DNA from: Aggregatimonas sangjinii
Lineage (GTDB): Bacteria; Bacteroidota; Bacteroidia; Flavobacteriales; Flavobacteriaceae
Assembly (NCBI RefSeq): GCF_005943945.1
Contig: NZ_CP040710.1
Location: forward strand, 4,509,501 to 4,573,500
Length of the DNA stretch: 64,000 nucleotides
Direction of reading: 5' to 3'
The position numbers and the translations under genes are program-made. The notes under the pieces were generated by a model. It did no database searches and was not told the origin of the DNA. It saw only the letters and a list, made by a program, of their open reading frames with translations. Below are positions 1 through 64,000 of the stretch, piece by piece. Within the stretch, counting starts at the first letter, position 1, and every line of letters begins with the position of its first letter.

Positions 1-575
1 TTTTTACGGAACACGAACCAATAGAACAAACCTGCAATCAGTAGCAAGGCCCCTAAAATACCCAAAAGAAGTTTCCAATACGACCCACTGGTCCGTTCCA
101 CCTGAATCAAAGGTTTGATATCGAACATTTGCTGTTTCAAGGTGTCTACCGGAACGGTGGCCACATTGATCATGAGCGAATCGGTAAAATAGCCTTTGCC
201 ATCTATTTCAATGCGTTGGGTTGGAAGTTTGTAGGCCCCGGAATCGAACTGCGTTAAAGCATAGGTTTTTAAGAGTGTCATCCGTTCCTTTTGGCGTAGT
301 ACCGTATCGGTATCGGATGCTTCAACGGTCTCCAAGGGAGAAAACGTCTGTCCGTCCGGAAAGATAACCTGCGCGGTAGAGTCTACCTCGACCGTGACCT
401 TAAAGGTAACCTGCTCTCCGATTTTTATAAAGGTGGTATCGACCTCCGAAGCGATTTTCGGGGTGGTTTGGGTATATGCGTTTGAAGCGTAGAGCAAAAA
501 TAAGCCCATGACGAGACATCGCATCACCAGAGCGGCCGACTTCTTTGTTAGCACTTCATAGCTTGTACTTCGCAT
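1..575 (-). CDS. BatD-like membrane protein, partial (C-terminus outside window)
   Basis: Reading leftward from an ATG at 573-575, about 191 codons stay open to the window edge. The product starts with a hydrophobic signal segment (residues about 15-37), continues as a beta-rich periplasmic region containing a VDTTFIKIGEQVTFKV-type stretch typical of BatD/oxygen-tolerance proteins, and has a transmembrane segment near residue 170-190 (LLLGILGALLLIAGLFYW). Its ATG overlaps the TGA of the upstream DUF58 gene by one base, so the two are translationally coupled. Together with the MoxR ATPase further upstream, this is the start of the Bacteroidota Bat operon, whose VWA and TPR genes would lie beyond the left edge. 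The precise subfamily (short BatD-like versus full BatD) cannot be told from the fragment. Confidence 0.7.
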   Translation of the reverse strand, partial: MRSTSYEVLTKKSAALVMRCLVMGLFLLYASNAYTQTTPKIASEVDTTFIKIGEQVTFKVTVEVDSTAQVIFPDGQTFSPLETVEASDTDTVLRQKERMTLLKTYALTQFDSGAYKLPTQRIEIDGKGYFTDSLMINVATVPVDTLKQQMFDIKPLIQVERTSGSYWKLLLGILGALLLIAGLFYWFVFRK

Positions 576-1441
576 CACCCTCTTCTTTTGAAATACCTCA
601 GTAACTTTTTAACGTAGCTTTCATCTACCCTACAGCTTAAAGTACCACAGCCAGATTTGGTAAAGGTTTCCCGAAAATAGTCTACTCGTTCTCGATGGTA
701 TTGACCGTAAGCCATTCGAACGCTTTTGGATTGGGTGTTCACCAACTGCACTTTTCCGGTTTCGGCATCCTGCATCTGCACCATGCCCAAATTGGGAATG
801 GATTCTTCCTTTTCGTCAAAAACCCGAATACCGGTTACATCATGCTTATTGCCTGCGATTTTCAAGGTCTTTTCGTAGTCGCTCGCAATAAAGTCCGAAA
901 GCACGAAAACGATGGCCTTCTTTTTAAGGACGCTACTGAGAAACTTAAGTGCCTCCGACAAATCGGTCTTGTTACTTTTCGGTTTAAACTCCAATAGCTC
1001 CCGAATAATACGTAGCACATGGCTTTTTCCCTTCTTAGGCGGAATAAACAATTCTACCGTATCTGAAAATAGCATTAAACCCACCTTATCGTTGTTCTGT
1101 AAGGCTGAAAAGGCCAAGGTAGCCGATATTTCGGTAATAATCTCTTTTTTGAATTGGTTGGTGGTACCGAAGAGTTCCGAGCCGCTGACATCTGCGACCA
1201 ACATCATGGTAAGTTCGCGTTCTTCCTCAAAAACCTTTACAAAAGGTTCGTTGTACCGTGCGGTCACGTTCCAATCGATACTACGTACATCATCACCGAA
1301 TTGATATTGGCGTACCTCGCTAAACGTCATTCCTCGACCTTTAAAGGTAGAATGATATTCCCCACCAAAAATATGGTCGGAAAGACGGCGCGTCTTGATC
1401 TCGATTTTACGTACTTTTTTAAGTAGTTCCTTGGTATCCAT
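575..1441 (-). CDS. DUF58 domain-containing protein (Bat operon)
   Basis: A 288-residue soluble protein. It carries the DUF58 signature around residues 33-62 (GRGMTFSEVRQYQFGDDVRS, then IDWNVTARYNEPFVK) followed by a von Willebrand A-like fold with a partial MIDAS (VADVSGSE near residue 83). DUF58 proteins are partners of MoxR-type AAA ATPases and are thought to act in chaperone-like assembly of membrane or periplasmic complexes. The gene lies 164 bp downstream of the MoxR gene on the same strand and overlaps the next gene by one base, as expected for the Bat (aerotolerance) operon of Bacteroidota. The family call is clear; the exact cellular role is not established. Confidence 0.92.
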   Translation of the reverse strand: MDTKELLKKVRKIEIKTRRLSDHIFGGEYHSTFKGRGMTFSEVRQYQFGDDVRSIDWNVTARYNEPFVKVFEEERELTMMLVADVSGSELFGTTNQFKKEIITEISATLAFSALQNNDKVGLMLFSDTVELFIPPKKGKSHVLRIIRELLEFKPKSNKTDLSEALKFLSSVLKKKAIVFVLSDFIASDYEKTLKIAGNKHDVTGIRVFDEKEESIPNLGMVQMQDAETGKVQLVNTQSKSVRMAYGQYHRERVDYFRETFTKSGCGTLSCRVDESYVKKLLRYFKRRG

Positions 1442-1605
1442 GTGGCCCCACCCGACCTCCCCTCAGGAGAGGAGTCTATGGCGTGTCTAATTTGTGTTAA
1501 CTGTGGTCTTAATTGGTCAGTAGTTATAATTGATTTAGACGCTTTTCACAATAGAAAAACGTATAGCACCCAAAAAGAAAGCCTCCAAAAGGGGGATTAA
1601 AGGGG
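1442..1605. repeat. Intergenic spacer with two repeat-like GC-rich palindrome remnants
   Basis: The spacer between the MoxR and DUF58 genes contains an imperfect palindrome at about 1455-1473 (ACCTCCCCTCAGGAGAGG) and a GC-rich stretch at about 1585-1605 (CTCCAAAAGGGGGATTAAAG). Both resemble the short CTCTCC/GGAGAGG and CCTCC/GGAGG elements scattered in flavobacterial intergenic DNA, and a related copy lies at 32738-32775 in this window. No start codon with coding potential was seen. Assignment as an interspersed repeat is from pattern memory, not a search. Confidence 0.35.
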
Positions 1606-2607
1606 CTAAGGTACTTCAATCTCGTTAACGATCTTGTTGATGATTTCCTCGGAAGTGATGTACTCGGCCTCTGCTTCGTAGGTAATCCCGATGCGATGGC
1701 GAAGTACATCATGTACGACTGCCCTCACATCCTCGGGCACCACATAGCCCCTACGTTTGATAAAGGCATAGCATTTGGCGGCTATTCCGAGATTGATACT
1801 ACCCCTTGGCGAGGCACCGAAACTTATGAGTGGTTTCAGGCTTTCTAGATTGTATTTTTCGGGATAGCGGGTCGCGAAAACCAAATCAAGAATGTACTTT
1901 TCTATTTTCTCGTCCATGTAAACATCCCTAACAGCCTTCTGCGCACTCAAAATCTGGTCGATACTCACCACCGGGTTTACGGCTTCATAGGCATCGTTCA
2001 AATTTTGACGCATGATCATTTGCTCCTCGTTCATCTTCGGATAATCGATAACGGTCTTGAGCATAAAACGGTCAACCTGGGCCTCAGGCAAAGGGTAAGT
2101 ACCCTCCTGCTCGACCGGGTTTTGCGTGGCCATAACCAGAAAAGGCTTGTCGAGAACGAAGGTTTGATCCCCTATGGTCACTTGTTTTTCCTGCATGGCT
2201 TCCAAGAGAGCGGACTGAACCTTGGCGGGAGCACGGTTAATTTCATCTGCCAATACGAAATTGGCGAAAATCGGACCTTTCTTTATAGAAAAATCGTTTA
2301 CTTTCATATTGTAGATCATTGTACCGACAACATCGGCAGGCAAGAGATCCGGAGTAAACTGAATTCGGCTAAAACTGCCTTTTACAGCCTTCGAAAGCGT
2401 ATTGATGGCCAGTGTCTTTGCAAGTCCTGGAACACCTTCCAAAAGAATATGGCCCTGTCCTAATAGCCCTATGAGCAGGCGTTCGACCATGTGTTTTTGA
2501 CCCACGATGATCTTGTTCATCTCTAAAATCAGAAGGTCGATAAAAGCACTTTCTTGGGCAATTTTTTCGTTCACGGCGCTAATATCCACAGTGGTATTTT
2601 CTTCCAT
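1606..2607 (-). CDS. MoxR family AAA+ ATPase
   Basis: A 333-residue cytoplasmic ATPase of the MoxR class. The Walker A motif is GVPGLAKT (about residue 58-65), Walker B is VLADEINRAPAK (about 118-129), and sensor 1 is MATQNPVEQEG (about 160-170); the C-terminal lid domain fills residues 240-333. Length matches the family. MoxR ATPases act with DUF58 and VWA proteins as chaperones for assembly of other complexes, and in Bacteroidota they open the Bat operon, as here. It is the promoter-proximal gene of this leftward operon. The region upstream (2608-2944) is a divergent intergenic region shared with the aldo/keto reductase. Confidence 0.95.
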   Translation of the reverse strand: MEENTTVDISAVNEKIAQESAFIDLLILEMNKIIVGQKHMVERLLIGLLGQGHILLEGVPGLAKTLAINTLSKAVKGSFSRIQFTPDLLPADVVGTMIYNMKVNDFSIKKGPIFANFVLADEINRAPAKVQSALLEAMQEKQVTIGDQTFVLDKPFLVMATQNPVEQEGTYPLPEAQVDRFMLKTVIDYPKMNEEQMIMRQNLNDAYEAVNPVVSIDQILSAQKAVRDVYMDEKIEKYILDLVFATRYPEKYNLESLKPLISFGASPRGSINLGIAAKCYAFIKRRGYVVPEDVRAVVHDVLRHRIGITYEAEAEYITSEEIINKIVNEIEVP

Positions 2608-2944
2608 ATATAAATTATTGGATTTTGGTTTTTATTGGTTTGGTTTTCGAACTGTATCAAACGGTGACGCAAATTGAAAATTTATTCACTGGTTTGCTGT
2701 TAACGATTGGTTAAAAATTGTCCGAAGCCCCTATTTTTATGAAGTTTTTAAGGGAATTCTTTTTAATTTCAACCCCTTGTAAAATTCGCCTGCTTTAATG
2801 GCCGTGTGCCTTGAAAATGGAAGAGCGAAATAGCCGACAAATCTGAAATGAATAGCATCAAAATATTTTGTGGATATTCGAGGAATACGAATCTGATTTG
2901 AATTTTTATGCATGGTTCAATAGAAACGATCTGAACACTAATAA
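2608..2944. other. Divergent intergenic region, no gene seen
   Basis: 337 bp between the leftward MoxR gene and the rightward aldo/keto reductase gene. It is AT-rich and should contain both promoters, but no exact TAnnTTTG box was found; near matches such as AATATTTTGTGG (about 2861) are imperfect. No ORF with coding character, tRNA or strong hairpin was seen. Confidence 0.5.
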
Positions 2945-3817
2945 ATGGAAGAAACTACGTACTCAAGAATAATTTCAGGCTGCATGAATTGGGGCATTTG
3001 GGACAAGAAATTCTCTAGCCGACAAATTATCGATATGCTCGAATACGCCTTGGAAATCGGAATTACGACTTTTGATCATGCCGACATTTATGGCGGCTAC
3101 ACTACGGAAAACGATTTTGGAAAGGCCTTCGCCGAAAGTAAAATTGCACGTGAACGTATTCAACTGATTACCAAATGTGGTATTCAAATGCACTCGGAAG
3201 TCCGCCCGAATGTGATAAAGCATTATGAGTATTCGGCGGCCTATATCATTAGTTCGGTAGAACGCTCACTTCAAAATCTGAGAACCGACTATATTGATAT
3301 GTTATTGTTACACCGCCCTAGCCCGTTGATGAATCCTGAAATTATCGCAGAGGCGATAACGCGACTGCGGAATGATGGCAAAATCAGGGACTTTGGGGTT
3401 TCTAATTTTACCCCCTCACAGATTGCGATGCTCGAAAAAGCGATTCCCGTAGCTTCCAATCAAATCGAATTTTCATTAACGGCAAACGATGCGATGAATA
3501 ATGGATGTTTGGATGATAGCATTACCCATGATCGAATGATGATGTCCTGGAGCCCGTTGGGATCATTTTTTAAAGAGAAAGCCGAGCGGGCATTGCGAAT
3601 TCAAAAGGTAATGCAAAAAATGAAGGAAAAATACAGGGCTACGGAAGATCAGTTATTGTTGGCCTGGGTGCTGAAACATCCTTCGAAAATACATCCTGTA
3701 GTGGGTACAACAACGAAGTCACGCCTAAAAAATGCTATCGCGGCCCAACAGATAGCTATGGAATTGACCGATTGGTATATTTTGCTGGAAGCAAGTAGGG
3801 GCCATGAAGTGGCATAA
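2945..3817 (+). CDS. Aldo/keto reductase (YdhF-like)
   Basis: A 290-residue NAD(P)H-dependent aldo/keto reductase. The usual catalytic residues are visible: Asp and Tyr in FDHADIYGGY (about residues 43-52), Lys in LITKCGIQ (about 74-81) and His in DMLLLHRPSP (about 117-126). The NADP-binding end contains VVGTTTKSRLKNAI (about 250-263). This arrangement is typical of the oxidoreductase YdhF/YcsN branch; the substrate is unknown. The next gene, a short-chain dehydrogenase, starts only 9 bp after its stop, so the two oxidoreductases form an operon. Confidence 0.93.
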   Translation: MEETTYSRIISGCMNWGIWDKKFSSRQIIDMLEYALEIGITTFDHADIYGGYTTENDFGKAFAESKIARERIQLITKCGIQMHSEVRPNVIKHYEYSAAYIISSVERSLQNLRTDYIDMLLLHRPSPLMNPEIIAEAITRLRNDGKIRDFGVSNFTPSQIAMLEKAIPVASNQIEFSLTANDAMNNGCLDDSITHDRMMMSWSPLGSFFKEKAERALRIQKVMQKMKEKYRATEDQLLLAWVLKHPSKIHPVVGTTTKSRLKNAIAAQQIAMELTDWYILLEASRGHEVA

Positions 3818-3826
3818 CAACTAAAA

Positions 3827-4588
3827 ATGATACGTATGAACAAATGTGCTTTGATAACAGGGGCCACAAGTGGTATTGGAAAGGCGACCGCAGAACGTCT
3901 TGCCGCAGATGGATTTCGTTTGATCTTATGCGGTAGACGGCAAGAACGTCTCGATGAAATGGAGGAGGAATTGGGAAAGAAAACAAGTGTAGCCACCTTG
4001 AATTTTGATGTTCGCGACAAGGAAGCCGTTTTTAAATCGATATCAGGCTTGCCCGAACCTTTTTCAACAATCGATATCCTTATTAACAATGCTGGGAATG
4101 CGCATGGGTTGAACCCTATTGAAGACGGAAATCTTGACGACTGGGATGCCATGTTAGACATCAATGTTAAGGGCTTGCTTTACGTTTCAAAAGCGGTACT
4201 TCCCCAGATGGTGTCACGAAAAGAGGGCCATATCATCAATATCGGTTCCACTGCCGGGAAAGAGGTATATCCCAAAGGCAACGTCTACTGCGCGAGTAAA
4301 TATGCCGTCGATGCCATCAACCAAGGTATGCGGATAGATTTGAACCAGTATGGTATACGTGTTGGTGCCGTGAACCCGGGATTGGTAGAAACCGAATTCA
4401 GTGAAGTCCGTTTTAAGGGAGACACCGAAAGGGCGAAAGCAGTTTATGAAGGGTACCAACCCTTAAAACCAGAGGACGTAGCAGACATCATTCACTTTGT
4501 CGTTACCCGCCCCTATCATGTAAACATTGCCGATTTGGTGGTCATGTCGACCGCGCAGGCATCTTCGACTATCGTAAATAAAGGTTGA
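3827..4588 (+). CDS. Short-chain dehydrogenase/reductase (YdfG-like)
   Basis: A 253-residue classical SDR. It shows the nucleotide-binding TGATSGIGKA motif (about residues 11-20), the NNAG motif, and the catalytic YCASK (Tyr and Lys) with the upstream Ser in INIGSTAGKE. The RRQERL stretch after the second strand suggests NADP preference. The PGLVETEF segment resembles YdfG-type 3-hydroxy acid dehydrogenases, which oxidise serine or 3-hydroxy acids; this is inference. Two in-frame ATGs exist, at 3827 and 3836; the second gives the conventional N-terminus MNKCALITG and may be the true start. It follows the aldo/keto reductase by 9 bp. Confidence 0.93.
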   Translation: MIRMNKCALITGATSGIGKATAERLAADGFRLILCGRRQERLDEMEEELGKKTSVATLNFDVRDKEAVFKSISGLPEPFSTIDILINNAGNAHGLNPIEDGNLDDWDAMLDINVKGLLYVSKAVLPQMVSRKEGHIINIGSTAGKEVYPKGNVYCASKYAVDAINQGMRIDLNQYGIRVGAVNPGLVETEFSEVRFKGDTERAKAVYEGYQPLKPEDVADIIHFVVTRPYHVNIADLVVMSTAQASSTIVNKG

Positions 4589-4682
4589 TGAAGCTATCCA
4601 CCGAAAAAGGGGGTTCAACCATAAAAAAAATGGCATATTTTCCAAATTCACCTACTATAGGTAGGTACCGAACACCATACAC

Positions 4683-5819
4683 GTGATCAACAAACGCCTT
4701 CTCGTAAAAAACCTGCTCGCGCACAACGACGAGAACAGTTTTTATGATAAAAAGCGATTTATCGATATTGGCCAGAAAGAAGGGAAGGCCAAGTTCTTAA
4801 AACACGTTTGCGCTTTGGCGAACAGCAATCCCAATAACAATTCCTTTATCGTGGTCGGGGTAGAGGATGAGGACAATAAGATTGTGGGCGTCGATTTTTT
4901 CGATGATAGTAAAATCCAGAATCTGGTGAATGCATATCTTGATAATCCACCACTAATTTCCTATGAAAACATCCCTTTTCCGCACTTGCCGGAGGGTAAG
5001 GTCGTGGGTTTGGTCACCATTAAATCGAATGGGAAGGTTTGTGCGCTACGGAAGAATATCTGGAAATATTACGGCGGCATGGTGTTTTTCAGGGAGGGAA
5101 GCATCAGTTTGCCCAAAGCATATGATATCGAGCTTAAAAACAGGAACGATAATGCCGTTGCCAATATTGAGCAGCATGCCAAGAACAATATTGAATTAAC
5201 CTTGGATGGGGTTATCGATTTTATCAACAATCGCCACCCCGATATGGAAAGTAGTTACAAGGTGTTTAAAGAGCAATTTGTGGTGTGTTGGGCCGGGAAC
5301 AAAAAGAAAGTAAAGAACGAGACCTATTTTTCCCGCGTGGATATCGAGTTGATCAACGAGCAGGTGAAATTGTTCTATTCCACCTTGGACGAGGTTACCA
5401 TTTCATATGACGAACATTCGTTTACCACTATCGAATACGTGCAACTGGGTTTGGCCAAAAGGCAGAAATACTATCCGTTGGAAAAGGTGGTCATCACTTT
5501 CAACGATAATGGTACCTATCAGATTCAGAGCGACCTTATTTTCGACCCGCCACAGTACGACAAGAAGACCTTGCACCACATTTACAATACCAACAATTCC
5601 TTGTTGGAAAAGATCAAAAAAAAGATAGATTTAAAACCATCCGAGCAGAATGATTTAGAACACCTGCCCGATACATATCTTATTTGTTATCTGAACGGCT
5701 TCGAAGAGGCCAAGGAGCAAATGGAAATAGGACGGTCTCTTTTAAAAAACGAAAATCCTGAAATTTACCTCACCTTAAAAGAGTCGTTACGAATTTTAAG
5801 GAAGGTAAAATACAGCTGA
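4683..5819 (+). CDS. AlbA_2 (Schlafen-type) putative ATP/DNA-binding protein
   Basis: A 378-residue protein starting with GTG. The first 150 residues match the AlbA_2 / divergent AAA_4 domain seen in Schlafen-like proteins: FIDIGQKEGKAKFLKHVCAL, then ANSNPNNNSFIVVGVEDEDN and a VVGLVTIKSNGKVCALRK strand. The C-terminal 220 residues are not recognised. AlbA_2 domains occur in transcriptional regulators and in nucleic-acid or defence proteins, but this gene stands alone, with 94 bp upstream and no helicase, HTH or nuclease partner. An imperfect palindrome (ACCTACTATAGGTAGGT, about 4651-4667) lies just upstream and could be an operator. Function unknown. Confidence 0.75.
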   Translation: MINKRLLVKNLLAHNDENSFYDKKRFIDIGQKEGKAKFLKHVCALANSNPNNNSFIVVGVEDEDNKIVGVDFFDDSKIQNLVNAYLDNPPLISYENIPFPHLPEGKVVGLVTIKSNGKVCALRKNIWKYYGGMVFFREGSISLPKAYDIELKNRNDNAVANIEQHAKNNIELTLDGVIDFINNRHPDMESSYKVFKEQFVVCWAGNKKKVKNETYFSRVDIELINEQVKLFYSTLDEVTISYDEHSFTTIEYVQLGLAKRQKYYPLEKVVITFNDNGTYQIQSDLIFDPPQYDKKTLHHIYNTNNSLLEKIKKKIDLKPSEQNDLEHLPDTYLICYLNGFEEAKEQMEIGRSLLKNENPEIYLTLKESLRILRKVKYS

Positions 5820-5839
5820 AACGAGACCCTTCAGGAAAA

Positions 5840-7453
5840 TCATCCTTTGCGAATAGCATTCAAATACTTTTTTAGTTCTTCCCTCACCTTTGGGAACAGG
5901 AACAAGAGTCCGATCATATTTGGGAAAACCAGGGCCAAAATCATGGCATCGGAAAACTTGATGACCGCATCGAGGGTTACCGCAGCGCCCAGAACGGTAA
6001 AAATCAGAAAAATAACTTTATAGGTCAAATCGATTAGGCGGCCCCTTCCGAACAGAAATTTCCATGCTTGTAGACCATAATACGACCAGGATAAAATGGT
6101 CGAGAAGGCGAACAAGGTTACGGCAACCACCAACACGTAGGACGAACCGGGAATGGCATGGTCAAAGGCAAGCGAGGTCAAGTTCACCCCGCCCGCCCTG
6201 CTACCATCTGTCAATAGCGCCTGTCCGTTGAGCACATCGCCATATATGAATGCGCCGTCAATATTGAACATGATAATGACAAGGGCGGTCATAGTACAGA
6301 TGACAACGGTATCGATAAAAGGTTCCAATAGCCCGACTAGACCCTCCGATGCCGCAAATTTTGTATTGACCGCGGCATGGGCAATGGCCGCAGAACCGGC
6401 ACCGGCCTCGTTCGAAAAGGCGGCACGGCGGAAACCCTGTATCATGACCCCGATAAAACCTCCGGTAATCGTTGCGCGGGGTGTAAAGGCTTCAGAGATA
6501 ATCAATGAAAAAGCGTCGTCGACGAAACCAATATTCGAAAAGATAATGAAGAGCGCTGCGCCCACATATAGGGCTGCCATAAAAGGCACTATTTTCTCGG
6601 TTACTTTTGAGATGCGTTTGATACCTCCGATAATCACGATACCGACCAAAATCGCAAAAATAAGTCCCACAATACTTCCCGAGGCAGACCCTTCAAATCC
6701 GAAGCGTTCGATTATTTGGGCAGCGGCCTGATTGGTCTGAAACGCATTGCCTCCGCCAAAAGACGCCCCTACGCAAAGCAAGGCGAAAAGCATACCCAAG
6801 ACTTTCCCGAAATACGTAAACCCCTGTTCTTTTAGGCCTCTCGACAAATAGTACATGGGGCCACCATACACGTTGCCCTTCGCGTCGATATCACGATATT
6901 TTACGCCCAAGGTACATTCGACGAATTTCGAGCTCATCCCCAGCAATCCGGCAACGATCATCCAAAAAGTAGCACCGGGGCCTCCAATCGATATGGCTAC
7001 GGCTACCATGGCGATATTTCCCAAACCTACCGTTCCCGAAACCGCAGTGGCCAGCGCTTGAAAATGGTTTACCTCTCCATAATGACTTTCATCTTTGATG
7101 GTATCGACCAAATCACCCTCAATATCATTGGTTTGTGCTTTTAAAAGCGTAGCGGATTTTTCAAGATGGTCAAATTTCCCGCGAACTACCTGGATAGCAG
7201 TCGGAAAATGCCTGACATTCACGAAACCAAAATAGAACGTAAAAAAGAGTGCACCGGAAAGCAGTAGGATGAGAATTATAGGAATGCTGAAACCAAATAT
7301 TGAAATTTCGGTAAAAATCAGGTTTTCCCACCAAATCGCAATGGGCATAAAGGCTTCGTTCAGACGTTCGTCAAAACCGATTGTTTGGGCAGTACTGGTC
7401 AAAGGAAAAATAGCAAAAAGGAAAAATAAAAGTATAGATCGGTTTGTTGACAT
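5840..7453 (-). CDS. Sodium:alanine symporter family (AGCS) amino-acid transporter
   Basis: A 537-residue polytopic inner-membrane protein of the AGCS family, which couples uptake of alanine, glycine or similar amino acids to sodium. Family hallmarks are visible: ATAVSGTVGLGNIAMVAVAI (about 136-155), GGPGATFWMIVAGLLGMSSK and YGGPMYYLSRGLKEQGF, plus AFSNEAGAGSAAIAHA about residue 350. It has a leading hydrophobic segment of about 22 residues that may be a signal peptide or an extra membrane helix; many Bacteroidota AGCS proteins carry it. The substrate cannot be read from the sequence. It is monocistronic by spacing (122 bp to the upstream gene on the same strand). Confidence 0.95.
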   Translation of the reverse strand: MSTNRSILLFFLFAIFPLTSTAQTIGFDERLNEAFMPIAIWWENLIFTEISIFGFSIPIILILLLSGALFFTFYFGFVNVRHFPTAIQVVRGKFDHLEKSATLLKAQTNDIEGDLVDTIKDESHYGEVNHFQALATAVSGTVGLGNIAMVAVAISIGGPGATFWMIVAGLLGMSSKFVECTLGVKYRDIDAKGNVYGGPMYYLSRGLKEQGFTYFGKVLGMLFALLCVGASFGGGNAFQTNQAAAQIIERFGFEGSASGSIVGLIFAILVGIVIIGGIKRISKVTEKIVPFMAALYVGAALFIIFSNIGFVDDAFSLIISEAFTPRATITGGFIGVMIQGFRRAAFSNEAGAGSAAIAHAAVNTKFAASEGLVGLLEPFIDTVVICTMTALVIIMFNIDGAFIYGDVLNGQALLTDGSRAGGVNLTSLAFDHAIPGSSYVLVVAVTLFAFSTILSWSYYGLQAWKFLFGRGRLIDLTYKVIFLIFTVLGAAVTLDAVIKFSDAMILALVFPNMIGLLFLFPKVREELKKYLNAIRKG

Positions 7454-7576
7454 GATGCATATTTTGGATACGAATACCCAAGATGCAGTAAAGGAATCAT
7501 AACAAAATACGAAGTCGGAAATAATTTGAAAATGTCAGTAAAAGCAGTACCGACAAAAATGGGATTTTACCAGTAT

Positions 7577-8665
7577 TTAGAGGGAAATGTTCTCCGAAGG
7601 AACGGCCAAGCGAATTTTGCGCTCGCGCTGTGCAGACATCTCGAAAAGCGACTCTTTTAGAGGCTTTAGATGATGGTCCTGCGTCCAGTTCCCTTTTCCA
7701 AATAGACCGTCCAATAGTGCGAAGAGCAATCTTTTTATTTGATTATGGTCATTGATGTCATATTCCCTTTTAGAAGCAACGGCATTTTTTGGCTTAATCT
7801 CAAGCCAGGCTTCGGCCGTATTTTTTCGGCGTTCGGCAAATTTTAGAAATAGATTGAAAAGAGCCGGGGTCAGGTTGATGTTTCGTTCCGTATTTCCAGG
7901 AAACCCCTTAAAGGAAACAATAGAGGCTCTCTTACCATCGGAACGATTTTGGCTGATGAACTTGATTTTCAATCGTTCTGCAATGGGAATCACGCTTTCC
8001 GATAACTCTTTGACCCAACTTAAGGCCAGTGCGAAAAAAATCATGATAAGGCAGGTTTTGAATATTGCCGAGAATAGGGGAAGGTTGATAGAAGAATCGG
8101 TTAATTTGTACAACTGGGCAATCAGGGTAATCAATATGCATAGCAACGATAACCAAGCCAGGGCTTTTAACCTGCGTTTGGCAAACGATTCCCAGAGCAC
8201 ATATCCCAAGAAGCCCAACGTCAGAAAAGCGTAGTACACATCCAGTTCGCTAATGACGATTATCGCCCTTCCCGACACCATTTTATTGATGGTAGGGAGA
8301 AGCGAGAACAAAAAGGGCAGCCCAACGATATAGGTCCAGTACCTTGATTTGATGATTTGTTTCAGAGGTTTCGGCAAGTAGCGAAACCACGGCAGCGCGA
8401 GTAGGATGAACAGACTATTGAACAACGATAAAATACTGCGCCATCCTTCCCGTAGATTTTCCGATTCGGGAGCGATTTCCGTGAAAATCACCTCCAGAAG
8501 TCCCGAGATACTCCAGCACAAGACCGATAAGGCTAGCCATACCTGACCAAAATCATTTTGCCGTTTCCCGATATGCCACCAAACCGCCAATAGCGCAACG
8601 AAAGCAAACAGGCATACTGCGAATTGCCACCATCCGTAAAACGAAATGATTTCATAGTTCGTCAT
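7577..8665 (-). CDS. Uncharacterised seven-transmembrane protein with C-terminal cytoplasmic domain
   Basis: A 362-residue protein with about seven hydrophobic helices in residues 8-225 (for example VCLFAFVALLAVWWHIGK-like and TCLIMIFFALALSWV segments), followed by a soluble tail of about 130 residues. The tail has a NLTPALFNLFLKFAERR helix and later KRLLFALLDGLFGKGNW and LKPLKESLFEMSAQRERKIR. This could be a small helical or winged-helix output domain, giving a 7TM receptor-like layout, but that is only inference from topology. I do not recognise the family. It stands between the AGCS transporter and the amylosucrase gene with spacers of about 120 and 98 bp and no overlap. Confidence 0.7.
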   Translation of the reverse strand: MTNYEIISFYGWWQFAVCLFAFVALLAVWWHIGKRQNDFGQVWLALSVLCWSISGLLEVIFTEIAPESENLREGWRSILSLFNSLFILLALPWFRYLPKPLKQIIKSRYWTYIVGLPFLFSLLPTINKMVSGRAIIVISELDVYYAFLTLGFLGYVLWESFAKRRLKALAWLSLLCILITLIAQLYKLTDSSINLPLFSAIFKTCLIMIFFALALSWVKELSESVIPIAERLKIKFISQNRSDGKRASIVSFKGFPGNTERNINLTPALFNLFLKFAERRKNTAEAWLEIKPKNAVASKREYDINDHNQIKRLLFALLDGLFGKGNWTQDHHLKPLKESLFEMSAQRERKIRLAVPSENISL

Positions 8666-8763
8666 AGACTAAAGTGCAAAGAGCGCCATGGGGCAGTCTC
8701 GGTCAGTCTCAAATATAAGGAAAAGGTCTTTGGAGATATTTAAACCCACTTTAGAAGGTGCAG

Positions 8764-10698
8764 CTATGTGTTCTGCAACCAGAGTATTTGATAGGGCTTT
8801 AGCGTTAATTTTTCTTTTGAGAACGTAACAGTTCTTCCCGTTATCAGGTTCTTGGGTTTGTTCTTAGCGCCATAGGGGCCTAACATCAGCGCATCGACTT
8901 CTTGTATCGATTCGCTGAAATTACAGATAATCAAAACACCCTCTCCTTGGCTCGCCGTTCTTTCGTAGCCGAATATATGGGGGTTGTGAATATTATAGAA
9001 TACCGTGTTATTATTGTCAGCGAATGAAGTTTGTTGCTTTCGTATTCGGATCAATTTTTGCAACGCAAAGAAAATTCGGGATGGGTAAGCCTTACTATCC
9101 TTTAAATTGTCTATTGCCTCCCAGTCTTGTTGCGGTCTATTGACCCAACGGCTATCTTCTTTCTTATCGACGTCCTGTAAATATGAATAGTCGTTCAGCG
9201 CGCCTATTTCATCACCGGCATAGATAAGAGGTATGCCCCCATAGGATAGGATAATGGCGTGCATCATGATAATTTTAGCAACAGCAGTTTCAATACTTTC
9301 CCTATCCTTCTCTTCAAGGGCCTTTTCCAACCCTAATAACGAAGCGCAACTGCCCGTAATTCTTCCATCACCGGTTTTGGGATTGTACATGAAGACCGCT
9401 CCTCTGGCCGGAGACCATTCAATGTTTTGACAGTAATAATCCAAAAGAAATCTGCGATGACTTTTGGCATCCCACCCGACTTCGTCGATATAATGGTCTT
9501 CGAAACCAAGGCCGATATCGTCATGGCAGCGAATGTAATTGATCCACGTAGCCTCATCGGGCTTTGCGGGAAGGTTTTGAAGGTTTTTATAAAGGAGTAT
9601 GGTCTTTTTAGTGGCAATCGCATCCCAGAGCAAAGCCATTAATGTGGCATTGTAGGCGACCTCGCACTCATTGCCTTTCGTATTTCCCGTACCAAAATAT
9701 TTAATGATTTCTTTTGGGGCGACTATCGCTTCAGCTAAAAAAATCGCTCCCGGGGCAATCACTTGCAGACACAACCTGAAGAGCGAGATCAGCGCATGTG
9801 CTTCTGGTAGGTTCTGGGATGTAGTACCCAGTTTTTTCCACATGAAGGCCAAGGCATCCAACCGAATCACATCTACCCCAAGATTGACCAACTGCACCAA
9901 ATTTTTCAGCATTTCGATAAACACCTCGGGATTGGAATAGTTGAGGTCCCATTGGTAGTCATTGAAAACGGTCATAACCCACTTTTTCATTTTTGGGTCA
10001 TAGGTGAAATTGCCAGGCGAGGTTATCGGAAAAATTTCGGGAAGCGTTTTTTCGAACGCGTCGGGAATTGTCCTGTCAGAATACACATGGTAATAGTTTT
10101 GATATTTGGCATCTCCCCCCATGGCTTTTTTGGCCCAGGGGAATTCATTCGAGGTATGGTTGGCAACAAAATCCAGCATAAGGATCATGTCTTTGCTGCG
10201 CATTTGTTCCGTAAGGGTTAAAAGATCTTTTTTAGTACCATACCGTTTGTCTACCTCATGGTAGCTATTTACCGCGTATCCGCCGTCGTTCTCTCCCTTA
10301 GGTCTTGGCGTAATGGGCATGAGGTGTAAAAAATTCACACCTAGTTTCTCGAAGTATTCAAGTTTGTTGGTCAGGCCCTTGAGGTCTTTGTTAAAATGGT
10401 CTACGTACAACTGCATACCGGCAAGTTGCGACGATTGATACCAATTTCCAATATGTAGACGTTCGTTATCCTGCCGTTTCAGGGGTGCCGGTCTTTCTTT
10501 GAAAAGCGATGGGAGTACCGAGAGCAGTTCTTCGAACGATTCAGAATGGTTCTTCTCCGGATAGAGTGAAAAAAACAATTCTTTGATCAAGGTGAGGTTG
10601 GTCGCCAGCCGTAGTTCAAAAAGTTTGTCAAAATCGGGGTTTTCTTTAGAGTCGCTGTGCGTTGATGCGATATAACGGTGTAAAAAAGCTTGGTTCAT
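8764..10698 (-). CDS. Amylosucrase / GH13 alpha-amylase family (GH13_4-like)
   Basis: A 644-residue GH13 enzyme with no signal peptide, so probably cytoplasmic. The conserved regions are present: DFVANH (region I), GVDVIRLDALAF with the nucleophile Asp (region II), IFLAEAIV with the acid/base Glu (region III) and YIRCHDDIG with the third carboxylate (region IV). The long helical N-terminal domain, total length near 640 and RCHDDIG are typical of amylosucrases, which make alpha-1,4-glucan from sucrose and release fructose; sucrose hydrolase or phosphorylase activity is the alternative. Its ATG overlaps the stop of the upstream fructokinase gene (ATGA), so the released fructose would be phosphorylated by the co-expressed kinase. 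Context strongly supports a sucrose substrate. Confidence 0.88.
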   Translation of the reverse strand: MNQAFLHRYIASTHSDSKENPDFDKLFELRLATNLTLIKELFFSLYPEKNHSESFEELLSVLPSLFKERPAPLKRQDNERLHIGNWYQSSQLAGMQLYVDHFNKDLKGLTNKLEYFEKLGVNFLHLMPITPRPKGENDGGYAVNSYHEVDKRYGTKKDLLTLTEQMRSKDMILMLDFVANHTSNEFPWAKKAMGGDAKYQNYYHVYSDRTIPDAFEKTLPEIFPITSPGNFTYDPKMKKWVMTVFNDYQWDLNYSNPEVFIEMLKNLVQLVNLGVDVIRLDALAFMWKKLGTTSQNLPEAHALISLFRLCLQVIAPGAIFLAEAIVAPKEIIKYFGTGNTKGNECEVAYNATLMALLWDAIATKKTILLYKNLQNLPAKPDEATWINYIRCHDDIGLGFEDHYIDEVGWDAKSHRRFLLDYYCQNIEWSPARGAVFMYNPKTGDGRITGSCASLLGLEKALEEKDRESIETAVAKIIMMHAIILSYGGIPLIYAGDEIGALNDYSYLQDVDKKEDSRWVNRPQQDWEAIDNLKDSKAYPSRIFFALQKLIRIRKQQTSFADNNNTVFYNIHNPHIFGYERTASQGEGVLIICNFSESIQEVDALMLGPYGAKNKPKNLITGRTVTFSKEKLTLKPYQILWLQNT

Positions 10699-11645
10699 AC
10701 TAGGGCACGTAGTTGTTCTTGGGTAGGCAACGACGGTATTGCTCCAAAATTTGTTGTGGTGATCGCACCGGCCTTGTTGGCATTTTCGACCATCTTCACC
10801 AATAAATCGGTATTTTCCAAAATGGTCTCGGTGTCTTTGAGCGTGGAAATTTGCTGTAACAAACAGCCGATGAAAGCATCACCGGCTCCGGTAGTGTCTA
10901 CCGGTTTTACCGAGACACTCGGTATAGTCAGTTTGCTGTTTGCGGTACTCAGCAACGTTCCCTCGGCCCCAAGCGTTATGGCAATTATTTTAGTGCCTAT
11001 CTCGTGTAGGATATCGCAGCACGCATTTAAATCGGTTTTTCCTGATAATAATCGGGCCTCTTCCAGACTGAATTTTCCCAAATGGGATTTCTCGATAAAC
11101 GGCATGCACTTTTTGATGAAAAGGTCTTCCTCTTCTTTCCAAAGATCACCCCTGAAATTGGGATCGAAACTGATGAAGGCACCTTGTGTTAGCGCATCGA
11201 AGAAATACCGCCCGTATGTTTTTTCCAATGGGCCGCCAAGCAGAGCAGTTGCCGCGCCCAAATGCAACATATTTCCTTTAATATCCTTTTTTAGGGAGGA
11301 ATCATACTGAAGTTCTTTATCGGCCCCGCGACTAAATACAAAATCACGCTCACCATTTTCGGAAAGGGAAACATAGGCCAAGGTGGTGAAGGTCTTCGAG
11401 CGCTGCGCCAAGGAAACGTCTACATGATTTTCTTTCAGCACATTGAGCAGGTAACTTCCGAACGGGTCATTGCCAACGCAACCGACAAAGGAACTAGTGC
11501 CTCCTAATTTGGCAATGGCACAGGCAACATTCGCGGGAGCACCTCCTGGTTTTTTGGTGAAAATGGTAGCTTTTGAAAGATCACTGCCTTGATTTTCAGC
11601 AACAAAATCAATCAATAGTTCACCAATACAGAATACTTTTTTCAT
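10695..11645 (-). CDS. Fructokinase (PfkB carbohydrate kinase)
   Basis: A 316-residue ribokinase/PfkB-family sugar kinase. PfkB signature 1 is GGAPANVACAIAKLGG (about residues 34-49) and the catalytic signature 2 is DTTGAGDAFIGCLL (about 254-267) with the base Asp in GAGD. The FVGCVGNDPFGSYL loop is common in bacterial fructokinases. It is the first gene of a two-gene operon with the amylosucrase-like GH13 enzyme (4-bp ATGA overlap), so fructose from sucrose cleavage is the likely substrate. Specificity is inferred from this neighbourhood; other PfkB sugars cannot be excluded by sequence alone. Confidence 0.92.
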   Translation of the reverse strand: MKKVFCIGELLIDFVAENQGSDLSKATIFTKKPGGAPANVACAIAKLGGTSSFVGCVGNDPFGSYLLNVLKENHVDVSLAQRSKTFTTLAYVSLSENGERDFVFSRGADKELQYDSSLKKDIKGNMLHLGAATALLGGPLEKTYGRYFFDALTQGAFISFDPNFRGDLWKEEEDLFIKKCMPFIEKSHLGKFSLEEARLLSGKTDLNACCDILHEIGTKIIAITLGAEGTLLSTANSKLTIPSVSVKPVDTTGAGDAFIGCLLQQISTLKDTETILENTDLLVKMVENANKAGAITTTNFGAIPSLPTQEQLRALV

Positions 11646-11688
11646 TGAATGGCATTAATGGTGTCGTAAGGTAAATACAAAACAGGTG

Positions 11689-12126
11689 CTATTCCAAAAT
11701 TTTATGGGAAATAACGGTAAAGTAACTCTTTGAGGCATCGAGGCATAAGAACTCCTTCGCCCTTACCTCAAGTTGAACGGTAGGGTTTAAATCACGCGGC
11801 AAGACTATAAAATTCAGCAAGATTTCATCGTTCGCGTTGGGTATATGGGACATACCCATTGCTTTTTCCGTAACTTCAATTACTCTGACCTTCAAAACAT
11901 TTTCCCGCCGCACACCACAAATTTCCTTTGAAGTGGTGAAACTTTCCAAAATTTCCAAGGTAAAGTTTATTTCCCCTGGGTTGGCTGTGGTGACCGAAGT
12001 AGGACTTTCTACAGCATCGTTTTCAATTCCCGTTTCAATATTGTTTTCCTGATCTTGTACGCTCGGACTTGTTGTTTGACAGCCAAACGATGATACAATC
12101 AAAGTAGCGAAGAGCAAGTATTTCAT
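11689..12126 (-). CDS. Small lipoprotein, function unknown
   Basis: A 145-residue protein with a type II signal peptide: MKYLLFATLIVSSFGCQ has a lipobox ending at Cys17. The mature part begins with a low-complexity acidic and Thr/Ser-rich linker (residues 18-48), followed by a compact beta-rich domain of about 95 residues with two Cys (CGVRRENVLKVRVIEV and EFLCLDASKSYFTVIS) that could form a disulfide. It lies 43 bp upstream of the fructokinase gene on the same strand and could be co-transcribed, but nothing ties it to sugar metabolism. I do not recognise a named family. Confidence 0.75.
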   Translation of the reverse strand: MKYLLFATLIVSSFGCQTTSPSVQDQENNIETGIENDAVESPTSVTTANPGEINFTLEILESFTTSKEICGVRRENVLKVRVIEVTEKAMGMSHIPNANDEILLNFIVLPRDLNPTVQLEVRAKEFLCLDASKSYFTVISHKILE

Positions 12127-12234
12127 CTCTAAGGGGTTTAGAAATTTCTACAGTAAAACTGCAGCATTAATTAAATTTGGAGTGTCTTTTAAATTTACGG
12201 TAAACAAAGCAAATAAGATGCCATAACATATAAA

Positions 12235-12266
12235 AAAAGGCGTGAAGATTAGTTTTCACGCCTTTT
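12235..12266 (-). terminator. Rho-independent terminator of the VPS10-like gene
   Basis: A perfect 12-bp inverted repeat: AAAAGGCGTGAA (12235-12246) and TTCACGCCTTTT (12255-12266) with an 8-nt loop. On the minus strand the stem is followed by a T tract, and it sits 22 bp beyond the stop of the large secreted-protein gene. A/T tracts on both sides may allow bidirectional action. Confidence 0.9.
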
Positions 12267-12288
12267 AAAATCAATTAAAAAGTATTGC

Positions 12289-15200
12289 CTATTGCTTTAC
12301 AATACTAAAACTATTGTTGGTTCTTGCTCCGGTAATCTTAACCAAATAAAGTCCTGAAGGAGCTTCGGCCGCATCCCAAGAGAAAGTTCGTGTTGCATCA
12401 ACATCGGCCCTTTCGTAGACCATTTGACCGAGTATGTTGTACACCCTTGCGGTTACTTTCTTATCAACATTATCGGGTAGTGAAAAGAAAAACTCATTGG
12501 TCGAGGGGTTGGGCCAAACTGCCGATACGGCTTTGGTATCCACCTCTGCAAGCTCTTGACTACCTAATTTATCGTCTGCGATACTGGTGGCTACCGTTTC
12601 TTCTGGGCTACTGAGCTCTTGGGCAGTACCGAAAATTTGGAACACCTGATCTTCAGGGGTAAAATCATAGACAATCGATTGCGGGGTCCAATCGGTAATA
12701 CCTTCAAAGAATACGCCATCATCACGTAACACTGCTTCATTGCCTACAACGGTACTCTGCGTAGACCAAGCCCATTGAAATTGTTCTTCCGACAAGGCAA
12801 GATTAGTATAAACGGATAACCAATAAGAACCTTCGCCCAATTCAAGTGCCTCTGGGAGTTCCAGATTTAAATCATAGACGTCTGGCTCCGAGGTCGGAGT
12901 AATCGAGCCGCTATTGTAAACTTCCGCTCCGGGCAGCCCACCATTGTCTTCGTAAATGACAACTGTAGCATCGGTTATCGACGGTGCATTTCCTCCCTCG
13001 CCATTGGCGATCAACTTCTCTACGGTCCAAGTTGCGCCCGCGGGAACAGTGAAATCATCTGCCGCCTGTACGACGAGGCCTAAATCTAAAAAGTTTTGGG
13101 AAGGAGCGCTAAACGTTACCGAGCCGGATTGATCGTAGAGCGCAGGTTCTATAACATTAACCGTAAAACCTTCGGAAACCTGTTCCCTACCGGAAAAAGC
13201 GATAAGCCCGATGGCCGCACTTCCCTGAACATCCGGGGCAAATGGGAATACTTTTAACGTATTTCCATCTATGATAGCGTTTACTACTCCTGGATTGCTG
13301 TTCGTTATTTGTATATCGATGTTCGGCCTTCTTTTGGTCGACACGAATAAATCGGTAATATCGACCTCGAAAGGTTCAAAATTTACAGGGACGGTTTTGT
13401 CCGGTAGCAAATAGGCCACGCTTAACGTGGGCTCCGGTCTGGGCCGAACAAAGAAATTAGCACTATATACCCCATTCCCGTGAATAGCAGCAGCTACGAA
13501 ACCATCGGCCCGGGTCTTCACCTGAACCGCCACACCGTTTCCGATACGTATCGGCTCTCTGAACCATTTGGTATTTCGACCTCGCAGTTGATAGGTGAAA
13601 TAGAGACCCGTACTCGTAGCGGCGAAATATCCGTCGTTCCTACCATTCATACCGAACCAGCGTACGGAAGGACCGTTCCCGGACCCGTCGCGATTTTCCT
13701 CCAAATTACCACTGATATCTACCCAACTGTCTCCTGCGTTACGGGTCATAAAAATACTTGGAATACCGTAATTCGAGAATGTAACGAAAACTCTGTCAGG
13801 ATTTTTCGGGTCAACGTAAACATTGTTGATGTTCCCTTCTGGAAGCCCCCGGCCTGTGGAAATATCGAAGACTTCTTGGTCATCTAGGTTCGCGTTTTCT
13901 ACACGATATACCGTGCCGGAACTCGTACCATAGTACAAGACGTTCGCAACGGGGAATTTCGAAACGTCCAACGACGTTATCAATGAGCCATCAGGAGTTA
14001 TAGTTTTTTTCTGCTCTACCCAGTTCACATCTGTTGGCGCAAATCCGAACAGCGGAATGCCATCAAGATCGTTATTCCTCCACATGCGATCGCCCGCTGG
14101 CATATACATTATATTGTCGTTAACGGGATCTAATATAAAAGGAGCTACAAAATCGAAGTTGGTACCACCTGCTGGCTGTACCGAAGTGAAACTTTCAAAA
14201 GCTCCGCTTTCGTCATAATTTATCCGGAAAACACGACCAAACTGAGAGGATACATACCGGGTTCTTCCGCCGTCGGCAATAGCATTGTATGAGCCGTCGC
14301 CTCCAAATTCCTCGGTCCAAGGATCCTTTACATCATCGGAATTGGTGAACCAAGTACCATTGTCCTGAAAACCTGCCAATAAATCATCACTGTTACCTTC
14401 CGGGTCATAGGAAATGGCATATGGTTGTGTGGTAATATAACCATTGTTCAAAGATTGCCATGTAACAAACGCATCTGTAACGGAAATATCTTCGGTCAAC
14501 TGAACACCTCCGTCATTTGAGGAAATGGCCCTGTTGGGGTCTGACGGTAAAAAGACTAAATTGTGTTGGTCAGGATGGTGGTTCGGATATAATGCAAAAG
14601 AATCTTCCAAGTTCGTGTATCCGCCTATCCAGCTTTCAAAGCCTGCAGGAGTAGTAAAACCTGTCGTTGAACGATAAAGGTTGGTACCACCCAAGAAAAT
14701 CAAATCCGGATTCGCAGGATGCACTTTAATGATCATGTTGTAATCCCCTTGTAGATTCAGATTTCCTGCTCGTCCTCCAATGTCGTTGGGTAAATTGGCA
14801 CTCAAGTCTGCCCATTGCTCCTCAGGAGTTGCAGCATCTGCCTGATAGCGCCAGAGAAAGGCTTGTGGTGCTTCAAGTAGATCATAGGAGAAAAAGTATA
14901 CTCTCTCTTCGTCAGAAGGATCGAAAGCCATGACGGTACGCCCGAAAAAAGGACTGATTCCCGCAGGGGTGATGTTCGTCCATTCGTCACCGTTATCCGA
15001 AACGAAGAAACCGGAATCTTCACCACTGAAAAAATCAACCGTGGCGTAAATTTTTCCTTCTGGGGTTATCAAGATATCCGTTTTACTATCCCTTGCTCCG
15101 GGTAGAACAAGTTCAAAGTTCAGGCCGCCCTGTTGGGACCTGTATATTCCTTCAAAGGTAGCAACATATACGTCACCATTTTTAGGATCTACAGCGATAT

Positions 15201-15966
15201 TATGTATGATATCGAAGGCAGAAATCGTGTTTAGATCTCCATCGTTGGAACCGTTCAATCTAAACCAAGAACGGCCGTTGTTGACTGATTTAAATACACC
15301 TGTTCCGGCATAAAAGGCACCAGATGCGGAGGCTGAGTTTCCGAAGCGCTCTCCTGCAGTATAATACCAAGTATTATGACGGCCTCGCCGAGGGTCTTGA
15401 ACTATCGCTGTAATACTGGGGTCTTGCCAGGGTAAGGTTACCTTTCTCCAGGACGCCCCGAGATCGCGAGACTGCCAGAGCCCACCAGAGACACCGGCAG
15501 CGAAGATGGTATTTTCGTTTCGTCTGTCGATCGCGAGTGCTCTTGTACGGCCACCAACATTGCCTGGACCCCTATTTTCCCAATAGGAGTATTTACTTTT
15601 GGCCGACATTTCGCTCGATTTTTTCGAAGTTTCCGAAGCATGACTGCGTTCCGTTATTTTTTCGGAAAACAGCGCTTCTAAAGCGCTAATGCCACTCGGT
15701 ATTTCTTTTGTTTTAGGATTCTGAAGCAAACGCTGTTCGTAGCTTATTCTATCCAAGGCTCGATCGCCAACTGGTGTTGGCCGAACGCCGGTTGGGCCGG
15801 TTTGACTGTCGTAAATCTTGGATTGCTTGTAAAGAGCATGGCCTTTTTGAGGCGTGCCTTTTTGGGGCGGATTCAATTTTTGGCCATTGGCGAACTGCGT
15901 TGTCAAAAACGCAAGACACAGCGCAACCAAAAATTGGAATGTCTTTTGGGGTAATAGTGTTTTCAT
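12289..15966 (-). CDS. Secreted VPS10/sortilin-like beta-propeller protein with T9SS sorting domain
   Basis: A 1225-residue exported protein. It has a Sec signal peptide (hydrophobic core VALCLAFLTTQFANGQ). Residues about 130-860 contain repeated BNR/VPS10-type blades with Asp-box-like motifs such as LWQSRDLGASWRKV, VFKSVNNGRSWFRL, FFVSDNGDEWTNI and IFMTRNAGDSWVDISG, typical of ten-bladed sortilin or xyloglucanase-like propellers. A beta-sandwich region follows, and the last 80 residues form a type A T9SS sorting domain (VWPNPSTNEFFFSLPD, then YNILGQMVYE and APSGLYLVKI). It should therefore be exported through the type IX secretion system to the cell surface. No catalytic residues could be assigned; binding, peptidase-associated or glycosidase roles are all possible. 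A strong terminator follows the gene. Confidence 0.9.
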   Translation of the reverse strand: MKTLLPQKTFQFLVALCLAFLTTQFANGQKLNPPQKGTPQKGHALYKQSKIYDSQTGPTGVRPTPVGDRALDRISYEQRLLQNPKTKEIPSGISALEALFSEKITERSHASETSKKSSEMSAKSKYSYWENRGPGNVGGRTRALAIDRRNENTIFAAGVSGGLWQSRDLGASWRKVTLPWQDPSITAIVQDPRRGRHNTWYYTAGERFGNSASASGAFYAGTGVFKSVNNGRSWFRLNGSNDGDLNTISAFDIIHNIAVDPKNGDVYVATFEGIYRSQQGGLNFELVLPGARDSKTDILITPEGKIYATVDFFSGEDSGFFVSDNGDEWTNITPAGISPFFGRTVMAFDPSDEERVYFFSYDLLEAPQAFLWRYQADAATPEEQWADLSANLPNDIGGRAGNLNLQGDYNMIIKVHPANPDLIFLGGTNLYRSTTGFTTPAGFESWIGGYTNLEDSFALYPNHHPDQHNLVFLPSDPNRAISSNDGGVQLTEDISVTDAFVTWQSLNNGYITTQPYAISYDPEGNSDDLLAGFQDNGTWFTNSDDVKDPWTEEFGGDGSYNAIADGGRTRYVSSQFGRVFRINYDESGAFESFTSVQPAGGTNFDFVAPFILDPVNDNIMYMPAGDRMWRNNDLDGIPLFGFAPTDVNWVEQKKTITPDGSLITSLDVSKFPVANVLYYGTSSGTVYRVENANLDDQEVFDISTGRGLPEGNINNVYVDPKNPDRVFVTFSNYGIPSIFMTRNAGDSWVDISGNLEENRDGSGNGPSVRWFGMNGRNDGYFAATSTGLYFTYQLRGRNTKWFREPIRIGNGVAVQVKTRADGFVAAAIHGNGVYSANFFVRPRPEPTLSVAYLLPDKTVPVNFEPFEVDITDLFVSTKRRPNIDIQITNSNPGVVNAIIDGNTLKVFPFAPDVQGSAAIGLIAFSGREQVSEGFTVNVIEPALYDQSGSVTFSAPSQNFLDLGLVVQAADDFTVPAGATWTVEKLIANGEGGNAPSITDATVVIYEDNGGLPGAEVYNSGSITPTSEPDVYDLNLELPEALELGEGSYWLSVYTNLALSEEQFQWAWSTQSTVVGNEAVLRDDGVFFEGITDWTPQSIVYDFTPEDQVFQIFGTAQELSSPEETVATSIADDKLGSQELAEVDTKAVSAVWPNPSTNEFFFSLPDNVDKKVTARVYNILGQMVYERADVDATRTFSWDAAEAPSGLYLVKITGARTNNSFSIVKQ

Positions 15967-16176
15967 ATAGAGTGAGTTTTAGTAATTTAAAAGCCCTTAA
16001 AATATTAAAAAAATCTTAAAATTGTAGTCCAAATCACAGATTTATCGACGAAATGCATTGTTTAATTTTTAAAGCACTGTTATTCAGTATGTTTTAAGAG
16101 TTCGCTTATAAGTGGTTTGAATTTATTATGCTTTTATTTTGATGGAGTTCCCTGTTTTAATCCCGACTTTTGTATC

Positions 16177-16902
16177 ATGAGAACATTAGTGATAGGGGAT
16201 ATCCATTCAGGGCTGAAGGCTTTAAAGCAACTTTTTGAGAGGGCCGATGTATCAACTTCGGATAAATTGATTTTTCTAGGTGATTATGTCGATGGTTGGA
16301 GTGATGCTGTAGCAACCGTTGACTTTTTGATTAATTTGAAGAATACCCACGATTGTATTTTCCTACGCGGTAACCATGATGAACTGTGTTACGATTGGTT
16401 GGCTGGCGAAAAAGATAACCCCATATGGAGACAACACGGGGGATCGGCTACAATGGCGTCCTATGAAAAAGCTGATGCGATGACCAAGAAAAGCCATATT
16501 TTCTTCTATGAAGGGCTGCATAACTATTATTTAGATACTCGTAACCGACTTTTTTTACATGCTGGCTTCACGAACCTGAAGGGGGTAGATTTTGAATACT
16601 TCCAAAAAACCTTTTATTGGGACAGAACGCTTTGGGAATTGGCCTTGTCTTTAAATCCCGATCTTGATGTAAACGATCCTTGGTACCCAAAGAGGCTCAC
16701 ACACTATAAGGAGATTTATATTGGCCATACTCCCGTTACAAGAATGGGAAAGACGACCCCGCAACAAGCGGCAAATGTCTGGAATGTTGATACAGGGGCC
16801 GCATTTAAAGGACCACTTTCGCTAATCGATATCGATTCAAAACAGGTTTGGCAAAGTGAGCCGGCACATACCTTTTACCCGAATGAAAAGGGTAGAAATT
16901 GA
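16177..16902 (+). CDS. Metallophosphoesterase, PPP-type serine/threonine phosphatase fold
   Basis: A 241-residue calcineurin-like phosphoesterase. The metal-binding motifs occur in order: GDIHSG (residues 7-12), GDYVDGWSDA (about 35-44), RGNHDE (about 66-71), HAG (about 131) and GHTPV (about 189). This series is that of bacterial PPP-family phosphatases such as PrpA or ApaH-like enzymes. The start at 16177 (MRTLVIGDIH) is preferred over the upstream in-frame ATG at 16117, because the motif I Asp normally lies within the first 10 residues and the extra 20 residues are not phosphatase-like. The substrate (phosphoprotein, diadenosine polyphosphate or other) is unknown. The desaturase gene follows 62 bp downstream. 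Confidence 0.9.
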   Translation: MRTLVIGDIHSGLKALKQLFERADVSTSDKLIFLGDYVDGWSDAVATVDFLINLKNTHDCIFLRGNHDELCYDWLAGEKDNPIWRQHGGSATMASYEKADAMTKKSHIFFYEGLHNYYLDTRNRLFLHAGFTNLKGVDFEYFQKTFYWDRTLWELALSLNPDLDVNDPWYPKRLTHYKEIYIGHTPVTRMGKTTPQQAANVWNVDTGAAFKGPLSLIDIDSKQVWQSEPAHTFYPNEKGRN

Positions 16903-16964
16903 AAAAGGAATTTCAATAAAGATGCTGTTAATCATTAATTGCCGATCTTTGTAAAAAATTAAGG

Positions 16965-17960
16965 ATGTCCGCAAAAAATATTAGGCTAGAGGTCATGCAG
17001 GCTATTGAACCACAAGTTGATGGTTTTATAAAGGATTTTTTGATTCCTATTGAAGATATTTGGCAGCCGAGCGACTTTCTTCCTGATTCGCAAAGCGGTA
17101 GTTTTTTAGATGAGGTCGAGAACCTGCGGGGCGAATCGAAAGAACTAGGATACGACTTTTGGGTCACGATGGTAGCCGATACGATTACCGAAGAAGCCTT
17201 ACCGACCTATGAATCCTGGTTGATGGATGTTGAAGGCATCGACCAACACTCCGGGGTTGAAAACGGCTGGGCCAAATGGGTTCGTGCCTGGACAGGTGAA
17301 GAAAACAGACACGGCGATGTGCTGAGCAAATACCTGTACCTATCCGGTAGGGTGAACATGAGGGAAGTTGAGATTACGACCCAACATTTGATTTCCGATG
17401 GTTTTGACATCGGCACCGACAGAGATCCGTACAAAAATTTCATCTATACCTCTTTTCAGGAATTGGCGACCAATATCTCCCACAAACGGGTTGGACAAAT
17501 GGCCAAAAAGCAAGGGAACGCTCTTCTGGGTAAAATGTGTACCATTATCGCCGGCGATGAGATGCGGCATCATGTGGCCTATCGGGAATTCGTGAAGACC
17601 ATATTTGGCGAAGATCCTAGCGGAATGATGTTGGCCTTCGCCGATATGATGAAAAAGAAAATCGTTATGCCCGCACATTTTTTAAGGGAATCAGGTGGTA
17701 CCATAGGGGCTGCTTTCGAGAATTTTTCGAATTGCGCACAGCGTTTGGGCGTCTACACGGCCCAGGACTATGTAGAAATTCTTAGAAAACTGAATGCCTA
17801 TTGGCAGTTGGAAACCATTAGGGGCATCAATGACGAAGCAGAAAAGGCTCGCGATTATCTCATATCGCTTCCGGATCGTTTGGAGCGTATCGCTACCCGA
17901 ATGAAATTTCCGGAAGATCAATACCGTTTCAAGTGGGTAGAGGCCAACGGAATGGTTTAA
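16965..17960 (+). CDS. Acyl-ACP desaturase (ferritin-like diiron)
   Basis: A 331-residue member of the stearoyl-ACP desaturase family. Both diiron-binding motifs are present: EENRHGD (about residues 109-115) and DEMRHH (about 194-199), with extra ligand Glu residues in TEEALPTYE (about 70) and FQELATNIS (about 158). Such soluble enzymes insert a cis double bond into acyl-ACP and adjust membrane fluidity; they occur widely in Bacteroidota. A near -7 box, GATCTTTG at about 16943, lies 14 bp before the start with one mismatch to TAnnTTTG. The gene ends just before a strong hairpin terminator shared with the converging gene. Confidence 0.93.
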   Translation: MSAKNIRLEVMQAIEPQVDGFIKDFLIPIEDIWQPSDFLPDSQSGSFLDEVENLRGESKELGYDFWVTMVADTITEEALPTYESWLMDVEGIDQHSGVENGWAKWVRAWTGEENRHGDVLSKYLYLSGRVNMREVEITTQHLISDGFDIGTDRDPYKNFIYTSFQELATNISHKRVGQMAKKQGNALLGKMCTIIAGDEMRHHVAYREFVKTIFGEDPSGMMLAFADMMKKKIVMPAHFLRESGGTIGAAFENFSNCAQRLGVYTAQDYVEILRKLNAYWQLETIRGINDEAEKARDYLISLPDRLERIATRMKFPEDQYRFKWVEANGMV

Positions 17961-18006
17961 AGCCAGAATTAGCATACTAAAAGCCCTAAAAGCATGGCCA
18001 CAAAAA

Positions 18007-18039
18007 AAACCCGATTTCATCATTGCTGAAATCGGGTTT
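18007..18039. terminator. Convergent bidirectional terminator hairpin
   Basis: A perfect 13-bp inverted repeat, AAACCCGATTTCA (18007-18019) and TGAAATCGGGTTT (18027-18039), with a 7-nt loop. It sits between the stop of the rightward desaturase gene (17960) and the stop of the leftward helix-hairpin-helix protein gene (18059). The minus strand has a long T run after the stem (complement of the A tract at 18002-18009); the plus-strand run is only three Ts. Confidence 0.88.
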
Positions 18040-18058
18040 CTCGTTACGGTTTGAAATT

Positions 18059-18628
18059 TTATAATTTCCCGTGGTCGTGCTCTTCTTGCCATTTGAACAA
18101 ATCTTTCCATTTGTTTTCGTAGCACATTTTAGCTTGCATCGGCCAAGAGGCTGGGTCGTGAACCTTGTAACGGTCACCACCTTTGTCCAAAACCTTTTGA
18201 CAATCGGCCACCGAGGTTTCGGAAAGGGCTTTCCATGTCTTGATGCCATCTTCGTGAAACATTTCCGCAATTTTCGGACCGATACCCTCGATTACCTTAA
18301 GGTCATCCTCCTTAATGGTCTTTCCAAATGCCGCTTTGGCCGCTACTGCATCAAAAGCTATGGTTGGCTCCGGAGCACTGGCCGTCAATGACGATGCCGC
18401 TGCAACCGTCCCGGCTGCCGCTGCAGTTCCTGCAAGGGTCAATTTTTTATTACAGGCCTCAAGATCTGCCTGGAGTTTGGCGTTCTTGTCCTTCCACAAT
18501 TTTAAATCAGATGAATTGTCAACAGTAGTACTGCCACTTTTTCCTAAGAAATAGCCGAAAAGGGCGCCTAGTAATGTGCAAAGTAAAGGGAGGAGCCAGC
18601 ACCATAAGTTTGAAAAATCGATATCCAT
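18059..18628 (-). CDS. Membrane-anchored helix-hairpin-helix domain protein
   Basis: A 189-residue protein with one N-terminal membrane helix (WCWLLPLLCTLLGALFGYFL, residues about 10-29), a short coiled-coil-like stretch (LKLWKDKNAKLQADLEACNK), an Ala-rich linker, and a C-terminal domain that opens with LKVIEGIGPKIAEMFHEDGI, a helix-hairpin-helix pattern like that in the flap of RuvA or the L21-associated predicted 5' nuclease fold. Similar proteins in Bacteroidota sit next to OmpA-family genes; here the double-OmpA gene ends only 27 bp upstream, so they are co-transcribed. HhH domains usually bind DNA, but in this membrane context a protein-protein or envelope role is equally possible. Function not known. 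Confidence 0.8.
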   Translation of the reverse strand: MDIDFSNLWCWLLPLLCTLLGALFGYFLGKSGSTTVDNSSDLKLWKDKNAKLQADLEACNKKLTLAGTAAAAGTVAAASSLTASAPEPTIAFDAVAAKAAFGKTIKEDDLKVIEGIGPKIAEMFHEDGIKTWKALSETSVADCQKVLDKGGDRYKVHDPASWPMQAKMCYENKWKDLFKWQEEHDHGKL

Positions 18629-18655
18629 AATAGTATAGTTTTATTGTATTAATTG

Positions 18656-19576
18656 TTATTTGATTGAAATGACAGTTCTTCTGTTTTTTGCCCTACCTTC
18701 TTCGGTATCGTTACTGGCTACAGGGTCTCTCGGACCTTTTGAATCTGTCTTAATCCTGTCTTCGGCGATGCCGTTTTGTATCAGGTACGCTTTGGCGAAA
18801 TCGGCTCTTTCCTGACCAAGCCTCATGTTCGTTCGTCTTCGACCCTGACTATCGGTATACCCTACGACTTCACATTTTGCTTTTTCCACCTTGTCAAGAT
18901 AGCGCGAAATATCAGCGACTTTTTGTTTTTGGGATGCCGACAGATTGATCGAGGCTTCCGCCGTATCGAAATAAAGCACCAAAGGATCGGCCTCTATTTT
19001 ATCGTAAAGCGCCTTGATTTCATCTTCGGCATTGGCAGCGACTTCGGCTATGCTGTAGTTGACTGGTCCTAGAAATACGTTTCCATCCGGAACCATATCA
19101 CCCATTAGTTTACCCATGGTGTTGATTTGTGACGATGGAATTTCCTGCGAAACCATGTAATTCTTGACGGCATTGGCTCGGGCAAGGCCTAGATTCGGAA
19201 AGGCGGAATCGTTGTTCTCGTCGCCTTTGTAATATCCCGTAATGTTGAGAACCTTATTCTCATTTTCAGTCAAAAAATCCTTCAGGCCAGGAATGATTCC
19301 ATCCCTTACTTTCTGGGATAGGGGCTCCAAATAGGTCGATGACGACACATTGAAGTTAAAATTGTCGTTTACATTGTACGCATACTCCCCATCGCTAAGT
19401 GCAAAGGGATATGACGTTGGTTGCGGGGCTACCGGTTGGGCCACTACCTCTTTCGCAGGTTCCTCTTCCGCTACGTTCGGAACGCCGCAGGAACTGCAGA
19501 GCTTCATGTAGAGAAAAATACCTGCTATGATGGTAATGAGAATCCCAAGCAGACTTGTTGTTTTTGTCATTTTCAA
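18656..19576 (-). CDS. OmpA family protein with two OmpA-like domains
   Basis: A 306-residue envelope protein. The N-terminus is a membrane anchor (LLGILITIIAGIFLYMKLCS), with a CSSCG pair just after it, rather than a classic signal peptide or beta-barrel. Residues about 60-175 form a degenerate OmpA-like domain (LSQKVRDGIIPGLKDFL, GLARANAVKNYMVSQEIP). Residues about 195-306 form a canonical peptidoglycan-binding OmpA domain: LVLYFDTAEASINLSASQ, then VVGYTDSQGRRRTNMRLGQE and AKNRRTVISIK. The protein probably tethers the cytoplasmic membrane to peptidoglycan. It is the first gene of a two-gene unit with the HhH membrane protein. Confidence 0.9.
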   Translation of the reverse strand: MKMTKTTSLLGILITIIAGIFLYMKLCSSCGVPNVAEEEPAKEVVAQPVAPQPTSYPFALSDGEYAYNVNDNFNFNVSSSTYLEPLSQKVRDGIIPGLKDFLTENENKVLNITGYYKGDENNDSAFPNLGLARANAVKNYMVSQEIPSSQINTMGKLMGDMVPDGNVFLGPVNYSIAEVAANAEDEIKALYDKIEADPLVLYFDTAEASINLSASQKQKVADISRYLDKVEKAKCEVVGYTDSQGRRRTNMRLGQERADFAKAYLIQNGIAEDRIKTDSKGPRDPVASNDTEEGRAKNRRTVISIK

Positions 19577-20040
19577 TAAGGATTTAGTGTTGTAATTGGC
19601 AATTTATTAAAAAAAATCTTAAAATGTTAAAGAGTCATTACAAAATATAAACCGACCGATAGTTGTAAAAACGGTATATCGTGCCTTTAAAACCAGCCCT
19701 TTGATAGTAGATCAATCCTTAGGTTATTCCATATTTTGAAGGTAGTGCAAAAACCTGTTTGATGAAAAAATAGGGTGTTTGTTTCTGAATTCCGGAACCA
19801 TATCGGAACCTTTGATTTGTCGACTGAAATGGGAGCAGGTACGAAGGGGCGTAAGCCTAAGCGAAGATTTGTAATGCCTTTTGATGCTGTTCAAATCATT
19901 AAAAAAATAATTTACTTACCATTTATACAGTTTTTGTAGCCTTCCATACAAACTAAAGCCCTCAGAATGGCTTCTTGTCCGATATTCGCACTGCAATCAA
20001 TAAAGAAAGGAAATCTTTAAAAAAAATTCCGAAATAGTTA

Positions 20041-20122
20041 GAGTTAGTTTGGTAATTCCGCTGTTTTTCAAAACCAACCGATCGGGGGAACGGTAAGGAG
20101 CACGAAAAGCAGCGGATTTTTT
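20041..20122 (+). ncRNA. Candidate small RNA 3' end or terminator 1: structured stem with T tract
   Basis: CCGCTGTTTTTC (20058-20069) pairs with GAAAAGCAGCGG (20104-20115), 12 bp with one G-U, and is followed by seven Ts (20117-20123). The loop contains a smaller ACCG/CGGT hairpin. The stem is preceded by GAGTTAGTTTGG. No upstream plus-strand gene exists within 450 bp, so the hairpin most likely ends a noncoding transcript. The transcript itself and its start are not proven by the sequence. Confidence 0.45.
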
Positions 20123-20139
20123 TATGTTAGTGTTTGAAG

Positions 20140-20170
20140 GACTTCGCCATCGTTGCGAGGTCTTTTTTTT
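20140..20170 (+). terminator. Rho-independent terminator-like hairpin 2
   Basis: GACTTCGC (20140-20147) pairs with GCGAGGTC (20155-20162), 8 bp with one G-U and a 7-nt loop, followed directly by eight Ts (20163-20170). It lies 17 bp after the T tract of the preceding hairpin, so the two form a tandem. Confidence 0.7.
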
Positions 20171-20181
20171 GATTAAGGGTC

Positions 20182-20208
20182 AGCCTGATATAGGAGGCTA
20201 TCTTTTTT
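20182..20208 (+). terminator. Weak terminator-like hairpin 3
   Basis: AGCCT (20182-20186) pairs with AGGCT (20195-20199), only 5 bp, and is followed by a T-rich tract (20203-20209). It is the third hairpin plus T tract within 150 bp. Weak alone; listed because of the series. Confidence 0.35.
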
Positions 20209-20224
20209 TATTGGCACCGCCAAA

Positions 20225-20298
20225 GGGTTTAATACGCCGCGGCTTGCCTCGAAATTAACATTTGGTTCGTTTTGATGCCTCGTGGGCTTGCCCAGAGG
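20225..20298. repeat. Two GCTTGC-loop hairpins, probable intergenic repeat remnant
   Basis: CGCCGCGGCTTGCCTCG (about 20235-20251) follows a GGGTTTAATAC stretch, and CCTCGTGGGCTTGCCCAGAGG-type sequence lies at 20278-20298, where CCTC pairs with GAGG and TGGGC with GCCCA around a tight TT turn. Hairpins with the same GCTTGC apex following GGTTTAATAC are, from memory, frequent in flavobacterial intergenic DNA. The element is degenerate here. A genome-wide search was not possible. Confidence 0.4.
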
Positions 20299-20521
20299 TA
20301 GTTTACTTAGGCGTTAACCTGATCGCTATGCAAGATATTAAGTAGAGAGTTGAACTCTTAACTAAATAGAAGTGGAAAGAGTGAAATAGCACATTTTTGG
20401 GAATGGTACGATCCTGATGTCAAGCGGTACATTATTTCCCACCTTAGATACACAACTGCTTTATTTTCAAAGCAATGCATGTTATATTTATTTCGAACAA
20501 TAGTTACTTAGAACTAAAATT

Positions 20522-20671
20522 ATGAAAACGGAAATCATCAAAATAGCGACTTTTGTCTGTATGGTAGTTGTTTTAGGGATGCAAACGTTGCTCCAAGGCA
20601 GCTGGAGGATACCAAAAACGCGGTCCATTAAGACGGGAAAAGGCGGTAATGTAGAAGACTATTTAAAATAG
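20522..20671 (+). CDS. Putative 49-residue small membrane or exported protein
   Basis: A short ORF, ATG at 20522 and TAG at 20669. The product starts MKTEIIKIATFVCMVVVLGM, a positively charged tip and one hydrophobic helix, followed by a basic and Gly-rich tail (TRSIKTGKGGNVEDYLK). This looks like a small membrane protein or a short secreted peptide rather than random translation. A TATATTTA near-match to the -7 box lies at about 20482-20489. A hairpin with a T tract follows 32 bp after the stop. No family is recognised, and the call rests on composition, the AT-rich leader and the terminator. Confidence 0.5.
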   Translation: MKTEIIKIATFVCMVVVLGMQTLLQGSWRIPKTRSIKTGKGGNVEDYLK

Positions 20672-20702
20672 TTTAGTGTTTGAGTTAGTTGGTGTTTAGC
20701 GA

Positions 20703-20766
20703 CCTGCTGTGTTTCGGAACTTAGTTGTCTGGAATGACGAAAAGGGGAAGTACAGCAGGTTTTTTT
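20703..20766 (+). terminator. Terminator hairpin downstream of the 49-residue ORF
   Basis: CCTGCTGT (20703-20710) pairs perfectly with ACAGCAGG (20752-20759), followed by seven Ts. Inside, TTTCG and CGAAA can extend the stem, leaving an irregular loop. It is preceded by GAGTTAGTTGG at about 20683, similar to the sequence before the hairpin at 20058. Confidence 0.7.
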
Positions 20767-21151
20767 GCCGATAACCGATAGGTTTACAATATGTTCCCAA
20801 ACATAAAAGTTAAGGTAGAAATCGATAATGTACGCAAGTATAAATAGAAATTCTGGATTGAAATCGTTGCCTACCATCATCCTAATTTAAGTATCCGGAT
20901 AAAATAGGTTATGGAAAAATAGGCACTAAAAAATCCCTGATGGTTTGAGCCAGTTCGCCTAAGGCGGATGAAGGAGCTAAGCCATCAGGGAGTTTTTATT
21001 AAAGGCATTGTGCTTACAGGTCTTTCTTTACCAACTGTCGTTTCAGAAAAAAAGGATTAAGTATAGATCAATTACAACACCAAACGCCATCGATTATATC
21101 TTCAGTCCTGAACCGATTTTTATCGGGCAACCCGTATTATGCAACCTAAAA
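20767..21151. other. Intergenic region containing one bidirectional terminator, otherwise empty
   Basis: Between the terminator of the small ORF and the stop of the leftward aldehyde dehydrogenase gene. Apart from the large hairpin at 20934-20997, no ORF with coding character, RNA gene or repeat was recognised. Confidence 0.5.
20934..20997. terminator. Large bidirectional terminator hairpin
   Basis: TCCCTGATGG (20934-20943) pairs perfectly with CCATCAGGGA (20982-20991). The stem extends imperfectly inward, and the apex holds a second small hairpin, CGCC/GGCG at 20956-20966. Five Ts follow on the plus strand and six on the minus strand, so it can end transcripts from both the small ORF side and the aldehyde dehydrogenase gene (stop at 21152). 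Confidence 0.8.
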
Positions 21152-22705
21152 TTAAAGGTCAAATTTTATTCCTTGTGCCAAAGGTAGTTCTGTAGTGTAG
21201 TTGATGGTATTCGTTTGCCGTCTCATATAAATCTTCCAGGCATCGGAGCCACTCTCACGTCCTCCACCGGTCTCCTTTTCTCCACCAAACGCTCCACCGA
21301 TTTCCGCACCCGAGGTTCCGATGTTTACATTGGCGATACCACAGTCGCTCCCATTTTGGCTTAAAAACTGTTCCGCCTCCCGCAGGTTGTTGGTCATAAT
21401 CGCGGAAGAAAGTCCCTGTACCACACCGTTTTGAATCTGAATTGCATTTTCAACACCTCCAGAATATTTTAAAAGATAAAGTACGGGCGCAAAAGTTTCG
21501 TGCTGTACGATTTCGAAATCATTCTTGGCTTCGGCAATAGCAGGTTTTACATAACATCCGCTTTCGTATCCTTCACCTTGCAGCACTCCGCCTTCTACAA
21601 TGAGCCGTCCCCCTTCGGCGACCACTTTCTCCAACGCTTTGTTATACTGTCCCACGGCGTCGGTATCAATCAGCGGACCTACGTGGTTGTTCTCATCCAA
21701 CGGATTTCCAATACGCAATTGTTCGTATGCGGTAACGACGGCATCTTTTACTTTGTCGTAGATAGATTCATGAATAATCAACCTTCTGGTAGAGGTGCAG
21801 CGTTGTCCCGCTGTGCCCACAGCCCCGAATACGGCCCCGATAACGGTCATTTTTATATCTGCGTCGGGGGTAACGATGATGGCATTGTTTCCTCCCAGTT
21901 CCAGTAGCGACTTGCCTAACCGGGCAGCCACGGCTTGTGCAACGATTTTACCCATACGAATTGAACCTGTGGCCGATACCAAGGGTACCCGACCGTCATG
22001 CGTCATTAGCTCTCCCACTTTGTAATCGCCGTTGATCAAACAGGAAATACCTTCCGGTAATCCGTTTGCGCGGAAGACCTCCGCCGCGATATTTTGACAG
22101 GCCACACCGCATAAGGGTGTTTTCTCGGAAGGTTTCCAGACACAGACGTCACCACAGATCCATGCCAAGGCGGTATTCCAGGCCCACACGGCAACCGGAA
22201 AGTTAAAGGCCGAAATTATCCCGACTACTCCTAGCGGATGGTATTGTTCGTACATCCGATGTCCGGGTCGCTCGGAATGCATGGTCAGCCCGTGCAATTG
22301 CCTTGAAAGGCCGACAGCGAAATCGCAGATATCTATCATTTCCTGTACCTCGCCCAAACCTTCTTGATAACTTTTTCCCATTTCATAGGACACCAACTTG
22401 CCCAAAGGTTCTTTGAGTTCGCGGAGTTTATCACCGAATTGTCGCACGATTTCACCACGTAATGGAGCTGGCTTTGTACGCCAAGTTTTGAAAGCCTTGG
22501 TGGTGGCACCCATGACTTTTTCGTAATCCGCTTTGGTAGTGGTTTTTACCTTACCTATTAAAGCACCATCTGCAGGAGAGTACGATGCAATGAGTTCACC
22601 GGAAGAAAAATTATCGGATCCAGTTGAGGTTCCTTCGTTGATTTCTTTAATTCCGAGGGCGGTTAAGGCTTCTGCAATACCGAATGCTGATGCTATTTCT
22701 GACAT
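21152..22705 (-). CDS. Aldehyde dehydrogenase, ALDH7 (antiquitin) type
   Basis: A 517-residue NAD-dependent aldehyde dehydrogenase. The catalytic Cys lies in GTAGQRCTSTRRL (about residues 299-311), the signature of the ALDH7 group (alpha-aminoadipic semialdehyde / piperideine-6-carboxylate dehydrogenase); the Glu base is in LLELGGNNAII (about 266-276). The NAD fold shows IISAFNFPVAVWAWN and KPSEKTPL. ALDH7 enzymes act in lysine catabolism, and the proximity of 3-hydroxyanthranilate dioxygenase suggests that an aromatic amino-acid-derived semialdehyde is an alternative. An exact -7 box, TAGATTTG, lies on the minus strand at 22743-22750, 37 bp before the start, though no TTG was found at the expected -33 spacing. 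Confidence 0.93.
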   Translation of the reverse strand: MSEIASAFGIAEALTALGIKEINEGTSTGSDNFSSGELIASYSPADGALIGKVKTTTKADYEKVMGATTKAFKTWRTKPAPLRGEIVRQFGDKLRELKEPLGKLVSYEMGKSYQEGLGEVQEMIDICDFAVGLSRQLHGLTMHSERPGHRMYEQYHPLGVVGIISAFNFPVAVWAWNTALAWICGDVCVWKPSEKTPLCGVACQNIAAEVFRANGLPEGISCLINGDYKVGELMTHDGRVPLVSATGSIRMGKIVAQAVAARLGKSLLELGGNNAIIVTPDADIKMTVIGAVFGAVGTAGQRCTSTRRLIIHESIYDKVKDAVVTAYEQLRIGNPLDENNHVGPLIDTDAVGQYNKALEKVVAEGGRLIVEGGVLQGEGYESGCYVKPAIAEAKNDFEIVQHETFAPVLYLLKYSGGVENAIQIQNGVVQGLSSAIMTNNLREAEQFLSQNGSDCGIANVNIGTSGAEIGGAFGGEKETGGGRESGSDAWKIYMRRQTNTINYTTELPLAQGIKFDL

Positions 22706-22742
22706 TTTATAACTTTTAAAGTGCGTATTGTTAGATTTTCAG

Positions 22743-22750
22743 CAAATCTA
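22743..22750 (-). promoter_or_regulatory. Predicted -7 promoter box of the aldehyde dehydrogenase gene
   Basis: TAGATTTG on the minus strand is an exact match to the Bacteroidota -7 consensus TAnnTTTG and lies 37 bp upstream of the ATG. A TTG -33 element at the usual 17-23 bp spacing is missing, so confidence is moderate. Confidence 0.45.
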
Positions 22751-22766
22751 CGAATAACCCCTTGAT

Positions 22767-23189
22767 TTATCCTTCTTCTTTCAGAACCCAGATTTTGATG
22801 ATTTTTTCATCTTTAACCTCGTACACAAGCACGAGTTCAAGAACATCGTCATTTCCGTTTCTTCCTATGATGCGCTCATGGTCGATGACCTTGTTTCCGA
22901 ATACGGTACGGTTTAAAATGGTGGAATGTAATTCAGGAGAGTTTTTGAAGAGTTTTTCATAGAAAGCCTTGCAAGCGTCGTAGCCATCTACCGTTATCAT
23001 TCCAGTAGAAAAATTATGAATGGTGATGGTTTCGTCAATAACGGACATGAAGCCATCAATATCCCTATTGTTATAAGTTTCCAGCTGTTTTTGTAATACT
23101 TGTTCTGGGGTCATGTTCTGGGCTGATAAGGTTGCTACTGAAAGGATGGTTGCAAATAGAAATACGAATTTTAGAACAGACTTCATCAT
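22767..23189 (-). CDS. SnoaL/NTF2-like protein with signal peptide
   Basis: A 140-residue exported protein. The signal peptide is MMKSVLKFVFLFATILSVAT followed by LSAQ. The rest, residues about 25-140, is a SnoaL-like (NTF2) fold: MTPEQVLQKQLETYNNRDID, FMSVIDETITIHNFSTG and the C-terminal strand VLELVLVYEVKDEKIIKIWV. These folds form cone-shaped ligand pockets, and function cannot be assigned from sequence. The start overlaps the stop of the upstream DUF1304 gene by 4 bp (ATGA), so they are translationally coupled; the aldehyde dehydrogenase gene follows downstream but has its own predicted promoter. Confidence 0.88.
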   Translation of the reverse strand: MMKSVLKFVFLFATILSVATLSAQNMTPEQVLQKQLETYNNRDIDGFMSVIDETITIHNFSTGMITVDGYDACKAFYEKLFKNSPELHSTILNRTVFGNKVIDHERIIGRNGNDDVLELVLVYEVKDEKIIKIWVLKEEG

Positions 23190-23548
23190 TTTAAGACGAT
23201 TAGGGCGATGGCCAATAGCGACGGTAAGGCCTGAACAAAGAATATTTTTCGTTCAACGGTCAAGGCCCCATAAATGCCGGCTACGGCAACGCAACCTAAA
23301 AAAAAGAGCGCGATATTGTCTTTCCAGGCAGCATCTGCTATAAAGAACGACCAAATGAGGCCTGCGGCCAAGAACCCGTTGTAAAGCCCTTGATTGGCTG
23401 CCATGGGTTTGGTCGGCTCGAACAATTCGGCAGGGAAACTTTTAAACACTTTCCGTCCCTTGGTCGTCCAGGCGAACATTTCAAAGTATAAGAAATAGAG
23501 GTGAAGAAGTGCTACAAGCCCGATAATGATTTTGATTGCTGTTTCCAT
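23186..23548 (-). CDS. DUF1304 family membrane protein
   Basis: A 120-residue integral membrane protein with four hydrophobic helices. It shows the DUF1304 pattern: HLYFLYFEMFAWTTKGRKVF near the N-terminus, then AANQGLYNGFLAAGLIWSFF and VAGIYGALTVERKIFFVQ. The function of the family is unknown. It is coupled with the downstream SnoaL-like gene through an ATGA overlap. The spacer of about 190 bp upstream separates it from 3-hydroxyanthranilate dioxygenase and contains a possible 26-residue ORF. Confidence 0.92.
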   Translation of the reverse strand: METAIKIIIGLVALLHLYFLYFEMFAWTTKGRKVFKSFPAELFEPTKPMAANQGLYNGFLAAGLIWSFFIADAAWKDNIALFFLGCVAVAGIYGALTVERKIFFVQALPSLLAIALIVLK

Positions 23549-23603
23549 TTTTTCCTTTTTGCTTGCGCGGTTCTTGAAGGCTTTTTAAGTATCTGGTCTG
23601 AGA

Positions 23604-23684
23604 TCAAAAATCCCAGTCGGGAAACGTTTTAATAAATTCCTGACGCTCCTTACAGGCCTCAAGAGGTTTTTGGTTCAGGGCCAT
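23604..23684 (-). CDS. Possible 26-residue ORF between the dioxygenase and DUF1304 genes
   Basis: An ATG at 23684 (minus strand) opens 26 codons, reading MALNQKPLEACKERQEFIKT and ending FPDWDF before TGA. The composition is protein-like, and an AGGA lies about 8 nt upstream of the ATG. It lies 55 bp beyond the dioxygenase stop in the same direction. It may be a genuine small protein, the tail of a decayed gene, or chance. No homology known to me. Confidence 0.25.
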   Translation of the reverse strand: MALNQKPLEACKERQEFIKTFPDWDF

Positions 23685-23738
23685 AAGAATCCTATTTTCA
23701 AAACCTTTTCCAAATCAAAGGAACGATCTTTTTTGAAA

Positions 23739-24278
23739 TCAATCCGCAGCCACAAAACGTTCATCGACAGGCATAATCGTACCGCAATTATTACAGGTAC
23801 GAAGTTCCTCAGAACCATAGAAATGTTTGAAATGCCCTAGGAAGTCTTTCTCAATATCATACAACGTAAAGTAGGCCTCGTATAGTTTGTTGTTGCAGTT
23901 GTCACAAAACCAAAGCAGGCCATCATCAACATTCATTTGGGCTCGTTTGCGTTCGATGACAAGACCAATACTTCCTTCATGTCGAACTGGCGAATGAGGC
24001 ACCTTGGCCGGGTGTAAATAGATATCGCCGGGACCAAGTTTCATGGTTTTCTTTTGTCCGTTTTCTTGAATATGTACTTCTATAGTTCCTTCCAGTTGAT
24101 AAAAGAGTTCTTCCGTTTCATTATAATGATAGTCTTTTCGGGCGTTCGGTCCCGCAACGACCATAACGATATAGTCCTCGGCATCTTTATACAGATTTTT
24201 ATTGCCAACGGGTGGTTTTAGGGTATCGCGGTTTTCAGCAATCCATTTGTTCAGGTTGAAAGGAGGTGCTACGGGCAT
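23739..24278 (-). CDS. 3-hydroxyanthranilate 3,4-dioxygenase
   Basis: A 179-residue cupin dioxygenase that opens the ring of 3-hydroxyanthranilate in tryptophan degradation or de novo NAD synthesis. Iron ligands are visible in DYHYNETEELFYQLEG (His and Glu) and HPAKVPHSPVRHE (His). Residues about 123-126 and 161-164 carry CDNC and CNNC, the second rubredoxin-like metal site found in bacterial enzymes of this family. Length matches the family. A possible -7 box, TAAATTTG, lies on the minus strand at 24362-24369, 84 bp upstream. Other kynurenine-pathway genes are not in the window, but an aldehyde dehydrogenase lies 1 kb downstream on the same strand. Confidence 0.95.
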   Translation of the reverse strand: MPVAPPFNLNKWIAENRDTLKPPVGNKNLYKDAEDYIVMVVAGPNARKDYHYNETEELFYQLEGTIEVHIQENGQKKTMKLGPGDIYLHPAKVPHSPVRHEGSIGLVIERKRAQMNVDDGLLWFCDNCNNKLYEAYFTLYDIEKDFLGHFKHFYGSEELRTCNNCGTIMPVDERFVAAD

Positions 24279-24361
24279 ATTCCGGACAGTTTAGGAGATG
24301 TATTTACGGGTTGTCGCGCTCGTAGGCACGAATACGACCCCGTTACAATCAACTATTCGTC

Positions 24362-24369
24362 CAAATTTA
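24362..24369 (-). promoter_or_regulatory. Candidate -7 promoter box of the 3-hydroxyanthranilate dioxygenase gene
   Basis: TAAATTTG on the minus strand matches TAnnTTTG exactly and would give a leader of about 75 nt. No TTG at the usual -33 spacing was seen. Confidence 0.35.
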
Positions 24370-24418
24370 TAAAAAAGAATAGGACACTGATGCCCAAAGG
24401 AAGGATTTAAGTTAAAAT

Positions 24419-24895
24419 CTATCGAAAGAATATTTGTGTAAAGTAAAAATTGCCGGCATCATTCTTTTTAACACTGACCGCAGTATGGGTAAACTCGCCT
24501 TCCATGGTAGATTTATGACTACTACTGTCTAACCACCCTAGAAAAGCCTCTGTCGCATTGTCGTAGTCTTTGGCCACGTTTTCTGCTACGTACTCGGCGC
24601 GCTCCTCCGCAGAAATTTTGGAAGCTCTTGCACTAAAATTATCATGGCTGATGCTTCCTTTTGCAATCATGTAATCGGTGTGCTCGTTGGCATATTCGTA
24701 GGCAACCGCGCTATAATCGAGCGCGTTCAAACCCTGAGCTATTCTGTGGTCGTTCACTACCGAGAGCAGTTCGCCCTCTATCTCGATCACATTTTCTGCC
24801 TCTGGAACAATCGGTGCCTCTGCTGTTTCCTTCGTGCAGGCCGTGGCCAAAACAGCGAAGCATACCAACACGGCATATTTCATTTTCATTTTCAT
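24419..24895 (-). CDS. CAP-domain (SCP/PR-1-like) lipoprotein
   Basis: A 158-residue protein with a lipoprotein signal peptide: MKMKMKYAVLVCFAVLATAC, lipobox ending at Cys20. The mature part is a CAP domain: LLSVVNDHRIAQGLNALDYS, the His of the motif ISHDNFSARASK, the VAENVA motif and SSSHKSTMEGEFTHTAVSVK with the second His. CAP proteins of this bacterial type are secreted or surface-attached, and their function is mostly unknown (lipid or peptidoglycan binding, or protease-like, have been proposed). It is monocistronic, facing the divergent alpha-2-macroglobulin gene across a 360-bp spacer. Confidence 0.92.
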   Translation of the reverse strand: MKMKMKYAVLVCFAVLATACTKETAEAPIVPEAENVIEIEGELLSVVNDHRIAQGLNALDYSAVAYEYANEHTDYMIAKGSISHDNFSARASKISAEERAEYVAENVAKDYDNATEAFLGWLDSSSHKSTMEGEFTHTAVSVKKNDAGNFYFTQIFFR

Positions 24896-25258
24896 ACAAT
24901 GTTCTAAATTGTAAGTAGGTGTTCCCGTAAAGTAGGTAGGTGATAAGTGGGGTACTTATGTGTTCTCGTTCCCGATTTGCATCAGAATGTGTTGACAGGG
25001 GTGTTCAACGGTGTAATATTAGGTAAAATACGCGTATCTACTTTGTAAAAACATCTTTTTTCGACGAAATGCACGTCCGACAGAGGTATTCAAGAGCAAA
25101 AAAGAAACGGTCAAGACGCTTAAATATTTGGGTTTAAGGTACTAAACATTCCTCTTAGTTCGTTCTAACAGGAAGCTGTGGTATTTGGGGCTTTGTATTC
25201 ACGGTTTTAAGGGATGTTTTTTGTGAAGGCCTGCACTAGTTTTACAAAAATCATTTCC
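24896..25258. other. Divergent intergenic region upstream of alpha-2-macroglobulin
   Basis: 363 bp between two divergent envelope-protein genes. It contains a CTACTTTGTAAAA stretch at about 25037, near but not exact for the -7 consensus, and short GTAGGT direct repeats (about 24913-24945: GTAGGTG, GTAGGTAGGTG). No gene or RNA was seen. Confidence 0.4.
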
Positions 25259-28200
25259 ATGAAGTTTAAGCCGCTTTTTCAATTTTCCTTATGTATTTTC
25301 CTTTTCGTCGGATGTACGTCCAAACAGGAAACACCTGCCGAACAATTTGAGAATCTCAATAAATTTCAAGAGTACATCACCGAGGTTTCCCATGGCATAA
25401 TTTCTGCACAGAGCGACGTGCGCGTGGTCTTGAATACCCCGGTGGCATCATGGAGCAATGGTGACGAGCTTGATTCCGACCTGCTTCAAGTTTCTCCTAG
25501 AACAAAAGGTAAGGTGGTGGCTTTGGACAACAGAACTGTGGCTTTTGTTCCTGAAAGTGGTTTTGAACAAGACACCGAATATAAATTTACCTTAGCCGTT
25601 TCTGACTTGATAGACGAGCTTCCCGAAGAATTGTCGACAATGACCTTTGGGGTAAAAACGTTAAAACAGCAATTCAATATTTACACGAATGCGCTACAAT
25701 CCTATTCCAAAAGCAGACAATACATTACCGGTCAGCTGCGAACCTCCGACGTACTTCCGCTCAATACGGCAAAACAACTAGTATCGGCCACTTACAAGGG
25801 AAAATCGATCAAGGTCAAATTCGATGAAGCCGTTGCAAAAGGCACTCAATTCCAGTTTAGAATCGATAGCATTCAGCGTTATGAAGAAGATTCGGAGTTG
25901 ACCGTTTCTTGGGACGGTGGTAAATTTGGTATTGATAGTTCCGGTGAAAATACCATTGAAATCGCTGGAAAAAATAACTTTATGGTACTGGATGTCTCCA
26001 TCCAGACAGCGAAAAATCAAGTAGTACTGGTCAACTTTTCCGATCCCCTGAAAAAAGAACAGAATTTTAAGGGTCTGGTAGTGCTTGAGGGTGCTTCCAA
26101 CCCAAAATATAGCGTTGACGGCAATACACTCAAAGTCTATCCTTCCGAAGAATTGAAAGGTACGGCCAATCTTGAGGTGCTTCAGGGCATTCAAAGTGAG
26201 GATGGCCATAAACTGAAAAATACGTTTCAGCAACGAATTGCTTTCGAGCAGTTGAAACCACAGGTTCGTTTACTCTCCAACGGAACGATCTTACCTTCAT
26301 CCAGCAATCTGAAAATCAATTTCGAGGCAGTTAACCTGAAGGCGGTAGATGTTACCGTATTTAAAATCTATCAGAATAACATCCTCCAATTTTTACAAAG
26401 CAATAACATGAACGGCTCATCGAATTTGCGAAGCGTGGCGAGACCGATAGCCAAGAAAAAAATTCTGTTGGAGACCAACCTCGCCAATGCCAATGGCAAA
26501 TGGTCGGCTCATGCACTTGACCTGAGCGCACTTATTTCTCCCGAACCGGGAGCGATGTATCGTGTAGAGTTCAACTATCGTCCGGCCTACAGTTCATATA
26601 AATGCGATAGCTCGAATTTTGATGGTGATACCGAGGGCGAGGAAAATTTCGATGAAGAAGAGGAAAGCAGCTCTTGGGATGGCGTAGAAGACTACTATGA
26701 CGAATACGGATATTATGGATATAACTGGGAGGAACGCGAAAACCCTTGCGACAAGTCGTATTATTTTGATAAGAAAATAGGGATGAACGTATTGGCGACC
26801 GATATAGGTGCAACCATAAAGAGAGGCGTCAATAAGAGCTATTTTGTCGCGGTCAACGACATTTTGAGCACATTGCCCATTGCAGGCGCAAAAGTAACTT
26901 TCTACAATTTTCAGCAGCAGCCGGTCGGAACCGTTTCTACCGATACTGACGGCACGGTCATCTTCGACTCTGAAAAGCTGGCCTATTTTGTAATGGTCGA
27001 ACATAGAGGGCAGAAAAACTATATTAAATTGAACGATGGCAATGCCTTGTCGGTCAGTAAATTCAATGTTTCGGGAACTCGCTTACAGAAAGGTATCAAG
27101 GGGTTCGTTTTTGGGGAACGTGGTGTCTGGCGACCAGGCGATAAGATTTTCTTATCCTTTATGCTTAATGACAATGCGAACAAGCTTCCACCGAACCATC
27201 CGGTAAAATTAGAGCTGTTAGACCCTTACAATAAGGTGGTACATCGTGAGATCAATAAAAGCGGACTCAACAATTTTTTCACTTTCGATATTCAAACCGA
27301 TGAAAATGCACCTACTGGTAACTGGTTGGCGAAGGTTTCGGTCGGTGGTGCGTCTTTCACCAAGACTCTTAAAATCGAGACGATAAAACCGAATCGTCTA
27401 AAAATTAAGACCGATTTTGATGCTGAGGTCTTGAGCGGTGCCAAACCGATTCGGGGCGATATGGAGGTAAAATGGCTGCACGGTGCTATTGCCAAAAACC
27501 TAAAAGCGGACGTTACCGCAAAATTCAATACGATGACGACCACGTTCAAAACCTTTCCGGGTTATATTTTCGATGACCCGACACGCGGTTTTTCCGTAGA
27601 AGACCAAGTCGTTTTTGACGGTAGAATAGATGCTGAGGGCAAGGCGAGCTTTAGCATGAATCCACAACTCTCGATGAAAGCACCGGGTATGCTCAAGGCC
27701 GCTTTTATGACGAAAGTCTATGAAAATGGCGGCGATTTCAGCACCGATGTCTTTACAAAACCATATTCGCCCTACGACACCTATATTGGCCTGAACGTGC
27801 CCAAGGGCGATAAGACCAGGGGCATGCTGTTGACCGATGTAAAACATAAATTCGAAGTAGTTTCCGTTGACGAAAATGGAAAGGCCAAGGCGACGAAGAA
27901 TCTTAAAGTAAGTGTCTTTAAAGTTAATTGGAGATGGTGGTGGGATACTTCTGCCGATAATCTATCCTCTTACAGCAGCAGCGAATACCGCAATTTGATT
28001 TTCGAGAAAACCATCAGTACGGACCAAAGTGGAAAAGGTAGTTTTGATTTTGAATTGAAGTACCCCGATTGGGGACGCTATATCGTACGTGTGGAAGACC
28101 CGAATGGCGGTCATGCCACTGGGAAAGCGGTTTATATCGATTGGCCGGGCTGGGCCGGAAAATCCAGAAAAGGAGACCCTTCGGCGGCAACGATGTTAGT

Positions 28201-30778
28201 GTTTTCAACGGATAAGGAAACCTATAATGTGGGAGAGACCGCGACGGTAACTTTTCCGAGTTCGTTCGGCGGAAGAGCACTGGTCACCGTTGAAAATGGT
28301 AGTGAGGTATTGGAATCCCTTTGGGTGGAAACCGTTGAGGGTGAAACGAAATTCGAACTGCCAATAAGCGAACTCTACACTCCCAATGTATTTATCAACA
28401 TCGCCTCGTTGCAACCACATGCGGTCACCAAAAACGATTCGCCCATACGGATGTACGGGGTAACCGGAATTTCGGTAGAGAACAAGAAAACGAAATTAGC
28501 ACCACAAATCAATATGCCCGAAGTACTGCGACCGGAGGAAACGATAACCGTAAAGGTGAGCGAGAAAAACAAAAAGGCGATGACGTACAGCCTGGCCATA
28601 GTCGATGAAGGCTTGTTGGATCTTACCCGGTTCAAAACACCAAATCCCTGGGATACCTTCTATGCAAAAGAAGCTCTGGGCGTAAAAACCTGGGATGTAT
28701 ACGACGATGTTATCGGTGCCTTTGGTGGAAGGATCGATCAGGTGTTCGCTATTGGAGGTGATGGTGAATTGGCCGGGGCAAAGAATAAAAAAGCGAATCG
28801 CTTCGAGCCAATGGTCGTGCATCTAGGGCCTTTTAGTTTAAAGGATGGCGAAACGAAATCGCACAACATTAAAATACCGAAATACGTTGGGTCGGTTCGT
28901 ACGATGGTCATTGCCGGCGATTCGGATAGAGCGGCCTACGGACAGGCGCAAAAAACGACACCTGTACGCAAACCGTTGATGCTGCTGGCCTCGTTGCCTC
29001 GTAAAATTACGCCGGGCGAAAAAGTAACACTTCCGGTTACCGTTTTCGCCATGGAAAAAAAGGTAAAAAACGTGACCTTAAAAATCAAAAAGGACAAGGC
29101 GTTTACTATTGAAGGGGAGCAGACCCAACAATTGACATTCGCCCATCCCGATGAAAAAATGGCCTACTTTCAATTGAACGTTTCCGACTTTTCGGGAATT
29201 GGAAAAGTAATTGTTGAAGCTTCCGGTGGTGGGGAAACGGCCTCTTTTGAAATCCCTATGGATGTGGTCAATCCGAATCCGGTGACCACCGAGGTAACGG
29301 AGCTTATCTTGGATGCGAACGCAAGCAAATCCATAACGCTTGAAACCTTCGGTATAGCAGGCAGTAACAGCGCCGAAATCGAATTTTCAACCTTGCCCCC
29401 GATGAACTTTACGGGAAGAATGAAGTACTTGATTCGGTACCCTCATGGCTGTGTAGAGCAGACAACTTCGGGAGCTTTTCCGCAACTGTTTCTCACCGAT
29501 ATTTTTGATGTACCTTCCGAAAAGAAGAAACGTATTCAGCAAAATATCGATCGTGGTATCAAACGTCTAGGCGGATTTCAAAACCCCAATGGCGGATTCT
29601 CGTATTGGCCCGGGCAAAATTATGTAAACGATTGGGGTACGACCTATGCCGGACATTTCTTGTTGGAAGCCGAAAAGAGAGGTTATGTATTGCCTATTGG
29701 GTTTAAGTCGAGTTGGGTAAAATACCAACAAGGGGTCGCCAAACAATGGCGTGCGGGTTCAAATTCCGATTTGGCCCAGGCATACCGACTTTATACATTG
29801 GCCCTTTCGGGTAATGCCGATATTGCCAGTATGAACCGGATGCGGGAAACCAGCGGTCTGTCGAACGAGGCTAAATTCCGATTGGCCGCGGCCTATGGAG
29901 TAATTGGCCAAGCCAATGTAGCTAAGAACCTATTGAGTACCGCAAGACTTGACGTTGAAGACCAAAAATACGATTACTATACGTATGGCTCGTCCGATAG
30001 AAATCGCGCCATGGGCTTGGAGACCTATGTGTTATTGAAGGATAAAGCAAAGGCCCGGGAATTGGCGAAAACGATTGCCAAAAACCTTTCCGACAAACGC
30101 TATATGAGCACACAAAGTACTGCATATAGCCTATTGGCCATGGCAAAATTCGCCGATATGGTCGGTGGAAAAGGGATTAAGGCTAGCATGGCCCTAAGCG
30201 GAAAATCCGTAAACGTGGCGACGGAAAAAACCTTGTTGAACCGTCCTCTTGTCATTAAAAAGGGAAGCAATACCGTAGCGCTCAAAAATCAAGAAGGCAA
30301 CACGCTCTATGTGAGTATCGTGAACAGTGGCATCTTGCCCGTGGGTCAGGAGAAAACAATGCAGCAAAACCTCTCGACCCAAATCGTTTTCAAGGCAAGA
30401 AACGGTTCGGTAATCGACCCGACAAGCATTACCCAAGGCACCGATTTTGTAGCGGAGGTTACGTTAACAAATACGAGTTCGAACGAATTGAAAGATATGG
30501 CACTTACCGAAATTTTTCCCAGCGGTTGGGAAATCGTGAATACGCGTTTTACCGATTTCGGGGAATTTGCACAAAACCAAGTCACCTATACCGATCTGCG
30601 CGACGATCGAGCGAACTTCTATTTTGATATGAATCGCAATGAAACAAAAACATTCCGAATTCTCCTGAATGCCTCCTATCTAGGAACATATTACCTGCCA
30701 GGAGTGCAGGCGGAAGCAATGTATGATAACGATTATAGGGTACGCACGAAAGGGAAATGGGTTAAAGTGGTACAGTGA
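25259..30778 (+). CDS. Bacterial alpha-2-macroglobulin lipoprotein
   Basis: An 1839-residue envelope lipoprotein that traps proteases and guards the periplasm. The start at 25259 gives a clean lipoprotein signal (MKFKPLFQFSLCIFLFVGC, lipobox Cys19); the in-frame ATG at 25214 would bury it. MG/MG2-type beta domains fill the first 1100 residues, with the YRPGDKI-like motif VWRPGDKIFLSFML. The thioester motif GCVEQTTSG is intact, with its Cys at about residue 1398, followed by the alpha-helical thioester domain. A striking Asp/Glu/Tyr-rich insert lies between Cys449 and Cys497. The usual partner PBP1C (pbpC) is present 2 kb downstream on the same strand, separated by four small genes. No terminator was evident after the stop. 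Confidence 0.95.
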   Translation: MKFKPLFQFSLCIFLFVGCTSKQETPAEQFENLNKFQEYITEVSHGIISAQSDVRVVLNTPVASWSNGDELDSDLLQVSPRTKGKVVALDNRTVAFVPESGFEQDTEYKFTLAVSDLIDELPEELSTMTFGVKTLKQQFNIYTNALQSYSKSRQYITGQLRTSDVLPLNTAKQLVSATYKGKSIKVKFDEAVAKGTQFQFRIDSIQRYEEDSELTVSWDGGKFGIDSSGENTIEIAGKNNFMVLDVSIQTAKNQVVLVNFSDPLKKEQNFKGLVVLEGASNPKYSVDGNTLKVYPSEELKGTANLEVLQGIQSEDGHKLKNTFQQRIAFEQLKPQVRLLSNGTILPSSSNLKINFEAVNLKAVDVTVFKIYQNNILQFLQSNNMNGSSNLRSVARPIAKKKILLETNLANANGKWSAHALDLSALISPEPGAMYRVEFNYRPAYSSYKCDSSNFDGDTEGEENFDEEEESSSWDGVEDYYDEYGYYGYNWEERENPCDKSYYFDKKIGMNVLATDIGATIKRGVNKSYFVAVNDILSTLPIAGAKVTFYNFQQQPVGTVSTDTDGTVIFDSEKLAYFVMVEHRGQKNYIKLNDGNALSVSKFNVSGTRLQKGIKGFVFGERGVWRPGDKIFLSFMLNDNANKLPPNHPVKLELLDPYNKVVHREINKSGLNNFFTFDIQTDENAPTGNWLAKVSVGGASFTKTLKIETIKPNRLKIKTDFDAEVLSGAKPIRGDMEVKWLHGAIAKNLKADVTAKFNTMTTTFKTFPGYIFDDPTRGFSVEDQVVFDGRIDAEGKASFSMNPQLSMKAPGMLKAAFMTKVYENGGDFSTDVFTKPYSPYDTYIGLNVPKGDKTRGMLLTDVKHKFEVVSVDENGKAKATKNLKVSVFKVNWRWWWDTSADNLSSYSSSEYRNLIFEKTISTDQSGKGSFDFELKYPDWGRYIVRVEDPNGGHATGKAVYIDWPGWAGKSRKGDPSAATMLVFSTDKETYNVGETATVTFPSSFGGRALVTVENGSEVLESLWVETVEGETKFELPISELYTPNVFINIASLQPHAVTKNDSPIRMYGVTGISVENKKTKLAPQINMPEVLRPEETITVKVSEKNKKAMTYSLAIVDEGLLDLTRFKTPNPWDTFYAKEALGVKTWDVYDDVIGAFGGRIDQVFAIGGDGELAGAKNKKANRFEPMVVHLGPFSLKDGETKSHNIKIPKYVGSVRTMVIAGDSDRAAYGQAQKTTPVRKPLMLLASLPRKITPGEKVTLPVTVFAMEKKVKNVTLKIKKDKAFTIEGEQTQQLTFAHPDEKMAYFQLNVSDFSGIGKVIVEASGGGETASFEIPMDVVNPNPVTTEVTELILDANASKSITLETFGIAGSNSAEIEFSTLPPMNFTGRMKYLIRYPHGCVEQTTSGAFPQLFLTDIFDVPSEKKKRIQQNIDRGIKRLGGFQNPNGGFSYWPGQNYVNDWGTTYAGHFLLEAEKRGYVLPIGFKSSWVKYQQGVAKQWRAGSNSDLAQAYRLYTLALSGNADIASMNRMRETSGLSNEAKFRLAAAYGVIGQANVAKNLLSTARLDVEDQKYDYYTYGSSDRNRAMGLETYVLLKDKAKARELAKTIAKNLSDKRYMSTQSTAYSLLAMAKFADMVGGKGIKASMALSGKSVNVATEKTLLNRPLVIKKGSNTVALKNQEGNTLYVSIVNSGILPVGQEKTMQQNLSTQIVFKARNGSVIDPTSITQGTDFVAEVTLTNTSSNELKDMALTEIFPSGWEIVNTRFTDFGEFAQNQVTYTDLRDDRANFYFDMNRNETKTFRILLNASYLGTYYLPGVQAEAMYDNDYRVRTKGKWVKVVQ

Positions 30779-30837
30779 TCAAATTGAGGTTCAGGCCTCA
30801 AAAGACGATAGATAGCGACCTATCATTTCGAGAATCG

Positions 30838-31266
30838 CTAAGAGGCCATACGCCCGTCAGAAATACCCCGGGCCCACTCAATGGCACTTTGCAAGGTTTT
30901 GAAACTTCTGAACTTAGTTTTCATGAATAACTTTTCAAGCAGGGCACTAGGGTAACGGCTATTGGAATAACTGACTACAGCGTATCCCTTTAAGGTATAG
31001 CTCTGTTTAAAGAAATATATCCAATCGGCAGGTTTAACGGAATAGGTGTTGACCCGATTAGTGATAAAAACAACATTCCGGCCATCGCTGTCGTAAAGAT
31101 GTGTTAGGTCTTCCGTAACCTTTTTTCCATGGTTTTTCCATGTGAAAATGACGTCTTCGTGAACCTCGGCAATAACAAAACCATCGAAAAGATAATAATC
31201 CCCGAACGGATAATTGATTTCATGAATGGCATCCTGATAGAATATAGAGTCCTTTACTTTTCCCAA
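30838..31266 (-). CDS. Conserved hypothetical protein, STAS/SpoIIAA-like size
   Basis: A 142-residue soluble protein without signal or membrane segments. It alternates beta strands and helices (YYLFDGFVIAEVHEDVIFTW, NVVFITNRVNTYSVKPADW, GYAVVSYSNSR, then a C-terminal helix FKTLQSAIEWARGI), which resembles the STAS/SpoIIAA-like fold common in Bacteroidota hypothetical proteins. No catalytic motif is seen. It runs opposite to the flanking alpha-2-macroglobulin and is 163 bp from the cvpA-like gene on the same strand. Function unknown; the fold is inferred. Confidence 0.75.
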   Translation of the reverse strand: MGKVKDSIFYQDAIHEINYPFGDYYLFDGFVIAEVHEDVIFTWKNHGKKVTEDLTHLYDSDGRNVVFITNRVNTYSVKPADWIYFFKQSYTLKGYAVVSYSNSRYPSALLEKLFMKTKFRSFKTLQSAIEWARGISDGRMAS

Positions 31267-31429
31267 ATTTCAGCGAATTACTATGTTGTTTAGCAAAAAT
31301 ATTATGAGTAAGTGACGGAAGCGAATATTTGTCGATTAACGACCGGTAAAATAGTTTTCCGTTGGTTTCGATTTGCGAATCGAGCGGTAGTAGCACATTT
31401 TGAAAAGGGAGGAATCGCTGCTATAGAAA

Positions 31430-31936
31430 CTAGTTGACTTCATTTATGTCTTCATCGGCTTTCAGAACCTTGGAAAATACAAAAGCCCCGATTTCCTTTA
31501 CAGGCTCGAATAATTTCGATTCTGCTCGGGCTTCTTCACTGATAAGTCCCACGGGAGCGTCTAAGCGATCAAAGAAAATCAACAAGGCGCCCAGGATGAC
31601 ACCGACTTTTAGGGCGCCGAAAATACCGCCGGCAATTTTATTGAGCAATCCCAACATGGCAAAGTTGGCGATTTTGGTCAGGATTTTTCCGGCCAAGGAA
31701 ACGACCAGCACGATAAGGATAAAAGTGATGACGAATGCCGCTATGTTGATGTAACTCTCGTCCCATTGCATGTTTTGAGAGAGATAGTTCCCGGCATAAT
31801 AGGAAAAATGAATGGCGCCGTAAATACCGGCAATCAATGCAACGATTGATGCAAGCTCAACGAAAAGTCCGTTTTTAAGGCCTTTCCAAAGTCCGAAGAG
31901 GAGGAGTAACCCTAAAATAATATCCAAAAAAGCCAT
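31430..31936 (-). CDS. CvpA family inner-membrane protein
   Basis: A 168-residue protein with four membrane helices (DIILGLLLLFGLWKGLKNGL, ASIVALIAGIYGAI, FVITFILIVLVVSLAGKILT, GGIFGALKVGVILGALLIFF) and the family pattern KGLKNGLFVELASIVALIAG. CvpA proteins are linked to colicin V production and envelope integrity. The ATG at 31936 (MAFLDIILG) is preferred to the upstream GTG at 31951, since the extra residues overlap a TATATTTG promoter-like box at 31940-31947 on the minus strand. If that box is used, the mRNA would be nearly leaderless. The divergent neighbour starts at 32036. Confidence 0.92.
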   Translation of the reverse strand: MAFLDIILGLLLLFGLWKGLKNGLFVELASIVALIAGIYGAIHFSYYAGNYLSQNMQWDESYINIAAFVITFILIVLVVSLAGKILTKIANFAMLGLLNKIAGGIFGALKVGVILGALLIFFDRLDAPVGLISEEARAESKLFEPVKEIGAFVFSKVLKADEDINEVN

Positions 31937-32035
31937 AAACAAATATAGCACATTGGTTTGTACCTTTAGGGCTCAAAACCATTCCAGGTTGGACAAGGCA
32001 CGAACCCAATATAATTTTTACAAGCAGATAAACCT

Positions 32036-32392
32036 ATGTCAAGAGATGAACAGCTGAAAGAACGATGGGGCACACTGGTAGCCAAGCTTTCCGACCAATT
32101 CGCTGAAGGGGATATGTTGGAATTGGATGCCATTATCTATTTGGTTGGTGTTCAAGAGTTGGGTCAATACCATAAAAAATACAAGAAAGACGACAAGTTG
32201 GATTTGATGCACATTGCCATTTGCCGTTTGCTGGAGCCCTATGGGTACTACGAATTCGATTTTTTTGACGAGCAAGGCTGGCCACATTACATTGTAAAGG
32301 AAGAATTACCGCCGTTAAAGGCCGGGGAACAATCGGTTTTGATGAAAGAGGCGATCGTCGACTATTTTTTGGAAAAAGAGTATATCATGTGA
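32036..32392 (+). CDS. Conserved hypothetical protein (Bacteroidota)
   Basis: A 118-residue soluble, acidic protein: MSRDEQLKERWGTLVAKLSD opens the sequence, followed by DMLELDAIIYLVGVQELGQY, LDLMHIAICRLLEPYGYYEF and a final helix. It is helix-rich, with no signal peptide, membrane segment or metal motif. Small proteins of this kind are widespread in Flavobacteriia, but no function is known to me. It lies 52 bp upstream of the monooxygenase-fold gene, separated by a repeat-like stretch, and could share its transcript. Confidence 0.8.
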   Translation: MSRDEQLKERWGTLVAKLSDQFAEGDMLELDAIIYLVGVQELGQYHKKYKKDDKLDLMHIAICRLLEPYGYYEFDFFDEQGWPHYIVKEELPPLKAGEQSVLMKEAIVDYFLEKEYIM

Positions 32393-32443
32393 GGTCATTC
32401 TAAGCATAGCGCGGGAAGGATTCGCAATGATAATTTTAGAAGA
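32393..32443. repeat. Degenerate GTCATTC...CGCAATGA interspersed repeat
   Basis: The spacer after the stop at 32392 contains GTCATTCTAAGCATAGCG and ends GATTCGCAATGA. It matches in outline the short palindromic GTCATTGCGAGG / CCTCGCAATGAC elements that occur in many bacterial genomes. A better copy lies at 36870-36911 in this window. Confidence 0.45.
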
Positions 32444-32776
32444 ATGAATAACAAAACCCCATACTACGCGGTTATCTTCACTTCTACTAGAACCGAGGGC
32501 GACGACGGCTACGCTAAAATGGCCGAACATATGGAGGAATTGGCACAACAGCAGCCCGGTTACTTAGGAATAGAAAGTGCCCGAGATGAGGTAGGCATTA
32601 CGGTGAGCTATTGGGAGAGCTTACAGGCCATTGCGGATTGGAAGTCGAATACGGATCATCTTTTCGCGCAGCAAAAAGGAATAAAAGACTGGTATTCGTG
32701 GTACAAGGTCAGAATCTGTTTAGTAGAGCGGGAGTATGAGGCCTCTCCAAACCCTTCCTCAAGAGGGGACTTTTAA
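32444..32776 (+). CDS. Antibiotic biosynthesis monooxygenase (ABM) fold protein
   Basis: A 110-residue protein with the dimeric alpha/beta-barrel ABM fold: YYAVIFTSTRTEGDDGYAKM, QQPGYLGIESARDEVGITVS and SYWESLQAIADWKSNTDHLF. Such proteins range from quinol monooxygenases to heme-degrading enzymes, and the substrate is unknown. The last 12 residues (ASPNPSSRGDF) are encoded by a repeat-like sequence (32738-32775) and are not part of the fold, so the original C-terminus may have been replaced. The PBP1C gene follows 9 bp after the stop. Confidence 0.88.
   Translation: MNNKTPYYAVIFTSTRTEGDDGYAKMAEHMEELAQQQPGYLGIESARDEVGITVSYWESLQAIADWKSNTDHLFAQQKGIKDWYSWYKVRICLVEREYEASPNPSSRGDF
32738..32776. 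repeat. Repeat-like CTCTCC...GAGGGGAC element overlapping the ABM gene 3' end
   Basis: GAGGCCTCTCCAAACCC and CTTCCTCAAGAGGGGAC resemble the palindromic CTCTCC/GGAGAGG flavobacterial element noted at 1455-1473. Here it provides the last codons and stop region of the ABM gene. The assignment is by pattern only. Confidence 0.4.
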
Positions 32777-32785
32777 AATCGAATT

Positions 32786-35182
32786 TTGAAACCAACAAAA
32801 AAGTCTCCTAATAGCGCAAAGCAAATCCCTTTCTTGGGATGGGCTAAGAGCGTTTCCTTTATTCAAAAACACCCCAAAAAACTGATGCTATTGGCAATTC
32901 TTGTGATTGCCTATTACTTCTGTCTTCCGAAAACCCTTTTCGATACCCCTACCGCGACGGTTTTGGAAAGTCAAGAAGGAAACCTGTTAGGTGCCCTAAT
33001 TGCGGATGATGGGCAATGGCGTTTCCCCGTTATGGATAGTGTGCCACAAAAATTCGAGCAATGCTTGCTTCAATTTGAAGATGCTCATTTTTACCGTCAT
33101 CCAGGATTCAATCCGGTCTCAATGGCCAAGGCGATCGGAGCGAATATTTCCGCGGGAAAAACGGTCCGCGGTGGGAGCACCTTAACACAACAGCTGATTC
33201 GCCTATCACGGAATAAAAACCGTACCTACTGGGAAAAAGTTATCGAACTGGTATTGGCGACCCGCCTCGAATTTCGCCTTTCCAAAGAAGAAATCCTGAA
33301 ATTGTATGCCAGTCATGCCCCTTATGGGGGTAATGTGGTCGGCTTGGATGTCGCTGCATGGCGCTATTTCGGCTTGCGGCCGCATCAGCTCTCTTGGGCA
33401 GAATCGGCCACCCTCGCGGTGTTGCCCAATGCGCCTAGCCTCATCTATCCCGGCAAAAACCAGCAAAGGCTGTTGGCCAAGCGCAATAGGCTGCTGCGGA
33501 AATTGCGCAACGAAGATATAATAGATACGACCACCTACGAACTGGCGTTGCTAGAAACGTTACCTCAAAAACCCTACGATTTGCCTACAATGGCGCCGCA
33601 TCTGGTTCAATATATGGCAAAGCGTCATAGGGGAAAACGTCTGAGAACGACCGTAGACCAAAGTTTACAGCACAACATCAACACCATTGTAGGCTATCAT
33701 CACGGCAACTTGAGCCAGAACCAGGTGCATAACGCGGCCGTTTTGGTGATGGATGTAAAAACAAGAAAGGTACTTGCTTATGTGGGCAATACCCCTACCG
33801 GTCCTGCCCAGCAAAAAGATGTGGATATGGTGCAAGCGAACCGAAGTACCGGCAGTGTCATTAAACCGCTTTTGTATACGGCCATGCTGGATTCCGGGGA
33901 GCTGTTGCCCGATATGTTGGTGCCTGATGTTCCGACACAAATCGCAGGGTATACACCCGAAAATTTCAATGAGGACTACAGTGGTGCGGTAACCGCTAAG
34001 AAGGCGTTGGCGCGCTCGTTGAATATCCCTGCTGTTCGATTATTGCAATCATTCGGACTCCAAAAATTCAGGGACCAATTGGATGGGTTTGGCCTGAAAG
34101 GTATCGATAAACCCGCCGACCATTATGGGCTCACATTAATTTTGGGCGGTGCGGAAAGTAGCCTTTGGGACTTGTGTAAAACCTATGCCAATCTGGCTTC
34201 TACGATCAACCATTTCAATACGAGTTCCAGTGAATACTATAAAAAGGAATTTATAAACCCGATACTGATCCAGAATCAAACGGTAGATTTCGGAAAGCTG
34301 TCGACCGAAAAGACCCTTTTCGATGCGGCAAGTATCTACCTCACCTTCGAAGCAATGAAAGAGGTAAATCGGCCCGAGGGCAATGAATCGTGGGAGTTTT
34401 ATGATAGCAGCAAGCAAATAGCGTGGAAAACCGGTACTAGTTTTGGCAATAAAGACTCTTGGTCTATAGGCGTTACTGCAGACTACGTGGTCGGGGTATG
34501 GGTAGGGAATGCCGATGGGGAAGGTAGACCGAATGTGACGGGGGTTACAAGTGCGGCACCGATTATGTTCGATGTTTTTGATGTGCTTCCTACCGGCGAT
34601 TGGTTTCAAAAACCTTTGGATGAGTTCGCCGATATTTCCGTCTGTGCCGAAAGTGGTTTTTTGGCCATGGAGGCTTGTCCGTCCAAAACTATAGCCATTC
34701 CGAACAAAACTAATTTTGTGGAGCCCTGCTCCTTTCACCAAGTGGTCCAATTGGACGGGAACGGCCATTTTCGGGTCAATTCTTCCTGTGCCGACCTCTC
34801 CACTTCACGTACCGAATCGTGGTTTGTTTTGCCACCGTTGCAAGCATACTATTTCAAAAAAAGCCATCCGACATATAAGGCCTTACCTCCGTTGCGTCAG
34901 GATTGTAAAAACGATGCCGCCCCTCCAATGGAATTCATCTACCCAAAATCGGGAAGCCGTATTTCGCTGGTGCGTAATTTTGAAGGCCAGCAAAATGAAC
35001 TTGTGGTAAAATTGGCGCACACCAAGCCCGAAACCTTGGTTTTCTGGTATTTGAATGAAACCTTCATGGCCCAGACCAAAAATTTTCATGAAATAGGACT
35101 GCTTCCAAGCCCTGGAAAACATAAAATAACCGCCTTGGATGCCCTTGGGAACGAAATTTTCGTTACTATAACGGTAGAGTAA
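32786..35182 (+). CDS. pbpC: Penicillin-binding protein 1C (peptidoglycan glycosyltransferase)
   Basis: A 798-residue bifunctional class A PBP of type 1C with one N-terminal membrane helix (LMLLAILVIAYYFC). The GT51 glycosyltransferase domain shows EDAHFYRHPGFNP and RGGSTLTQQLIR (about residues 92-140). The transpeptidase domain has the SxxK motif in STGSVIKP, the SLN motif and the KTG motif in AWKTGTSFG. The C-terminal about 90 residues form the PBP_C domain typical of PBP1C. The start is a TTG at 32786, 9 bp after the preceding stop; no ATG exists before the membrane helix except inside it. PBP1C commonly pairs with alpha-2-macroglobulin, which lies 2 kb upstream here. Confidence 0.95.
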   Translation: MKPTKKSPNSAKQIPFLGWAKSVSFIQKHPKKLMLLAILVIAYYFCLPKTLFDTPTATVLESQEGNLLGALIADDGQWRFPVMDSVPQKFEQCLLQFEDAHFYRHPGFNPVSMAKAIGANISAGKTVRGGSTLTQQLIRLSRNKNRTYWEKVIELVLATRLEFRLSKEEILKLYASHAPYGGNVVGLDVAAWRYFGLRPHQLSWAESATLAVLPNAPSLIYPGKNQQRLLAKRNRLLRKLRNEDIIDTTTYELALLETLPQKPYDLPTMAPHLVQYMAKRHRGKRLRTTVDQSLQHNINTIVGYHHGNLSQNQVHNAAVLVMDVKTRKVLAYVGNTPTGPAQQKDVDMVQANRSTGSVIKPLLYTAMLDSGELLPDMLVPDVPTQIAGYTPENFNEDYSGAVTAKKALARSLNIPAVRLLQSFGLQKFRDQLDGFGLKGIDKPADHYGLTLILGGAESSLWDLCKTYANLASTINHFNTSSSEYYKKEFINPILIQNQTVDFGKLSTEKTLFDAASIYLTFEAMKEVNRPEGNESWEFYDSSKQIAWKTGTSFGNKDSWSIGVTADYVVGVWVGNADGEGRPNVTGVTSAAPIMFDVFDVLPTGDWFQKPLDEFADISVCAESGFLAMEACPSKTIAIPNKTNFVEPCSFHQVVQLDGNGHFRVNSSCADLSTSRTESWFVLPPLQAYYFKKSHPTYKALPPLRQDCKNDAAPPMEFIYPKSGSRISLVRNFEGQQNELVVKLAHTKPETLVFWYLNETFMAQTKNFHEIGLLPSPGKHKITALDALGNEIFVTITVE

Positions 35183-35224
35183 TCTTCGCTGCTTTGTACC
35201 TCGGTGATAAACCCTTATATTTAA

Positions 35225-36775
<1,551 letters not shown>

Positions 36776-36869
36776 GAAAGGGAACATCTTCGCAAGAAGC
36801 GAGACAGTAGGTCGGAAAACGATGTAAACTGCTTGATGGGTACACAAAATTAACTTGTTGGTCAGTCAA

Positions 36870-36911
36870 TTGCAGATTGCCACGTCGCGAAAAGCTCCTC
36901 GCAATGACAAT
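36870..36911. repeat. Interspersed GTCATTGCGAGG-type repeat
   Basis: AGATTGCCACGTCGCGAAAA is followed by GCTCCTCGCAATGACAATT. On the minus strand this reads GTCATTGCGAGGAGC...GACGTGGCAATCT, the well-known short interspersed element seen in many bacteria including Bacteroidota. It fills much of the 147-bp spacer between glpK and glpD. Confidence 0.65.
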
Positions 36912-36922
36912 TAAAGAAAATC

Positions 36923-38587
36923 ATGAAAAATATTAAATTCTCAAACTTAGATCGAGAAAAAACCATAGCCCGACTAGCAAAAGACGAATACGACTTGGTC
37001 GTAATCGGTGGCGGAATCACCGGTGGCGGAATCGCCTTGGATGCAGCTTCCCGCGGACTGAAAGTAGCCTTGGTCGAAAAGAACGACTTTGCCTCGGGAA
37101 CGAGCAGTAAATCGACCAAACTCATTCATGGCGGACTCCGATACTTGAAGCAATTCGATTTTTGGTTGGTCAAGGAAGTGGGTTCGGAACGGGCCATAGT
37201 GCACAAATTGGCGCCACATTTGGTACTCCCCGAAAAGATGTTGCTTCCATTGATTGAAAACGGGTCGTATGGTAAATGGCTTACCTCCATAGGACTCAAA
37301 GTGTACGACATTCTGGCCCAGGTTACGGGTGATGACAAACGCCAGATGTTGGAAAAGAAGGAAGCCTTGAAACTGGAACCGCTATTGCCCAAGAAAATTT
37401 TAAAAGGTGCCGGGTACTATGCCGAATATAGGACCGATGATGCCCGTTTGACCATTGAGAACATTAAGACCAGTTTACAATTCGGGGCCGTGGCGTTGAA
37501 CTACGGGAAGGTCGAGGATTTTGAATATACGAACAATGTCATTTCCGGAGTCAAAGTAAAGGACGTTATTTCCGGCAACGATTTTACCATCAAGACCAAA
37601 TACGTCATCAGTGCGGCCGGGCCTTGGGTAGATGAGTTGCGGAGCACCAATAATTCCAAAAAGGGCAAGCGATTGCATTTGACCAAAGGGGTACACTTGG
37701 TATTTCCATTCGAGAAATTGCCCCTTAAACATTCTACGTATTTTGATGTTCCTGATGGACGTATGATGTTTGCGATTCCTCGTGGTAAGGTCACCTACGT
37801 GGGCACTTCCGATACCAATTATAACAATGACAAGGATGAAGTGCGGACCGATTTGACGGATGCTGTGTACATCATTTCAGCGGTCAATAATATGTTTCCG
37901 GATATCGAATTGGAACTCGATGATATCGTTTCTTCATGGGCCGGACTTCGACCACTCATCCACGAAGAGGGAAAATCAGCTTCCGAGTTATCTCGAAAGG
38001 ATGAAATCTTCACTTCGGATACCGGACTGATCAGTATAGCAGGCGGGAAACTTACCGGTTATCGAAAAATGGCGGAACGGGTGGTGAACCGTATCGTAAA
38101 AAAAATGGAAGAAAACAGTACCGAGATTAAAGAATGCCATACCGAAGAGATTCCGCTGTGCGGAAACGTCGATTTTAAGAAGTTCAAGCACGTCACTAAA
38201 TATATCGATTCGCTCTACGAAAGAATCAAATCGGACGGTTTTGCACATTATGATGCTTGGTTTTTAGTGACCAATTATGGCAAACAGACCGAGTCGATTC
38301 TGGATATATACGAAAATCTAGATGATACCGATAAGTATATTCGTATGGCAAAAGCGGAACTACGTTTTGGTATCGACTACGAAATGGTGCAGAACCCTAT
38401 GGACTTCTTTATTCGTAGAACAGGACGCCTATATTTCGACATTGATAGTGTACGTTCATTGATGGGGCCGATTTTAGCGGAATTCAAAACCATCTACGGT
38501 GTCGATGATGCACAATTGCTGCTTTGGAAAGAAGAATTGGAGACCATACTTGACGAGCATTCCAATTTTTCTTTGGAGCGGGTGTAA
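36923..38587 (+). CDS. glpD: Aerobic glycerol-3-phosphate dehydrogenase (FAD)
   Basis: A 554-residue flavoprotein. The FAD-binding motif is VVIGGGITGGGIALDAASRG (about residues 27-46) followed by SGTSSKSTKLIHGGLRYLKQ-like sequence, the GlpD signature; SIAGGKLTGYRKMAE lies near residue 375. The C-terminal helical cap domain contains MGPILAEFKTIYG. It oxidises glycerol-3-phosphate to dihydroxyacetone phosphate at the inner membrane and passes electrons to quinone. It follows glpK, with the only oddity being the repeat element in the spacer; they may still be one transcript. Confidence 0.97.
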   Translation: MKNIKFSNLDREKTIARLAKDEYDLVVIGGGITGGGIALDAASRGLKVALVEKNDFASGTSSKSTKLIHGGLRYLKQFDFWLVKEVGSERAIVHKLAPHLVLPEKMLLPLIENGSYGKWLTSIGLKVYDILAQVTGDDKRQMLEKKEALKLEPLLPKKILKGAGYYAEYRTDDARLTIENIKTSLQFGAVALNYGKVEDFEYTNNVISGVKVKDVISGNDFTIKTKYVISAAGPWVDELRSTNNSKKGKRLHLTKGVHLVFPFEKLPLKHSTYFDVPDGRMMFAIPRGKVTYVGTSDTNYNNDKDEVRTDLTDAVYIISAVNNMFPDIELELDDIVSSWAGLRPLIHEEGKSASELSRKDEIFTSDTGLISIAGGKLTGYRKMAERVVNRIVKKMEENSTEIKECHTEEIPLCGNVDFKKFKHVTKYIDSLYERIKSDGFAHYDAWFLVTNYGKQTESILDIYENLDDTDKYIRMAKAELRFGIDYEMVQNPMDFFIRRTGRLYFDIDSVRSLMGPILAEFKTIYGVDDAQLLLWKEELETILDEHSNFSLERV

Positions 38588-38677
38588 GACTAAATAAACA
38601 AATATTTGAAAATCAAACACTTACAATAAATGGCATAATGCTTGTTTTATGTTGTGGGAATCTAAAATCCACGACAT

Positions 38678-39589
38678 ATGAAAACGATACAATTACTTTT
38701 AGGATTTGTTCTTGCCGGTGCACTACTGGCTTCTTGTACCACCGATGTCATTATCGAAGATGAATTTATCGAAGAATCAGCATTCAATACGGCCGTAGTA
38801 TTGGAGTCATATGACCTGTGGTATGTTGATATTAATGCGACACGGGGAAATGGCGAAGTACCCTTTTTACAGCGCGCCTTTACCATCTCCTTTAATAATG
38901 GCGTAGTTTACGCGAACAACAATATTGTAGGTATCGGCAAAACAGGAAATGGTTTCGGCATTGATGTGGGAACCTTCGGAACCTTTAATGGTGCCGTTGA
39001 GATAGACCATGATGTAGACGGACTTTGGCTCCTTGATGTTTTCGCAGTAAATGCGAACACGCTCGAATTACGAGATCCACGCTCTGGAACTTCGTATTTC
39101 ATCAACGGGTATCAAACCAACAATTTCGATTACGACTTTGTCTTCTACGATAACATCGATTATTTTATTCAAGAATTCGACGCTTGGGAAAAAACCTATA
39201 CGAGTCAAGAAGGCGCATTGAACGATTTCGACGATGAAAATTTTCTGCAATTTCTCCCTACGCTGTTTCGATCATCGATAGACGCTCCCGGAACGTCCTT
39301 CAATAATTTACAATGGGATTTTCAAGGCGATTATGAGGTGTATGACGTAGAAAACGATGAAACGCTCAAAACTTTAACACTTGGTTACGATGGTATGGGC
39401 AATGATTACTTTGAACTCTACGTTATTAATGACAGTACCGCAGAATTGTATCATCCCGATAGTGGAACCACGTACGAATTTCGGGGAAGAGGATACCAAG
39501 AGTACTTGAAATCGGGCAAAAGCACGGTTGAAAAGAAACGAAAAAAGACTTCAAGACCGGTAATGAAGGTTAAACGAAGTAAAAAATAA
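38678..39589 (+). CDS. Lipoprotein of unknown function with two related halves
   Basis: A 303-residue lipoprotein. The signal peptide is MKTIQLLLGFVLAGALLASC with the lipobox Cys at position 20. The mature protein is beta-rich, acidic and Tyr/Phe-rich. Two stretches look alike: GLWLLDVFAVNANTLELRDP ending SGTSYFINGYQ, and DYFELYVINDSTAELYHPDS ending GTTYEFRGRGY, so the protein probably contains two copies of one lipocalin-like or beta-barrel repeat. The tail is very basic (KKRKKTSRPVMKVKRSKK). I do not recognise the function. A strong terminator follows the gene. Confidence 0.85.
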   Translation: MKTIQLLLGFVLAGALLASCTTDVIIEDEFIEESAFNTAVVLESYDLWYVDINATRGNGEVPFLQRAFTISFNNGVVYANNNIVGIGKTGNGFGIDVGTFGTFNGAVEIDHDVDGLWLLDVFAVNANTLELRDPRSGTSYFINGYQTNNFDYDFVFYDNIDYFIQEFDAWEKTYTSQEGALNDFDDENFLQFLPTLFRSSIDAPGTSFNNLQWDFQGDYEVYDVENDETLKTLTLGYDGMGNDYFELYVINDSTAELYHPDSGTTYEFRGRGYQEYLKSGKSTVEKKRKKTSRPVMKVKRSKK

Positions 39590-39620
39590 AAACGATTTTT
39601 TTGGTTGGTTATTTAGTTAG

Positions 39621-39660
39621 AGACCGCCTCGACTCCTAAAGTCGGGGCGGTCTTGTTTTT
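39621..39660 (+). terminator. Rho-independent terminator of the lipoprotein gene
   Basis: AGACCGCCTCGACT (39621-39634) pairs with AGTCGGGGCGGTCT (39640-39653), 14 bp with one G-U and a 5-nt loop, followed by TGTTTTT. It is preceded by a TTTAGTTAGAG stretch like the sequences before the hairpins at 20058 and 20703. Confidence 0.92.
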
Positions 39661-39675
39661 GAGAAGGCGGGTAAA

Positions 39676-40197
39676 CTAGGAAACTACATCGTTCATGATG
39701 ATTTTATCAATAGGCGTTTCATCTTTGTTATGTAAAACTGAAATATCACCTGTAGTTTCGAATACCACAGCCCTTACCTGAGAAAGCTGTAGGACATTGG
39801 CTTCCCGTAATTTTCCCATTAGGTCGGCTTGGCTGACCAATGCCTTTTTTAAATTTTCATGAAAGATTTCTCCATCTTTCATCAACAGGATCGGCGTGTT
39901 CGAAATAGCATTTTCAAACTTATCGGAGGAAGACCGCAGCTTGGCGAAAACGACTTGAAGTATGGCAAGAATCGCTATAGAGATGAACGCGGGCATTAAA
40001 CTACTCCCTGGCTTGTTGACCGCATCGGCAAGAATAGAGCCCATGGCTATGGTTACGGCAAAATCGAAACTGCTCATTTTGGCGAAAGTCCGTTTTCCGG
40101 CAATCTTCGTGACGAGTGTGATGTATACATAAATACAAATTCCTGCGACCAGCATCTTTAAGATGACCGATAATTCTATTTTGGTAAAAATATCCAT
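39676..40197 (-). CDS. DUF421 (YetF-like) membrane protein
   Basis: A 173-residue protein with three N-terminal membrane helices (VILKMLVAGICIYVYITL, FDFAVTIAMGSILADAV, LMPAFISIAILAILQVVF) and a small soluble domain with the family motif TPILLMKDGEIFHENLKKAL. The conserved GKRTFAKMSSFDFAVTIAMG segment is diagnostic of DUF421/YetF. The protein is shorter than the roughly 220-residue Bacillus YetF, as is common for the short form. Function is unknown; some members relate to spore or envelope. It converges on the preceding lipoprotein gene across a terminator. Confidence 0.9.
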   Translation of the reverse strand: MDIFTKIELSVILKMLVAGICIYVYITLVTKIAGKRTFAKMSSFDFAVTIAMGSILADAVNKPGSSLMPAFISIAILAILQVVFAKLRSSSDKFENAISNTPILLMKDGEIFHENLKKALVSQADLMGKLREANVLQLSQVRAVVFETTGDISVLHNKDETPIDKIIMNDVVS

Positions 40198-40281
40198 AGT
40201 AGTATATTAAGAATTTATTCAAATCTTCAAAGCGGGAATGTACTATCTTAAAAGTAGTTAGGGTAGTGCGGAACCATTTTT

Positions 40282-41154
40282 TCAGGACTCGGAAGCCATT
40301 TTTCTTGAACCGATAACTAAGCGCTTGCGAAACTCGGAAGGGTTTTCCCCAGTCACTTTTTTAAACGTCCGATTAAAATAGGAAAGGCTCTCAAAGCCGC
40401 ATTCATAGCAGGTCTCACCTACATTTTTTCCTAGTAAAAGTAACCTCTTCGCCTGTGAAATACGGTATTGGTTTAAAAAGCCGACAAAGGTACTGCCCGT
40501 CGCTTTTTTAAAATAGCGGCAAAACGCAGGTTTGCTGAGGTTGCAAAGAGCCGCTACTTCTTCGAGGGTAATCTTGCCTTGGTAGCGTTCGTCTATTAAA
40601 GCATAAATCTCCCGTATACGCGATTGTTCTTTTTTACTGTATGTATTTACAAATGGCTTTTTGTGCAGCATGGTAAAATCGCCGCTGTCCGACAGTTTTT
40701 TAAGAATGTCGATGGTCGCCATGAAGAAGTCAAAAGGGGGCAATCGGTGTAATCGCTTCATGAGTTCGCCCACATTTTTTTTTGTTTGTCCCGAAAATGC
40801 CAATCCGTATCGGGAAAGCTCCAGCAATCGGTTCAGTGATTGCAGTTCGGGCATTTGCGCTACAAAATCCTCTTTGAATGAGGATTTAATGTGAAGCACT
40901 TCCTTACGATATGAGGTTTTTACACCATGATCAAAATTGAGATGGGGAATGTTCGAGCCGATGAGAACCAGGTCGCTTTCGGTGTAGGTGGAGATATGCT
41001 CCCCAACATGACGGGTAGCACTGGCGCCTTCGATATATACGAGTTCGAATTCGGGATGAAAATGCCAGTAAAAAAGGTGATTAAGCTTCGGGTCGTGCAT
41101 CAGTCGAAACGGACTTTTTGACTCGGGACTGATACTTTCAAGCTGGATTTTCAT
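40282..41154 (-). CDS. AraC family transcriptional regulator
   Basis: A 290-residue regulator. The N-terminal half is a cupin-type effector domain (HFHPEFELVYIEGASATRHV). The C-terminal residues about 180-285 hold two HTH motifs of the AraC/XylS type: GKITLEEVAALCNLSKPAFC and VGETCYECGFESLSYFNRTF, followed by KKVTGENPSEFRKR. The ATG at 41154 (MKIQLESIS) is preferred; an upstream ATG at 41169 adds five residues. The PhyH-type dioxygenase gene is divergent, and the 150-bp region between them holds three CAATAT boxes that may be its operators, so it probably controls that gene. Confidence 0.93.
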   Translation of the reverse strand: MKIQLESISPESKSPFRLMHDPKLNHLFYWHFHPEFELVYIEGASATRHVGEHISTYTESDLVLIGSNIPHLNFDHGVKTSYRKEVLHIKSSFKEDFVAQMPELQSLNRLLELSRYGLAFSGQTKKNVGELMKRLHRLPPFDFFMATIDILKKLSDSGDFTMLHKKPFVNTYSKKEQSRIREIYALIDERYQGKITLEEVAALCNLSKPAFCRYFKKATGSTFVGFLNQYRISQAKRLLLLGKNVGETCYECGFESLSYFNRTFKKVTGENPSEFRKRLVIGSRKMASES

Positions 41155-41199
41155 ATTGAAATATAACAAAATTGGCCAATAATTATGTTCATTAATAGC

Positions 41200-41260
41200 A
41201 AAATATCAATATTGTTCAAATTTAGGTCAATATGACGGTAGATTACAATATTGTATTGCC
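41200..41260. promoter_or_regulatory. Candidate AraC operator array between araC-type and phyH-type genes
   Basis: CAATATTG occurs at 41207-41214 and 41246-41253, with CAATATGA at 41228-41235 between them; start-to-start spacings are 21 and 18 bp, about two helical turns each. Each CAATATTG is itself palindromic. The location in a divergent spacer next to an AraC-type gene suggests regulator binding. Binding was not tested. Confidence 0.4.
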
Positions 41261-41305
41261 GTAGTTTTATCCTATCGATACGAACGCTTTTAAAACCTTC
41301 AAACC

Positions 41306-42280
41306 ATGCAACAGTCAAATTCAAAAACCGAGATGGCCAACAAGGCCCACAAAGAAATCCCAGGAAACCCATCTACGGCGACCAGCAGTAAAATCAAATT
41401 GAACGACCGTTCCAATGGTGAACCATTGCGCGTTTTAAGCGAAGAGAACTGGGCCTTCTGGAAACACAATGGCTATATCGTCATCAAAAATGCCGTTCCC
41501 AAGGAACAAGCAAAAGCGACAGCCGATTTCCTGTGGGAATTCGATGAAAAAGACCCCAATGACCCCGAGACCTGGTATGCGCCCCCACGGGCCGAAATGA
41601 AAATGAAGGAACTGACCGGCACCGGAATGGTCGAAGTATACAACCACCAACATTTATGGAACAACAGGCAGATGCCAAAAGTGTACGATGCCTTTGTCGA
41701 TGTTTGGGACACCGAAAAACTCTGGGTGACCATAGACCGGGCAAACCTGAACTTTCCGTTAAAACCAGGCATAGATAAAAAAGGCTTTATCCATTGGGAT
41801 TACGACCCGGAAACGCGACCCCAAAATGTTCAAGGGGTTCTCGCATTGGCCGATCAAACGGATGAAAACATGGGTGGCTTTCAATGTATACCATGGCTAT
41901 ACCGTAATTATGATACTTGGAAATTGACCAAGCCCGAAGACCGAGACCGGTTTCAACCCGATATTTCGGAGTTGGAGGAAAAAATCGTAAAAGTAAAAAT
42001 GGAAGCTGGCGATTTATTGATATTCAATAGTACTGAGCCCCACGGCATACGCCCGAACAAGTCGAAAGACAAAGTTCGCATCGCGCAATACATTTCGATG
42101 ATGCCGGCAGAAGAAGATAATGAGGAGTTGAGAACCTGGCGAATCAATTCTTGGAAAAACCGAATTGCTCCTGAAGGGTATGCCTTTCCAGGAGATCCTA
42201 GAAATTGGGAGCAAACCAAATATAAAACTGCCGAGCTTACCGATTTGGGAAAAAAACTGTTGGGCTTGGAGAAATGGTAG
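41306..42280 (+). CDS. Phytanoyl-CoA dioxygenase (PhyH) family Fe(II)/2-oxoglutarate enzyme
   Basis: A 324-residue non-heme iron dioxygenase. The iron triad is visible: His163 and Asp165 in GFIHWDYDPETRP and His246 in NSTEPHGIRPNKS; Arg258 (KVRIAQ) would bind 2-oxoglutarate. The rest matches the PhyH family (GYIVIKNAVPKEQAKATADF near the N-terminus). The substrate is unknown; family members hydroxylate phytanoyl-CoA, ectoine, sugar or phosphonate compounds. It is divergent from an AraC regulator, which likely controls it in response to a small effector. It stands alone, with 254 bp before the next gene. Confidence 0.92.
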   Translation: MQQSNSKTEMANKAHKEIPGNPSTATSSKIKLNDRSNGEPLRVLSEENWAFWKHNGYIVIKNAVPKEQAKATADFLWEFDEKDPNDPETWYAPPRAEMKMKELTGTGMVEVYNHQHLWNNRQMPKVYDAFVDVWDTEKLWVTIDRANLNFPLKPGIDKKGFIHWDYDPETRPQNVQGVLALADQTDENMGGFQCIPWLYRNYDTWKLTKPEDRDRFQPDISELEEKIVKVKMEAGDLLIFNSTEPHGIRPNKSKDKVRIAQYISMMPAEEDNEELRTWRINSWKNRIAPEGYAFPGDPRNWEQTKYKTAELTDLGKKLLGLEKW

Positions 42281-42534
42281 CAATGATACCCGGCACCACA
42301 TACATTTAGAGTGTACAATGATTTATCAGTTTGTTGAAATCGAATCCTCAAAGAACTATTCCGTAACTGAGAATTGGGCCTTGTCCCGCTGTTAAATAAA
42401 AGAAAGTTTTCAAGCTATGGCATTATGCAGCCCCAAAAATAGTATTGATCTTAGCATTAAAACCCTCTGGTCATAAACATGAAGTCTCTTTATGTTTAGT
42501 ATAAAGTGCTATCTTAGATTGAATTACAGATAAC

Positions 42535-43947
42535 ATGGAATACAATAGCCCCGAGTTCCGTAAATGGCTGGATAAGCTTCAAAAAGAGAGCTGGCAATTA
42601 GAACTTATCATTTCAGGTTTTGCGATTTATGGCCTATTTACGGCAATAGATCCCATAGGCATAAAGAGCGAAATGGCCTATGTTAATGGCAACATGGTGT
42701 ATGCAATCATTTGGACCATAGTAGCAATGGCATTGTATATATTGTTGTTTAATTTGGTTCTCCACGTACTTTTACGCGGGCTTTGGATAGGAGCAATCGG
42801 GCTTAGGTACGTATCAGGCGATATTGATTATGAAAATTTAAACTACTCTTCAAAATTCACTTCTTTCTTAACAAAAAAAGTGGGATCATTTGATCGATTC
42901 ATCGCGAAATTGGAGAACTACTGTAGCGTTCTGTTTTCGGTCTCATTTCTATTGATTTTTTATGTTATCGGCGCTCTTGTTGCCCTCTTTCTAATGGGCT
43001 TTTTCTTTTGGGCGATATCTTAAATATTTGAACATCCACCGAAGCTGATAAAATATACAGTTTTGCTTTTAATGCTTCTTTTTTCTTTTTCGACGTTCCT
43101 AGTTTTTTTGGATTTTTTGGGACAAGGTTTCTTGAAGCGAAAAAAATGGACATCTACCCTCTATTTTCCTATATACAGGCTTTTTGGGTTTATTACCCTA
43201 TCCTTTTTATATCGCCCGTTGATTTATAATTTTTTGGATAACAAATTTGGAAAACGTCTTAGCATTTTATTATTACCCATCTACGTTATTATCATTCTTC
43301 TAAGCAGCTTGGAATACAACAATTCCAATTACCTCAAGGTAGAAAGAGACTCTTCTGAATTTTACAGTGCAAACAATCATTACGAAAATTTATCTGAAAA
43401 AGAAGATACTTTTATCTCCGTCGCAGCGATTCCGTCTAAGGTCATAGAAACAGACTACTTAAAGGTTTTCTTGTTATATAGCGAAGAAATGGAAGACTTT
43501 ATATTTGAAATGGATGAAAAACTGAAACCCAAAGAGGATAAGCGAACATTCTATTCCAAATTTTTTTCTGAATTTAAAAGGGGCATGGACATTGCATCGG
43601 GTAAAAAGGAGGCAAACGATATTGCCAACTATTTGAAGATAACCAATCAATTGTATCATCTTAAAATCGACTCGACTGATTTCGAAAGCAACTTTGTGGT
43701 AGCTACGAATAGTAAAGAAAGGATAGGTTTCGAGACATATTTGAATATAAAGGATTTGGAAGCCGGAAAAAAAGTTTTAATCATTGAAGGACCGGTTAAA
43801 TCAGACAGTTTCGAACCTGAAAGTGAAACGACGACAAAAATTTTGGTTACCATACCTTTTTGGTACTTTCCACAAAATATTTCACCAATTTTATTATCGA
43901 AAAAAATTGAAATGGATACTGCGGTTAACAAACAAGCTTTACCTTAA
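42535..43947 (+). pseudogene. Multi-TM membrane protein gene interrupted by an in-frame stop codon
   Basis: Two ORFs, 42535-43023 (162 residues) and 43063-43947 (294 residues, TTG or internal ATG at 43072), lie in the same frame and are separated only by TAA at 43021-43023 and 13 codons that read IFEHPPKLIKYTV into the second ORF. The first part begins MEYNSPEFRKWLDKLQKESW, has three membrane helices and contains VLLRGLWIGAIGLRYVSGDI; the second part has three more helices and a soluble C-terminal domain. From memory, related flavobacterial proteins are single chains of about 450 residues that begin with the same FRKWL and QQESWQLEL pattern and contain GLWIGAIGLRYVSGDIDYE. The gene therefore looks split by one nonsense change, or by a sequencing error; two separate proteins or readthrough are the alternatives. 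Function unknown. Confidence 0.6.
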
Positions 43948-44133
43948 TAATTTGTCTTCCTGAATACTTCGGAAAATCGATGAATTTCATAGCTTTCATT
44001 TCATCGAAATCCAATAAAAAAAGTGTACACTGCTTATTCCAAAAAATTTGTATTCGATGGCACTTTACGGATAGCACCTATGCTCATCATGCAATTTTTT
44101 TTGTAAGAGATTCGGTAAGAAGTGAATAAGCCT

Positions 44134-44141
44134 TACTTTTG
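44134..44141 (+). promoter_or_regulatory. Predicted -7 promoter box of the SulP transporter gene
   Basis: TACTTTTG matches TAnnTTTG exactly and lies 44 bp upstream of the ATG at 44185, inside the upstream extension of the ORF, which supports the shorter start. The -33 TTG at usual spacing is absent; a TTG at 44101-44103 is 30 bp away. Confidence 0.45.
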
Positions 44142-44184
44142 CCGGCTTAGTTTCAGCGCAGTTTCTGAAATAAATGCCGCACCA

Positions 44185-45810
44185 ATGAAAAAGTATCTGA
44201 ATCTTTTCGATTTCAAACAAAAGGTAGATTACAAGACCGAAATACTATCGGGATTAACCGTAGCCTTGGCTTTAGTGCCCGAGGCAATCGCTTTTGCCCT
44301 TATTCCAGGATTTTCTCCTTTGACCGGCTTGTATGCCGCTTTTGTCTTGGCCTTGATTACTTCTATATTCGGAGGGCGACCAGGAATGATCTCGGGTGCC
44401 ACTGGCGCAGTGGCCGTGGTTTTTATCGGCTTGATTTTGGAGCTCAAAAGAAATTTTCCCGAGATAGAACCCGAAACGATATTGAACTATGTTTTTGCAA
44501 CGGTCATTGTCGCCGGGGTACTACAAATTGGTGCTGGACTTCTGCGATTGGGAAAATTTATTCGTTTGGTGCCCCACCCGGTAATGTTCGGGTTCGTGAA
44601 CGGTTTGGCCATTATCATCTTTATGGCGCAATTCCCCAATTTTTATCAAAAAGGAACGGATGCCCTATTGGAAACCACACCATTCATGATTATGCTAGGG
44701 CTCACCTTATTCACCATGCTCATTATTTGGGGCCTGCCTAAACTAACAAAGGCGATTCCTTCATCCTTGGTTGCGATTGTAGTGGTTTCCGCGATAGTGA
44801 TAGGCTTTGGAATAGATACCCTCACCGTAGCTGATACGATGAAAGAGGGTGAGTCCATCAAAGGCGGGTTTCCGCCGATATCTATTCCGCAGATACCGAT
44901 TACTTGGGAAACCTTTACGATTATCTTCCCTTACGCCGGCATTGTTGCCGGGGTGGGCTTGATCGAAAGTCTGTTGACCTTGAACATTATCGATGAAATT
45001 ACCGAGACGCGGGGTAGCGGTAATCGGGAATGTGTGGCACAGGGTACTGCGAATTTTCTTTCTGGATTCCTGTCCGGTATGGGTGGTTGTGCGATGATCG
45101 GCCAGAGTTTGATCAATACCTCGTCGGGCGCAAGGGCACGTCTCTCGGGAATTACGGCTGCGGTTATGCTCTTGGTGTTTATCATGTTCGGATCGAGCTT
45201 GATCGAACGTTTGCCCATGGCCGCCTTGGTGGGGCTGATGTTTATGGTCGCTATCGGAACTTTTGAATGGGCCAGTTTTAAAACGTTCAGAAAGATGCCA
45301 AATTCGGATGTGGTCGTAATGGTATTGGTCACTTTGATTACGGCGATCACGCATAATTTGGCCATCGCAGTACTGTTGGGTGTGATCATTTCAGCTTTGG
45401 CCTATTCCTGGGAGAACGCCAAACGAATTCGGGCCAGAAAACGCATCGATGAAGATGGCGTAAAGCACTACGAGATTTACGGGCCTTTATTTTTCGGTTC
45501 TACGACAGCTTTTGCTGAAAAGTTCGATATACAGAACGATCCGACCGAGGTTATCGTTGACTTCAGGGAGAGCCGTGTAGCCGATATGTCCGGAATCGAG
45601 GCACTGAATAAACTAACCGAACGCTATCGTAATGTTGGGAAAAAAATACACCTCAAGCATTTGAGCAAAGATTGTATACAGTTGCTCGAAGATGCAGAAG
45701 ACATCATTGATGTAAATGTTTTGGAAGACCCTACTTATAAAGTGGTCGTAGACAAACCCAAAAAGAAAGATGCGGAGGAGCAAAATCCGTTTAAACTTTG
45801 GGGACTGTAA
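44185..45810 (+). CDS. SulP family anion transporter with STAS domain
   Basis: A 541-residue transporter with about 12 membrane helices and a C-terminal cytoplasmic STAS domain (residues about 415-515: GPLFFGSTTAFAEKFDI, EVIVDFRESRVADMSGIEAL). The family motif is seen early as VALALVPEAIAFALIPGFSP (about residues 27-46) and GLYAAFVLALITSIFGGRPG. SulP proteins move sulfate, bicarbonate or other anions; substrate not determined, though the short-STAS forms in marine bacteria often transport bicarbonate with sodium. The ATG at 44185 (MKKYLNLFDFKQ) is preferred over that at 44122, because a -7 box lies between them. Monocistronic. Confidence 0.94.
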   Translation: MKKYLNLFDFKQKVDYKTEILSGLTVALALVPEAIAFALIPGFSPLTGLYAAFVLALITSIFGGRPGMISGATGAVAVVFIGLILELKRNFPEIEPETILNYVFATVIVAGVLQIGAGLLRLGKFIRLVPHPVMFGFVNGLAIIIFMAQFPNFYQKGTDALLETTPFMIMLGLTLFTMLIIWGLPKLTKAIPSSLVAIVVVSAIVIGFGIDTLTVADTMKEGESIKGGFPPISIPQIPITWETFTIIFPYAGIVAGVGLIESLLTLNIIDEITETRGSGNRECVAQGTANFLSGFLSGMGGCAMIGQSLINTSSGARARLSGITAAVMLLVFIMFGSSLIERLPMAALVGLMFMVAIGTFEWASFKTFRKMPNSDVVVMVLVTLITAITHNLAIAVLLGVIISALAYSWENAKRIRARKRIDEDGVKHYEIYGPLFFGSTTAFAEKFDIQNDPTEVIVDFRESRVADMSGIEALNKLTERYRNVGKKIHLKHLSKDCIQLLEDAEDIIDVNVLEDPTYKVVVDKPKKKDAEEQNPFKLWGL

Positions 45811-46348
45811 GATTTTCAGGCCTTACCCCTTTTTTTGACGAACTAGGACTCCCGTTCCAGCCGAACCAATATCGAAATGATAGTTGTTTTTTAATTCTTT
45901 TGTTATTTCTGTCTACGGCATCTTCCTTCTTGGTTATTTTTCCTATGTCTTTCATACACTGTTTTTAGAGAGGTTGTTTAGTAGAAAGACGAAGCAATAG
46001 GGAAGAAGAGGATAAAATTTTGTTAAACTTTTTTTAATAGGCGTAATTTTTCACACGCTATTTGGCTTTATTACTCATTCCCATAACGTAGGAACCATAT
46101 ACCTGTTCAAAGCTCATAAGTTTAGCTATGCGCATTTTGATTGTTCTAGTTCATCGCTAGCACCGCTGTTGTCTTCTCGGGTAGTCTGCCATCTTTATGC
46201 AAACTCGAAAGAAACACTATTTCTTTGGAATGGATGTTCGGGCGATTCCTGTTTACAGCATATCAGAGGAAAAGTACCGATAAGGAAACAAAAAGTGCCG
46301 TTATCCATACTGAATGGATAACGGCACATAAAATTTTGATAATGCTTC
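45811..46348. other. Intergenic region with a terminator and one doubtful small ORF
   Basis: 538 bp between converging sulP and cytochrome c genes. On the minus strand an ORF of 54 codons (45955 down to 45791) reads MKDIGKITKKEDAVDRNNKR and overlaps the 3' end of sulP; it has no recognisable start signal and is considered doubtful. The centre is AT-rich without structure. The only firm element is the terminator at 46295-46327. Confidence 0.45.
46295..46327 (-). terminator. Rho-independent terminator of the cytochrome c gene
   Basis: GTGCCGTTATCCAT (46295-46308) pairs perfectly over 14 bp with ATGGATAACGGCAC (46314-46327), with a 5-nt loop. On the minus strand five Ts follow. It lies 22 bp beyond the stop of the cytochrome gene. 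Confidence 0.92.
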
Positions 46349-46831
46349 CTACAACGTTCTTAAATATTCGGCCACCTCACGTGTCTCGTCGTCGGTTAAA
46401 TTTTGATTGAGCATAATGGCGTTATTGTATTCCTTTAATAATGCCTTTGCAATCGGGTCTTCTTTTAGCATCCCGTCGGGATTTTTGATCATGTTCATTA
46501 CCCAGGCCGGGCTTCTTCTTTCGTAAACCCCTTTTAAGGCTGGGCCTATCATACGTTTCTCGGCCATATGGCAGGCCGTACAAATGGCCTTGTATTTGGC
46601 TTCTCCGGCCGCGGCCATTTCGGCGTTTATAGCCTCATCGAACGAGACATCCTTAAACGGACCAACACCATCATTATCCATATCTACAGGTACGGCTGCT
46701 TCCTCTGCGGCTTCCGTCTTTTTCTCTGGTTTGGCGGTCTTCATTTCAAAGCCCTCTTTTTTCTCTTCCTTCTTCTCGCCACAGCTAAAGATCAAACCGC
46801 CCATAGCCAACAGGATTATTATTTTTTTCAT
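46349..46831 (-). CDS. c-type cytochrome lipoprotein
   Basis: A 160-residue lipoprotein: the signal MKKIIILLAMGGLIFSCGEK has its lipobox Cys at position 17. A lysine/glutamate-rich linker (residues 19-52) leads to a class I cytochrome c domain with the heme-binding CTACH (about residues 85-89) and a distal Met in the tail, either in NAIMLNQNL or in VMNMIKNPD. It is probably an outer or periplasmic electron carrier. It is monocistronic, with a perfect terminator after it and a 75-bp upstream spacer to the alpha/beta hydrolase stop (which reads in the same direction). Confidence 0.93.
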   Translation of the reverse strand: MKKIIILLAMGGLIFSCGEKKEEKKEGFEMKTAKPEKKTEAAEEAAVPVDMDNDGVGPFKDVSFDEAINAEMAAAGEAKYKAICTACHMAEKRMIGPALKGVYERRSPAWVMNMIKNPDGMLKEDPIAKALLKEYNNAIMLNQNLTDDETREVAEYLRTL

Positions 46832-46906
46832 ATGTACTGTGTTTTTGGCTGAAATCGCTTCAGCATCTCTATTGTTTTAGTCCTCTAATATAAGCATTAG
46901 GTAAAA

Positions 46907-47872
46907 TTAAAGCACTTCTTCGATAAACTTTATCGCTCTTTTTTCGCTGTACGTGGTATTTTTTGAACCGAAGTAGCCGACATGTCCGCCATATGCGGAA
47001 ACTTCCAAATACAGATGGGGATTAGAATGCGCCTCCTGGTATGGGTAACATTCGGGCCCTAGGAAGGAGTCATTTTTTGCATTTAGTAGTAATGCGGGAA
47101 TCTTGATATTCGGTAAAAACTGCAAACAGCTGCATTTTTCATAATAATCCAAAGCATCCTTAAAACCATGGGCCCTGCTGGTATAGATATCATCGAAGTC
47201 TTTTAGGGTAATGACATTCTTTATATCGGTATCCGAGATTTTTTCGGGGAAGAGTCTTTGCTTCTCCCGGAGCTTGGCCACCAAATGTTTTTTGAATCGA
47301 ATGGCGTAAGGAATATTCTTGTATTTCAATAATTCTTTCAAGGAGCTGTGCAGGTTGCAGGGCACAGAAATCCCGATACCTGCCTTGATTTCCTCTGGAA
47401 GCTCTCTGCCTTCGCCCAAATATTTCAGGGTCATATTGCCGCCCAAACTAAATCCTTTAATATAGATTTCTGCATACTTATCCAGGGTCAGTATATGTTG
47501 TATAACGGCATCTAAGTCTTCAGTCGCTCCGGAATGATAGGAGCGGTAAAGTCGATTGGGTACCCCGCTACAGCTACGCAGATTCATGGCACAAACATCG
47601 TAACCGTTTTGATTGAAGGCCTTGGCACTACCCGTAATATAGGCACGTTGCGCATTGCCTTCTAGACCGTGAATAAGCACGACCACCTTTTGTGTTCTGG
47701 AAACCGAAATACTCCAATCCAAGTCTAAAAAGTCCCCGTCAGGTAAATCGATTCTTTCCCGTTTTTGCTCAAAATCAGATATTTTACGCCAAATTCCGGC
47801 ATAAATAGTCGATAAATGGCCTTTTTTGAATAGAAAAGGAGGGTTGTAGGTAGATGGAATAACAGGCATCAA
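46907..47872 (-). CDS. Alpha/beta hydrolase, YheT-type
   Basis: A 321-residue alpha/beta hydrolase of the YheT/ABHD1 group. The nucleophile elbow is GFSLGGNMTLKYLGEG (about residues 140-155) with Ser in GFSLGG, the oxyanion region HGLEGNAQRAYI (about 69-80), and the His in SAYGGHVGYFG (about 292-302); Asp is in NAKNDSFLGPE. The NPPFLFKKGHLSTIYAGIWR start and TARH-like MNLRSCSGVPNRLYRSYHSG are typical of YheT. The substrate is unknown (esterase-like). The start overlaps the stop of the bestrophin gene by 4 bp (ATGA). Confidence 0.93.
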   Translation of the reverse strand: MMPVIPSTYNPPFLFKKGHLSTIYAGIWRKISDFEQKRERIDLPDGDFLDLDWSISVSRTQKVVVLIHGLEGNAQRAYITGSAKAFNQNGYDVCAMNLRSCSGVPNRLYRSYHSGATEDLDAVIQHILTLDKYAEIYIKGFSLGGNMTLKYLGEGRELPEEIKAGIGISVPCNLHSSLKELLKYKNIPYAIRFKKHLVAKLREKQRLFPEKISDTDIKNVITLKDFDDIYTSRAHGFKDALDYYEKCSCLQFLPNIKIPALLLNAKNDSFLGPECYPYQEAHSNPHLYLEVSAYGGHVGYFGSKNTTYSEKRAIKFIEEVL

Positions 47873-48885
47873 TAAAGAATATTGTCTTTTGGCGTTACCG
47901 CTTCGGGCAGCTCCTCCTCGTTCAACATATCCCGTAAATCGATTTCAATGGTTCTGCAAAGGGCAGTCATAGGCACATCGTTGATGCGCCCCTCGAACGG
48001 ATCCTCGCTATTGTCACCAACGACTTCCATGGTCGTGAATATCCATGAAATCAGAACGGAAAACGGAATCATGAGAAATACGTACCAAGCCTCTATCGTT
48101 CCAACCGAAGCCATCGAATCATCTTCAAAGACATCCAATAAACCAAAAGGTAAGAGTAATACGAAAATCCACGTAAATACTTTGGAGAAATAACCATATT
48201 GCCTGGGAAATGGCGTATTCTTGATTCGTTCACACTTTCCCTGAAGGTTATAGAACTCCTCTAAAACCGATTGCATCTGATCTTCTTGAAACCCGTCGAT
48301 AATCTGCTTTTGCTTTAAATCGCACACATCGAAGGCTTGGTTTTTGACCAAATGCGTCGCGGGGTTCACTCTTTTTTTCAAATCTATGAACTCTCTCTTG
48401 TTCACAAAATTATGGGCCTCGTTGCAAGATATATTACGTTCGTCGTGTTTGTCGAAAACTTTTTCGACCATACGATTTTCTTTGAGCGCCCATGATTTTG
48501 GTTGGCGCAGTTGCACGCGCAACGCATTGATCCACCCGATATGCCGGTGAATCATTTGGGTATGCATTTTTTTATCGTATTCTGGATTGTCACTTCTTAC
48601 GAAACTTAGTACTTGTATTGCCCAGGTACGGCTGTAATTTACAATTCCGCCCCATATTTTACGACCCTCCCAAAAGCGATCATAACTTTGACTATTCTTA
48701 AAGCCGATATAGAAGGCGACTGCTATACCGATAACGCTTAGCGGTTGAAACGGAATGTGAATAAACGACCACCCCAAAAAATGATAGATACAAAAGATAC
48801 CTGTAGCGTAAAGGGTGAAGAAAATTAGGTTTTTCCATGCATATCTAAGGATCAGGCCCCAACCAATATTGCGTTTTATGTACAT
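47869..48885 (-). CDS. Bestrophin family anion channel
   Basis: A 338-residue membrane protein of the bestrophin/UPF0187 family. It shows the N-terminal helix pattern, IGFKNSQSYDRFWEGRKIWG (about residues 60-79) with RFWEGR as the family hallmark, and four hydrophobic helices with a long cytoplasmic middle. The tail has GDNSEDPFEGRINDVPMTAL, where DPFE is the conserved bestrophin motif. Bacterial bestrophins are pentameric ion channels for anions or cations. It is the first gene of a two-gene operon with the YheT-like hydrolase. A divergent UBP zinc-finger gene begins 108 bp away. Confidence 0.94.
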   Translation of the reverse strand: MYIKRNIGWGLILRYAWKNLIFFTLYATGIFCIYHFLGWSFIHIPFQPLSVIGIAVAFYIGFKNSQSYDRFWEGRKIWGGIVNYSRTWAIQVLSFVRSDNPEYDKKMHTQMIHRHIGWINALRVQLRQPKSWALKENRMVEKVFDKHDERNISCNEAHNFVNKREFIDLKKRVNPATHLVKNQAFDVCDLKQKQIIDGFQEDQMQSVLEEFYNLQGKCERIKNTPFPRQYGYFSKVFTWIFVLLLPFGLLDVFEDDSMASVGTIEAWYVFLMIPFSVLISWIFTTMEVVGDNSEDPFEGRINDVPMTALCRTIEIDLRDMLNEEELPEAVTPKDNILY

Positions 48886-48993
48886 CTGAAAGTATTTTTA
48901 TAGTAGAACGACGAAAGTTAAAAATACACAAAAGTTTGCCAATCCGAGGTTTGGGCAAAACGGCCGGTTGAAATCTTTATCGTAAATTTAGAC

Positions 48994-49269
48994 ATGGCTT
49001 TGAAAATGAAAAAATGCGAACATCTAACGGCAATTTCGACCATCAGGAAACCACAAACCCATAAATGTGCGGAATGCATTAAAATCGGCGCAACCTGGGT
49101 TCATCTAAGAACTTGCCAAAGCTGTGGTATTACCTTATGTTGTGACAGTTCGCCGAACAAACACGCCAGCAAGCATGCCAAGGCCAACGCCCACCCTGTG
49201 ATTATTTCCGCCGAACCCGGCGAGAAATGGATGTGGTGCTACGAACACAAATTAATAGCTAGATATTAG
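48994..49269 (+). CDS. UBP-type zinc-finger protein
   Basis: A 91-residue protein that is almost entirely a zf-UBP (BUZ) domain. The metal ligands are visible: C8 and H10 in CEHL, C28 and C31 (KCAECIKIG), C43 and C46 (CQSCGI), C51, H58 and H62 (SPNKHASKHAKA), H68 (AHPVI). The domain in eukaryotes binds the free C-terminus of ubiquitin; its bacterial role is unknown. It ends 3 bp before the FAD oxidoreductase gene, and this pair of genes recurs in Bacteroidota and other bacteria, so the two proteins probably work together. Confidence 0.92.
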   Translation: MALKMKKCEHLTAISTIRKPQTHKCAECIKIGATWVHLRTCQSCGITLCCDSSPNKHASKHAKANAHPVIISAEPGEKWMWCYEHKLIARY

Positions 49270-49272
49270 AAA

Positions 49273-50928
49273 ATGACAGATCCCAGATTTCCGGAATTGA
49301 CCCAACGCCAAGTCGGCATCTTAAAAGAGCAGGGTACCGTAGAATTTTTCAAGGAAGATACCCGTGTATTTTCCTTAGGAGACCTTCAATATGATTTTTT
49401 CGTCGTGCTCGAAGGAACGATTTCCATCGAAGATCCTACGAACGATAATAACGTAATTGTAGCACACGGCAAAAATGAATTTTCCGGCGATAGCGGAATG
49501 CTCTCGAATAGAGGGGCGCAGTTTCACGCCATTGCCAAGGCAGGTACTACGCTATTGCGTTTGTCTCCTCTTGAATTACGAAGGACAATTGCACAGCACA
49601 GCGATATCAGCGATTTGCTTCTCAATGCCTTTTTGTTGCGGCAACAGACCGTTCTAACTGAATATGTAGGCGGCCTCAAATTAGTAGGTTCGGGCAATTC
49701 CAAGGAAACCTATGCCATTCGCGATTTTATGGACAAAAACCATATTTGGTACAATTTTGTGGATGTCGATAGTTCGGAGGAAGCCGAGGGGCTCCTTCTT
49801 AATTTTAATCTAGAGAAGGCCGATTTGCCCATTTTGATTACCAACGACTCGAAAATCTGCAAGAATCCCTCTTTGGATTCCGTAGCCAGAAATTCGGGGG
49901 TGCTTATGGATTTCGAGGATAAGGTCTTTGATCTGCTCGTCATCGGAGCGGGACCTGCTGGTCTGGCGGCTAGCGTCTATGCGGCTTCTGAAGGATTGGA
50001 AGTTGTTACCATCGATAGCACGGCACCCGGCGGTCAGGCAGGAAAGAGTTCCAAGATAGAGAACTACTTGGGGTTTCCCACGGGTATTTCAGGGAACGAC
50101 CTTGCCCATAAGGCTTATATTCAGGCGCAAAAGTTCGGCTGCAATATTTCCATCCCGCATCGGGCGAAGAGTATTGCACATACGGGAAATCATTTTGTGC
50201 TATGCGCGACCAATGGAAAAGAAATAAAAACCAGGGCCTTAATGGCGGCAACAGGAGCTAATTATAGTCGGTTGCCCATCGAGAACATTGAAAAGTATGA
50301 AGGAAGCGGGGTGTATTATTCCGCTACGGGTATGAACGCGTCTTCGTGTAAGGATGAGATTGTCGGTGTGGTGGGTGGTGGCAATTCCGCTGGCCAAGCT
50401 GCACTCTTCTTGGCCGATCATGCCAAAGAAGTACATGTGATTTTACGGGGAAATGACCTTGGGGCGAAAATGAGCGATTACTTGGTACAGCGCATCGAAG
50501 CGGCTCCCAATATTTTTGTGCATTTGTTGACGGAAGTAAAAGAATTGAAGGGGGAACACCATCTGGAATCCTTGATTTTAGAAACCAAAGCAGGCGATAA
50601 GGAAGAAAAGCCGATTACCAACCTCTTTACTTTTATCGGGGCCAAACCGGGTACGGACTGGCTGGAAGGACTGGTCGCCACAGATGAAAAAGGCTTTATT
50701 TGCACCGGACCCGGCATTCAGGAAGAAGACCTTTCCAAGTGTGCCATCTTTCAAAAACGAAAGCCCCAGTCGCTCGAGACTAGCATCCCGGGATTTTTTG
50801 CGGTAGGTGATGTTCGAAAAGGCTCGGTGAAACGGGTCGCTTCGGCGGTTGGAGAAGGCTCCATGGCGATAAGCCAAGTGCATCAATTTTTGGGCGAACT
50901 TAAGGCACAGAAAACAATTGCTGTATAG
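49273..50928 (+). CDS. Cyclic nucleotide-binding / thioredoxin-reductase-like FAD oxidoreductase fusion
   Basis: A 551-residue three-part protein. Residues about 1-125 are a cyclic nucleotide-binding domain (LGDLQYDFFVVLEGTISIED, FSGDSGMLSNRGAQFHAIAK). Residues about 135-215 look like a thioredoxin/glutaredoxin fold. Residues about 220-550 are the FAD/NAD(P)H domain of thioredoxin reductase: LLVIGAGPAGLAASVYAASE, STAPGGQAGKSSKIENYLGF, VGVVGGGNSAGQAALFLADH and FFAVGDVRKGSVKR. The catalytic CxxC expected after the CATCDG position is missing (YYSATGMNASSCKDE). The oxidoreductase may thus act on a different partner. It follows the UBP zinc finger by 3 bp. Confidence 0.93.
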   Translation: MTDPRFPELTQRQVGILKEQGTVEFFKEDTRVFSLGDLQYDFFVVLEGTISIEDPTNDNNVIVAHGKNEFSGDSGMLSNRGAQFHAIAKAGTTLLRLSPLELRRTIAQHSDISDLLLNAFLLRQQTVLTEYVGGLKLVGSGNSKETYAIRDFMDKNHIWYNFVDVDSSEEAEGLLLNFNLEKADLPILITNDSKICKNPSLDSVARNSGVLMDFEDKVFDLLVIGAGPAGLAASVYAASEGLEVVTIDSTAPGGQAGKSSKIENYLGFPTGISGNDLAHKAYIQAQKFGCNISIPHRAKSIAHTGNHFVLCATNGKEIKTRALMAATGANYSRLPIENIEKYEGSGVYYSATGMNASSCKDEIVGVVGGGNSAGQAALFLADHAKEVHVILRGNDLGAKMSDYLVQRIEAAPNIFVHLLTEVKELKGEHHLESLILETKAGDKEEKPITNLFTFIGAKPGTDWLEGLVATDEKGFICTGPGIQEEDLSKCAIFQKRKPQSLETSIPGFFAVGDVRKGSVKRVASAVGEGSMAISQVHQFLGELKAQKTIAV

Positions 50929-51027
50929 GGTAATAGGTAAGGTGCTATCCACTATGCCCAGTACGGGCTTTTCAATGGCCAAACTGGTCGAGATATCGTA
51001 TCCGCCTTTTTCCGAACGGAATTTTGC

Positions 51028-52002
51028 TTATTTCGGATAGGTTTCCAACACTTGGGCTTGTTCTTCGATGGCGGCCTTAAATTCCGATTTCAATGCGGTA
51101 ATCAATTGCGCTACTGGAACGGAGTCTTCGATCAGTGCGGAACCTTGGCCTGCGGACCAAATGGTTTTCCAAGCCTTTGCCTCGGTATCGAGTTCTTTTC
51201 CAAAATCGATTTTCGTGTCTTTTTTAAGGTCTTCTTCTGTAAGTCCCGCAGCTTTTAGGCTTGCTCCTAAAAAATTAGCGTGTACCCCTGAAATCGCGGC
51301 CGTGTAGACCACATCACTGGCGCCCGCATCAATGATCATTTTCTTGTATTCTTCCGGTGCCTTGCCTTCATCGGTATTGATAAAACGTGTGCCCATATAA
51401 GCCAAATCGGCACCCATTTGCAGGGCGGAGGCGATATCGCGACCCGTACTGATACATCCGGAAAGGATAATGGTCTTCTTAAAGAACTTCTTGATTTCGG
51501 CGACCAAGGTCATCGGGTTGATGGTACCCGCATGCCCACCTGCTCCAGCGGCCACCAAGATGAGTCCGTCTACCCCGGCTTCCTGCGCTTTTTCGGCATG
51601 TCGTTTTTTAACGATATCGTGAAAAACCAATCCGCCATAGCTATGAATGGCATCGACCACCATCGAGACCGCACCCAAGGAAGTAATGATTATGGGTACT
51701 TGGTGTTTGACGCACAATCTAATATCGGCTTCTAAGCGAGGATTCGTAGGATGTACAATAAGATTTACGCCGAAGGGAGCGGGTTTTTTACCGGTTTCCT
51801 TTTCGTAGGCTGCTAGCTCCGATTTGATTTCGATAAGCCATTCCTCAAAACCTTCGCTAGTTCTTTGATTCAGTGCCGGAAAGGTACCGACAATTCCATT
51901 TTTACAGCATTCTATCACCAATTTTGGTCCAGAAATAAGAAACATGGGAGCAGCAATGGCAGGTAGGGAAAGGTCTTTGATAAAGGAAGGGGTAGTACTC
52001 AT
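51028..52002 (-). CDS. Nitronate monooxygenase (2-nitropropane dioxygenase family)
   Basis: A 324-residue FMN-dependent TIM-barrel enzyme. Family motifs: LPAIAAPMFLISGPKLVIEC near the N-terminus, GVNLIVHPTNPRLEADI, the GAGGHAGTINPM phosphate/flavin loop (about residues 153-164), and IILSGCISTGRDIASALQMG, then GTRFINTDEG. It oxidises nitronates such as propionate 3-nitronate to protect the cell. Length and motifs fit. It is transcribed leftward, converging on the FAD fusion gene, and lies directly next to the AT-rich restriction-modification module on its right side. Confidence 0.95.
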   Translation of the reverse strand: MSTTPSFIKDLSLPAIAAPMFLISGPKLVIECCKNGIVGTFPALNQRTSEGFEEWLIEIKSELAAYEKETGKKPAPFGVNLIVHPTNPRLEADIRLCVKHQVPIIITSLGAVSMVVDAIHSYGGLVFHDIVKKRHAEKAQEAGVDGLILVAAGAGGHAGTINPMTLVAEIKKFFKKTIILSGCISTGRDIASALQMGADLAYMGTRFINTDEGKAPEEYKKMIIDAGASDVVYTAAISGVHANFLGASLKAAGLTEEDLKKDTKIDFGKELDTEAKAWKTIWSAGQGSALIEDSVPVAQLITALKSEFKAAIEEQAQVLETYPK

Positions 52003-52088
52003 ATATGGTGATTTTGTGAATCCTAAAAATAGGAATAAAAATTCAGGCCTCTAAAGCCTGCTTTCAAAGCTACGGATTTTTTAGGTTG

Positions 52089-52102
52089 CTATGCGCGCAT
52101 AG
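52089..52102. promoter_or_regulatory. Perfect 14-bp palindrome upstream of the methyltransferase gene
   Basis: CTATGCGCGCATAG is a perfect palindrome 153 bp upstream of the methyltransferase ATG. It is near the left edge of the AT-rich insert. It may be a regulatory site, a recombination site or chance; it is GC-rich in an AT-rich context. Confidence 0.35.
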
Positions 52103-52210
52103 TAATTGAGTTAAAGTAGGAATTTGCCTAACCAAAGATTCAATAAACATTTTGATGATAAAAACAAATAATTAAAAACTTAAGGATTTTTAAAAACAAA
52201 AATAAAAAAT

Positions 52211-52249
52211 GTCCGTAAATTTGTCCGTGTACGTAAAACCGTCCGTGAA
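52211..52249 (+). promoter_or_regulatory. GTCCGT-type direct repeats overlapping the predicted promoter
   Basis: Four related 9-mers occur: GTCCGTAAA (52211), GTCCGTGTA (52223), GTACGTAAA (52229, overlapping) and GTCCGTGAA (52241). Starts fall on a 6-bp grid with 12, 6 and 12 bp spacing. An exact -7 box TAAATTTG (52216-52223) lies between the first two. The ATG follows at 52255. This looks like an operator for the restriction-modification genes, possibly bound by the N-terminal domain of the methyltransferase itself. Confidence 0.6.
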
Positions 52250-52254
52250 TAATT

Positions 52255-54462
52255 ATGGCAACAATTAATTTTTATTTAGACAAACCTGACAAAAAAGGGT
52301 ATGCACCAATTCATCTTCGAATAAACTGTAATGGAAGCCAAGTTAAGGTTTCTACAGGACAAAAAATAGAACCAAAAAACTTCAATAAATCCAAACAAAA
52401 AGCGATTGGTTTAAGTGTAGAAACTCATGAAATAAACCATTATTTAAATTTCCTGAGAGAACGAGCGGACGAACTTTTGCACCACTCTAATAAAAAAATC
52501 TTTGTACAAAACGAAGTTAAAAGCGTATTGAACGAACACATAGAAAATTATAAAGAAAATAGCAATGTAAATATTGTGAAGGAGCAAGTTGCACTATATG
52601 GAAAACCATTCACTTTTGTTGATTTATTTGCTGGAGCTGGTGGTTTTAGTGAAGGTTTTTTGCAAGCTGAACACAACAATAAATTCTTCGATTTCGTCGT
52701 TGCCAACGATATAAATGAAAATTGTGAATTAACTCATGTTGTGCGTTATAATCATCAGTTAGGATTGGATACTGAGTTTTTAAAACAGGATATAACTGAA
52801 CCTGACTTTTTAGATAATTTATTAGAAAAAATAGACGGACGTAAAATTGACGTTGTATGTGGTGGACCACCTTGTCAAAGTTTTAGTCTTGCAGGAAAGC
52901 GAAAAAAATTCGATAAAAAAGACGACCTTTTTTCTCACTATTTAGAAGTCATTAAGGTTTTACAGCCTAAATACTTTGTGATGGAGAATGTAAAGGGCAT
53001 TTTGACCAAAGAAGGTGGAAAAATAAAAGAATTGATTATTAAAGAAATCAACTCCATTGTTGACACGAAGGAAATACCATTGCTAAATGCATTCATCAAA
53101 AAAATACGGACAGAATCAAATTCTTTCCTTTTTGATAGTATTGTAAAAAGAGTTGAACTGGAAAAACTACTTGAAAAAGATAAAGAAACTGGGAAAGCTG
53201 ATTTTATAGGCTTTGTAGAGAATAGATTTAAAAAACTAACCCCAAAAATCGTTGACTACAAAACCAGTAAGACAGATCAGAATATTAATACAATTCGTCA
53301 CGGTTTTAACCTTTTGGCAAGAACTAAAGAATGGGAAAAATTAAAACGGGATATTATCAAAGAAAAGGATTTTTGCAATATCGATAGTGATGATTTCGCA
53401 AATTCCTTTACAAACTTTTTAACAGAGATAAGCTCTGAAAATATCATTACAAAAATCGAGAATTCTTTTAAAGCTTTGAAAGTCCCAAACAATTACAGAA
53501 AGCATTGTGAGAATATTATCACTGCTTTAAAAATATACACAACATCTTTTGATGAATCCATAGAGATTTTAAAATCTCATTGTAACGAATCACAAAAAAA
53601 TGAATTAGAGACTATTCTTAGAAATATTAGGCTTTATAAAATAGAACAACCATTTGTCGCTAACGCATCAAATTATGGAGTTCCTCAAAATAGAGAAAGA
53701 GTACTTTTTATAGGTTGTCGCAAAGACCAAAAATATATTTCCGAAATCCCCGCAACAGTTTCAGAATTTGAAAAAGTGACCATTTTTGAAGCCTTGTACG
53801 ATTTAGATTTTATTGGTAATAACCAAGAAGCACATCGATATGAAGAAATTGATATTTCCACTCAATACAATGGGACTGCAAAGAAAATGGTTAAACTTCT
53901 AAAAAAAAGGAAAATTGATGGAAAACCAATTTCCAAAGGTGGTAAATCATTTGCCGAATGGTCAAAAAAAGGTAGATTAATTGAACGTTTTAAACCTCAA
54001 AAAAAACCATTTTACGTCAAGAATTCAGAAGGTCTGGAGAATGGAGAGAAATATTTCGACATACTTAACAATCATAAAACAAGCAATCAAAACGAAACTG
54101 TTGTCGAAAGACTCGGAGTAATCTTAAAAAATGGTAATTATAGAAAAGCACAACCAGAACTTGAAAAATTAAATCTTTCTACAAATAAGAGAAATTACAA
54201 TGTTTTAAAACCACATGAGCAAAGCTCTACAATAATGACTATTGCCGACGATTACATTCACTACAATTCGCCAAGGTCTCTAACAGTTAGAGAAATGGCA
54301 CGCTTACAATCGTTTGACGACTCATTTGTTTTTCAAGGAAAACGGTCTACTGGTGGAAATAACAGAAAAACAGAAGTGCCACAATACACCTTAGTTGGAA
54401 ATGCTGTTCCACCTTTATTGGCTAGAGCAGTAGCAAGTGAAATTTTAAAACATATCAATTGA
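52255..54462 (+). CDS. DNA cytosine-5 methyltransferase with N-terminal integrase Arm-like domain
   Basis: A 735-residue C5 methyltransferase. Residues 1-95 (MATINFYLDKPDKKGYAPIH, then VKVSTGQKIEPKNFNKSKQK) match the Arm DNA-binding domain pattern of Bacteroidota tyrosine recombinases. Methyltransferase motifs follow: I, FVDLFAGAGGFSEGF (121-135); IV, GGPPCQSF with catalytic Cys207; VI, MENVKGI (243-249); VIII, QNRERVLFIG (478-487); IX, RSLTVREMARLQSF (674-687); X, YTLVGNAVPP (711-720). Between VI and VIII lies a helical insert of about 200 residues (256-464), far longer than usual; the target recognition region is about 490-670. It is AT-rich with direct repeats upstream, overlaps the endonuclease gene by 4 bp, and modifies DNA to protect against it. 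The Arm fusion is unusual. Confidence 0.9.
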   Translation: MATINFYLDKPDKKGYAPIHLRINCNGSQVKVSTGQKIEPKNFNKSKQKAIGLSVETHEINHYLNFLRERADELLHHSNKKIFVQNEVKSVLNEHIENYKENSNVNIVKEQVALYGKPFTFVDLFAGAGGFSEGFLQAEHNNKFFDFVVANDINENCELTHVVRYNHQLGLDTEFLKQDITEPDFLDNLLEKIDGRKIDVVCGGPPCQSFSLAGKRKKFDKKDDLFSHYLEVIKVLQPKYFVMENVKGILTKEGGKIKELIIKEINSIVDTKEIPLLNAFIKKIRTESNSFLFDSIVKRVELEKLLEKDKETGKADFIGFVENRFKKLTPKIVDYKTSKTDQNINTIRHGFNLLARTKEWEKLKRDIIKEKDFCNIDSDDFANSFTNFLTEISSENIITKIENSFKALKVPNNYRKHCENIITALKIYTTSFDESIEILKSHCNESQKNELETILRNIRLYKIEQPFVANASNYGVPQNRERVLFIGCRKDQKYISEIPATVSEFEKVTIFEALYDLDFIGNNQEAHRYEEIDISTQYNGTAKKMVKLLKKRKIDGKPISKGGKSFAEWSKKGRLIERFKPQKKPFYVKNSEGLENGEKYFDILNNHKTSNQNETVVERLGVILKNGNYRKAQPELEKLNLSTNKRNYNVLKPHEQSSTIMTIADDYIHYNSPRSLTVREMARLQSFDDSFVFQGKRSTGGNNRKTEVPQYTLVGNAVPPLLARAVASEILKHIN

Positions 54463-55637
54463 GAAAACTTACAGTTGCAGAACAAGAAAAGATAAAATTA
54501 CTGACCAAAAATCAAGTTTCTCTAACTCTAATTGAACCTACTGAAACCGGACTAAAAAAATCCATTATGGACGCAACAGGTTCTGTTCGCAGTTATTTGA
54601 AAAGTGAAAACATCCACGATTATGAATTGCAAAATCAAGGCACAAAAAGCAAAATAATAATACAAACGATAATTCATACTGGTTTTAAAATTATAAAGTC
54701 TAAAGCATCTTTATATAGGCCTTCGACAAAAAATGGAGACCCAAGAATTTGGTTTTATAACCTAAAAAAGATTGCTGACCCGAATGATATTATAGCAATA
54801 GCCTATTTTGATGATAGATTTCAAATTTTCAACTTGACAAAATTAGATGTTAGGTCGTTAATTTATTCTTCTATTCAAAATCCTTTTCAAGATTTAATCA
54901 ATGCAATTAACACGACCGAAAACGAAGTTGCATTCGAGCTTTTGGCAATGTTGAGGAAAATAGCAAATGCTGGTCCAATTCCTTCAATGGTAAATGCAGA
55001 CACCTCAGTTGGGAGAACATTAGAGACAGCTCTTGGAATTGAAATTAACTCATCAAAAAACCCAGATTACAAAGGGATTGAGTTAAAGTCTTTCAGAAAT
55101 AATCGAACAAACCGAAAAAATCTCTTTGCGCAGGTTCCTGATTGGAAGTTAAGTAAGTTTAAAAGTTCAGCAGAAATTCTAGATAATTTTGGTTACCAAC
55201 GTGATGAAGATTTTAAATTGTATTGCACAGTTTCAGCAATTACAAGAAATTCACAGGGTTTGAGTCTAAGAATTGATGGAGAGATAAAGCAATTGATTGA
55301 AAACTCTGAAAAACAAGAAGTTGGAGATTTTGTGGTTTGGAAATTGGACAAACTGCACCATCGTTTAAAATCAAAACACAAAGAAACATTTTGGGTAGAA
55401 GCCGAAAGTACCAGAATAAATGACCGCGAACATTTTCAATATAAACTGGTAGAGCACACAAAAAAGCCAATTGCTTCTCAATTTGATCTTTTGATTGAGC
55501 AAGGAATAATAACACTTGATCATTTAATTAAGCGAAACTCAAGAGGTCGCGTTGTAGAAAAAGGACCGCTATTCAAAATTAAGCCTATGGGAATTGAATT
55601 ACTATTTCCACCAAGCGAAAGTTATAGCCTAATCTAG
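54459..55637 (+). CDS. Type II restriction endonuclease, MvaI/BcnI family
   Basis: A 392-residue endonuclease. The catalytic region is GRTLETALGIEINSSKNPDY followed by KGIELKS: Asp203, Glu208 and Lys210 have the same D-x4-E-x-K spacing as the MvaI active site, and GRTLE-x3-GI-x2-N is the family signature. The start is TTG at 54459 overlapping the methyltransferase stop (TTGA), so the two are coupled with methyltransferase first. The N-terminal about 150 residues are an extra domain not in the short MvaI/BcnI enzymes. MvaI and BcnI cut CCWGG and CCSGG; a CCNGG-like target is therefore a guess here. It is AT-rich and strongly suggests horizontal origin. Confidence 0.9.
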   Translation: MRKLTVAEQEKIKLLTKNQVSLTLIEPTETGLKKSIMDATGSVRSYLKSENIHDYELQNQGTKSKIIIQTIIHTGFKIIKSKASLYRPSTKNGDPRIWFYNLKKIADPNDIIAIAYFDDRFQIFNLTKLDVRSLIYSSIQNPFQDLINAINTTENEVAFELLAMLRKIANAGPIPSMVNADTSVGRTLETALGIEINSSKNPDYKGIELKSFRNNRTNRKNLFAQVPDWKLSKFKSSAEILDNFGYQRDEDFKLYCTVSAITRNSQGLSLRIDGEIKQLIENSEKQEVGDFVVWKLDKLHHRLKSKHKETFWVEAESTRINDREHFQYKLVEHTKKPIASQFDLLIEQGIITLDHLIKRNSRGRVVEKGPLFKIKPMGIELLFPPSESYSLI

Positions 55638-55718
55638 GCCGTACTGCCAACGAGGACAGTTGTATATATTTTAGGCCGAGCCATCGTATCTAGCGGCAAA
55701 ATAACACAAGAAAACAAA

Positions 55719-57548
55719 ATGCTGGACTATATAAAAGAAGTACTAAAAAATATGCCCGACGGATGGTTGCACCTCACCACCCACCGCCTGGATATTTATG
55801 ATGAACAATTGGCAAAAACCCAATTTTTAGAGCAGTTTGAAGTACTGTATAAAGCGAATAATGCCACCCGATCGGCCCTTGAGAAGTTACCAACGGCCTA
55901 CGATTACATTCGCTTGGGGCATCCGCTGTCCTGCGTATTGGAATGGGCGATAGCCAAATTGAACAATGTGGAGGCAGAAAACGTAATTGGTTTTTCATCC
56001 GAGACGACCCCTATTCTAGCTGTCCTTCGAAAAAATCTGTTGGAGCAGGTCAACACCCAAATTTGCTATACCAACGATTTGCCCGAAAATTTTGATGCAG
56101 AATTAATCAAACGAGTGTACGGGTATCACTTTGAATTCAAAAAAGTAGAAAGCTTAGAAGCAATTTCCGAATTCAAGGGAAGTACAATATTTATTTCTAA
56201 ACCGGACGATATCTCAAAAGTAGCCCGCAATTCAAATATCGACTTTTCCGTGAATCTGTACGGAGAATTGGGAAGTCTGTTGGTCGTCTACGGAGCACAG
56301 AATGTGACGTATATCCAAGAAATCCAACACGTACGACGAAGGGAGACCATTGCCATGACACCTTCCGATTGTCTTTTGGCTTTACAACGGCTGACCGGGG
56401 AAGCCTCAATAAGCATTCAAGATATTGATATGGACACGGCTAAAAAAACGGTTTTGGCCGAAATCGCGGATATCACCGGTGCACCCACCCCACCCCTGGT
56501 CGGTTCAAGTGGCTTATCGGTTCAATACGCCATTATGATGGGGCTCGTTCATGAGGCTTTGGAACATCACCCAGAAAAAGCCATTAAATTTATCGTGCCT
56601 CCCAACTGCTACGGTGGCACCAATGACCAAGCGAGACGTGTTGCCACTTGTCTGCCCCATGTAGAAGTGGTCGATTTACTGGTAGATGGCGAGAACGATA
56701 TGGTACAAAGTATCGATACCATCCTGAATGACATTGCCAAAGAAGATGCGATTCCGTATATCATAGCCGAAATCCCCACCAACCCAAGGGTCGAGGTCCC
56801 GGATTTATTGAAATTAAAGTCCGTATTGAATGCGGTTCGTAAGACGCCCTCTGGCGAATTGGCCGTTGATCCCGTTTTTATTTTGGACCAGACGTTTTGC
56901 CCAAATCTGCACTTTTTAGGACAGGGTGAAATATTGGATACGGGCAGGGCGATTTCCTATGCGAGTGGGTCTAAATTCCCCAGTGGTGGACAATGTACGG
57001 CGGGCTATGTGGTCGGAAATAGAAAAGCCGAAGGTTTAATGGGGAAGATAGCATTGCACCTGCGTCTTTGCGACAACGAGGCGACACCACATCAATATCA
57101 AATATTGGCCGAACAACTGCCCTCAATGAACCAACGAATTCGGGAAGCCTATACCAACACCCGTGAGTTTGTAGACTTCATTCAGGCCAGCTTACCATCC
57201 GCCAAAATCAATTTCGTTTCGGAAGAATTGGCACAACAAGGGTTTATGCCTTCGGTATTTTCGTTAGATCTTCCGACTAAGGGAGATACGCCCGTAGAAA
57301 AGGAAGCCTATAAGAGAGCGTTGAATCACAAACTGATTCAGATGATGATTACCGAAATTCCCGAGGAGAGCAAGTATTGTGTCAGCTATGGGCAGCTAAA
57401 GGGATGTTATTGGACGATTCCCGCAACGTCTACGCAAGGCACCACAAAGGAAGGCGATAAAGACTATATTGCCCGTGTGGCCCTTTCTCCATCTATGGAT
57501 TTAGAACGGCATAAAGAGGTCTTTTCGGAATTTGTGGAGCAGATTTGA
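55719..57548 (+). CDS. Large Cys/Met metabolism-type PLP-dependent enzyme
   Basis: A 609-residue PLP enzyme of the trans-sulfuration fold. The PLP-lysine is in YASGSKFPSGGQCTAGY (Lys about residue 417, rough), after AEIPTNPRVEVPDLLKLK and FILDQTFCPNLHFLG, which hold the phosphate-proximal Asp. The first about 230 residues are an extra domain not found in cystathionine gamma-synthase. Such large forms are seen in Bacteroidota, and the substrate is unknown; a separate, normal-length trans-sulfuration enzyme lies at 60453-61607. It begins 81 bp after the endonuclease stop, but its GC content is chromosomal, so it is not part of the restriction-modification island. Confidence 0.85.
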   Translation: MLDYIKEVLKNMPDGWLHLTTHRLDIYDEQLAKTQFLEQFEVLYKANNATRSALEKLPTAYDYIRLGHPLSCVLEWAIAKLNNVEAENVIGFSSETTPILAVLRKNLLEQVNTQICYTNDLPENFDAELIKRVYGYHFEFKKVESLEAISEFKGSTIFISKPDDISKVARNSNIDFSVNLYGELGSLLVVYGAQNVTYIQEIQHVRRRETIAMTPSDCLLALQRLTGEASISIQDIDMDTAKKTVLAEIADITGAPTPPLVGSSGLSVQYAIMMGLVHEALEHHPEKAIKFIVPPNCYGGTNDQARRVATCLPHVEVVDLLVDGENDMVQSIDTILNDIAKEDAIPYIIAEIPTNPRVEVPDLLKLKSVLNAVRKTPSGELAVDPVFILDQTFCPNLHFLGQGEILDTGRAISYASGSKFPSGGQCTAGYVVGNRKAEGLMGKIALHLRLCDNEATPHQYQILAEQLPSMNQRIREAYTNTREFVDFIQASLPSAKINFVSEELAQQGFMPSVFSLDLPTKGDTPVEKEAYKRALNHKLIQMMITEIPEESKYCVSYGQLKGCYWTIPATSTQGTTKEGDKDYIARVALSPSMDLERHKEVFSEFVEQI

Positions 57549-57630
57549 ACAAGTTGCAGCCAATGCGCCGCAAATTAAATTACAGCGAAAACCCAACGAA
57601 AGGAAATTGAAACGAAGTATTTGTCATACA

Positions 57631-58524
57631 TCACCTTTTCACGACAGCTTTCCGACTCGCCAAATAAACCCCTAACAAAACCAAACACGCCGCCAAAATT
57701 TTTATAGTGGTCAGGTGGTCTTGGCCAGTGGCGACCGCATAGAGTATGCCTATTAAAGGTTGTACATAAATAAACGCACTTACCGTAGAGGCCTTCAACT
57801 GGGTCAGTGCAAAAATGTTGAAAAGATAGGTACAAAAGGTTGTGCCGAGAATAACAAAAGCAATTTTCCAAAGCGCTTCAAAAGGTAGGTTTGGCCAATC
57901 GATTTCCACGAATTCCTGATAACCAAAGGGTAAGCAGATGACTATTCCTATGGTGAACAACCATTTCATGAACGTCAGGGGGTGGTATTTTTCGATCAAC
58001 GTTTTGGCAATGATCAAATACGTACCATAAAAAACGGCGTTTAATAGGATGTAAAAATTTCCCAGCGCAATATTCGGGGCATCTTGGCGTATTTCATTTC
58101 CAAAAAGAATCAGACCTAGGGCACCTGCCAGACCGATAACGATGCCGAAAACTTTTCGAGGCACGATTTTTTCCTTGATAAGAATTGCGGAAAGGAGTAA
58201 GACGATGATAGGGGTAACGGTAATCAGAACGGCACTATTGATGGGAGTGGATAACGCTAAGCCCTTAAAAAAGGCCAACATATTGATGCCCATACCGAAA
58301 ACGGCACAAACCAGCATTCTACGGTAATCTTTTGTATCGATTTTTTCCTTGGGCCCGAAAAAGGAAGCCAACCAAAACAAAACCGATGCCCCGATGACCC
58401 GGAGCATTATAAAACCGAAAGGCTGCACATAATTCGGCATGACCCCTTTCGCAATCGTGTGGTTTAGACCATAAATGGTGGTCGCCCCGATGGCCGCCAG
58501 AATGGCCAAAGCTCTCCTGCTCAC
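57631..58524 (-). CDS. EamA/DMT family transporter
   Basis: A 297-residue inner-membrane protein with about ten helices and two EamA repeats (residues about 8-135 and 150-290), for example FGMGINMLAFFKGLALSTPI in the first and ILGTTFCTYLFNIFALTQLK in the second. DMT transporters export or import metabolites such as amino acids; the substrate is not readable. Its start overlaps the stop of the upstream ArsC-like gene by 4 bp, so they form an operon. It converges on the PLP enzyme gene. Confidence 0.93.
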   Translation of the reverse strand: MSRRALAILAAIGATTIYGLNHTIAKGVMPNYVQPFGFIMLRVIGASVLFWLASFFGPKEKIDTKDYRRMLVCAVFGMGINMLAFFKGLALSTPINSAVLITVTPIIVLLLSAILIKEKIVPRKVFGIVIGLAGALGLILFGNEIRQDAPNIALGNFYILLNAVFYGTYLIIAKTLIEKYHPLTFMKWLFTIGIVICLPFGYQEFVEIDWPNLPFEALWKIAFVILGTTFCTYLFNIFALTQLKASTVSAFIYVQPLIGILYAVATGQDHLTTIKILAACLVLLGVYLASRKAVVKR

Positions 58525-58871
58525 GAATGGATGGCATCTTTGGCGGCCTCGACCACTTTTTTGCTATTCCCGATAAAGATTCGGTCTTTGACGAGTATCA
58601 CCGGTCGTTTTAAAAAGGTATAGTGTTCCAAAATCAGTTTTTTGAAATCGCTTTCCGCCAGCTGCTTTTCGTGTAATCCTTGTTGACGATAGAGACGTGC
58701 CCTTTTACTAAACAGCGCTTCATAACTTCCTGCCAACGCTTTCATCTCTTCCAATTGGGATGGGGTAATAGCTTCCGTTTTAATATCCTGCAATTCGAAG
58801 CCCTCAGTGGGTTGTACTTCTTTGATGATGCGTTGGCAGGTGTCACAGGTGCTTAGATGGTAAATTTTCAT
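58521..58871 (-). CDS. ArsC/Spx family protein
   Basis: A 116-residue thioredoxin-fold protein of the ArsC/Spx family. The Cys motif is STCDTCQRII (Cys9 and Cys12), and the C-terminal part has FLKRPVILVKDRIFIGNSKK, where KRP is the family hallmark. Short ArsC-like proteins in Bacteroidota (such as YffB-type) are not necessarily arsenate reductases; a thiol-based regulator or reductase is possible. It is the first gene of a two-gene operon with the EamA transporter. Confidence 0.92.
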   Translation of the reverse strand: MKIYHLSTCDTCQRIIKEVQPTEGFELQDIKTEAITPSQLEEMKALAGSYEALFSKRARLYRQQGLHEKQLAESDFKKLILEHYTFLKRPVILVKDRIFIGNSKKVVEAAKDAIHS

Positions 58872-59017
58872 CGTGAGGAATTTTTTGTTTCCGTGGCTGG
58901 TACATCCCTAGTAATCGGAGTTTCGGCCAGCTACCAGACAGTGGTGGAAATCTTAAATCGATTAATTACAATACAAAGAAACCCAATTCCTTTGAAAAGG
59001 ACTATTTTTAAATTCCG

Positions 59018-59116
59018 ATGATGCAAAAAACGATTATAAGCACCGTCCAAAAAGTCAAAATCAGTTCCGAAAAGGATTTCCTTAAAATAAGGAGAGCTCT
59101 AGGCATCAAAACTTAA
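59018..59116 (+). CDS. Possible 32-residue ORF upstream of the DinB gene
   Basis: Two adjacent ATGs at 59018 and 59021 open an ORF ending in TAA at 59114. It reads MMQKTIISTVQKVKISSEKD, then FLKIRRALGIKT, a basic, helix-like peptide. It ends 16 bp before the DinB start, on the same strand, so it would be co-transcribed. It may be a short leader peptide or a remnant of a longer gene. Not recognised; its reality is uncertain. Confidence 0.3.
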   Translation: MMQKTIISTVQKVKISSEKDFLKIRRALGIKT

Positions 59117-59132
59117 ATAAGAATCAATTACT

Positions 59133-59594
59133 ATGCACTACCCCTTCGAAGTGACCCTGCAAAACCGTAAAATACTGTACAAAATCCTTGAGAATACACC
59201 CAAAGAGGAATTATTGAGGATTCCGGATGGTTATCGGAACAACATTTGGTGGAATATCGCCCATACCGTAGTTACACAACAGATTTTGGTGTATAAGTTT
59301 AGCGGATTGCAAATGCGGGTACCACAGGAATTAGTAGATAAGTTTATGAAAGGCACCGTTCCCGATGGTACCGCCACCGATGACGAAATGAAACAAGTAA
59401 GCGCATTCCTGTTCTCGACCCTGGAGTGGACGCGCGAAGATTATGACACAGATCTGTTCAAAGACTACAATGAATATACGACCAGTAACAATGTTACGCT
59501 CAAAAGTATCGATGACGCCATTACCTTTAATATATTTCACGAGGGACTGCACCTTGGTGCCATCCTAGCTTTGCAAAAAGCACTGAAAAACTAA
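59133..59594 (+). CDS. DinB family protein
   Basis: A 153-residue four-helix bundle protein of the DinB superfamily. The conserved metal His residues appear in NNIWWNIAHTVVTQQILVYK (His about 48) and in NIFHEGLHLGAILALQK, near the C-terminus, with the HEGLH pair. DinB-like enzymes are metal-dependent thiol transferases or stress proteins; no specific function is known. The gene is short and complete, and converges with the DUF3298-like lipoprotein gene, with 5 bp between the stops. Confidence 0.9.
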   Translation: MHYPFEVTLQNRKILYKILENTPKEELLRIPDGYRNNIWWNIAHTVVTQQILVYKFSGLQMRVPQELVDKFMKGTVPDGTATDDEMKQVSAFLFSTLEWTREDYDTDLFKDYNEYTTSNNVTLKSIDDAITFNIFHEGLHLGAILALQKALKN

Positions 59595-59599
59595 GGGAA

Positions 59600-60364
59600 T
59601 CAGGACTTTTCCTTTGCCATAAGAAAGGGTGCCACCTCTTTAAAAGGAAGCGTTAATATGATAGGGCCATCGGCGTAGGATGCCACTTCATACGGATTGT
59701 ACAGTAGCTGCACTCCTTCTTGGGTAAACCCGATATTTTCCGGAAGGTAAAAACTATCCCTTTCGAACATAAGGCCGGTATAGTTGATAGACTTGTCGAT
59801 AGGAATGGCTTCCTGTTCCCGAAATTTTGCCTCGGCGAACGCTTCAAATTTTTCGTTGCTTTCGAAGAGTTCCCAATTCTCCAATTCGGTTCCCTTGGTC
59901 TTGTCAAAGTTTAAAAATCGTTTGGAGGTGTATCCATGTGCCCCGCCTGTAAAAACGTAAGAATTCAATGCTATGGTAAGAAAGGTATCGTCTTCGTAGA
60001 TGAGGTCTCCATCTACTTTCGCTTCCCAGCCAGGGGATTCGTCTTCGAACATGGTCTTCATTTCTTGATAGCCATTGTTAAACGATTGGATGGCATCATT
60101 CAAATTGTTGACGGTAAGTTCGTCATCAAAAAGTAACAAGGAGATTATTTCCTCTTCTAGGGCGGTATCGATGGTCGTGGCGATTTTAGAGTTCTCGACC
60201 GCCTTAGGTATGGTTATCGTTACTTGTGGGCAATCTGCGCACAGTTCTCCATTCGGCAATTTAGCTTGTTCCTTTATTTTAATTTTTTCGAACGTAAGTT
60301 TGTCGGTGTGGGAGCAACCAACAACTAGTAAAAGGAGCAATAAGCGGATTAGCTGGGATTTCAT
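59600..60364 (-). CDS. DUF3298/DUF4163-type lipoprotein
   Basis: A 254-residue lipoprotein. The ATG at 60364 gives the signal MKSQLIRLLLLLLVVGCSHT with the lipobox VVGC; the upstream ATG at 60388 would add eight residues and is less likely. The mature protein has the DUF4163 part (VTITIPKAVENSKIATTIDT, SPGWEAKVDGDLIYEDDTFL, SYVFTGGAHGYTSKRFLNFD) and a DUF3298 (RsiV-like) C-terminal half with LPENIGFTQEGVQLLYNPYE and VASYADGPIILTLPFKEVAP. In RsiV this fold binds lysozyme. Function in Bacteroidota unknown. It converges with the DinB gene. Confidence 0.92.
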   Translation of the reverse strand: MKSQLIRLLLLLLVVGCSHTDKLTFEKIKIKEQAKLPNGELCADCPQVTITIPKAVENSKIATTIDTALEEEIISLLLFDDELTVNNLNDAIQSFNNGYQEMKTMFEDESPGWEAKVDGDLIYEDDTFLTIALNSYVFTGGAHGYTSKRFLNFDKTKGTELENWELFESNEKFEAFAEAKFREQEAIPIDKSINYTGLMFERDSFYLPENIGFTQEGVQLLYNPYEVASYADGPIILTLPFKEVAPFLMAKEKS

Positions 60365-60452
60365 GAAAGTTCGATTTTGGGAATGCAACTCAAGGGGAGT
60401 TCATTGTATCCTTCCAAAGATAACGATACATTTGTGTCATTAATTATACTAT

Positions 60453-61607
60453 ATGGATGATAAAAAGTTAAAATTCAATAGTAAGACCATTCACGGAGGT
60501 CAGCAACCGGATGCTGCATACGGCGCGGTCATGCCTCCGATATATCAAACCTCTACCTACGCACAGTCGACTCCCGGGAGCCATAAAGGATATGAATACT
60601 CACGTTCGGCGAACCCCACTCGAACCGCTTTGGAAAAAAGTTTGGCAAGTATCGAAAACGGTACGTACGGCTTGGCTTTTGCAAGTGGTTTGGCCGCCAT
60701 TGATGCCATTATAAAATTATTGAACCCCGGCGATGAGGTGCTTTCCACCAACGACCTGTACGGCGGTAGCTATAGATTGTTCAGACAGGTTTTCGAAAAA
60801 TTTGGGATCAAGTTTACCTTTATCGGGATGCAGGATGCCGAAAAAATCGAGGGATACATAAGCGATAAAACGCGATTGATTTGGGTGGAGACCCCTACCA
60901 ATCCCATGATGAACATTATCGATATCGAAGCCGTTTCGGTAATTGCAAGGAAACACAAGATACTACTAGCGGTTGACAATACCTTTGCAACCCCTTACTT
61001 GCAAACACCCCTGGATTTGGGTGCCGATATCGTAATGCATTCGGCCACCAAATATTTAGGGGGCCATAGCGATGTTGTGGTGGGTGCCTTAGTTGTTAAA
61101 GACAAAGAATTGGCCACTAGGCTGTATTTTATTCAAAATGCCAGTGGTGCCGTTTGTGGGCCTATGGACAGTTTTTTGGTATTGCGGGGAATTAAGACAC
61201 TACATGTACGAATGCAACGCCATTGCGAAAACGGGAAGGCGATTGCCGAATATCTAGCACAACATCCAAAGATAGAAAAGGTGTATTGGCCCGGTTTCAA
61301 AGACCAAGCGAACCACGATATCGCCAAACATCAAATGAACGATTTTGGGGGAATGATTTCTTTCGTTCCCAAAGGGGGTAGTTATGAGGATGCCATCAAC
61401 ATTGCGGAAAAATTGCGCGTGTTTACCTTGGCCGAATCGCTCGGGGGAGTAGAGAGCTTGGTGGGCCACCCCGCTAGTATGACCCATGCAAGTATTCCGA
61501 AGGAGGAACGGGAAAAAAGCGGGGTTGTAGATGCATTGATCCGCTTAAGCGTGGGCATAGAAGACGAAGCCGACCTGATTGCCGATTTGGAACAGGCCCT
61601 TGTTTAG
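60453..61607 (+). CDS. Cystathionine gamma-synthase/lyase family PLP enzyme
   Basis: A 384-residue Cys/Met metabolism enzyme. The signature SATKYLGGHSDVVVGALVVK (about residues 194-213) holds the PLP-binding Lys; EYSRSANPTRTALEKSLASI, NTFATPYLQTPLDLGADIV and SLGGVESLVGHPASMTHAS complete the family pattern. Length is typical. It may make or split cystathionine (gamma-synthase, gamma-lyase or O-acetylhomoserine sulfhydrylase); the exact reaction cannot be fixed from sequence. It is separate from the larger PLP enzyme at 55.7 kb. Confidence 0.95.
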   Translation: MDDKKLKFNSKTIHGGQQPDAAYGAVMPPIYQTSTYAQSTPGSHKGYEYSRSANPTRTALEKSLASIENGTYGLAFASGLAAIDAIIKLLNPGDEVLSTNDLYGGSYRLFRQVFEKFGIKFTFIGMQDAEKIEGYISDKTRLIWVETPTNPMMNIIDIEAVSVIARKHKILLAVDNTFATPYLQTPLDLGADIVMHSATKYLGGHSDVVVGALVVKDKELATRLYFIQNASGAVCGPMDSFLVLRGIKTLHVRMQRHCENGKAIAEYLAQHPKIEKVYWPGFKDQANHDIAKHQMNDFGGMISFVPKGGSYEDAINIAEKLRVFTLAESLGGVESLVGHPASMTHASIPKEEREKSGVVDALIRLSVGIEDEADLIADLEQALV

Positions 61608-61678
61608 GCTCGATGTCGTATCAAAGAGATATTTTATCAAATTTTTAAATAAATAGCGGTCAAATTATAATAATAGCA

Positions 61679-61686
61679 TAATTTTG
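61679..61686 (+). promoter_or_regulatory. Predicted -7 promoter box of the glutamate dehydrogenase gene
   Basis: TAATTTTG matches TAnnTTTG exactly, 46 bp before the ATG. The -33 TTG at usual spacing is absent; the region is very AT-rich. Confidence 0.45.
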
Positions 61687-61729
61687 CCGCTATATCTCGA
61701 AATCAATAAAAATAATTAAGTCCGAATAG

Positions 61730-63076
<1,347 letters not shown>

Positions 63077-63111
63077 GTCTGTAGAAGCAGCGTACGAAGT
63101 ATAAATATTTA

Positions 63112-63151
63112 AAGTGTGAAGATTTCTTTTGAAATTCTTCGCACTTTTGTT
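63112..63151 (+). terminator. Rho-independent terminator of gdhA
   Basis: AAGTGTGAAGATTTC (63112-63126) pairs with GAAATTCTTCGCACTT (63131-63146), with a one-base bulge and one G-U, a TTTT loop and a following TTGTTTT. It lies 35 bp after the gdhA stop. Confidence 0.8.
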
Positions 63152-63309
63152 TTGTGGATAGTTTTACATCAAGGTCGAAAATCGAGGTGGTTACACCACA
63201 TTTTTGGGAGTCCAGACCGTGAAAGAATCGGTGCGGATTTGAATTAATCTCTCAAGTCATAGCCCTTCAACTTCGTGCTTTTAGTTTCTTACTTCGTACT
63301 TTTCCAAAC

Positions 63310-63317
63310 TATCTTTG
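63310..63317 (+). promoter_or_regulatory. Predicted -7 promoter box of recO
   Basis: TATCTTTG matches TAnnTTTG exactly and lies 19 bp before the recO ATG. No -33 TTG at the usual spacing. Confidence 0.45.
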
Positions 63318-63336
63318 CCAAAACCAAGTACATGCG

Positions 63337-64000
63337 ATGCAAGTAACCACAAAAGCCATTATCCTGTCTTCTTTGAAATATGGCGATACCAGCTTGATTG
63401 TGAAGGCTTTTACGGCATCCGATGGACTAAAAAGTTACCTGCTGAAAGGTATTTTGGCATCAAAAAAAGGGAAACTGAAGACAGCATTGTTTCAACCTCT
63501 CACCCAACTGGAACTTGTGGCAAATCACCGGAACAAAGGCACCTTGGAAAGTATTCGCGACGCAAAGCTGAGCCATCACTATCAAACCCTGCATACCGAT
63601 ATCGGTAAAAATGCCTTGACCATGTTTCTAGCCGAAATCCTGAGCAATAGCATTCATGAGGAAGAGCCCAATCACGAACTTTTTGATTTTTTAGAAGCCT
63701 CGTTGCAGTGGTTGGATGTACATGAAAAAGTATCGAACTTTCACATTTATTTTTTGTTACGGTTGACCAAATATTTGGGATTCTTTCCTGATACTAGCGC
63801 TATCGATGCTACCTGTTTTGATCTTCTCGAAGGCGAGTTTACCAACACCCCATCGCTCAATCCGATTCTTATCGACAAGAACTTAACCCTTTTCAAAACC
63901 TTTTTGGGCATAAATTTTGATGCATTGGAAACCGTAAGGATGAGTAAGACCGAACGGCACGACCTTTTAAAATCCCTTATTCTATATTTTGAATTACATT
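63337..64000 (+). CDS. recO: DNA repair protein RecO, partial (3' end outside window)
   Basis: From the ATG at 63337, 221 codons run open to the window edge; the full protein is usually about 240 residues, so only the tail is missing. The N-terminal OB-fold shows MQVTTKAIILSSLKYGDTSL and LKSYLLKGILASKKGKLKTA, followed by the helical domain (YQTLHTDIGKNALTMFLAEI), all typical of RecO of Bacteroidota. RecO acts with RecR to load RecA onto gapped DNA in the RecFOR pathway. The expected CxxC zinc-ribbon motifs are absent in the visible part, as in many Bacteroidota. The upstream -7 box supports the start. Confidence 0.92.
   Translation, partial: MQVTTKAIILSSLKYGDTSLIVKAFTASDGLKSYLLKGILASKKGKLKTALFQPLTQLELVANHRNKGTLESIRDAKLSHHYQTLHTDIGKNALTMFLAEILSNSIHEEEPNHELFDFLEASLQWLDVHEKVSNFHIYFLLRLTKYLGFFPDTSAIDATCFDLLEGEFTNTPSLNPILIDKNLTLFKTFLGINFDALETVRMSKTERHDLLKSLILYFELH

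What the first reader, a model, noticed from the sequence alone, without database searches (positions are those of the whole stretch)
52255..54462. C5 methyltransferase fused to an integrase Arm-like DNA-binding domain
Residues 1-95 of the methyltransferase have the short, Lys-rich pattern (MATINFYLDK, PDKKGYAPIHLRI, VKVSTGQKI and a coiled C-terminal helix) typical of the Arm-DNA-bind domain that precedes the SAM-like and catalytic domains of Bacteroidota tyrosine recombinases. In this gene it precedes a full set of C5-methyltransferase motifs. Known N-terminal extensions of C5 methyltransferases (M.SsoII, M.EcoRII, M.MspI) act as repressors of their own operons, so an Arm domain could have been recruited for the same purpose. 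This fusion is not one I know as described. The helical insert of about 200 residues between motifs VI and VIII is a second unusual trait.
Basis: partly seen in the sequence, partly recalled or inferred. Interest (0 to 1): 0.78.

Follow-up and report, generated by a model that had tools for sequence, protein, structure and literature searches.

The report
DNA methylase with an integrase-derived DNA-binding arm
A bacterial DNA-modifying enzyme carries at its front end the DNA-gripping arm of a phage-type integrase, next to a strongly conserved set of repeats in its own promoter, so it probably turns its own restriction-modification genes down, with a different kind of domain from the described cases.

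Summary
Window 52255-54462 encodes a 735-aa C5-cytosine methyltransferase whose residues 9-74 match Pfam Arm-DNA-bind_5 (E 3.9e-8; 1.1e-9 for residues 1-112 alone). An MvaI/BcnI-type endonuclease gene overlaps its stop codon: a type II restriction-modification operon. The fusion is old and widespread: one genome scan gave 78 homologues over residues 1-734 (66-95% identity), and a divergent clade (Arm 35-40% identical) keeps it. In 90 of 91 upstream regions examined, a direct-repeat pair TGTCCGT-N5-TGTCCGT (or a close variant) starts 24-51 bp before the ATG, mostly followed by a second pair; the Bacteroidota -7 box TAnnTTTG lies within it in 83 of 90. Related Arm integrases have 11/12-bp-spaced direct repeats just upstream of their start codons (57 of 86; shuffles 3.2), and among them Arm similarity predicts repeat similarity (r 0.36, 0 of 5000 permutations). 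Best reading: the Arm is a captured operator-binding domain that autorepresses the operon, a non-HTH variant of the 'regulatory methyltransferase'. Binding and repression are inferred, not shown. The 200-residue helical insert is real but unexplained.

The parts
52210..52246 (+). Putative operator: four TGTCCGT-like direct repeats at 52210, 52222, 52228 (TGTACGT) and 52240 (CGTCCGT), i.e. two 12-bp-spaced pairs 18 bp apart
   Evidence: Read directly. First pair (degenerate pattern allowing single-base variants) in 90 of 91 Arm-methyltransferase upstream regions examined; mean information 1.68 bits per position over the 37 bp against 0.41 in the 46 bp upstream, 22 non-redundant loci anchored on that pattern. 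Exception L214. Only exact TGTCCGTN5TGTCCGT in the 4.72-Mb genome.
52216..52223 (+). Bacteroidota -7 promoter box TAAATTTG (consensus TAnnTTTG), from the end of repeat 1 into repeat 2
   Evidence: Read directly; TAnnTTTG at this place in 83 of 90 loci. Consensus from PMC7366714 (passage seen). Transcription start not tested.
52255..52590 (+). Arm DNA-binding domain and linker of the methyltransferase (residues 1-112; Pfam match 9-74)
   Evidence: PF17293 E 1.1e-9; model of residues 1-112, mean pLDDT 84.6, strands 3-8, 17-25, 28-38, helices 55-76, 85-110; dN/dS 0.050 for residues 2-75
52255..54462 (+). C5-cytosine DNA methyltransferase with N-terminal Arm domain, 735 aa
   Evidence: PF00145 E 2e-52; TIGR00675 dcm E 1.2e-45; 44-sequence alignment
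53011..53628 (+). Helical insert (about residues 253-458) between methyltransferase motifs VI and VIII; function unknown
   Evidence: Helical in the model, pLDDT block means 69-91; no significant Pfam match; median dN/dS 0.054, 181 pairs
54459..55637 (+). MvaI/BcnI-family restriction endonuclease, 392 aa, TTG start overlapping the methyltransferase stop by 4 bases
   Evidence: PF15515 E 3.5e-79; a complete ORF of 390-398 aa with the same 4-base overlap in 55 of 79 rows, window included (33 GTG, 21 ATG, 1 TTG); a relative of this endonuclease in 71 of 78 loci

Best explanation
This is the methyltransferase-endonuclease operon of a type II restriction-modification system. The methyltransferase carries a captured N-terminal Arm domain of a Bacteroidota tyrosine integrase. 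The Arm most likely binds the TGTCCGT direct repeats that span the -7 box and the start of the transcript. In a new host no methyltransferase is present, the promoter is open, and the first gene (methyltransferase) is made ahead of the translationally coupled endonuclease. As methyltransferase accumulates, Arm domains occupy the paired repeats, exclude RNA polymerase and hold the whole operon at a low level. Shown by computation: domain, operon layout, repeat array, its conservation and promoter overlap, and covariation of Arm and repeats in integrases. Inferred: binding, repression, timing, and that domain and operator were captured together.
For: Arm match 1.1e-9 and a predicted three-strand, two-helix domain. 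Repeat pair in 90 of 91 upstream regions; loci were found by protein, not by motif. Footprint 33-34 of 37 identical between the window and three members of a clade whose Arms are only 35-40% identical, so recent spread does not explain the conserved DNA. TAnnTTTG inside it in 83 of 90. Unique exact pair in the genome; no pair outside the promoter in 78 loci, 667,404 bases. Arm integrases with the same N-terminal register have 11/12-bp direct repeats within 120 bp of the start: 57 of 86 against 3.2 in shuffles; the part not inspected before the test, nor 70% alike to anything inspected, gives 36 of 57, against 7 of 30 in the other Arm subtype, Fisher p 6.1e-4. Arm identity predicts repeat similarity, Mantel r 0.364, 0 of 5000, against 0.090 (96 of 5000) for neighbouring DNA. 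One of the closest integrases, L227, has TGTCAGTAAATGTGTCAGTAA before its start. Arm under purifying selection.
Against: No binding or expression data. Across 62 integrases, Arm score against the methyltransferase profile does not correlate with likeness of the repeat to TGTCCGT (rho -0.12, p 0.34), so the link through L227 is a single case. Integrase covariation can come partly from common descent (control r 0.09). Other Arm subtypes show some repeats too (7 of 31, shuffles 1.1). Only 15 of 57 integrase repeat pairs have TAnnTTTG nearby (mononucleotide shuffles 2.2), so promoter overlap is not general among integrases. No TTG 19-21 bp upstream of the box in 64 of 83 loci. L214 has the fusion without the repeats. 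Repressing a shared promoter would lower the endonuclease too, unlike Ecl18kI.
Confidence: 0.72

Rival explanations
1. The repeats are a mobility site: the Arm (in trans, or a host integrase with a matching Arm) uses TGTCCGT repeats as arm-type sites to move the restriction-modification unit, and regulation is secondary.
For: The domain is the N-terminal domain of tyrosine integrases (5 of 5 scanned). The unit moves between genera: 94-95% identical proteins in different genera, and the window copy lies beside a gene whose 9 orthologues in the genus have no methyltransferase or endonuclease relative within 1.5 kb. Some copies sit between conserved non-coding blocks.
Against: No repeat pair outside the promoter in 78 loci, 667,404 bases. 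The Arm is fused to a methyltransferase, and no recombinase domain is found. The repeats start 24-51 bp before the ATG in 90 of 91 upstream regions.
Confidence: 0.1
2. The repeats are read by something else (a host factor, or the methyltransferase catalytic domain through its methylation site), and the Arm serves target search or oligomerisation on bulk DNA.
For: No direct binding evidence. Regulation by methylation of a promoter site is known for CfrBI (PMC3978073, passage). Arm score does not track likeness to TGTCCGT.
Against: The repeat spacing (12 bp) is one of the two enriched before Arm integrases, and Arm identity predicts repeats there. No CCNGG site, the class expected for an MvaI/BcnI partner (recalled), lies in the footprint (read).
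Confidence: 0.13
3. The Arm is a passenger left over from a fusion accident, without function; the conserved promoter works alone.
For: Arm evolves somewhat faster than motifs I-VI (median dN/dS 0.050 against 0.020).
Against: dN/dS 0.050 is strong purifying selection; 20 invariant positions among 112 in 40 sequences; no Arm-less copy among the 78 homologues that are not cut by a contig end.
Confidence: 0.05

Closest known systems
Regulatory (dual-function) C5 methyltransferases M.Ecl18kI / M.SsoII, M.EcoRII, M.MspI
   Same: C5 methyltransferases that repress their own genes, described as having an N-terminal DNA-binding extension and an operator over their promoter (PMC3978073, PMC3874152, PMC12707154: passages).
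   Different: There the domain is a helix-turn-helix; for M.SsoII it is modelled on phage 434 repressor, and its promoter site is discussed with inverted repeats. Here it is a predicted beta-sheet Arm domain with tandem 12-bp-spaced direct repeats, and methyltransferase and endonuclease lie in one operon, not divergent as in Ecl18kI.
Bacteroidota tyrosine integrases of the Arm-DNA-bind_5 / Phage_int_SAM_5 / Phage_integrase architecture
   Same: Same N-terminal domain, and in 57 of 86 of the matching subtype 11/12-bp direct repeats just upstream of the start codon.
   Different: No SAM-like or catalytic integrase domain found in the window protein; a methyltransferase instead.
MvaI/BcnI restriction-modification systems
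   Same: Endonuclease partner belongs to PF15515.
   Different: Target sequence of this system not determined; the methyltransferase has the Arm and a helical insert.
Control (C) protein regulated restriction-modification systems
   Same: Control by a protein that binds its own promoter (review passages).
   Different: No further ORF of 40 aa or more lies in the gap before the methyltransferase or in the gap after the endonuclease; the neighbours are a nitronate monooxygenase-like gene (51028-52002) and a large enzyme-like ORF (55719-57548) (names from recall).

Membership tests
C5-cytosine DNA methyltransferase (PF00145) | Catalytic fold and motifs, among them I, IV (PCQ), VI (ENV) and VIII | tested here: met
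   PF00145 E 2e-52, two stretches; PCQ, ENV and QNR among the invariant columns of 44 homologues
Type II restriction-modification system, MvaI/BcnI class | Endonuclease of PF15515 next to the methyltransferase | tested here: met
   PF15515 E 3.5e-79, genes overlap by 4 bases
Type II restriction-modification system, MvaI/BcnI class | Cleavage and methylation of the same CCNGG-type site (recalled) | not testable with these tools
   Needs biochemistry or methylome data
Arm-DNA-bind_5 domain (PF17293) | Profile match above curated cut-off | tested here: met
   39.2 bits (34.1 in the whole protein) against cut-off 22.6
Arm-DNA-bind_5 domain (PF17293) | Structural match to a solved arm-type binding domain | tested here: inconclusive
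   HAI7 integrase arm domain 3ju0: Z 4.3, rmsd 3.0, 71 aligned, 14% identity, third of 50 rows, but tied with unrelated rows; Foldseek gave nothing at E <= 0.001
Tyrosine recombinase | Phage_integrase catalytic domain | tested here: not met
   Absent from the Pfam scan at E <= 1; present in 5 of 5 Arm integrases scanned
Regulatory methyltransferase, HTH type (M.SsoII, M.Ecl18kI, M.EcoRII) | N-terminal helix-turn-helix domain | tested here: not met
   Pfam finds Arm-DNA-bind_5, no HTH family; predicted three strands then two helices
Regulatory methyltransferase, HTH type (M.SsoII, M.Ecl18kI, M.EcoRII) | Operator overlapping the methyltransferase promoter | tested here: inconclusive
   Conserved repeats contain TAnnTTTG in 83 of 90 loci; by sequence only, neither operator nor promoter was assayed
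Regulatory methyltransferase, HTH type (M.SsoII, M.Ecl18kI, M.EcoRII) | The methyltransferase represses its own gene | not testable with these tools
   Needs a reporter or transcript assay

The most novel reading that the evidence does not exclude
An integrase promoter-operator-Arm module was captured whole by a methyltransferase gene, giving a second, non-HTH class of self-repressing methyltransferase; and the 11/12-bp direct repeats before Arm-DNA-bind_5 integrases are their Arm sites and operators at once, so that the Arm is a reusable repressor domain with a readable recognition code across Bacteroidota.
Probability: 0.5. Interest if true: 0.76.

Novelty: new variant of a known kind. Interest (0 to 1): 0.66.

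Why it matters
Two reviews describe self-repressing methyltransferases as HTH fusions (PMC3874152 and PMC12707154, passages). A widespread family that uses an integrase Arm and tandem direct repeats would show a second origin of that control, and link restriction-modification regulation to mobile-element integrases. It also gives a short, testable operator for Bacteroidota, and a rule for predicting Arm binding sites of many integrases.

Tried and rejected
Exact pattern TGTCCGTN5TGTCCGTGT in viral contigs: 75 stretches. The script output on them was cut in the middle; those read were mostly G+C-rich simple repeats. A profile of the methyltransferase Arm finds no match at E <= 0.1 in any of the 75. 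In 395 phylum genomes: 7 with the pattern, 3 being this operon and 4 without an Arm gene downstream.

Hypothesis that likeness of an integrase Arm to the methyltransferase Arm predicts a TGTCCGT-like repeat: not supported over 62 integrases. The general Arm-to-repeat link is supported.

Arm sequence profile against solved structures: no relative, only three chains at E 0.2-0.3, two of them named as designs. Foldseek of the Arm model: no hit at E <= 0.001. Full-length model: mean pLDDT 61, methyltransferase core poor, so nothing is concluded from it beyond helices in the insert; its four Foldseek hits at E <= 0.001 were M.HhaI chains. Phages and plasmids by protein: no record covers 80% of the query, and the 15 best rows listed of each start at residue 108 or later (176 and 382 further records not listed).

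Print searches (PMC open set): Arm domain plus methyltransferase, PF17293 (one unrelated paper), regulatory methyltransferases, arm-type sites in Bacteroides, integrase autorepression, MvaI and flavobacteria. Nothing describing this fusion or these repeats was seen in the rows listed, which were the top rows only. Most subscription papers, and REBASE, were not searchable, so 'undescribed' is limited to these searches.

Rows dropped before counts: of 40 regions fetched were used; L245, L255-L261, L263, L264 and L265 were left out. L274 (start codon misplaced) and L320, L349, L380, L386 (no ATG) were dropped. Non-redundancy at 70% Arm identity left 86 of 106 type-1 and 31 of 37 type-2 integrases and 12 Arm-methyltransferases. 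One search gave 38 of 62 for the later-fetched type-1 set; five of those repeated or resembled Arms inspected earlier, so I use the recount (36 of 57). The 90 upstream regions hold some near-duplicates (e.g. L056 and L208 look alike); L080 and L082 were cut by contig ends and not counted. L177-L181, L212, L267, L268 and L270 were not added: L177 and L267 are the window itself, L268 and L270 repeat places held as L180 and L208, L212 reads like L211, and the pair is visible in L178-L181.

Full report
What is there. Window 52255-54462 is one ORF of 735 codons. Pfam finds Arm-DNA-bind_5 at residues 9-74 (34.1 bits, E 3.9e-8; 39.2 bits, E 1.1e-9 for residues 1-112) and DNA_methylase from residue 119 (E 2e-52). 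The next ORF, 54459-55637, starts at a TTG that overlaps the methyltransferase stop by four bases and is an MvaI/BcnI endonuclease (E 3.5e-79). Of 79 rows (78 loci and the window), 55 have a complete ORF of 390-398 aa with the same four-base overlap (33 GTG, 21 ATG, 1 TTG), and 71 of the 78 loci hold a relative of this endonuclease. So this is a two-gene type II restriction-modification operon.

Is the fusion real and old? A scan of one genome per species returned the best 80 of 90 confirmed relatives; 78 align over residues 1-734 at 66-95% identity (best segment), and two (L080, L082) are cut by contig ends. The fusion is in 6 of 149 genomes of the same family, the window's own among them, and in 11 of 395 of the class. 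In the class search these score 73-197 bits against the Arm profile, and the next hits, with frames of integrase size, score at most 48.6. Six of the eleven (L211-L216) form a divergent clade (Arm 35-40% identical to the window in the three measured) with the same order of domains (Pfam of L211 and L213; GGPPCQSFS in five of the six). Codons of the Arm evolve under strong purifying selection: median dN/dS 0.050, against 0.020 for motifs I-VI and 0.054 for the insert, in 186 (insert 181) pairs chosen by divergence limits and compared without gaps.

The unnoticed part: the operator. Directly before the ATG lie TGTCCGT (52210), TGTCCGT (52222), TGTACGT (52228) and CGTCCGT (52240), that is, two 12-bp-spaced pairs, 18 bp apart. 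A degenerate pattern finds the first pair in 90 of 90 upstream regions, and repeats 3 and 4 in 86 of these. L058, L064, L084 and L269 have one pair only. A 91st, L214, has no such repeats; what looks like another gene abuts there in the opposite direction (my reading). Over 22 loci less than 80% alike in the Arm, anchored on that pattern, the 37-bp footprint has 1.68 bits per position and the 46 bp before it 0.41. The window and three members of the divergent clade share 33-34 of 37 footprint bases while their Arms are only 35-40% identical. From the end of repeat 1 into repeat 2 runs TAAATTTG; TAnnTTTG, the -7 consensus of Bacteroides that was also confirmed in Flavobacterium johnsoniae (PMC7366714, passage), stands there in 83 of 90 loci. 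A TTG 19-21 bp further upstream is missing in 64 of those 83; [quoted passage not shown] johnsoniae. The exact pair is unique in the 4.72-Mb genome, and no pair occurs outside the promoter in 78 loci, 667,404 bases.

Does an Arm of this kind read such repeats? Integrases with the same N-terminal register (profile match from model position 1-3, 'type 1') were collected from class and phylum searches with their upstream DNA. Five of five Arm integrases scanned have the standard Arm / SAM-like / Phage_integrase order. Exact direct repeats of at least 7 bp at 11- or 12-bp spacing lie within 120 bp of the start in 57 of 86 type-1 integrases (dinucleotide shuffles 3.23, at most 8), in 7 of 31 of the other subtype (1.12, at most 4), and in 10 of 12 Arm-methyltransferases (0.37, at most 2). 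Some type-1 cases had suggested the idea. The part that I had not inspected before, and that is less than 70% alike to anything inspected, gives 36 of 57 (mononucleotide shuffles 1.82, at most 7), against 7 of 30 in the other subtype, Fisher p 6.1e-4. Among 51 type-1 integrases with repeats of at least 8 bp, Arm identity predicts repeat similarity (Mantel r 0.364, 0 of 5000 permutations); the neighbouring DNA gives r 0.090, 96 of 5000. Common descent can contribute to both.

Limits. Likeness of an integrase Arm to the methyltransferase Arm does not predict likeness of its repeat to TGTCCGT over 62 integrases (rho -0.12, p 0.34). The best single parallel is L227 (same place as L218, 48.6 bits), with TGTCAGTAAATGTGTCAGTAA before its start; its repeat is the most TGTCCGT-like of the 62 (10 of 12 letters). 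TAnnTTTG lies near the integrase repeats in only 15 of 57 (mononucleotide shuffles 2.2). The Arm-only model is confident (mean pLDDT 84.6, three strands and two helices). Its second-look match to the HAI7 integrase arm domain (3ju0, Z 4.3, rmsd 3.0, 71 residues) is tied with unrelated folds, so it is only suggestive.

How it most likely works. Inferred from the above: the Arm binds paired repeats over the -7 box and the first transcribed bases, and excludes RNA polymerase as the methyltransferase accumulates. The gene order and the coupled, often non-ATG start of the endonuclease would delay the endonuclease at first; later the operon is held low. Q29 and K31 on strand 3, kept in both methyltransferase clades with few exceptions (alignments), are candidate contacts (inference).

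Known relatives. Reviews describe regulatory methyltransferases as fused to an N-terminal HTH domain, with an operator at the methyltransferase promoter (PMC3874152 and PMC12707154, passages). M.SsoII is modelled on the phage 434 repressor in that region, and its promoter site is discussed with those of inverted-repeat type (PMC3978073, passages). The present system works like these by layout, but fails the HTH feature. It is therefore filed as a new variant of the kind, with a different domain, direct instead of inverted repeats, and a single operon. In the rows listed by the searches made no description of this fusion was seen.

Mobility. In nine genomes of the genus the neighbouring gene (51028-52002) is present without a methyltransferase or endonuclease relative within 1.5 kb; but neither of the two other window neighbours tested lies there either, so gene order is not kept around it and this is not a clean empty site. 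It fits gain at this place, and does not say how.

The insert. Residues 246-458 are predicted as twelve helices; the stretch is under selection, without a significant Pfam match. I have no explanation for it.

Checking. 

Noticed in passing
Upstream of Arm-DNA-bind_5 integrases, e.g. L230 (AAAGTGTCCCCC twice), L238, L251, L275, L301: Direct repeats at 11- or 12-bp spacing stand within 120 bp of the start codon in 57 of 86 type-1 integrases; likely Arm sites, of wider use than this finding.
   Followed up: yes
L005, L007, L016 and similar loci, upstream of the operator and after the endonuclease stop: Many marine flavobacterial copies are bracketed by conserved non-coding blocks (upstream '..CTCGTGCCTCACAAAATAAAAAGAGCTTGCC..', downstream '..GCCAACGCTGAAAGCCATACACATTTCC..'), which looks like a cassette-like unit; 23 of the 80 loci sit on contigs of 3.5-8.4 kb. 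Not seen next to the window copy.
   Followed up: no
L017, L034, L053, L062, L063, L066; L030; L064, L070, L075, L076, L077, L081: Some copies have two extra genes between methyltransferase and endonuclease (in L017 and L034 with weak or clear GmrSD_N-like matches), and one has an Mrr gene. In six others a convergent ORF (about 310 aa in five, three of them tested without Pfam match) follows the methyltransferase, and no relative of the endonuclease is found, as if partners were swapped.
   Followed up: partly
window 53011-53628: Helical insert of about 200 residues inside the methyltransferase, conserved but of unknown role.
   Followed up: partly
L214: A copy of the divergent fusion clade without the repeats; the upstream DNA reads as the start of a gene on the other strand.
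   Followed up: partly
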